Virus record (IMG/VR): IMGVR_UViG_3300020281_000106 | Location: 1-27,742 of that record | Reading direction: 5' to 3' (one strand) | DNA length: 27,742 nt | Source of the DNA: a virus | Part shown: one piece after another, positions 1-27,742 of the stretch | How the letters are laid out: every line of letters begins with the position of its first letter | Position numbering within the stretch: position 1 is the first letter of the stretch | Translations under genes and position numbers: made by a program | The notes under the pieces: generated by a model | Seen by the model: the letters and a program-made list of their open reading frames with translations, nothing else | Databases searched by the model: none | What the model was told of the DNA's origin: nothing

Positions 1-1322
1 TTCTTTCTTATATTTTCCATTACTTCTTCTGAAGTAATAGGAGTTTGTGTGAAGATTGATCTACCTTGTGAACCTAAAACTCTATTTACTCTTTCATCTA
101 TACTTCCACCAGAAACACCTAAGGCATCTAATATTTTTTCTATATCATCTTGATATCTATTGTATTCTTCTTGATTTTGTTGTGGATCCATTCTTCCATC
201 TAAAAATGGTTCAAGTTTATTAAGAGCTCTTATTAAATCTTTCCTATCTATAATACCACCAAATTCCCCGGATGGATCCATAACAGGTCCTTTATCCTCA
301 CCTCTATATTCAAGAGCTCTTTGGTCTCTATCTTTAATCATCTGTGTAAATGGATTTTTAAATAGTGGAAAAGTTTGAGTAAATATTGATTCCAGTGTTT
401 CTAAACTAAATAGTTGATCTAGATAATTTCCTACCTTCTTCATTACACCATTGAAAGAATCCTTGACGCTCTTTGCCATACCTTCAAAAAATCCAACCAG
501 CTCTCCTATAATACTGATATCACCATCTCTCTTTTCCCAGTCGAAATAACTTGCTAATAAATCATATACCTTATTAACGGTTCCTTGTAAGATAGTACTA
601 AAGAAATTATACAGCGCATCAAATCCTATTTTTAATCCGCTAAGAATGTTACCGTCTTTAAATTCTTTAAACATACCAACTAATCCACCTGATCTGAATC
701 TACCCTGAGGACCTTGTCTACCTCCATATAAAAGATCTTTAATAACATCTAATCCGGATATAAAAACATCAGTAAAGAAATTTCCTATAGGTATAAGATA
801 ATTCTCGTATGCATCTGTTAAAGCTGTTTTAATAGTTGGCCACCATTCATCAATCAATTCCCATGTTTTTAGAAATGCACCTTTCAAATATTCTCCAAAA
901 GGTACCAAATATTTGTCATATACCATTTTTATTTTCTTTGCTAGATCCATCATGGTATCTCTGAACTTAGGCCAGTAATCAGAATTGATAAATGCTAAAA
1001 TTGCTGGTATTGCTGCTATTAGGAGACCTTTCTTTACGAATCCCATAAGAGAACCTAATCCATCTTTTACTCCCTTAGGTAAAAAACCAGAAAATCTACT
1101 AGATCCTCCAGGTCTAGATCCTGCTGTTACATCTTCACGTTTCTGTTCTTTTCTTTCTGCTGCTTCAACAGCTGCAGCAGCTTTAATACCTTTAAAGTGT
1201 TCTAGTATCTCAGCTAATATCTTTTTATTCGTACGAAGTGTATCATGTGTACCACGAGATATTGCCTCATTTACTTTCCTATCTGACTGCAGTTGTTTCT
1301 TGATATCTTCTAAAGTTGCCAT
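1..1322 (-). CDS. Probable tail tape measure protein (gp29-like), 3' part outside window
   Basis: The frame is open for 440 codons from the ATG at 1322 to the window edge, so the C-terminus is missing. The N-terminus (residues 1-65) is charged and predicted helical, starting MATLEDIKKQLQSD. A hydrophobic, membrane-like stretch follows at about 97-112 (GLLIAAIPAILAF). The rest is a long series of amphipathic segments rich in Phe, Leu and Lys, with no recognisable enzyme motif. The assignment rests on position and composition: in long-tailed phages the tape measure gene directly follows the tail chaperone and its frameshifted extension, which is what lies upstream here, and tape measures commonly carry hydrophobic segments. 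In T4 this role belongs to gp29. AAAGG about 11 bases upstream can serve as ribosome site. A baseplate-hub protein of another kind is the main alternative. I see no direct sequence match to T4 gp29. Confidence 0.45.
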   Translation of the reverse strand, partial: MATLEDIKKQLQSDRKVNEAISRGTHDTLRTNKKILAEILEHFKGIKAAAAVEAAERKEQKREDVTAGSRPGGSSRFSGFLPKGVKDGLGSLMGFVKKGLLIAAIPAILAFINSDYWPKFRDTMMDLAKKIKMVYDKYLVPFGEYLKGAFLKTWELIDEWWPTIKTALTDAYENYLIPIGNFFTDVFISGLDVIKDLLYGGRQGPQGRFRSGGLVGMFKEFKDGNILSGLKIGFDALYNFFSTILQGTVNKVYDLLASYFDWEKRDGDISIIGELVGFFEGMAKSVKDSFNGVMKKVGNYLDQLFSLETLESIFTQTFPLFKNPFTQMIKDRDQRALEYRGEDKGPVMDPSGEFGGIIDRKDLIRALNKLEPFLDGRMDPQQNQEEYNRYQDDIEKILDALGVSGGSIDERVNRVLGSQGRSIFTQTPITSEEVMENIRK

Positions 1323-1327
1323 TATTT

Positions 1328-1510
1328 TTAGCCTTTATTTTCTGTTCTCTTTTTTTCTTCTTCTATAAATTGCATTAACAAAGTTACGTATATTTCCCTT
1401 TCCCACGGTATCATTCCTTCTAAATCACTAAGAGAATAATTATGATGTTGCATCAGTTGAAAATTAACTCTGTAGTGGCTGTTCAAGTTATCATGAGAAA
1501 GGGCTACTAA
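1328..1510 (-). CDS. Frameshifted extension of gp26 (gp51-position / GT-type tail chaperone tail)
   Basis: This frame continues gp26 in the -1 direction: 60 codons, from TTA at 1510-1508 to TAA at 1330-1328. If ribosomes slip on the T-run at the end of gp26 they make a 296-residue fusion. The peptide has a compact conserved-looking core, NYSLSDLEGMIPWEREIYV, followed by a charged helix. This pattern resembles the short tail-chaperone extensions of myophages and the frame sits where T4 has gene 51. The only plausible independent start is ATG at 1453-1451, giving 41 residues, but no Shine-Dalgarno sequence precedes it, and sense codons run unbroken upstream of it to the slip site. Both points favour expression by frameshifting. 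Homology to T4 gp51 itself (about 250 residues) is not evident. The next gene starts six bases after the stop. Confidence 0.7.
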   Translation of the reverse strand, partial: LVALSHDNLNSHYRVNFQLMQHHNYSLSDLEGMIPWEREIYVTLLMQFIEEEKKRTENKG

Positions 1511-1531
1511 AAAAAATCCTTAAGACCCTCC
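1507..1531 (-). promoter_or_regulatory. Programmed -1 ribosomal frameshift site
   Basis: Read on the minus strand, gp26 ends GAT TTT TTT TAG TAG. The heptamer T TTT TTT (1516-1510) is a canonical X XXY YYZ slip site, and two stop codons follow at once. A GGAGGG sequence (1531-1526) lies nine bases before the heptamer, close to the spacing at which an internal Shine-Dalgarno sequence stimulates -1 shifting, as in E. coli dnaX. The -1 frame is open for 60 codons. I found no convincing downstream hairpin or pseudoknot by eye. Confidence 0.75.
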
Positions 1532-2217
1532 ACATGTATTGAATTATGTTCTCCGCATTCTTTACATTCATAATTTATATCATGCTTCAATTTTGGAATC
1601 TTGTCTATATAATTCCTAATTAATTTAAATTGATCAGATGTTAAAGACCCTACGAAATCATTTAATTCTTTTTCGGAAACATCTTTAACAGAAATACTTT
1701 CTTCTTCTGTTATAACGGAATCTATACACTGATTAATTAAAGCAAATGCTTGTTCTGATTCATTTAGTTTTGACATGTCTTTATCCCCGAATAATGACTT
1801 ATAAGATGGCCATTTCATTTTAATTGATATTGTATCAGTTAATTTAATTAAAGGATCAATATCTGGCATGTCAACTTTTACATCTTCTAAACTAAAAGAA
1901 ACATCATTCTCTGCTGAACAAGAATTGCATTTAGGTTTGAATTTAATATTTTCTCCAGAAGATTTAGATCTTAATTGCGTAAAGATATATTCAACATCAA
2001 ATACTGTTAATTCTTCTTTTGATATATCATCTTGAATACATGCATTAACCGTATTCACTAAAGACTTAAACATATGTGATGGATCTTCAGATTCTGAAGC
2101 CATCAATAATACCTTCTCTTCTTGTACAAGATAAGGCCTGTAATAAACTTTCTTGTTAATTGATGGTATTGTCAGTGAATACTGTGGGGTATTATTTAAT
2201 TTAGGTAAAGCAACCAT
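1507..2217 (-). CDS. 26: Baseplate hub / tail assembly chaperone gp26
   Basis: The 236-residue product resembles T4 gp26 (208 residues), needed to assemble the hub and probably a chaperone, not a structural part. The N-terminus (LPKLNNTPQYSLTIPSINKK, then YYRPYLVQEEKVLLMA) is the part I recognise as typical of the family. Four cysteines form two pairs, C97/C100 and C218/C221, which could make one zinc ribbon. The start ATG is preceded by GGAGAAGAG at good spacing. The gene ends on a T-run slip site with tandem TAG stops, so it probably yields two proteins: this one and a longer -1 fusion. It lies between a tube-family gene and the probable tape measure gene, the usual place of tail chaperones. 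Confidence 0.8.
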   Translation of the reverse strand: MVALPKLNNTPQYSLTIPSINKKVYYRPYLVQEEKVLLMASESEDPSHMFKSLVNTVNACIQDDISKEELTVFDVEYIFTQLRSKSSGENIKFKPKCNSCSAENDVSFSLEDVKVDMPDIDPLIKLTDTISIKMKWPSYKSLFGDKDMSKLNESEQAFALINQCIDSVITEEESISVKDVSEKELNDFVGSLTSDQFKLIRNYIDKIPKLKHDINYECKECGEHNSIHVEGLKDFF

Positions 2218-2218
2218 T

Positions 2219-2845
2219 TTATACTCTTCTCCAATCTCTATATTGCATAACTACTTGAATTTCTAATAGTCCATCTGGCTGGTTATCTAATGCTACACCA
2301 GATACACTTTTAGGATAAGCGTCTTCTAGTACTAAACTATAATTCGTCTTATCCGAATAATTTCTATCAAAATCAAAATCCACGTTTACCGTAAAATTTA
2401 AAAATTTTGCAAGGAACTTCGAAGCAAATGAAATCCCTCTGTTTCTCAGATCAAAGTCGTATGACATACCTTTTCTGAGATGATGTATGGACATTCTTGA
2501 AGAATATTCTTTTTCATATCCTACATAATAACTACTACCTATAACACTCTGATGCCATCTTTCAAAATACTGTTTTACTCCCCAGTCATTCAATAGATGA
2601 AAAGTTAGTGTAACATCATCTGTTATAATTTGATTTGCAATTTCTGTTCCTTTAACACTATAAATTCTAGGTACAGTTGCCATAGCTCTTCCAGGCATAG
2701 TAGCAGTTTTACAAAGAACATTTAGTTCTTTTGTTTCTGTTATTGTACCAGCTATTCTCGGTAGAACGACTACAAACTGATTCGATAATGCTAACCCATC
2801 ACTTTTCGTAATTTGTGTTTTTAATTTCTCTATAGAAAAAGCCAT
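2219..2845 (-). CDS. Tail tube-family protein (gp19/gp54-like)
   Basis: The 208-residue protein has the organisation of the T4 gp19 tail-tube fold, which gp48 and gp54 also share. It has an N-terminal helix, then NQFVVVLPRIAGTI; a strand with the family's small-residue 'P' turn (CKTATMPGRAMATVPRIYS); DDVTLTFHLLNDWGVKQYFE in place of the gp19 'W-x-V-T-V-x-N-D' segment; and a closing strand (LLEIQVVMQYRDWRRV) like the gp19 end. The true tail-tube gene normally sits beside the sheath gene, and none is seen here, so a tube-initiator role like gp54 is more likely than major tube protein. The start overlaps the upstream stop by one base (TAATG), with GGAG about 11 bases before it, implying translational coupling. 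Whether it is gp54, a second tube protein or a hub spacer cannot be decided from sequence alone. Confidence 0.6.
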   Translation of the reverse strand: MAFSIEKLKTQITKSDGLALSNQFVVVLPRIAGTITETKELNVLCKTATMPGRAMATVPRIYSVKGTEIANQIITDDVTLTFHLLNDWGVKQYFERWHQSVIGSSYYVGYEKEYSSRMSIHHLRKGMSYDFDLRNRGISFASKFLAKFLNFTVNVDFDFDRNYSDKTNYSLVLEDAYPKSVSGVALDNQPDGLLEIQVVMQYRDWRRV

Positions 2846-3429
2846 TAGATCATACTCCTTGAATCATTGTAGACTGTTCCCTTTCCTGCCTTCTCGAAAT
2901 CTGCTGTTGGTAAAAACGTAGCAATCTCCCATTCTGGTGCCGGTACAAGTGCAAGTCGACTTCTGATATTTGATGTTAGGTAATGTTTAAAACATGGCTT
3001 AAAATATTTTAAATTTGTAGAAGCTTTCAGCATTTTATAGGATAAACTGAATTTAGTGGACTCATCATATTTCTTATTACTAGTGATATCCATCAGCCCA
3101 TCTAAGAATTTAGCTCTCAGTGCATTAGGTAGGTAGTGTAAGTTGATACCCTTGAATCCACCTTTAGCAGGCTCTACTACGATAGTAAGGGGAAACCTAT
3201 CATAGTATGGTAGAGTTTCTTTATGCTTAGGATCGTAGAAGTACATGTACATATTTCCGATACCGTGTCTATTACGTAATTGTAGAGGATCTTGTCTCAT
3301 CAGTTCTAGTCGACTGGTACCACGTAGTTGTCCGGCTTTCTGTTGGAACCACTTTCTAGATTCTTGAGTTCGAGGTGTTATACCTGCTCTGAATGCAGCT
3401 AATTCTAATTTTTGAAATAAATTCGCCAT
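2845..3429 (-). CDS. Conserved phage protein of unknown function
   Basis: The product is 194 residues. I do not recognise a characterised family, though the central pattern (PYYDRFPLTIVVE, then GFKGINLHYLPNALR) looks like one I have met in other T4-like phages. The N-terminal third is basic and Gln/Arg-rich (residues 14-50), the centre is predicted beta, and the C-terminal third has charged helices. No signal peptide, membrane segment or catalytic motif is visible. It lies between head-completion gp4 and a tube-family gene. T4 has gp2 (the DNA-end protector) near gp4, so a neck or DNA-end role is possible but is only a positional guess. A perfect late promoter ends five bases before the ATG and no Shine-Dalgarno sequence is present, so the message may be leaderless, or translation may start further in (for example Met44). 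Confidence 0.65.
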   Translation of the reverse strand: MANLFQKLELAAFRAGITPRTQESRKWFQQKAGQLRGTSRLELMRQDPLQLRNRHGIGNMYMYFYDPKHKETLPYYDRFPLTIVVEPAKGGFKGINLHYLPNALRAKFLDGLMDITSNKKYDESTKFSLSYKMLKASTNLKYFKPCFKHYLTSNIRSRLALVPAPEWEIATFLPTADFEKAGKGTVYNDSRSMI

Positions 3430-3434
3430 GATAG

Positions 3435-3442
3435 TATTTATA
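3435..3442 (-). promoter_or_regulatory. T4-type late promoter, minus strand
   Basis: The minus strand reads TATAAATACTATC, a full match to the T4 late -10 element TATAAATA and a good match to its extended form. Transcription would begin about six bases after the box, at or next to the ATG at 3429. It sits in the 13-base gap after gp4 and would drive the tail genes from 3429 down to 1. Confidence 0.75.
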
Positions 3443-3940
3443 TCATTTTTTAGATTTTCTCTTAAACCGAGGTAGCGGCTTTAACTTCTTCAGCCTTCCA
3501 GGAGAAGGTTTAGGCAGTATTCCCATTTTCTGCAACGTATTCTCAGTCCATATCTGAAATTCCCAGCCGCGATCCTTTGCATAATTACTCGCTGCTTTCC
3601 ACTTACACCTATTCTTGACATATTCCAGAGATTCTGATAAGTATCTTTTCGTTCTTCTTTGCCCTGTCGGAGGTACTGTCTGTGATTCAGGTTTGATCTC
3701 CACCAATATAGTTCTATTGTTGATTGTAATTTTAAGATCCATGAAGTAACGATGATACTTCTGGTCTACCTCATACAGATATGGTATTACAACTTCTTCA
3801 GAACACCATGATTTAACGTTTGGATTCTGGTCACACCACTTAAACGCAGATTTTTCCCACAATGACCTATAGATAACATTAGTGTAATCACCTTTATATT
3901 TTTTAGGATTTGATACCTTGTAACGACCTGAATAACTCAT
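3443..3940 (-). CDS. 4: Head completion protein gp4
   Basis: The 165-residue product closely follows T4 gp4 (about 150 residues), which is added to the DNA-filled head before the tail joins. Recognisable segments are KYKGDYTNVIYRSLWEK, SWCSEEVVIPY, YHRYFMDLKI and ILVEIKPESQT, then a Trp-rich end (CKWKAASNYAKDRGWEF). Together they form a PD-(D/E)xK / TnsA-like nuclease fold, with D68 and E81-x-K83 in catalytic positions and E29 upstream. The Lys/Arg-rich C-terminal tail (about 150-165) extends beyond the T4 protein. The start codon overlaps the plus-strand late promoter of the divergent gp48 operon. No Shine-Dalgarno sequence or clear late promoter serves gp4 itself; the best candidate is a weak TATAAAAT on the minus strand at 3965-3958. 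Confidence 0.9.
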   Translation of the reverse strand: MSYSGRYKVSNPKKYKGDYTNVIYRSLWEKSAFKWCDQNPNVKSWCSEEVVIPYLYEVDQKYHRYFMDLKITINNRTILVEIKPESQTVPPTGQRRTKRYLSESLEYVKNRCKWKAASNYAKDRGWEFQIWTENTLQKMGILPKPSPGRLKKLKPLPRFKRKSKK

Positions 3941-3947
3941 ATAAATA
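3940..3947 (+). promoter_or_regulatory. T4-type late promoter for the gp48 operon
   Basis: A perfect TATAAATA whose first base is the last base of the complement of the gp4 start codon. Transcription would begin near 3953, giving gp48 a leader of about 40 bases. It is the only full promoter match before 11543 on this strand, so it probably serves the gene run 3992-11532. Confidence 0.75.
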
Positions 3948-3991
3948 ACTAAGTAAGATTTTATATTAATATCTATATAGAAAGTAATTAA

Positions 3992-5263
3992 ATGCCAGAT
4001 TATACTTCACTCAATGAAGGTCAAATAAGATCAACCTATAATAATAATAGAGCTATTAATGAAAGAGAAGAAATAGAGGCTAAGGCTGATCTTGATTATT
4101 TTAATAGAAGAATCAATGATCCTATCAAAAAAGAAATAGATCAAGTCAATAATACATTTTCCCCAAGATCTAGATTAAAGTACCCTTTAGAAAAACAAGA
4201 TCTATATCAAGGTCAAATATTATTTACACCTATAATTACTACTCCACCGAGAATACAAGGAGGAGGATTTAGCAAAAAATTAAAAGATCATATTATGAGG
4301 CCTCAAGAAGTAAATGAATTTCTTGGTGGAGAACCTACCGGTGGTGATGGCCAAACAGTTGAAGAAATTAAGAATCAATCTCAGAGTGGAGAATTTGTAG
4401 ATAATACTTCACTTAATGAAGGTCAAAATGTAGGTATAACCGAAGCTGAACGTACTGCCACTGAAAATTTTAGTTCCCAAGGGGATGATCTTACAGGTAC
4501 AGATTTTCTTTCTAAATCACAAACAACCTTTGGAAATACTTCAGTACAACTATATATTCCAACTGGCGTAACTTTCTCTGATGGAATTAATTATAATGCA
4601 GCAAATTTGAATACTTTAGGTACTGTAGGATTAGCAGGTATTGAACAGGGTGGAGGTTTAGTACAATCTTTAAAAGAAGGTGTTACTCGTAGTTTTGCTG
4701 GTGTAGGAGATATGTTAAGAGGACAGGTACAAGATCAAGGCTTAGCAAGACTGGCTGCAGTACGTATAGCTAATCAGGTACCAGGATTTTTTGCCGGACA
4801 AGAAATACAATCAGCAATAAAGATCGGATTACAAACAAGATTGAACCCAAATCGTAAAAGTTTATTCGAAGATGTAGATCTTAGGCCATTCACATTTACC
4901 TTTTCATTTATCGCAACATCACGTAGGGAATCTGCTGAAATAGGGAAAATTATTAAGTTCTTCAGAAAAGAAGCTTATCCAGAAAATATATCACCACCTG
5001 ATGAAACGGGTGCAGGTGATATCCCCATAGGTTATAAATTTCCAAATAAGTTTGATATTAAGATGCAAGTACGAGATAAGTTTGGTAGGTTTGTTAGGTA
5101 TGGTTATAAGGTTAAACCATGTTATCTTCGAAGAATTACGACGAACTTCAATCCGGGTAGCTACTCATATCATGATGATGGGACACCATTTCAAATTGAT
5201 ATGACATTAGATTTCATCGAATTTAGTACTTTAAGTAAAGAAGATATAGAGGAGGGATTCTAA
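3992..5263 (+). CDS. 48: Baseplate tail tube cap gp48
   Basis: The product is 423 residues (T4 gp48: 364). The C-terminal half carries the tube-like domain shared by gp19, gp48 and gp54: LRPFTFTFSFIATSRRESAE, IGKIIKFFRKEAYPE, then YLRRITTNFNPGSYSYHDDG and a closing DMTLDFIEFS. In T4, gp48 caps the hub-tape measure complex and starts tube growth with gp54. The N-terminal third (about 1-165) is hydrophilic, Asn/Glu/Gln-rich and poorly conserved. It contains a duplicated peptide (Y/N-TSLNEGQ at residues 4-11 and again at about 138-145) that is also a near-identical DNA repeat. The leader has only a weak AGAAAG ribosome site. It is the first gene of the plus-strand operon, with its stop directly before gp53. 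Confidence 0.85.
   Translation: MPDYTSLNEGQIRSTYNNNRAINEREEIEAKADLDYFNRRINDPIKKEIDQVNNTFSPRSRLKYPLEKQDLYQGQILFTPIITTPPRIQGGGFSKKLKDHIMRPQEVNEFLGGEPTGGDGQTVEEIKNQSQSGEFVDNTSLNEGQNVGITEAERTATENFSSQGDDLTGTDFLSKSQTTFGNTSVQLYIPTGVTFSDGINYNAANLNTLGTVGLAGIEQGGGLVQSLKEGVTRSFAGVGDMLRGQVQDQGLARLAAVRIANQVPGFFAGQEIQSAIKIGLQTRLNPNRKSLFEDVDLRPFTFTFSFIATSRRESAEIGKIIKFFRKEAYPENISPPDETGAGDIPIGYKFPNKFDIKMQVRDKFGRFVRYGYKVKPCYLRRITTNFNPGSYSYHDDGTPFQIDMTLDFIEFSTLSKEDIEEGF
3998..4426 (+). repeat. 27-base direct repeat inside gp48
   Basis: Two copies, 3998-4024 and 4400-4426, match at 25 of 27 bases and lie 402 bases apart, in the same reading frame. Both encode D-(Y/N)-TSLNEGQ. The bases between and beyond them are unrelated, so this is a short duplicated peptide and not a tandem domain. 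Confidence 0.8.
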
Positions 5264-5264
5264 T

Positions 5265-5978
5265 ATGCCAATCTTAGAAAGTTTAAGTCCTATATTATAT
5301 CGATTTGGTAATGAAGCAAATCGCGTACCTTTTCAGAATCTGACTTCATATGTAGATTTAATAGATGATATCAAAGATGAAGTAAGTTTGTATGAAACGT
5401 ATTATGTTCGAGATGGTGATAGACCTGATCAGCTATCTTTAAAATTCTACAATACTACAGATTTCTACTGGACATTCTTCTTAATGAATGATCATGTCAG
5501 AGTACAAGGTTGGCCACTATCAAATTATCAACTTGAGAAAAAAGTAAAAGAAGATTTCCCTAATACTGTATTTACTACAAGAAATAATCTAACAGGGATA
5601 TTTAAAGTTGGAGAAACAGTAACAGGTAATACATCAGGAGCAAGTAGTTCTATTATCAAAAGGCATTTAGATCTTGGACAGATAGTCGTAAAAGGAGATA
5701 TCAGTTTTAGTGCTGGAGAAACTATGACTAGTAGTGGTGGACAATCAGTAACAAGTACAGGATTTGTACGTGAATTTAATGCCGTACATCATTACGAAGA
5801 TGCAAATAAGAAATATATTGATATTGATCCTTACAGTTCAATACCTTCTTCCGTAACACCTATAACAAATTTCGAAAGATATATTGCAGATAATATTAAA
5901 TTAAAACAAATCAAAGTTATTAAACCATCAAAGATTAATCAGATCGCAGATAATTTTAGAAAATTATTAAGTAGTTAA
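5265..5978 (+). CDS. 53: Baseplate wedge protein gp53
   Basis: The 237-residue product matches gp53 (T4: 196 residues), the wedge subunit that is added after gp6 and gp25. Family features are SPILYRFGNEANRVPFQNLT and YYVRDGDRPDQLSLKFYNTT, followed by DFYWTFFLMNDHVRVQGWPL with its Trp/Phe cluster. Residues 111-168 are an insert of small beta modules (FKVGETVTGNTSGASSSI, then FSAGETMTS) not found in T4 gp53; similar modules occur in gp8 and in the 1781-residue protein of this window. After the insert the chain returns to the gp53 pattern (HHYEDANKKYIDIDPY). A strong GGAGGG ribosome site lies just before the start, inside the end of gp48, so the two genes are translated together. Confidence 0.88.
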   Translation: MPILESLSPILYRFGNEANRVPFQNLTSYVDLIDDIKDEVSLYETYYVRDGDRPDQLSLKFYNTTDFYWTFFLMNDHVRVQGWPLSNYQLEKKVKEDFPNTVFTTRNNLTGIFKVGETVTGNTSGASSSIIKRHLDLGQIVVKGDISFSAGETMTSSGGQSVTSTGFVREFNAVHHYEDANKKYIDIDPYSSIPSSVTPITNFERYIADNIKLKQIKVIKPSKINQIADNFRKLLSS

Positions 5979-5981
5979 ATT

Positions 5982-7319
5982 ATGGCAACACCCGCAAATG
6001 CAATATCCCCAGATGCTTATATTCTTTCATCTGTATTACTAGAAGGAGATAGACTTAAAACTGGTGCTAGTGTAGAGCTCAAAGCTATAACTTCTGATAT
6101 TGAAATATATGAACACATGGAAAAACCATACCTAACTGGTATAATGGTTGTAGTTGATAACCATGGATTATTCGATCAGATAAATTTTATGGGTAACGAG
6201 TCAGTTACAATTAGATTTAAAGCACATGATTCTATTACTGATATATCTAAGAAATTCACTATCATACAGATAGATAAGGCAGTTAAACCTACGGATTCCG
6301 CAGAGACAATTACATTTACATTACTAGAAGAATCCGCATTAAGATCCGCAACCTTTAACGTGAATAAGTGCTATAAAGGTACACCTCAATCTATTATCAA
6401 AAAAATATTAGAAGATACTATTAATAAGAAAGTCATATCATATACACCAGCAGAACAAGAAAATATCAAAGTTATAGTTCCTAATATGGAACCACTTGAT
6501 GCATGTGATTGGGTTAAAGATCGATCTACATCTGCAGAAGGTATGCCATTTTTCTTATTCTCAACCTTAGTTGGAGATGAACTAAAATTTTTAAATCTCG
6601 GAGAGATGTTAGTAGAACCTTCTATTACGAAAATACCTTTTAGATCTTCATTTGCATCTACAGATGATAGGACCAGTGAAAATGTTGTACTAGATGGTTT
6701 ACGCATACTGAGTCATTCTTATAAGAATACAGATAATTTATATGGACTAATTAAAGCCGGAAGTGTTGGAGCTTTACACACCTTTTATGATCCTGGGTTA
6801 AAGAAAGATCAAGATATAGTATTCAATGTTAGTAAAGATGTATTCAAACCTATGGTAGAAAAAAACATTTTAAAGAAAACGCAAAGTGATTATATCTATT
6901 CTGAATTGTATCAAGCACAAGATAAACCTATGCATGAAACTCAAATGACAAAAGTATCTTCCATTGGATTTACAGGTTTATATTCTAAACAAAAAGGTTT
7001 AGATGAGGAAGTTGATACTGATGGTTATAGAAATAGAGTGATAGGTAAATCTATAAAGAATTTCTTAAAGAAAAATCCTATTACGATCGTAGTACCTTGT
7101 CAGAATTTTATATCAGCAAAAGATAGTTTTACTGTAGGAAGAATTATCGACTTGAGATTTTTAAGCAACGACCCTAATAATGCAGAGAAGGGTTCCAATT
7201 ACTTAGATAAAAAGAAATCTGGTGAATATATAATTTACAGTACGAAACACCTATTACAAAAAGAAAGATATGTAATAGCCATGACGTGTTTAAAACTAGC
7301 AAATGCGGATACATTCTAA
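5982..7319 (+). CDS. 27: Baseplate central hub protein gp27
   Basis: The 445-residue protein resembles the gp27 hub subunit (T4: 391), which forms the trimeric torus joining the six-fold tube to the three-fold gp5 spike. Typical are an N-terminal tube-like beta domain (ASVELKAITSDIEIYEHMEK, then YLTGIMVVVDNHGLFD), a second one starting at FTIIQIDKAVKPTDSAE, and a middle region with MEPLDACDWVKDRS and MPFFLFSTL. The protein has no enzyme motif. It starts three bases after gp53, and its stop overlaps the next ATG (TAATG), so the hub protein and its spike partner are coupled, as expected of proteins forming a 3:3 complex. Sequence similarity to T4 gp27 is modest; the neighbours raise confidence. 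Confidence 0.8.
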   Translation: MATPANAISPDAYILSSVLLEGDRLKTGASVELKAITSDIEIYEHMEKPYLTGIMVVVDNHGLFDQINFMGNESVTIRFKAHDSITDISKKFTIIQIDKAVKPTDSAETITFTLLEESALRSATFNVNKCYKGTPQSIIKKILEDTINKKVISYTPAEQENIKVIVPNMEPLDACDWVKDRSTSAEGMPFFLFSTLVGDELKFLNLGEMLVEPSITKIPFRSSFASTDDRTSENVVLDGLRILSHSYKNTDNLYGLIKAGSVGALHTFYDPGLKKDQDIVFNVSKDVFKPMVEKNILKKTQSDYIYSELYQAQDKPMHETQMTKVSSIGFTGLYSKQKGLDEEVDTDGYRNRVIGKSIKNFLKKNPITIVVPCQNFISAKDSFTVGRIIDLRFLSNDPNNAEKGSNYLDKKKSGEYIIYSTKHLLQKERYVIAMTCLKLANADTF

Positions 7320-8272
7320 TGAGAGATTTTTACGGAGATCAGGTTAGATATTTCTTTGGCAGTGTTGCAACTCTGCCTAAGGAAGAATTATTAGGACGAG
7401 TTAGAGTTCGAATATTCGGAATACATACTGGAAACAAATCTGATATTGATGATCTAGATTTACCTTATGCTCAAGTACTCGAATCTGGATCAAGTGTACC
7501 AAATCTAAAACCCGGTGATCAGGTATTTGGTATATTCTTAGATGGTAAAAATTCACAGGTACCATTTATTATAGGATCTTTAAATAAGAGAAATGTTATA
7601 CCAGAATCTAAGGTTGAAAATATTATCAACGATCCTTCAGAAATACAAGATGATGATACTGTTAAAGCTGACAAAGATAATTATAATTTAGAAGTATCAA
7701 AAGTAGCTGCTAAGAAAAATGGTAAAGAAGTAGATTCTAAGTTAAGGGGTAATACAAATTTAGAAAAAGCATTTAATTTCTTCCTAGCACAAAATACTGA
7801 AGACGGTTCTTTATTTACACCAGAACAATGTGCAGGTATATGTGGAAATTTCTTTGTAGAATCTGGTGGATCTAAAACTGGTTTAGATAAATTAGCGGCA
7901 GGAAAAATTGTTGCTGCAGGTGATATTGATCCTGAAGCAAATAATAAATCGGAAGGTTCCAGAGGTATAGCACAATGGAATAATAATAGATGGGAATCTA
8001 GATTATTAAATTTACAAACATTTGCTGGAGAAGAACTCAAGTTAGATTGGGAAACTTCTTTAACAGCACAATTAAATTTCGTTCTATGGGAATTCGGTAT
8101 AATTGAAAGTGAAGGATCTGGTAGTCTTAAAGGTGCTTTAAAATTATTACAAAAAACAAATACAGTTGAAGAAGCAGCATTACAATTTGAAAGGTACTAT
8201 GAATTTAGCGATAAGAAATCTCTAAAGGATAGAGTAGATGCTGCAATTGCAATATACAATATTTTTACTTAG
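7319..8272 (+). CDS. 5: gp5-like hub protein: OB fold plus tail lysozyme
   Basis: The start was chosen at the ATG overlapping the gp27 stop (317 residues); an in-frame ATG 33 bases upstream lies inside gp27 and is less likely. Residues 1-90 are the gp5 OB-fold domain (LLGRVRVRIFGIHTG, DLPYAQVLESG, LKPGDQVFGIFLDG, then PFIIGSL) that docks on gp27. After a hydrophilic linker (about 95-145), residues 147-315 match the phage tail lysozyme family (Phage_lysozyme2 type): CAGICGNFFVESGG, with E181 the likely acid catalyst, and GSRGIAQWNNNRW. This differs from T4, whose lysozyme domain is of the T4L type. The beta-helix needle that follows in T4 gp5 is absent here and is encoded two genes downstream. 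The protein probably cuts peptidoglycan in the periplasm during injection. Confidence 0.82.
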   Translation: MRDFYGDQVRYFFGSVATLPKEELLGRVRVRIFGIHTGNKSDIDDLDLPYAQVLESGSSVPNLKPGDQVFGIFLDGKNSQVPFIIGSLNKRNVIPESKVENIINDPSEIQDDDTVKADKDNYNLEVSKVAAKKNGKEVDSKLRGNTNLEKAFNFFLAQNTEDGSLFTPEQCAGICGNFFVESGGSKTGLDKLAAGKIVAAGDIDPEANNKSEGSRGIAQWNNNRWESRLLNLQTFAGEELKLDWETSLTAQLNFVLWEFGIIESEGSGSLKGALKLLQKTNTVEEAALQFERYYEFSDKKSLKDRVDAAIAIYNIFT

Positions 8273-8281
8273 GAATATATA

Positions 8282-9583
8282 ATGGCAACTTTAAAAAGAA
8301 ATATAGCAAATCAAAAATTACTTGGAGCAATTAATTCTTATCCTGATACTGCTGTTTCAAAACAAGCAGTAACTACACAAGAAGAAGTACTTGCATCTAA
8401 AAGTTCTAAACATATTCAAATTGGTACTATTGCAGGTGGATTTAAGTCCATCGGACAACCTATCATATCAAATGAAGAATCTACTAAGGATCCGGTCCCA
8501 GTTATTATGGAGTCAAAAGTTCCCGGATTAACTGTAACGGAAACTGCTTCCTTATCTTCTGAGGTCTCTACGATGATTGGTGAAACTGTTTCGAATGGTT
8601 TCTTACATCGTGTTGTAACACATGGTTCTCCGGAAGGTATTAAATTAGCACTGAAACAATCCTTAGGTGTTATAGATCCGAAGATCGAAACCGCGGTAAG
8701 AGATGCAACATTAACGCAATTCCGTAATCGTATCATTAGTATATTACGTTCTGATATATTTAAAGAATTTAATAAAGTAGTTAATGTATTTAAAGAACAG
8801 TTTATTGCATTTACTGGCGGGGAATCGGGTGTTAGATTACAGACATTTCTTAAGAAATTTATACCTGGTGCAGGTAATTTACCAAGAGCAAATGAATCTA
8901 TTACAGAGGATCAGGATTTTAAATCTACGAAGAATGTACTTGCTGTAACTGGTACAGGTGCAACATGGAACTATGGAAGTACTCCTGAAAACTACAAATT
9001 TGAAATTGTATCTACTGAAGAAGAATTGGAAATAGAATTAAGAACTGCAAAAAGAGAGTTGACAGAAGTCGTTGTCGGTTGGACTGGTAACTTTATGAAT
9101 GAAGATATTACAGCGAAAAAAATACATACAGAATATTCACGTAAAGGTCCTAAGACAGGAATACCATATCACTATATTATTAGGAAAGACGGTACACTAC
9201 AGAGAGGTATACCGCTTGGATCTGAAACAAAATCTAATACTGTAATAGAATCAAATCATAATAAATTTTCTATAGTAATTGGATTCGTAGCAAAATATGA
9301 TTGTGATGCAGGTACACCAAATAAAGATAAACACATATCACATAGATCTATTACAATAGCACAAATGAAAACATTTGATCAATTCTGTAGCAACTTCTAT
9401 TCTGCATTTCCGGGTGGACAGGTACTAGGTATGAATGATCTTACAGATTTAGCTAGTAGTCCAGGATTTAATGTTCGAGACTATGTACATAATAGGTTTG
9501 GTAAAGGTAGTGTATTCGCCGATCCTAAAAAAGAAAGTTCCTTATCACCTAAAGAATTAGTGCGAAAGAGAGTACAATCATGA
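8282..9583 (+). CDS. Baseplate hub protein with degenerate amidase (PGRP-fold) domain
   Basis: The product is 433 residues. Residues about 262-408 follow the zinc amidase family (T7 lysozyme-like, Amidase_2), as found in other T4-like phage tails: VVVGWTGNFMNEDI, PYHYIIRKDGTLQRG, NHNKFSIVIGFVA, then FPGGQVLGMNDLTD and SSPGFNVRDYV. The three positions that should bind zinc are changed: G266 for the first His (family VVVHWT), M384 for the second (family GHND) and S393 for the Asp/Cys before PGF. It is therefore probably not an active amidase, although the fold and the Tyr in the YHYII motif (Y296) remain. Residues 1-240 match nothing I know; they contain a helical part (105-175) and Ser/Thr-rich stretches. 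An AGGA ribosome site precedes the ATG. Its place between the lysozyme and needle genes suggests a structural hub or spike role. Confidence 0.7.
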   Translation: MATLKRNIANQKLLGAINSYPDTAVSKQAVTTQEEVLASKSSKHIQIGTIAGGFKSIGQPIISNEESTKDPVPVIMESKVPGLTVTETASLSSEVSTMIGETVSNGFLHRVVTHGSPEGIKLALKQSLGVIDPKIETAVRDATLTQFRNRIISILRSDIFKEFNKVVNVFKEQFIAFTGGESGVRLQTFLKKFIPGAGNLPRANESITEDQDFKSTKNVLAVTGTGATWNYGSTPENYKFEIVSTEEELEIELRTAKRELTEVVVGWTGNFMNEDITAKKIHTEYSRKGPKTGIPYHYIIRKDGTLQRGIPLGSETKSNTVIESNHNKFSIVIGFVAKYDCDAGTPNKDKHISHRSITIAQMKTFDQFCSNFYSAFPGGQVLGMNDLTDLASSPGFNVRDYVHNRFGKGSVFADPKKESSLSPKELVRKRVQS

Positions 9584-11532
9584 GTAAAGATATTGATGAA
9601 CTATATATTCCGGAAGGAAAACAAAAAGATGGGTTTGAAGATCCAACGGGTTCTTATTTGCATAATTCATTCTATAATAGATCCTCTACAAGTCATGCCG
9701 CAAGAGGTATAAAAAGAAATGATCTTTACATAGGTGGTGGACATCCCAAGGTGAATTTAGAATTAAATGAACCATCTCCTTCTGAATATCCGTATAATAA
9801 AGTTACAGAAACTCTTTCAGGACATTCCATAGAATACGATGATACTCCGAAATCAGAAAGAATACTAATCAAGCATAGATTAGGTTCTGGTATAGAATTA
9901 CGTAATGATGGTACAGTTATTATTAGCTCCAAAAAGAATACTATACGATTATCACAGGGTGATGAAAAGGTTATAATAGAAGGTAATGGAGATATTGTTT
10001 ATAATGGTAATTTAAATTTAACAGTATCTGGTGATATGAACTTAGATGTTGGTGGTAATTTTAATGTGAAGACAGGTGCTGATAAGAAAGAAGATATTCG
10101 TGGTAATTATGAAACAAGTGTCAAAGAGAATATACAGAATAAAGTACTCGGTAATATTACAAATACGATTAAAGGTTCGTTGACAAATACAGTACTAACA
10201 GATGTCAATAATATTATAAAAGGTTCTGATTATAAGCAGGCAAATAAAGTTGAATCATATAGTGCAACTGATACAACTATTACTTCTGCAACAACCTTTA
10301 CGACATCATCGGTATCTGCGAATATAGCCGCGAAGAAGATGGCACTACTTGGTGATAGTGGAACGATAGGCGGTGCAAATATTATCTCATACGTAAAAAA
10401 TATATACGGTACGTCCGGAACATATACAGCAGGAGTAAGTGCTCCAACATTCCATGGAAGCTTAATTGGAGATGTACAAGGTGTTGCTACTGGAGCAATC
10501 GATGCGAACCGTTCTGCTATTTCAGGTCCTGGAGGTCAGACTCAGAATATAACAAATACGGCAACTAATACATCCCAAACTATACAACCTACAAATGCTA
10601 GAGTCAATGAGCACCTGCATAAATTAAATTTCGGTATTCGAAAAGTACTTACAGATCCGAATAATACGATATTAAATGCTCTAGATAAAACAGCTTTAAC
10701 AAATAAAACACCAAATAGCCTAACTACAGAAGAAGTACGTTCTAAATTAAGGGAAGATCAGAATTACAATGATACGAATTTTATTGCATCACAAATCGGT
10801 GAAGGTAGTTTAAAATCTCATACCTATGTACGTGATCTTCCTGTTAAATTGCGTAATGCAAAAGATATTAAACAATCTACAATTATAGGAAAGAAGATTA
10901 TAGGTAATGCAGACGGTGCAACTACGAAAAAATTTCAAGCAACTGCATTTACACAGCAATATTACTTACCTGATCCACTCTTCAATCCAGATTTCCAAAG
11001 TACTATTTCGTATGAGACAAAATTATGTGGAGGTATTCCAATCAGTAAATTCATAGGTCCGTACGGCGATAAAGCAAAATTCAGTAAATTAACAGCTAAA
11101 AAGAAATTGCAAGTTGCAAGAAATCTATACTTACATGCAGAAATATTACGTGAATATAACTTAGATCCTAGATATCGTTTAGTAGTCGCAGAAGGTTTAT
11201 ACACAAAAGAGAACAGTGAAACATTAACTCCTGGAGGTATTAAAGATCTTGCTACACAGGGACGTGCAGTTGTATATGAAGTACGTGATAATAATGGTAA
11301 TATCAATAACCAATTTACATTTGTACTTGCAACAACTTTAAAAGATTATATTAATTATGATAAGTTAATATTAGATTATGATAGTTTCGATGGTACATTA
11401 AATTCTCAGATTATTATACTAACACCAAACGTGAATTCTGATTTTAAGTTATCTTTTAAGAACCAACTCGAAACAAAACTGAATGGAAGAGTACAAGGAT
11501 CAAATGAGATAGTTCACATGGAAATTTCTTGA
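9580..11532 (+). CDS. Needle protein: gp5-type beta-helix with degenerate M15 peptidase-like domain
   Basis: The 650-residue protein starts inside the end of the previous gene (ATGA overlap). Residues 95-215 carry the regular short repeats of the gp5/VgrG beta-helix: GIELRNDGTVIISSKKNT, NLNLTVSGDMNLDVGGNF, then GNYETSVKENI and GNITNTIKGSLTNTV. In T4 this helix is the C-terminal part of gp5 and forms the membrane-piercing needle. Residues about 480-617 resemble the M15 D-Ala-D-Ala peptidase domain found in gp5-like proteins of marine T4-like phages (RLVVAEGLYT, LATQGRAVVYEV, YDKLILDYD), but the metal ligands appear lost: A558 for His and V565 for Asp in the HxxGxAxD motif, and I612 for the last His. 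The middle (about 280-345) is low-complexity Thr/Ala/Gly. It has no OB fold, so it presumably joins the hub through the 7319-8272 product. Confidence 0.72.
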   Translation: MSKDIDELYIPEGKQKDGFEDPTGSYLHNSFYNRSSTSHAARGIKRNDLYIGGGHPKVNLELNEPSPSEYPYNKVTETLSGHSIEYDDTPKSERILIKHRLGSGIELRNDGTVIISSKKNTIRLSQGDEKVIIEGNGDIVYNGNLNLTVSGDMNLDVGGNFNVKTGADKKEDIRGNYETSVKENIQNKVLGNITNTIKGSLTNTVLTDVNNIIKGSDYKQANKVESYSATDTTITSATTFTTSSVSANIAAKKMALLGDSGTIGGANIISYVKNIYGTSGTYTAGVSAPTFHGSLIGDVQGVATGAIDANRSAISGPGGQTQNITNTATNTSQTIQPTNARVNEHLHKLNFGIRKVLTDPNNTILNALDKTALTNKTPNSLTTEEVRSKLREDQNYNDTNFIASQIGEGSLKSHTYVRDLPVKLRNAKDIKQSTIIGKKIIGNADGATTKKFQATAFTQQYYLPDPLFNPDFQSTISYETKLCGGIPISKFIGPYGDKAKFSKLTAKKKLQVARNLYLHAEILREYNLDPRYRLVVAEGLYTKENSETLTPGGIKDLATQGRAVVYEVRDNNGNINNQFTFVLATTLKDYINYDKLILDYDSFDGTLNSQIIILTPNVNSDFKLSFKNQLETKLNGRVQGSNEIVHMEIS

Positions 11533-11542
11533 TGAGATTCGT

Positions 11543-11550
11543 TATAAATA
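11543..11550 (+). promoter_or_regulatory. T4-type late promoter for the wedge genes
   Basis: Perfect TATAAATA followed by CTA, in the 42-base gap before gp25. Transcription would begin near 11556, leaving a short purine-rich leader (AAAAAGAGAAAGAAA) that also serves as ribosome site. Confidence 0.8.
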
Positions 11551-11574
11551 CTAAAATAGAAAAAGAGAAAGAAA

Positions 11575-12018
11575 ATGGTTTCTAGAGCATATTCGATTGA
11601 AGATGGTAATTTAAATCAAACTACTATTAGGACGTCTCGTAAAAGAGCTTATTCTGATTTAGATCTAACCTTTGCTCGAAAAGTGGATAACGATGTATTT
11701 AAGAAGTTGCATGCCGCGGCAGTCAAACAGGCCGTAAAGAATTTATTACTTACGAATCGTGCTGAAAAACCTTTTAATCCTTTTTTCGGTGGTAATTTAA
11801 ATGATTTCTTATTTGAACTAAATGATGGATTAGAAGAATCTGACATAGAACAGCAAGTAGTAACGGCAATCTCTAACTATGAACCGAGAGCTCGCGTAAT
11901 AAACGTCAAGGCTACCGCGAATCCGGATCGTAATGATATTGCAGTTACAGTTGTATTCCAGGTTGTAACGACGAATGAAGAAGTAACACTTACAGTTGAC
12001 TTAGCGAGGTTAAGATAG
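11575..12018 (+). CDS. 25: Baseplate wedge protein gp25
   Basis: The 147-residue protein is the sheath-initiating wedge subunit (T4 gp25: 132 residues; gpW/gp25 family, conserved in contractile tails and type VI secretion). It has the basic N-terminus, the segment YSDLDLTFARKVDNDVFKKL, the loop LLTNRAEKPFNPFFGGNL with the family's R-x-x-x-P-F/Y-x-P-x-F/x-G core, a helix (IEQQVVTAISNYEPRARVI) and the paired C-terminal strands NDIAVTVVFQVV and EEVTLTVDLARL. In T4, gp25 forms the core bundle with gp6 and gp7, the neighbours here. It is the first gene after a late promoter, and its stop directly abuts the gp6 start, so the two are translated together. Confidence 0.93.
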   Translation: MVSRAYSIEDGNLNQTTIRTSRKRAYSDLDLTFARKVDNDVFKKLHAAAVKQAVKNLLLTNRAEKPFNPFFGGNLNDFLFELNDGLEESDIEQQVVTAISNYEPRARVINVKATANPDRNDIAVTVVFQVVTTNEEVTLTVDLARLR

Positions 12019-13857
12019 ATGGCAACTACTATTAATTCAACTGCATTAGATTTTAATGCAATCAAAACGAATTTAAAAACATTCTTTAAATCTAAATCCG
12101 AATTTGCAGATTATGATTTTGAAGCTTCGGGTTTATCTAACATACTGGATGTACTTGCATATAATACGCATTATAACGGTCTGGTAGCTAACTTTGCGAT
12201 CAACGAAACATTCTTAGATACAGCACAGTTACGTTCTTCTATAGTATCACATGCAGAAGCACTCGGATATGAACCAAGGTCTAAGACGTCTTCTTCAGCA
12301 ACAGTAACACTGACACTGACAGTATCTGATCCCGGAAGGCCTTCTACGATTACATTGCCGGTAGGTACCAGATTTAAAACGGTAGTTGATGGAGTTACAT
12401 ACAGTTTTCAAACGCGTGAAGCTTTTACCGCCGTCGATGATTCCGGAACATACCAATTTAAGACATCTGCAGGTTCTACAACTTTGACGATACATGAAGG
12501 AACAGAGAATACTAAGACATTTTTCGTAGGGGAATCAACAGAAAGACAGATATATGTCATACCAGATGAAACGATGGACACGAATACAATTATCGTCAAG
12601 GTGTTTACATCTACTACAGGAACGGAATTTGCAAGCTATACTAATTTGAAGAATGCTGTTAATATCACATCTACATCTAAGCACTACGAAATTAAAGAAG
12701 TACCTAACGGTTTCTATGAACTGGCTTTCGGTGACGGTAATACGACAGGAGAAGCACCTTCTGCAGGAAATCGTATCGAGGTTAACTATCTTTCTACTAA
12801 AGGTGCAGTTGCAAATAATGCATCTTCATTCGAAGCGAACAACCAAGTACAGGTAGGAGGCACGGGATATACATTAGCAGTTGTAACACTTACGAATAGT
12901 TCTGGTGGATCCGAAAAAGAAGAACTAGAATCAATACGCAATAATGCAAGAAGAGCATTTTCATCGCAACAGAGATTAGTTACGGCAAATGACTATGAGG
13001 CACTCATACTTGCAAACTATGGTTCGAATATTACAGATGTTTCTGCATGGGGTGGAGAACAGAATGTCCCAGTTAAATACGGTGTTGTATATGTTGCATT
13101 AAAATTTACAGATGGTTTAAGTGAAACGCAGAAAACTACGATTAAAGATCAGATTACAACGAACCTTGTAGAACCGCTATCAATCGTCACGACTGATGTC
13201 ATATACGTAGATCCTGAAGATGTCTTCTTAGAACTAGAAGTATTCTATAATTTCGATCCGGATCTAACAAGTCTAACTGCGAATGCTATGTCGAATAGGA
13301 TTAGTACACAGATTAATACACATGTTACCAACAACCTTAAGAAATTCGATAAGGTATTCCGTAGGTCATTATTAACTGCGGAGATAGATGATCTTGATAC
13401 TGCAATACTGAATTCAAGGATGAATATATTTGTGCAGAAGAGAATAACACCGTCAACTACTGCATCGAGTTCATATGAACTTGCATATCCAATGGCAATT
13501 GCACCGGCAGATGATGTAAATCATACAATTAAGAGCTCACAGTTTACATTTCAGAATAGGAATTGTATTATTAAGAATAAACTGACATCGACTACATTAC
13601 AGATTGTAGATTTCGCCAGTAACGAAATAATTGTAGATAACATCGGTTCTTATACACCGTTATCCGGTAAATTAAATATCGTAGGATTCTTACCGTCAAC
13701 TGTACAGAATTCAGGCGTATTAAAAGTATCAGTTAAACCTGCAAATGAAAGTACAATTAGGCCTCTAAGAAATTATATTATAGATAATGATCCAGCTTTA
13801 CAGGTTATCAATACTGTTGTCGATAACCAAAATACTGAAGTAACCTTAACGACATAA
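12019..13857 (+). CDS. 6: Baseplate wedge protein gp6
   Basis: The 612-residue protein matches gp6 (T4: 660; related to P2 GpJ), the dimer that forms the inner ring of the baseplate. Features include the start STALDFNAIKTNLKTFFKSK, then DVLAYNTHYNGLVANFAINE and LRSSIVSHAEALGYEPRSK, which are the best conserved stretches of the family. The middle is beta-rich (about 90-260), then comes NARRAFSSQQRLVTANDYEA with the baseplate_J-type core, and Trp-containing DVSAWGGEQNVPVKYGVVYV. The C-terminal 130 residues hold IITINTHV-like helices and a beta domain. It begins on the base after the gp25 stop and ends one base before the next gene. Confidence 0.93.
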   Translation: MATTINSTALDFNAIKTNLKTFFKSKSEFADYDFEASGLSNILDVLAYNTHYNGLVANFAINETFLDTAQLRSSIVSHAEALGYEPRSKTSSSATVTLTLTVSDPGRPSTITLPVGTRFKTVVDGVTYSFQTREAFTAVDDSGTYQFKTSAGSTTLTIHEGTENTKTFFVGESTERQIYVIPDETMDTNTIIVKVFTSTTGTEFASYTNLKNAVNITSTSKHYEIKEVPNGFYELAFGDGNTTGEAPSAGNRIEVNYLSTKGAVANNASSFEANNQVQVGGTGYTLAVVTLTNSSGGSEKEELESIRNNARRAFSSQQRLVTANDYEALILANYGSNITDVSAWGGEQNVPVKYGVVYVALKFTDGLSETQKTTIKDQITTNLVEPLSIVTTDVIYVDPEDVFLELEVFYNFDPDLTSLTANAMSNRISTQINTHVTNNLKKFDKVFRRSLLTAEIDDLDTAILNSRMNIFVQKRITPSTTASSSYELAYPMAIAPADDVNHTIKSSQFTFQNRNCIIKNKLTSTTLQIVDFASNEIIVDNIGSYTPLSGKLNIVGFLPSTVQNSGVLKVSVKPANESTIRPLRNYIIDNDPALQVINTVVDNQNTEVTLTT

Positions 13858-13858
13858 T

Positions 13859-14812
13859 ATGGAAAAGACGCTTTTAGATTTTAATAGACGTTCGGTATCA
13901 ATCCGTAAGGATGATGTCGAAGACGTCCTGCCACAGTACTGGCAATCAGATTATCCTACGTTAGTCAGTTTCCTAGAAAACTACTATAACTTCATGGATA
14001 GTTCTGGTGAACAGAATTTCGGACAAGAACTTAAGAACTTATATCGTAACAGAGATATTGAAGCTGCAAGCTTAAAGAATCTAGATCAATTATTATTTGA
14101 GATCGGAAATAGAATTACTTCAGGTGACATATTTACGGATCCTCGTAAGGCAGCAAAGAGGTTAGCTAAATTTTATAGAAAGAAAGGTAGTTCAGAATCT
14201 ATTAAAGAATTTTTTAGACTATTCTTTGGAGAAGAAATAGAACTATCATATCCTAAAAATGATAGATTTGTAGTAGGTGAATCCAATATCGGATATGAAT
14301 CTCAGAGATTTATTCAAGATAATGCGCTATATCAACTATATTCCATATTAATACAATCACCATTAGCAGCTTCTACCTGGTCAGAGATATATCGTAATTT
14401 TGTACATCCGGCCGGCTGGTATTTCCAAGGGCAACTAGAAGCAGTTGGACTAGCTGATGTTATGGAAGATTCAATGCCGCTATCTATTCCTGATACAGAT
14501 GTAGATCCGGATATTATTGGTACTGCACAGATGTCATTGTTAGGGTCTCCGACAATTATGACATCTCTATTTGACTCCGGCGGAAATACGATAAGAAGTT
14601 ACTTAGACAATAAAGGCAAATTGATAGCTTATAGTACATTATCAATAGATAGTGCACAGAAACTTGGATATGATAAACTTTCTACGATTATAGAACCTAC
14701 ATCACCGACATTCGATATTGATAGCGATGCTTCGAATATTTTCGGTGGTATAGATTTCTCAAATACATTTGAAACATTGGATCAAAACATTTTCAAATAT
14801 GATAGTGTTTGA
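13859..14812 (+). CDS. 7: Short gp7 / GpI-like baseplate wedge protein
   Basis: The 317-residue protein follows gp6 as gene 7 does in T4. Its N-terminal 125 residues look like the tail protein I / gp7 core: VLPQYWQSDYPTLVSFLENY, NYYNFMDSSGE, LFEIGNRITSGDIF, and the hallmark RLAKFYRKKGSSESIKEFFR followed by LFFGEEIELSYP. In P2-type tails, GpI pairs with a GpJ dimer, as gp7 pairs with two gp6 in T4. The middle contains a Trp-rich segment (STWSEIYRNFVHPAGWYFQG, then QLEAVG). At less than a third of T4 gp7 (1032 residues), it keeps the wedge-core part and lacks the outer domains. No ribosome site is clear, so it is probably coupled to gp6. Symbol assigned from position and core motif, not strong similarity. 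Confidence 0.65.
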   Translation: MEKTLLDFNRRSVSIRKDDVEDVLPQYWQSDYPTLVSFLENYYNFMDSSGEQNFGQELKNLYRNRDIEAASLKNLDQLLFEIGNRITSGDIFTDPRKAAKRLAKFYRKKGSSESIKEFFRLFFGEEIELSYPKNDRFVVGESNIGYESQRFIQDNALYQLYSILIQSPLAASTWSEIYRNFVHPAGWYFQGQLEAVGLADVMEDSMPLSIPDTDVDPDIIGTAQMSLLGSPTIMTSLFDSGGNTIRSYLDNKGKLIAYSTLSIDSAQKLGYDKLSTIIEPTSPTFDIDSDASNIFGGIDFSNTFETLDQNIFKYDSV

Positions 14813-14813
14813 T

Positions 14814-14821
14814 TATAAATA
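14814..14821 (+). promoter_or_regulatory. T4-type late promoter before the gp10-like gene
   Basis: Perfect TATAAATA beginning two bases after the stop of the gp7-like gene. Transcription would start near 14827, about 26 bases before the next ATG. Confidence 0.8.
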
Positions 14822-14852
14822 GAGTATAACGATTTATAGTAGGTATAATTAA

Positions 14853-15665
14853 ATGGCAAAGCAAACAATTAATTTAGGAACTAGTGCGAATGATGGTACA
14901 GGAGATACCTTAAGACAGGGCGGTGATAAGGTCAATGATAATTTTACAGAAATATATACTCATTTTGGAGATGGAACATCATTATCATCACAGATTTCTA
15001 TAGAAGATTCAGCAATTGTCTTTGAAGGTAATTCAACAGATGGGAATGAAACATTTCTCAGAGCAACTGATCCAACAGCAGATCGTATTATAGTTCTTCC
15101 AAATGCAAGTGGTACACTTCTCTTAGATTCTGATACGCAAACTATAACGAATAAAACTCTAACATCTCCTAAAATCGGTACAGCCATTAATGATACTAAC
15201 GGAAATGAACTAATTAAACTTACAGCTACTGGTTCTGCAGTTAATGAAATCACATTGGCAAATGGAGCAAGTACGGACGGTCCTTCAATATCTGCAACAG
15301 GTAGTGCAACCAACTTAAATTTTAATATCAGTGCTAAGAATAATGGTTCGGTTGAAGTAACTAAGTTAGCAATTAATCATAATACAATGACTGCGAACGG
15401 TGATGCAGATTCAGATGCAGGTTATATTATTGGTAATAAGGGTTCAGCATTAGCAGTAAGGCTCGGACCGGGTACAACAATTGGAGAACAAAAGATATTT
15501 ACAAATAATGGTGCAGGAGCTATGACAGTAACTCCTAGAAATGCAGCTAATAATGCTAGTACATTTGCACGAGGTACCTCATTTACACTGGCCCAGTATA
15601 GAGGGTGTACATGTATATGGGATGGTAATAACTGGTACTTATTAGATTCTGCAACAATAGCTTAA
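14853..15665 (+). CDS. gp10-like wedge / fibre-attachment protein
   Basis: The 270-residue protein opens with MAKQTINLGTSANDGTGDTL, followed by RQGGDKVNDNFTEIY. This 'NxGxxxxDGTGDxLRxxxxKxNxNFxEL' motif is found at the N-terminus of T4 gp10 and of many phage fibre-attachment proteins. The rest is beta-rich and Thr/Asn/Ala-rich: TADRIIVLPNASGTLLLDSD and TQTITNKTLTSPKIGTAIND are typical marine-phage fibre repeats, and the end (RGCTCIWDGNNWYLLDSATI) is a small domain seen at the end of such fibres, with two cysteines two residues apart. It lies between gp7-like and gp8 genes and is the first gene after a late promoter. It probably forms a trimeric connector or short fibre at the baseplate rim. 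Similarity to T4 gp10 is limited to the N-terminal motif. Confidence 0.65.
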   Translation: MAKQTINLGTSANDGTGDTLRQGGDKVNDNFTEIYTHFGDGTSLSSQISIEDSAIVFEGNSTDGNETFLRATDPTADRIIVLPNASGTLLLDSDTQTITNKTLTSPKIGTAINDTNGNELIKLTATGSAVNEITLANGASTDGPSISATGSATNLNFNISAKNNGSVEVTKLAINHNTMTANGDADSDAGYIIGNKGSALAVRLGPGTTIGEQKIFTNNGAGAMTVTPRNAANNASTFARGTSFTLAQYRGCTCIWDGNNWYLLDSATIA

Positions 15666-15677
15666 CGGGATAATAAA

Positions 15678-17060
15678 ATGACAGCTACAATTTCAAATGT
15701 ATTTAAAAAGAAAATTCTATTAGATTTAGATTCAGATCTGAACAAAACTGCAAATAGTTATTATATTGGTATTGGTAGATCTGTTCAATGGAATGCTACA
15801 GATGATAAACCTCCAGCAGGTAACACAACTTTTCAAATGAGAGAAGCAGCTTACGGTTTACAATCTGTTAAATCAGCAGAAGATAGAACATTTACAGTAT
15901 CAAGAAATAACTGGACATCAGGTGCAATATACGATGCATACAATGATAACTTAACAGGATCCGGTACAAATCCCTACTATGTCATAACAGATACGAATAA
16001 AGTTTATATCTGTCTAGAAGCATCTAAGCAAACAGATGGTACAAGAAATACCTCAACAGTCGAACCAACATCAGTTGTTACAGATAGAGCATTTAAGACA
16101 TCTGATGGCTATGTTTGGAGATACTTATTTCAACTTACGACACTAAATGCTAATAAATTCCTATCAGCCAATTTCTTACCGGTCAATTTCCAAGAGGATT
16201 CTCTAGGTGGAGGTGATGCTACGTTAGTCCAGCAATACAACATACAACAGAATGCTGTTGCCGGGCAGATAGTCGGCATTGAAGTACTAAATGGCGGAAC
16301 AGGTTTTACAAGTTCTCCAACTATTACAATTAACGGGGATGGTGTAGCAGCAACTGCAACTGCATCAGTAAGCGGTGGAACTGTTACGAAGATAGAACTA
16401 GATTCTGCAGCTGATAGTTGTAGAGCATTCGGTAGGGGTTATAATCAGGCTAGCGTAGCAATCAGTGGTGGTGGAGGTTCAGGTGCTGTTGCAAGACCTA
16501 TCATGTCATCAGCTGGTATTGGCGCAGATGCAAGAGACGATTTAAAATCTACGGCAATGATGTTCAACACGAAACCTGCAGGAACAGAAACAGTCGGTAT
16601 CAAACCAAAGTTTAATGTAGATCAAGATTTTAGACAAGTTATGCTGATACGAAACCCACTGAAAGATGACGGAAGTACGTTATTCACGGATGCAGTCGGA
16701 AGAGGTGGGTACAATCTAAGATTGACATCTTCTATAGCATTCCCGGTCGATACATTAATAACTGGTGGAACATCAGGAGCTAAGGGTTACGTAGATCAAG
16801 TTGATAGTTCAGTCCTTCATATACACCAGAGTGATTCTACAGGATATATACCTTTCCAAGCTAGTGAAACGATATCTGGAGCAAGTTTATCTGCTACGAT
16901 TAAAGGAGCGAGTGAGGTAATGGGAGCAGGCGGACCTGGAGGAATGGGTACCAGCGATTTAAAAGTTAATTCTGGAGATATATATTATTTAGAGAACAGA
17001 GCAGCAGTTGTTAGATCTTCAGCACAAACAGAAGACATAAAAGTAGTTATTCAAATTTAA
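15678..17060 (+). CDS. 8: Baseplate wedge protein gp8
   Basis: The 460-residue protein matches T4 gp8 (334 residues), a dimeric wedge subunit. Matching segments are YYIGIGRSVQWNATDD, FTVSRNNWTSGAIYDAY, NKVYICLEASKQT, SDGYVWRYLFQL (T4: DGYVWEYLFEI), FRQVMLIRNPLKDD and the end GDIYYLENRAAVVRSSAQTE (T4: GEMIYMENRPPI...). Two inserts explain the extra length. Residues 198-276 are a Gly-rich paired repeat (GGTGFTSSPTITINGDGVAA, then ISGGGGSGAVARP). Residues 345-411 are beta modules with TGGTSGAKGYV and SETISGASLSATI, like those in gp53. Both inserts leave the gp8 ends intact, so the dimer core should fold normally with added surface domains. Confidence 0.88.
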   Translation: MTATISNVFKKKILLDLDSDLNKTANSYYIGIGRSVQWNATDDKPPAGNTTFQMREAAYGLQSVKSAEDRTFTVSRNNWTSGAIYDAYNDNLTGSGTNPYYVITDTNKVYICLEASKQTDGTRNTSTVEPTSVVTDRAFKTSDGYVWRYLFQLTTLNANKFLSANFLPVNFQEDSLGGGDATLVQQYNIQQNAVAGQIVGIEVLNGGTGFTSSPTITINGDGVAATATASVSGGTVTKIELDSAADSCRAFGRGYNQASVAISGGGGSGAVARPIMSSAGIGADARDDLKSTAMMFNTKPAGTETVGIKPKFNVDQDFRQVMLIRNPLKDDGSTLFTDAVGRGGYNLRLTSSIAFPVDTLITGGTSGAKGYVDQVDSSVLHIHQSDSTGYIPFQASETISGASLSATIKGASEVMGAGGPGGMGTSDLKVNSGDIYYLENRAAVVRSSAQTEDIKVVIQI

Positions 17061-17070
17061 AGGTTATGAA

Positions 17071-20000
17071 ATGGCAAGTAATTTAACAAGTACCATATTT
17101 AGTAGTACCTATAAGGACGATTATAAGGACAGCAATAATTTTCATAGAATATTATTCAATAGTTCTAGAACCTTACAGGCACGTGAATTAACACAATCCC
17201 AAACTATCATACAAAAAGAAATAGAGAGATTTGGTAATAACATATTCAAAGAAGGTGCGATGGTTAATCCGGGTGGAGTAACCGTTAACAACCAATTAGA
17301 ATATATTAAATTAGCTGCTAATACTACTGTAGATAAAGATGCTATAATCGGGACAGAATTTACTGGTTCTAGTTCAGGTGTCAAGGCGAAGGTTATAGAT
17401 GCACTCGTTGATAGTGGTAGTCTAAAACCTGCAACACTATATGTAACTTATACAGATACTACTAGTGGTACTGCTGGAACTAGTCCAATTAAAATGTCTG
17501 CTAATGAATCTATTACAAATGGTTCAGTAACATTTACAACACAAACTACTAATACAGTTGATGATCCAGTTACCGGTACAGGTACAAGAGCTTCTATAGC
17601 AAAAGGTGATTTCTATGTAAAAGGTCATTTTGTAAATGCTCAACCTCAATCGAAAATTATATCAAGGTATACTACTAATCCAAATAAAAACCTAGGTTTC
17701 TCTGTTACAGAATCGATCGTAACATCTACAGATGATGAAACACTATTCGATAATCAAGGAGCTACACCAAATCGTTCTGCACCAGGTGCTGATAGATTTA
17801 AAATAAAGCTAGATATTGCTACTAAAGATGAACTTGATTCAGATACAACATTCTGTCATGTAGCAAATGTTGTTAACGGTGTTATTACAAGTCAGCCTAC
17901 AGGAACAAATGATTATAACAGATTAAATGATTTACTAGCAACAAGAACGAAAGAAGAATCAGGCAATTATATTGCAAAACAATTCGTTGCTAAGTTCGAT
18001 GAAAAAGATGATTCATCACTAACACTAAACTTAAGTGATGGTGTTGCTTATATCAATGGATATAGATCAGCACCAGATACGAGCTTACCAATAGAAGTAC
18101 CAAGAGCTCAGGTATCTACAACGTTGAATAACCAGGCCATAGGTGCTAACTACGGTAATTATGTATTCGTACAAGATAGTGGAACAGATGGTATATCTCT
18201 TGCCGTTAACAGATCAAATAAAGGTATACCGACATTCATGGTTGATAGTTGTACGATATACGATAATGCTGCTACTAGTGGATCGGCAATCGGTAAAGTT
18301 AGGTTAAGAGCAGTAGAAAAAGGTGGTAATTCAAACCAAGGTGGTGCATTAGCAGGAACATACAAATACTACTTACAGAACTTAGAAATGTATCCTGGCA
18401 AGAATTTTAGAAATGCAAAGAGTATTGGATCTTCAGCAACTTCATTTTTTAATCCCCTACAAGAAAATGGAAAAACAATATTAAGAGAACCAGAAAATCA
18501 CGACCTATTCTTTACTCTACAACATGATAGGCCGAAGGCATACAGTGATTTTAATCTAACAGTACAGAGAAGAATAACTGCAACAACGAATTCAGCAGGA
18601 GAAGCTACGTTCGGTACACTTTCGAATGAAACTTATGCAAATACTTCTGACTGGGTATTCTCTCATGTTGACAGTGCAATGTTCGTCCCGAGCACAGTTA
18701 CAGGATCAGGTACAACATCTGCTGCAATAACGGGAGGACCTTCCAGTAAAAGTATCGTAGCTCTAGCTTACATCAATAAAGCAGTAGCAGCAACTGCAGT
18801 ACAACGAACAAAGACGTTGAATACTGTTACTAAGACATATGGACCGACTACAGAGAACGGTGTAACATTCTACAACTTAGCTAAACCTGATATTTACGAA
18901 GTTACAGAAATTAAAGATACAAATTCAGGTGGACAGGATATTTCAAGTAAGTTTATATTAGATGATGGTCAAAGAGATAACCACTATGGATTAGGTAGGT
19001 TAATATTAAAACCAGGACAGACACAGTCAAATGCAGTATATGTTAATTTCAAGCACTTCAGTGCAGGATCTGGACAGTTCTTCACATCACAATCTTATCC
19101 GGCAGCAGTACCTTATAAGAATATACCGAATTATATAGCATCTAATAACAGAGAAATAGAATTACGTAATGTTATGGATTTTAGACATGTAGTTGATTCA
19201 GATGGTAAATTTGGAACTGCTGGATTCAATGCATTAGTACATGAACTTCCAAAGAATACAGATATTATATCAGCCGATGTAGAATACTATCTTCCACGTA
19301 GGGATAAAATTGTAGCTACTGAAGAAGGAGATATCAGATACATATATGGAGCAAGTGCATTCGATCTTAAAGATGTAGATGCACCAGATGGTACATTACC
19401 ACTATATAATGTTTCTTTAAATGCTTTTACAGTTAATGATTCAGATTTAACATTGGAAAAAATAGATGCCAAGAGATTTACAATGGCGGATATCGGTAAT
19501 GTTGAGAAGAGATTAGAGAAACTAGAAGAAACAACAGCATTAAGTTTGATGGAAGTTGATACTAGAAATTTAGAGATAATAGATTCTTCTGGTGTGAATA
19601 GAACTAAGTCAGGTTTCTTAGTAGATAATTTTAAAGATCATTTCCAAGCAGATACAAGAACAATAGAATATAGAGCTTCAATAGATCCTCGAGGTAAGGT
19701 ACTTCGTCCATCTTATATAGCTGATAATGTTAAGTTAATGTATGATTCTGCAACAACAGAATCTATAGTTTCTGGATCTTCAGGTGTTGTACAAAAAGGA
19801 GATAACATATATCTTCAACACTCACATGTACTACATACAAGTCAAGACCTAGCGACAACTGTAGAAAATGTAAATCCATTTGCAGTCATAACACACATAG
19901 GACACATGGAATTATCTCCTTCGTCAGATAACTGGTATGAATCAAAGAAAAAGGCAGCAAGAGTTTTAGATGGCGGTGTTAAGATAGACAAGACATTAGC

Positions 20001-22416
20001 TAATAACTGGAATAACTGGGAATGGAATTGGTCAGGAACAGAAGCTGCAGGATTATCTGCCAATCAACAATTATCAGAAAGAACTACAGAATCTACCGTA
20101 GGTAATCAATTAGTAACTTACAAACAGACAAATTTCGTGGCTTCAAACGAGGTTATTAGAACAGTTATTGGAACTAAATCAGTAGACCTAGCACTAATAC
20201 CTTTTATGAGATCAAAGAAAGTATTCTTTAGAGCACAAGGTATGAAACCTAATTCAAGAGTATTTGCTTTCTTTAATGGTACACCTGTTGCTGATTGGGT
20301 TAGACCAGAAACAACTTTTAGTAGGTACGGAGATCTTTCAGAAGATTTCGGAAACTTATACAATAAAGCATCCGGACATCCTAATACTGCAGCTAATCTA
20401 ACGACTACAGATTCAGGATCGATAATTGGATCTTTCTTTATACCAAATACTGATTCCTTAAAATTTAGAACAGGTGATGTTGAATTTAAATTATTAGATA
20501 TCAGTGTAAACCAAGATAGTGTAGCAACATCAGGTGCTAGGGGTATGTTTACATCACGTGGAGTACTCGAAACATTCCAAGATACGGTACTTTCTACAAG
20601 AAATATTAAAATACAATCTTCAAATAGAGAAATTGGTAGAAGACAGATTTATAGTCCACGAGATGAAAGAGATTGGAATAGAAATCCGGGTACAGTAGTT
20701 GGAAATAGATTTAATACTCGCAGAGATGCAGATGGTACTAATTTCGGTACTTGGTCTTCTCCTGGAGGAAGCAGCCTTCCACAGAAAACTATAAAATGGA
20801 AAGATCCATTAGCACAAACATTCTTAATAGAAGATACTGCAGGTATATTCTTAACTAAGGTTGATATATTCTTTTCGGAAAAAGATGCAAATATTCCAGT
20901 TGCAGTTTCAATTCGACCTACACTAAATGGAGTTCCTACAAATCAAGATATGCCAGGAGCTATTAAATTCTTACCTCCTTCCGCAGTAAATGTTACAGCA
21001 GAAGGAAGTTCAATAGATACGGTACGTGCCGCTCCAACAACATTCGAATTTGAAGAACCAGTTTACTTAAGTCCGTATTCTGAATATGCAGTCGTTATAT
21101 CTGCAGAAACTAATGGATATAAAGCTTACGTAGCAGAATCAGGTGAATTCGTAGTTAATTCTACAGAGAGAAGAGTTACTAAACAACCTTCTATGGGATC
21201 ATTGTTCAAATCACAAAATGGTTCAACATGGACTGCTGATCAGAGTTCAGATCTCATGTTTAAATTACATAGAGCGGATTTTAGAAATGTTGGAACAGCA
21301 ATGCTAGAAAATACAGATGTTGCACCAGTTCTTCTAGATACAGATCCAATATCAGTGACAAGCGGTTCTACTACATATACAGTATTCCAACCCGGTCATG
21401 GATTCATGGTAGGTGATGATGTTATACTTGGTGGAGTTACAGCTTCAGATTCTGCTAACTTCTTAAACAATGAAATTGGTGGAACCGGTAATTCAAGTGT
21501 CACTGGAGAAGGTATGAGATCCACTAGGACAATTACGAAAGTAGATTGGACTGGATTCCAATTTACAGGAGATAGTTCAGCATCAGGTACAGTATCAGGT
21601 GGTGGTAGTGCATTAAAATCACAACAGAACATGTTATTTGATCAGTTCATACCAAATATTGATAATATTACTCCACCTAAAACTGCTATATCTGGTGGTA
21701 TTAAATTACATACAGGTAAATCTTTTGGAGGAGTTGGAGAGACAGCCTATACTATCGATACTTCGATGCAACCAATGGATATCAATAAACCTAATTTCCT
21801 ATCGGCTCCAAGAGTTATAGCTTCTAGAACAAATGAATTAAAAGGATCTAATATTAATAGTTCAGGTAATCCAAATAAGAGATCTGCACTAGTAGAAATT
21901 GGTATGGGAACAAATGACTCTAAGGTTTCTCCAGTTATAGATTTACAGAGAACATCGCTGACAGTTATCAACAATATGATCGATAAGCAATCCTCATCAT
22001 CTTCTTCAGATGGTTTTAGTATACCTATCAACTATAAAGCTGAAACGGATCCTACAAACGGAAGTTCTGCTTCGAAGCACATTACAAAAACAGTTAACTT
22101 AGCAGAAGATGCTGTAGGACTAAAGGTTCTGATATCTGCTAATCTTCCTGCTAACAGTTCGTTTGATGTATATCACAAAACTGCAGTAGATGATGTAGCT
22201 CTTTCGGATGTTTCATGGGTACTTGCGACGAGAGAAAATACAATTACAACAGATGATAACCCAAACGTATTTCGAGATCATACGTTCTTAATCGGCGGAC
22301 AGAAAGGTACACTAGAACCATTCAAACAGTTTAAACTTAAGATTGTGTTCATAGGATATAATTCTTCTAAAGTACCGACAATAAGAGATCTCAGAGTTAT
22401 AGCATTGGCGACATAA
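17071..22416 (+). CDS. Very large baseplate/tail structural protein
   Basis: At 1781 residues this is the largest gene in the window. The N-terminus (FHRILFNSSRTLQARELTQS, then QTIIQKEIERFGNNIFKEGA) resembles the DUF4815-type start of large structural proteins in phages of marine bacteria. A TG-SSGVKAKV module (about 91-105) recalls those of gp53 and gp8. DPLAQTFLIEDTAGIFLTKV starts a beta-sandwich region (about 1250-1400) common in such proteins. The last 130 residues hold the widespread C-terminal domain: SKHITKTVNLAEDAVGLKVL, FKQFKLKIVFIG and VPTIRDLRVIALA. There is no enzyme motif or signal peptide. A gene of this kind follows gp8 where T4 has 9, 10 and 11, so it probably forms the outer wedge or fibre mount. 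An AAAGG ribosome site precedes the start. Confidence 0.7.
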   Translation: MASNLTSTIFSSTYKDDYKDSNNFHRILFNSSRTLQARELTQSQTIIQKEIERFGNNIFKEGAMVNPGGVTVNNQLEYIKLAANTTVDKDAIIGTEFTGSSSGVKAKVIDALVDSGSLKPATLYVTYTDTTSGTAGTSPIKMSANESITNGSVTFTTQTTNTVDDPVTGTGTRASIAKGDFYVKGHFVNAQPQSKIISRYTTNPNKNLGFSVTESIVTSTDDETLFDNQGATPNRSAPGADRFKIKLDIATKDELDSDTTFCHVANVVNGVITSQPTGTNDYNRLNDLLATRTKEESGNYIAKQFVAKFDEKDDSSLTLNLSDGVAYINGYRSAPDTSLPIEVPRAQVSTTLNNQAIGANYGNYVFVQDSGTDGISLAVNRSNKGIPTFMVDSCTIYDNAATSGSAIGKVRLRAVEKGGNSNQGGALAGTYKYYLQNLEMYPGKNFRNAKSIGSSATSFFNPLQENGKTILREPENHDLFFTLQHDRPKAYSDFNLTVQRRITATTNSAGEATFGTLSNETYANTSDWVFSHVDSAMFVPSTVTGSGTTSAAITGGPSSKSIVALAYINKAVAATAVQRTKTLNTVTKTYGPTTENGVTFYNLAKPDIYEVTEIKDTNSGGQDISSKFILDDGQRDNHYGLGRLILKPGQTQSNAVYVNFKHFSAGSGQFFTSQSYPAAVPYKNIPNYIASNNREIELRNVMDFRHVVDSDGKFGTAGFNALVHELPKNTDIISADVEYYLPRRDKIVATEEGDIRYIYGASAFDLKDVDAPDGTLPLYNVSLNAFTVNDSDLTLEKIDAKRFTMADIGNVEKRLEKLEETTALSLMEVDTRNLEIIDSSGVNRTKSGFLVDNFKDHFQADTRTIEYRASIDPRGKVLRPSYIADNVKLMYDSATTESIVSGSSGVVQKGDNIYLQHSHVLHTSQDLATTVENVNPFAVITHIGHMELSPSSDNWYESKKKAARVLDGGVKIDKTLANNWNNWEWNWSGTEAAGLSANQQLSERTTESTVGNQLVTYKQTNFVASNEVIRTVIGTKSVDLALIPFMRSKKVFFRAQGMKPNSRVFAFFNGTPVADWVRPETTFSRYGDLSEDFGNLYNKASGHPNTAANLTTTDSGSIIGSFFIPNTDSLKFRTGDVEFKLLDISVNQDSVATSGARGMFTSRGVLETFQDTVLSTRNIKIQSSNREIGRRQIYSPRDERDWNRNPGTVVGNRFNTRRDADGTNFGTWSSPGGSSLPQKTIKWKDPLAQTFLIEDTAGIFLTKVDIFFSEKDANIPVAVSIRPTLNGVPTNQDMPGAIKFLPPSAVNVTAEGSSIDTVRAAPTTFEFEEPVYLSPYSEYAVVISAETNGYKAYVAESGEFVVNSTERRVTKQPSMGSLFKSQNGSTWTADQSSDLMFKLHRADFRNVGTAMLENTDVAPVLLDTDPISVTSGSTTYTVFQPGHGFMVGDDVILGGVTASDSANFLNNEIGGTGNSSVTGEGMRSTRTITKVDWTGFQFTGDSSASGTVSGGGSALKSQQNMLFDQFIPNIDNITPPKTAISGGIKLHTGKSFGGVGETAYTIDTSMQPMDINKPNFLSAPRVIASRTNELKGSNINSSGNPNKRSALVEIGMGTNDSKVSPVIDLQRTSLTVINNMIDKQSSSSSSDGFSIPINYKAETDPTNGSSASKHITKTVNLAEDAVGLKVLISANLPANSSFDVYHKTAVDDVALSDVSWVLATRENTITTDDNPNVFRDHTFLIGGQKGTLEPFKQFKLKIVFIGYNSSKVPTIRDLRVIALAT

Positions 22417-22652
22417 TGAGAGATGATATGCAATACATTAATGTAGAAGGTTCCAACGGTCTTGTTAGAGATCAGAATACAGGAGCTATACTGAATACTA
22501 ACAGTAATGAAATTGAAATGGCAAGAAAAAGAAAATTACTTTCAAAAAGAAAAGCTGAAGAGTTTGATAATATGAAAGACGATATCAAGAGTTTAAAAGA
22601 CGATATGAAAGACTTAAAAACTCTTCTAACTAAAATAGCAGACGGATGGTAA
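22416..22652 (+). CDS. Small coiled-coil protein, unknown function
   Basis: The 78-residue product begins MRDDMQYINVEGSNGLVRDQ, then TGAILNTNSNEIEMARKRK, and ends in a charged heptad-like coiled coil (about 43-75: FDNMKDDIKSLKDDMKDLKT). Small proteins with a 'YI-VEG...LVRD..TGAILN' start are, to my recollection, common in marine T4-like phages, where they lie beside structural genes; no function is known to me. The first ATG overlaps the stop of the large protein (TAATG). The ATG at 22428 (starting MQYI) is also possible, and the family pattern slightly favours it. It is probably coupled to the upstream gene and may help that protein trimerise or fold, which is inference only. Confidence 0.6.
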   Translation: MRDDMQYINVEGSNGLVRDQNTGAILNTNSNEIEMARKRKLLSKRKAEEFDNMKDDIKSLKDDMKDLKTLLTKIADGW

Positions 22653-22655
22653 AAA

Positions 22656-23510
22656 ATGGCTAAGACAGTACTTAATCTAACAGACACATTTTCACAGCTT
22701 GTTACAAAGGTAAATCAGATATCAGATGATCTAGGTGATATACAAGGTGTGCACTTCTATGATTCAAGTGTAGCTGGTATGCTTATAGCTGCTAAACAGA
22801 GTGCAGATTCAACAAACAATATTGCTGTAAGGGCGGCATTGAGTACCGGTACTCCTAAGAATCTAGATTTTGATAGTGCTACAGGTCAATTTAATCTACT
22901 GTTCGATTCTGCACAAGCAAAGAAATTAATATCAGTTAGTGCTTCAGGAACAGGATCTCTTTCTTATGATAGTTCTAGTGGAGTTCTTACATATGCAGGA
23001 GCAACTACGGATCTAGTTGCTGATACGACACCTCAGCTTGGTGGTGATCTTGATGTCAACGGAAAAAGAATTAAATTAGCAGATCATACTGCAGGAGTTA
23101 ATAATAGAATAGTATTCGGTGCGGATTCAGATTTAAAGATATATCATGACGCAAGTAATAGTTACATAGAAGATGCAGGAACTGGTAATTTAAATGCTAA
23201 AGGTAGTACTGTTCAATTAATGTCAACTGGCGGTCAGTCTATGGTTAAAGCCGTTACTGGCGGTACTGTTGAACTCTATCATAATGGAAATAAAAAACTG
23301 GAAACAGAATCTCTTGGAGTAGAGGTATCTGGAACATTAACAGCTACTGCACTAAACATTAATGGAACAGATATTACTGCTTCAGGTGGTGAAATTAATT
23401 TACTAGACTTAGGAACAAATCAGCAACTAGGAATATTTAAAGTTTCGACTTCCGTTCCTTCGAGTGCTAGTGATTTTACAGGAAATACGAAATTAATAAT
23501 GGTATATTAA
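22656..23510 (+). CDS. Tail fibre-like protein with marine-phage fibre repeats
   Basis: The 284-residue protein has a short helical N-terminus (LNLTDTFSQLVTKVNQISDD), a beta-rich middle (TTPQLGGDLDVNGKRI) and the motif series RIVFGADSDLKIYHDASN, SYIEDAGTGNLNAKGSTVQL, GGTVELYHNGNKKLETESLG, VEVSGTLTATALNINGTDI. These motifs are typical of fibre proteins in marine phage genomes and form trimeric beta structures. It starts three bases after the small coiled-coil gene. It has no chaperone domain or receptor-binding tip that I can identify, and it ends SASDFTGNTKLIMVY. It may be a short fibre or a segment of a multi-protein fibre. Confidence 0.65.
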   Translation: MAKTVLNLTDTFSQLVTKVNQISDDLGDIQGVHFYDSSVAGMLIAAKQSADSTNNIAVRAALSTGTPKNLDFDSATGQFNLLFDSAQAKKLISVSASGTGSLSYDSSSGVLTYAGATTDLVADTTPQLGGDLDVNGKRIKLADHTAGVNNRIVFGADSDLKIYHDASNSYIEDAGTGNLNAKGSTVQLMSTGGQSMVKAVTGGTVELYHNGNKKLETESLGVEVSGTLTATALNINGTDITASGGEINLLDLGTNQQLGIFKVSTSVPSSASDFTGNTKLIMVY

Positions 23511-23511
23511 T

Positions 23512-25068
23512 ATGGCTATAAAAGTTCTTGACGGTTCTACTATAAGAACCCCACATAATATTTACGCTCTAGATGGAACGACAGTTAGAAGAGTAAGACA
23601 GGTTAGAGCTCTAGATCCTAACGGAAGTGATATCCGACACCCTTTCACAAAATCAGATTTCTTCGATGTTTCAGGTACGGCTAATACTCTAACTCCGGCA
23701 GTACCAGAACAACTGTCTTTTTCTATTGATGCTATTGATAATGATATTACTCAGACCACCTATACTGGAAGTAGCTACAATGCACAGTTAACTACTGCTC
23801 ATTCTGGTTATTGGTATGGTAATGGATCAGGTATGCCAGGCTTTCCTGGTGGACAGCCTACTTCTCCGAGTTTTACCGGAACATACTACAATGAAAGAGA
23901 AATTAACGGAGGTCAAACTGTACAGGTAAGATTTTTGAGTCCACAATATACCTTAGGAAATGCTACAGCAACTGGTAGCGCTTATTTTAGTTTTAGGATT
24001 GATCTAAAAGGCTATACTACTTATTGGGCTAGTAGTAACCAGCTCGATCAATGTGCAGTTAACATAGGTATATATGATGGTGGTGCTTCTCTAGCTTCGT
24101 CGACTGCGTTGGCCTTTAGTCAGATACCCGGTACACCGCATGGTAACGGAACTCAGTTCCCGTATCCGAGTTATTGGACTACAAGATATCTAGATGTCGA
24201 AGGAACATCCTCAACATATACCCATGCGAATCATCTATCAAAAACAAGTGTCAGCTATGGTGCTCAAGATTATGTTCCGTGGACATATACTTACGTTTCC
24301 GGAACCCGGTATATACCTGGCTTAGGCGCTAACGGAACTTTCAGAGTATACTTCGCAATGCATTTGAGTGATTATAACAATACTTCAGTCAGAATGATTA
24401 GACTAGCTAATCCGACTGGATCTCCTGCTGCGGATCAATATTTTGCCGGCACACTTCAAAGTATGCAATCTTACTATCAATCGAGTAGTTCATCTACACA
24501 AATCAACGGAGGTGCGACCTATGCATTCAGCGGTCCCTTCTCTGCCAGCGGATCTTTCAGTCAGACAACGAATACGAGTACTGCAGCTGGAGAAGTTCGA
24601 ACTGCTATTGATAATGCTAAACCCGGTGGATGGAGTGTCGGAGGAAGTGGTAATACTATTACGATTGCATCTCCAGGAGGTGCACAAACTGATGGTGTAT
24701 TAACGGTTACCGGGCAAAATGCAGTCAGTGCAAATACGACGCCTCCTGCAGGGCAATCTTCTACGGGAAAAGAGGCTGCTACAGTCAGTGCTAGCGGAGG
24801 AGTAACTCAACAAGGATCTAATATATCCGGTTCACAGACTGTTGCGACAGTAAATAACGGAGTTTCTTCAACTACCACGACATTAGCTAGTGGAGCAAAT
24901 ACCGATACATCTGGTGCTGCTATAGCGAGTGCCATGAATGGTTTATCAAATACTACTTCAAGTTATAACAGCGGTACGAATAAAATAACAGTTGAAACTG
25001 CAGGAGATACTTCAATAAGTTTAACTAACCCGGGTTCATTATCAGTTTCAAAGGATACTTCATTATGA
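23512..25068 (+). CDS. Fibre-like structural protein with repeated modules
   Basis: I do not recognise a named family for this 518-residue protein. Residues 5-45 contain three diverged copies of an 'ALDG-T-(I/V)R' unit (VLDGSTIRTPHNIY, ALDGTTVRRVRQV, ALDPNGSDIRHP). The middle (about 70-320) is aromatic and Gly/Tyr/Trp-rich, like a receptor-facing beta domain. The C-terminal 170 residues are Ser/Thr/Gly-rich and hold two diverged copies of a module at about 356-400 (VRTAIDNAK, NTITIASPGG) and 465-512 (AIASAMNG, NKITVETAGD). There is one cysteine and no membrane segment. It starts one base after the previous gene without a clear ribosome site and ends in an ATGA overlap, so it belongs to a coupled fibre gene set. 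Confidence 0.55.
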   Translation: MAIKVLDGSTIRTPHNIYALDGTTVRRVRQVRALDPNGSDIRHPFTKSDFFDVSGTANTLTPAVPEQLSFSIDAIDNDITQTTYTGSSYNAQLTTAHSGYWYGNGSGMPGFPGGQPTSPSFTGTYYNEREINGGQTVQVRFLSPQYTLGNATATGSAYFSFRIDLKGYTTYWASSNQLDQCAVNIGIYDGGASLASSTALAFSQIPGTPHGNGTQFPYPSYWTTRYLDVEGTSSTYTHANHLSKTSVSYGAQDYVPWTYTYVSGTRYIPGLGANGTFRVYFAMHLSDYNNTSVRMIRLANPTGSPAADQYFAGTLQSMQSYYQSSSSSTQINGGATYAFSGPFSASGSFSQTTNTSTAAGEVRTAIDNAKPGGWSVGGSGNTITIASPGGAQTDGVLTVTGQNAVSANTTPPAGQSSTGKEAATVSASGGVTQQGSNISGSQTVATVNNGVSSTTTTLASGANTDTSGAAIASAMNGLSNTTSSYNSGTNKITVETAGDTSISLTNPGSLSVSKDTSL

Positions 25069-25349
25069 CAATTAATCAAAATACCAGTGCTACTAGAACG
25101 AGATATATTGATGGGAAATTGTATAGACAATCATATGTTCGAGATATAGCAGGATATGATAAAGGAACATATTCTAGAAAATGTGAATGCGGTGAAAGTA
25201 CTTCTTCGATGTTCATGTATGTTACTGATGATCCTGATAGAGAATCACCTGTATATAGGGTAGAAAAATATGAAGATCAAGAAATACCTAATGGATATAA
25301 ATACAGTCCAATTATATGTTCTCCTATGTGCAGCAACAGTGATAAATAG
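25065..25349 (+). CDS. Small four-cysteine protein, unknown function
   Basis: The 94-residue hydrophilic product starts in an ATGA overlap with the preceding fibre gene. Its four cysteines form two close pairs, C40-x-C42 and C85-xxx-C89, flanked by RKCECGESTS and PIICSPMCSNS, which could bind one zinc ion or form disulfides. The N-terminus is basic and Tyr-rich (TRYIDGKLYRQSYVRDIAGY). I recognise no family. It is the only cysteine-rich protein among the fibre genes, which otherwise have almost none. Two late-promoter-like boxes lie in its last 54 bases, one of which overlaps its stop codon. A small metal-binding structural or accessory protein is the safest description. Confidence 0.55.
   Translation: MTINQNTSATRTRYIDGKLYRQSYVRDIAGYDKGTYSRKCECGESTSSMFMYVTDDPDRESPVYRVEKYEDQEIPNGYKYSPIICSPMCSNSDK
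25296..25303 (+). promoter_or_regulatory. Possible late promoter within the four-cysteine gene
   Basis: A perfect TATAAATA, but inside coding sequence (Tyr-Lys-Tyr codons), so it may be chance. It would give the next gene (ATG at 25376) a leader of about 65 bases. Confidence 0.4.
25341..25348 (+). promoter_or_regulatory. Late promoter before the 25376 gene
   Basis: GATAAATA fits the NATAAATA form of marine T4-like late promoters and overlaps the stop codon of the preceding gene, as the box at 14814 nearly does. Transcription would begin near 25354, ahead of an AAGGAAGAG ribosome site. Confidence 0.55.
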
Positions 25350-25375
25350 TACAAGATAAGGAAGAGTTTGAAAAC

Positions 25376-25729
25376 ATGGCACAGTTTGAAGAATTTAATA
25401 TAGACCAAGGAACAGATGTTGCTATCAACATTCATGTCACGGATAAGAACGGAGCCGCTAAAGATTTAGCAAATTATTCTGTAGCTGCTAAAATGAAGAA
25501 ATCTTATTCGAGTGACAGCGACAGTACTTTTGATTTCACAGGAAATATTGATACTCCTACTACAAAGGGAATAGCAATTATATCTATGACGAATACTCAA
25601 ACTGACGCTATACCATCTGGTAGGTACTTATATGATGTAGAGTTATCATTTACGGATAGTAGTAATAATGTAACTATCGAAAGAATATTAGAAGGAAGAA
25701 TTAACGTAACTCCTTCGGTAACAAAGTAG
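25376..25729 (+). CDS. Small Ig-like/BppU-type structural protein
   Basis: The 117-residue protein has the pattern of a single beta-sandwich: FEEFNIDQGTDVAINIHVTD, NYSVAAKMKKSYSSDS, a Thr-rich centre with GIAIISMTNTQTDAIPSGRY, then LYDVELSFTDSSNNVTIERI and LEGRINVTPSVTK. Small proteins of this type occur among fibre genes of marine T4-like phages and resemble the N-terminal baseplate-anchoring domain (BppU-like) of other phage adhesins. It is expected to be a virion component binding the baseplate or a fibre. A strong AAGGAAGAG ribosome site and an upstream late promoter suggest high late expression. Its exact role is unknown. Confidence 0.6.
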   Translation: MAQFEEFNIDQGTDVAINIHVTDKNGAAKDLANYSVAAKMKKSYSSDSDSTFDFTGNIDTPTTKGIAIISMTNTQTDAIPSGRYLYDVELSFTDSSNNVTIERILEGRINVTPSVTK

Positions 25730-25735
25730 GATATT

Positions 25736-25999
25736 ATGGCAGTAGAAGTTGAATCACAGGTTGAAAAGGTTGTAGTAGTAACTTCAACCGGTAAATCGAA
25801 TTTTGTTAAGAAGGTTGAGATAGGTCAACCGGTTCGAACAGTGAGTGCAGGTTCATCGAGTATCACTAATCTTAGTGGAGTTAATGTGGTAGGTAGAGTA
25901 CATGGATCGTTCTTAATGTTTGATAGTGATCAACAGCTATTTACTGCTCAAACGGAAATAAATAGTTCGAACAATAAAATAAATGGAGGAAATTTTTAA
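25736..25999 (+). CDS. Small fibre-associated protein, unknown function
   Basis: The 87-residue protein is beta-rich with no cysteine and no membrane segment: EVESQVEKVVVVTSTGKSNF, VKKVEIGQPVRTVSAGSS and VVGRVHGSFLMFDSDQQLF. An AGGA ribosome site lies at proper distance. It lies directly between the Ig-like gene and a long fibre gene, and its stop abuts that gene's start. A late-promoter-like box (AATAAATA) and a strong ribosome site for the next gene lie inside its last 45 bases. The segment GSFLMFDSDQQLF resembles short lead-in pieces of marine phage fibres, so it may be a connector. I do not know a characterised relative. Confidence 0.55.
   Translation: MAVEVESQVEKVVVVTSTGKSNFVKKVEIGQPVRTVSAGSSSITNLSGVNVVGRVHGSFLMFDSDQQLFTAQTEINSSNNKINGGNF
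25957..25964 (+). promoter_or_regulatory. Possible late promoter before the 26000 fibre gene
   Basis: AATAAATA, one base from TATAAATA, 35 bases before the ATG and followed by a strong GGAGGAA ribosome site. It lies inside the preceding gene; the fit is fair, not perfect. Confidence 0.4.
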
Positions 26000-27484
26000 A
26001 TGGCTTCAGTAATTAAGACAAAAAGATCGGCATCTACTGGGGCTCCGACCGCTCTAGCCCAAGGAGAAATGGCGTACTCCTTTTTAGGTGGTACGCAATC
26101 AAACGGCGGTGATAGACTATACGTAGGAACTGGTACAGAAACAGCAGGTGAAGCTGCCAATATCGATGTCATAGGCGGTAAGTATTTTGCTGACATGTTG
26201 GATCATGTTACCGGTACACTTACAGCATCAAGTGCAATATTAGTCGATGCTAGCAGTAAGATAGATGTACTTAATGTCGACAATATTACTTTAAACGGCA
26301 ACACGATATCAACGACGAATACAGACGGTGATTTAACATTAAGTCCAAATGGATCCGGTGATGTTATCATTGACACTAACAAGTCCTTAAGACTATTATC
26401 TCATACAGATAACGCAATACTAAAATTTGATGCGGACGGCAATATTGCAACTTCAGGAATTACAACTGATGGATCTACAATTAATGCTGGATCTGCCACA
26501 ATACAGACGACAGGAAAGATCCTCTTTGCCAATGTATATTCCAATGAAGGAGATCTTCCATCAGCTTCAACATATCATGGAATGTTCGCACACGTTCATT
26601 CAACAGGAAAGGCTTATTTTGCTCATGCCGCAGCCTGGCATAAATTAATAAATGAAACTAACGGAGTTCTGGCGGATCTTTCAAACGTAAGTGATTCGAC
26701 ACCAGTTCAAGGACAAGCATTAGTCTATGATACAATTAACAGTAGATGGGGACCTGGTTCTGTTGTACATAAAGTTGCAGCAGATGCCGGAACAGCAGAT
26801 TCTGTAGATGGTACGTTAACTATTCATGGCGGTACGAATTTAAATACTATAGTCGGTGATAATAGAATTACCATACACATGGATTCAGATGTTTTAAATT
26901 TGAATTCATTGACAGTCGATAATTTAAAATTAGATGGCAATACTTTATCTACTACGAATGCAAATGGTTTATTATATATCGATCCAAATCCTGCAGGAGA
27001 TTCTGGTGATCTAGTTGTTCAAGGTAACTTAACAGTTCGTGGTACAACCACGACGATTAATTCTACAACGGTTTCTCTTAATGATAAGAATTTAATTTTA
27101 GCAGACAGTGCGGCTGATTCAGCTGCTGCCGATGGAGCTGGAATTACTATCAATGGAGCAAATGCAACGTTTACCTATTCAGCATCCGCCGATAGATTCT
27201 CGTTAAACAAAGGATTGAGTTTAATAGATTCTGCTAACAGTCCATTCAGTCTATACATAAATGGAGCTTCTCTAGGAGAAACTATAGAAGATACCGTAGG
27301 TTCTCTAGCTACTGCTGGAGAAGGTATAGATATAACATACAATGACGGAGCAGGAACATTAACGATTGCAGGAGAAATTGCTACGAAGAATAATCCGGGA
27401 GTAGCAATGTTTGATTCTGCACACTTTGGAATAGCTGGATCGGGACTAATTTCATTACCGACAGTTGACGGAGGAACATACTAG
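26000..27484 (+). CDS. Long tail fibre protein
   Basis: The 494-residue protein begins with an attachment-like domain (VIKTKRSASTGAPTALAQGE, MAYSFLGGTQ, GGDRLYVGTGTE) that recurs in the next gene. Two copies of a fibre repeat follow, at about 94-125 (NITLNGNTISTTNTDGDLTL) and 307-340 (NLKLDGNTLSTTNANGLLYI). The second leads into LVVQGNLTVRGTTTTINSTT, then VSLNDKNLILAD, a motif common in marine phage fibres. Residues 178-216 (LPSASTYHGMFAHVHSTGKA, then YFAHAAAWHKL) are a His/aromatic segment also typical of them. A strong GGAGGAA ribosome site precedes the start. The C-terminus (FDSAHFGIAGSGLISLPTVD) ends without a chaperone domain. It is probably a trimeric fibre; host range would lie in genes beyond the window or in this protein's C-terminal part. 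Confidence 0.75.
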   Translation: MASVIKTKRSASTGAPTALAQGEMAYSFLGGTQSNGGDRLYVGTGTETAGEAANIDVIGGKYFADMLDHVTGTLTASSAILVDASSKIDVLNVDNITLNGNTISTTNTDGDLTLSPNGSGDVIIDTNKSLRLLSHTDNAILKFDADGNIATSGITTDGSTINAGSATIQTTGKILFANVYSNEGDLPSASTYHGMFAHVHSTGKAYFAHAAAWHKLINETNGVLADLSNVSDSTPVQGQALVYDTINSRWGPGSVVHKVAADAGTADSVDGTLTIHGGTNLNTIVGDNRITIHMDSDVLNLNSLTVDNLKLDGNTLSTTNANGLLYIDPNPAGDSGDLVVQGNLTVRGTTTTINSTTVSLNDKNLILADSAADSAAADGAGITINGANATFTYSASADRFSLNKGLSLIDSANSPFSLYINGASLGETIEDTVGSLATAGEGIDITYNDGAGTLTIAGEIATKNNPGVAMFDSAHFGIAGSGLISLPTVDGGTY

Positions 27485-27496
27485 AGTTTTTACTCT
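27483..27496 (+). terminator. Weak hairpin after the 26000 fibre gene
   Basis: AGAGT-TTTT-ACTCT, a five-pair stem on a four-base loop overlapping the stop codon, with AT-rich but not clearly T-rich sequence after it. It could slow RNA polymerase but is a weak terminator at best. Confidence 0.25.
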
Positions 27497-27527
27497 TAAA
27501 TTAAATTAACCTTTATTAAGGATTGAC

Positions 27528-27742
27528 ATGACAGCACCAACTAAACTCATACTGAAAAAGTCATCAGTATCACATAAAATACCAACAGCCTCAGATTTAG
27601 ATCACGGTGAGCTCGCCATTAATTTTGCTGACGGTATAATATACTATAAGAATTCAAGTAACCAAGTTAAGAATTTTAGAGATTTATCTGTTATGGACAG
27701 TGATATCATATTCACTTCATCAGGTAATACAACAACATTAAG
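27528..27742 (+). CDS. Tail fibre protein, N-terminal part only
   Basis: The frame is open from ATG at 27528 to the window end (71 codons). An AAGGA ribosome site lies about six bases before the start; its AAGG can pair with CCTT just upstream (27510-27521, four-pair stem), a weak possibility for control. The start MTAPTKLILKKSSVSHKIPT, then DLDHGELAINFADGIIYYKN, fits a common N-terminal attachment domain of marine phage fibres ('LKKSS...P...L..GELA.N..DG..YYK'). It resembles the start of the preceding fibre gene, so the two probably attach to the same site on the virion or to each other. The rest of the protein, including any receptor-binding tip, is outside the window. Confidence 0.7.
   Translation, partial: MTAPTKLILKKSSVSHKIPTASDLDHGELAINFADGIIYYKNSSNQVKNFRDLSVMDSDIIFTSSGNTTTL

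Follow-up and report, generated by a model that had tools for sequence, protein, structure and literature searches.

The region behind gp26 in the genome fragment of a T4-like marine phage analyzed here (the window, 27,742 nucleotides in full) raises the question of how a gp51-like sequence that lies in the −1 frame relative to gp26 is expressed. All the genes around it are on the minus strand. A gp4-like head closure gene (3443–3940) and a gp2-like DNA end protector gene (2845–3429) are followed by the gene of a gp19-like tail tube protein (2219–2845; phrog_45, 3.3e-23), directly 5' of gp26 (1507–2217), then by the gp51-like −1 frame (1328–1510) and, directly 3' of it, by a tape-measure-like gene (3–1322). 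The tape-measure-like gene runs off the window edge; the complete ORF on a related contig (L005) has 545 aa. The tail assembly chaperone (TAC) locus is thus found between the tail tube and the tape measure genes, the latter matched weakly by PHROG tape measure profiles (best 5.8e-6).

The gp26 gene encodes a gp26-like protein of 236 aa that corresponds to the short tail assembly chaperone (TAC-N). It matched PF12322 (T4_baseplate) over its full length (1.1e-60, 205.5 bits against a cut-off of 24.5) and phrog_150 at profile positions 6–232 (3.3e-61). The AlphaFold model of gp26 had a pLDDT of 91, and its N-domain matched the structures 3fgx (Z 8.5) and 2ob9, the HK97 TAC (Z 7.5; 86–87 residues), followed by 5ir0 (5.2) and then by 3.9. 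A Foldseek search of the model against the PDB gave no match below 0.1 (E 0.5). The predicted N-domain fold resembles that of known tail assembly chaperones and supports the chaperone role, at a strength that is modest by the Foldseek E value. In close relatives, two CxxC pairs of gp26 (C97/C100 and C218/C221) are near-invariant, which suggests a zinc ribbon; both pairs are lost in S-SCSM1 and Mosig.

On the minus strand, gp26 ends in GTG GAG GGT CTT AAG GAT TTT TTT TAG TAG. The initial annotation had read this end as a slip site with tandem TAG stops, preceded at nine bases by GGAGGG and followed by a 60-codon open −1 frame with a conserved-looking core, and each of these elements was recovered. 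The slippery heptamer T TTT TTT (1516–1510) is made of the last two Phe codons of gp26 and lies inside a run of eight T, and the tandem 0-frame stops follow directly (1509–1504). The GGAGGG, a putative Shine-Dalgarno (SD)-like upstream stimulator, is at 1531–1526 and leaves a gap of 9 nt to the heptamer. A −1 shift on the heptamer would lead to ...KDFF-LVALSHDNLNSHYRVNFQLMQHHNYSLSDLEGMIPWEREIYVTLLMQFIEEEKKRTENKG. The −1 frame consists of 60 codons (1510–1331) and a stop that ends at 1328, and it encodes a gp51-like C-terminal extension of the proposed long form (TAC-NC). Its core proved to be real, with a match to phrog_634 (gp51, 'baseplate hub assembly catalyst') at profile positions 58–114 of 121 (E 6.6e-27). 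The extension also matched phrog_150, the gp26 family, at positions 235–277, directly after the match of gp26 itself, which indicates that some family members hold both parts in one chain. With a −1 frame that overlaps a short gene and an in-register slippery heptamer, the window shows the arrangement of G/GT-type loci.

We examined the junction in relative loci that were picked by protein similarity to gp26 or to the extension, together with named phages; the slip site was never a criterion. The extension was present in 178 of 180 sequences, and in the two exceptions (L010 and L086) the contig ends just past gp26. Of 162 distinct junctions, 159 had gp51 in the −1 frame of the gp26 strand, and every one of these 159 had T TTT TTN in register (77 TTTTTTT, 72 TTTTTTC, 9 TTTTTTA, and 1 TTTTTTG). 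These junctions span cyanophages, Pelagibacter phage Mosig, Vibrio nt-1, Sinorhizobium phiM7, and Rhizobium IG49, and the same arrangement was seen in Stenotrophomonas Yut3, Aeromonas AsFcp_4, Vibrio D486, and Vibrio VmeM-32. From pooled synonymous codon usage, the heptamer would be expected in ~74 of the 159; no p-value was attached to this count because the sequences are related. In all 159 junctions, the first Phe is written TTT and follows a codon that ends in T, and other Phe-Phe pairs in gp26 read T TTT TTN in only 4 of 95 cases. The distance from the heptamer to the PWER motif was identical in 149 of 150 sequences. Heptamer, SD-like element, −1 frame, and gene position were all conserved across the relatives, and a slip site destroyed with both frames intact was found in none of the 159 −1-frame junctions, which come from close and middle-distance relatives.

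The conservation of the slip site has limits outside this set. The three remaining junctions were those of T2 and Aeromonas phage 25, both with divergent genes 26 and 51, and that of the cyanophage S-SCSM1. S-SCSM1, a Synechococcus phage (L002:3700–3745), is the only same-strand exception: it keeps TTTTTTC, but owing to extra sequence after the heptamer its gp51 has an ATG of its own and lies in the +1 frame, which may be a real change of mechanism or a sequence error. Distant Ackermannviridae (L183:3800–3860 and L184:3830–3900) have a gp51-like extension in the −1 frame and no slippery heptamer; the junction of L183 reads GAG ATT TTC ATT TAA. An overlapping TAATG in YX22 (L184), where the Kuttervirus has ATT, could allow re-initiation.

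The upstream element was also enriched among the relatives. SD-like matches of at least 5 nt were found in 50% of them, compared to 29% under a synonymous-codon null, and in nearly all cases were located 8 or 10 nt upstream. At the SD-like position, GAG was used for 55 of 80 Glu codons, compared to 27% elsewhere in gp26.

Downstream of the slip site, the window RNA can form a long-range stem of 12 bp with a duplex energy of −17.3 kcal/mol. The 5' arm CCCUUUCUCAUG (1503–1492, minus strand) begins 6 nt after the heptamer and pairs with the 3' arm CGUGGGAAAGGG (1407–1396, minus strand), closing a loop of 84 nt. A tight local hairpin was rejected for the window, where folding 40–90 nt past the slip showed no clear signal; the stem stands out only with ~110 nt folded, and then from a single one of the five starts (z −2.7). 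Across the relatives, 55-nt windows that start 0–15 nt past the slip were more stably folded than shuffled sequences, with a mean z of −1.2 to −1.5, compared to mean z values between −0.8 and +0.3 at other positions. The mean stem energy was −10.5 kcal/mol, compared to −5.3 with synonymous codons redrawn.

When 9045 column pairs of an ungapped 149-sequence alignment were ranked by corrected mutual information, the first two places went to two pairs of this stem, 18-117 and 15-120; both are synonymous, with third codon positions on either side. Among 85 sequences, pair 18-117 was UA in 34 and CG in 29, and pair 15-120 was CG in 43 and UA in 16. RNAalifold predicted no structure on an alignment of the 85 sequences, probably due to the differences between clades and the long loop, and we therefore relied on the covariation of the named pairs. 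An arm-swap test was discarded as sole proof of the stem, since relatedness made z negative for shifted control arms as well, and for this reason a tree-based simulation was run, using a tree built from gp26 minus its end. On this tree, column 18 had undergone at least 18 changes and column 117 at least 24. With the columns simulated as changing independently, an association as strong as that observed did not occur once in 4000 runs, whether for pair 18-117 or for pair 15-120. A sign test on independent pairs pointed in the same direction and was underpowered (median p 0.25 and 0.125).

By simple thresholds, the long-range stem was strong in 89 of 149 relatives and weak in 60, of which 22 had a strong local hairpin at the same place and 38 had neither. 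In a group of cyanophages (L105, L139, L148, L157, and similar), a strong local hairpin AGTATGGCTCA...TGAGTCATACT, 3–41 nt after the heptamer, replaces the long-range stem; the ATG at codon 4 of the extension lies within this hairpin. Together, the enriched GGAGGG and the covarying stem supply the upstream SD-like element and the downstream RNA structure of a programmed −1 cassette. We think it likely that the long-range stem stimulates the frameshift in this branch of T4-like phages by pairing the ALSHD codons, immediately behind the slip site, with the PWERE codons ~100 nt on, in which case two conserved protein motifs would double as regulatory RNA arms and related cyanophages would use the local hairpin instead.

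On this sequence evidence, we consider it highly probable that the locus has two products, the short gp26 and, by programmed −1 ribosomal frameshifting, the long gp26-gp51, as in the G/GT pair of lambda. Most ribosomes would stop at TAG TAG after Lys-Asp-Phe-Phe and release gp26, the short tail assembly chaperone. We infer that a fraction of ribosomes, delayed by the GGAGGG before the slip site and the RNA stem after it, would move back by one base on U UUU UUU and read 60 further codons, at a rate that would leave gp26-gp51 the minor product and the short gp26 the major one. On the model of lambda G and GT (PMC5009743), from which the presumed binding partners and short-to-long ratio are taken, the short form may coat the tape measure protein and the extension may recruit the tail tube protein, after which both forms would leave.

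Frameshifting had to be weighed against other ways of accounting for the −1 frame. One alternative is that gp51 is an independent small protein, made from an internal start or by re-initiation after the gp26 stop. It is annotated in this way in records; S-SCSM1 can work only that way, if its sequence is right, and the first ATG is at codon 4 of the extension in 22 relatives. In the window, however, the first ATG (1453–1451, minus strand) is codon 20, the sole ATG upstream of the last third of the frame; it lies inside the conserved core and, in agreement with the initial annotation, which had taken it for the only plausible independent start and found no ribosome site there, it has no SD-like sequence. 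Moreover, residues are conserved from codon 4, upstream of any ATG in most relatives (122 of 159 have none before codon 15), and codons 3–18, which precede the first ATG of the window, are under purifying selection (pN/pS ~0.26). An independent gp51, which would also leave the 159 heptamers, the constant junction length, and the stem unexplained, is very unlikely in our view.

We give even less credence to slippage of RNA polymerase on the T run, by which an mRNA with one extra U would encode the long form. The window has eight T in a row, as do 56 relatives, but 82 of 159 relatives have exactly six, which is short for polymerase slippage, and only slippage of the ribosome makes sense of the T TTT TTN register, the SD-like element, and the RNA stem. 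The frame is short and has no start codon at its beginning, as a chance open frame or a degraded relic might; its match to phrog_634, the purifying selection on it, and its presence in nearly all sequences refute this reading, the probability of which is close to nil.

The T-even phages represent a natural control, since they have a separate long gene and neither the heptamer nor the stem. T4 gp26 and gp51 belong to the same family (PF12322) as the window gp26, and gp51 carries the same C-terminal extension. T2 gp51 is a gp26-like protein plus the extension (PF12322, 4.3e-55; phrog_150, positions 13–280). In T4, the long form has a gene to itself, the paralogous gene 51 on the other strand, and there is no slip site; in the window, just the extension is present, as a −1 frame with no start, instead of a full-length gp51 gene of its own with a gp26-like N-domain. 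No slip heptamer was found in the last 60 nt of gp26 in nine T-even phages, several of which are near-identical, and the long-range stem was absent from three T-even gp51 genes (−1.0 to −2.2). T4 gp26 still ends in Phe-Phe, written GAG TTC TTT. Genes 26 and 51 of T4 (L188:3803–5229) are divergent paralogs, and the T2 copies share 20% identity (E 1e-5). In a tree of the shared domain, T-even gp26 and gp51 formed one group apart from all frameshift forms, with a support of 99/100. This sequence tree fits a duplication in the T-even lineage, with the order of events inferred, as the tree is unrooted and long branches meet there.

Several known systems resemble this locus. In lambda G/GT, P2, and HK97, as in the window, the gene of the short chaperone lies between the tail tube and tape measure genes and has a −1 slip site close to its 3' end, and the HK97 structure 2ob9 resembles the gp26 N-domain in fold. 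Compared to these, the window gp26 is larger and has CxxC pairs, and the heptamer is T TTT TTN; the lambda slip heptamer is G GGA AAG. The likeness is one of gene arrangement and fold. The E. coli dnaX cassette has an SD-like element ~10 nt upstream, an A AAA AAG heptamer, and a local hairpin a few nt downstream. The order of elements is alike in the window, which has T TTT TTT and a stem that closes an 84-nt loop.

A 2016 paper (PMC5009743) describes G/GT frameshifting as conserved among long-tailed phages, with T4 as the exception. Vladimirov, Gautam and Davidson 2022 (Virology 566:9–15), as cited in PMC10885494 and PMC12846349, identified the tail assembly chaperone genes of T4-like phages. 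The same study is credited with finding that some T4-like phages have one short and one fused long gene (PMC10885494) and with poly-T −1 signals in T4-like TAC-N genes (PMC12846349). The T4-like gp26/gp51 chaperones as described in PMC10885494 are like those of the window, with a short form and a long form that adds the downstream part. In the passages of PMC12846349 on Vandenendeviridae and Andersonviridae, the TAC locus likewise has a conserved −1 frameshift on a poly-T run, close to where TAC-N ends, and a C-terminal part mis-annotated as a separate gene; these are other phage families, the motif is given as GTTTTT, and those passages mention no long-range stem. By these citations, the identification of the T4-like chaperones and the frameshift principle are already known. 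The proposal of the initial annotation that gp26/gp51 are the T4-like version of the G/GT pair is supported for the window and its relatives, where heptamer, −1 frame, SD-like element, and gene position are conserved; T4 itself uses two genes, and the idea is not new. An earlier report of the long-range covarying stem was not found in the searchable literature, which leaves out most subscription journals, and the stem is, as far as we can see, the new part.

The frameshift would explain why many records of cyanophages and marine T4-like phages lack gp51 or give it an arbitrary start. The extension had no annotation in the records of four named phages (L171, L177, L181, and L185), was a separate CDS with varying starts in four others (L001, L170, L172, and L173), and was joined to gp26 in none of the records viewed. 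In cyanophage and marine T4-like records, gp26 and gp51 should be annotated as one joined gene. One family would thus have two routes to a short and a long chaperone, frameshifting in the phages described here and two genes without a slip site in the T-evens. The covarying stem represents a specific cis-element, whose effect on the frameshift rate, and thereby on tail assembly, can be probed by synonymous changes.
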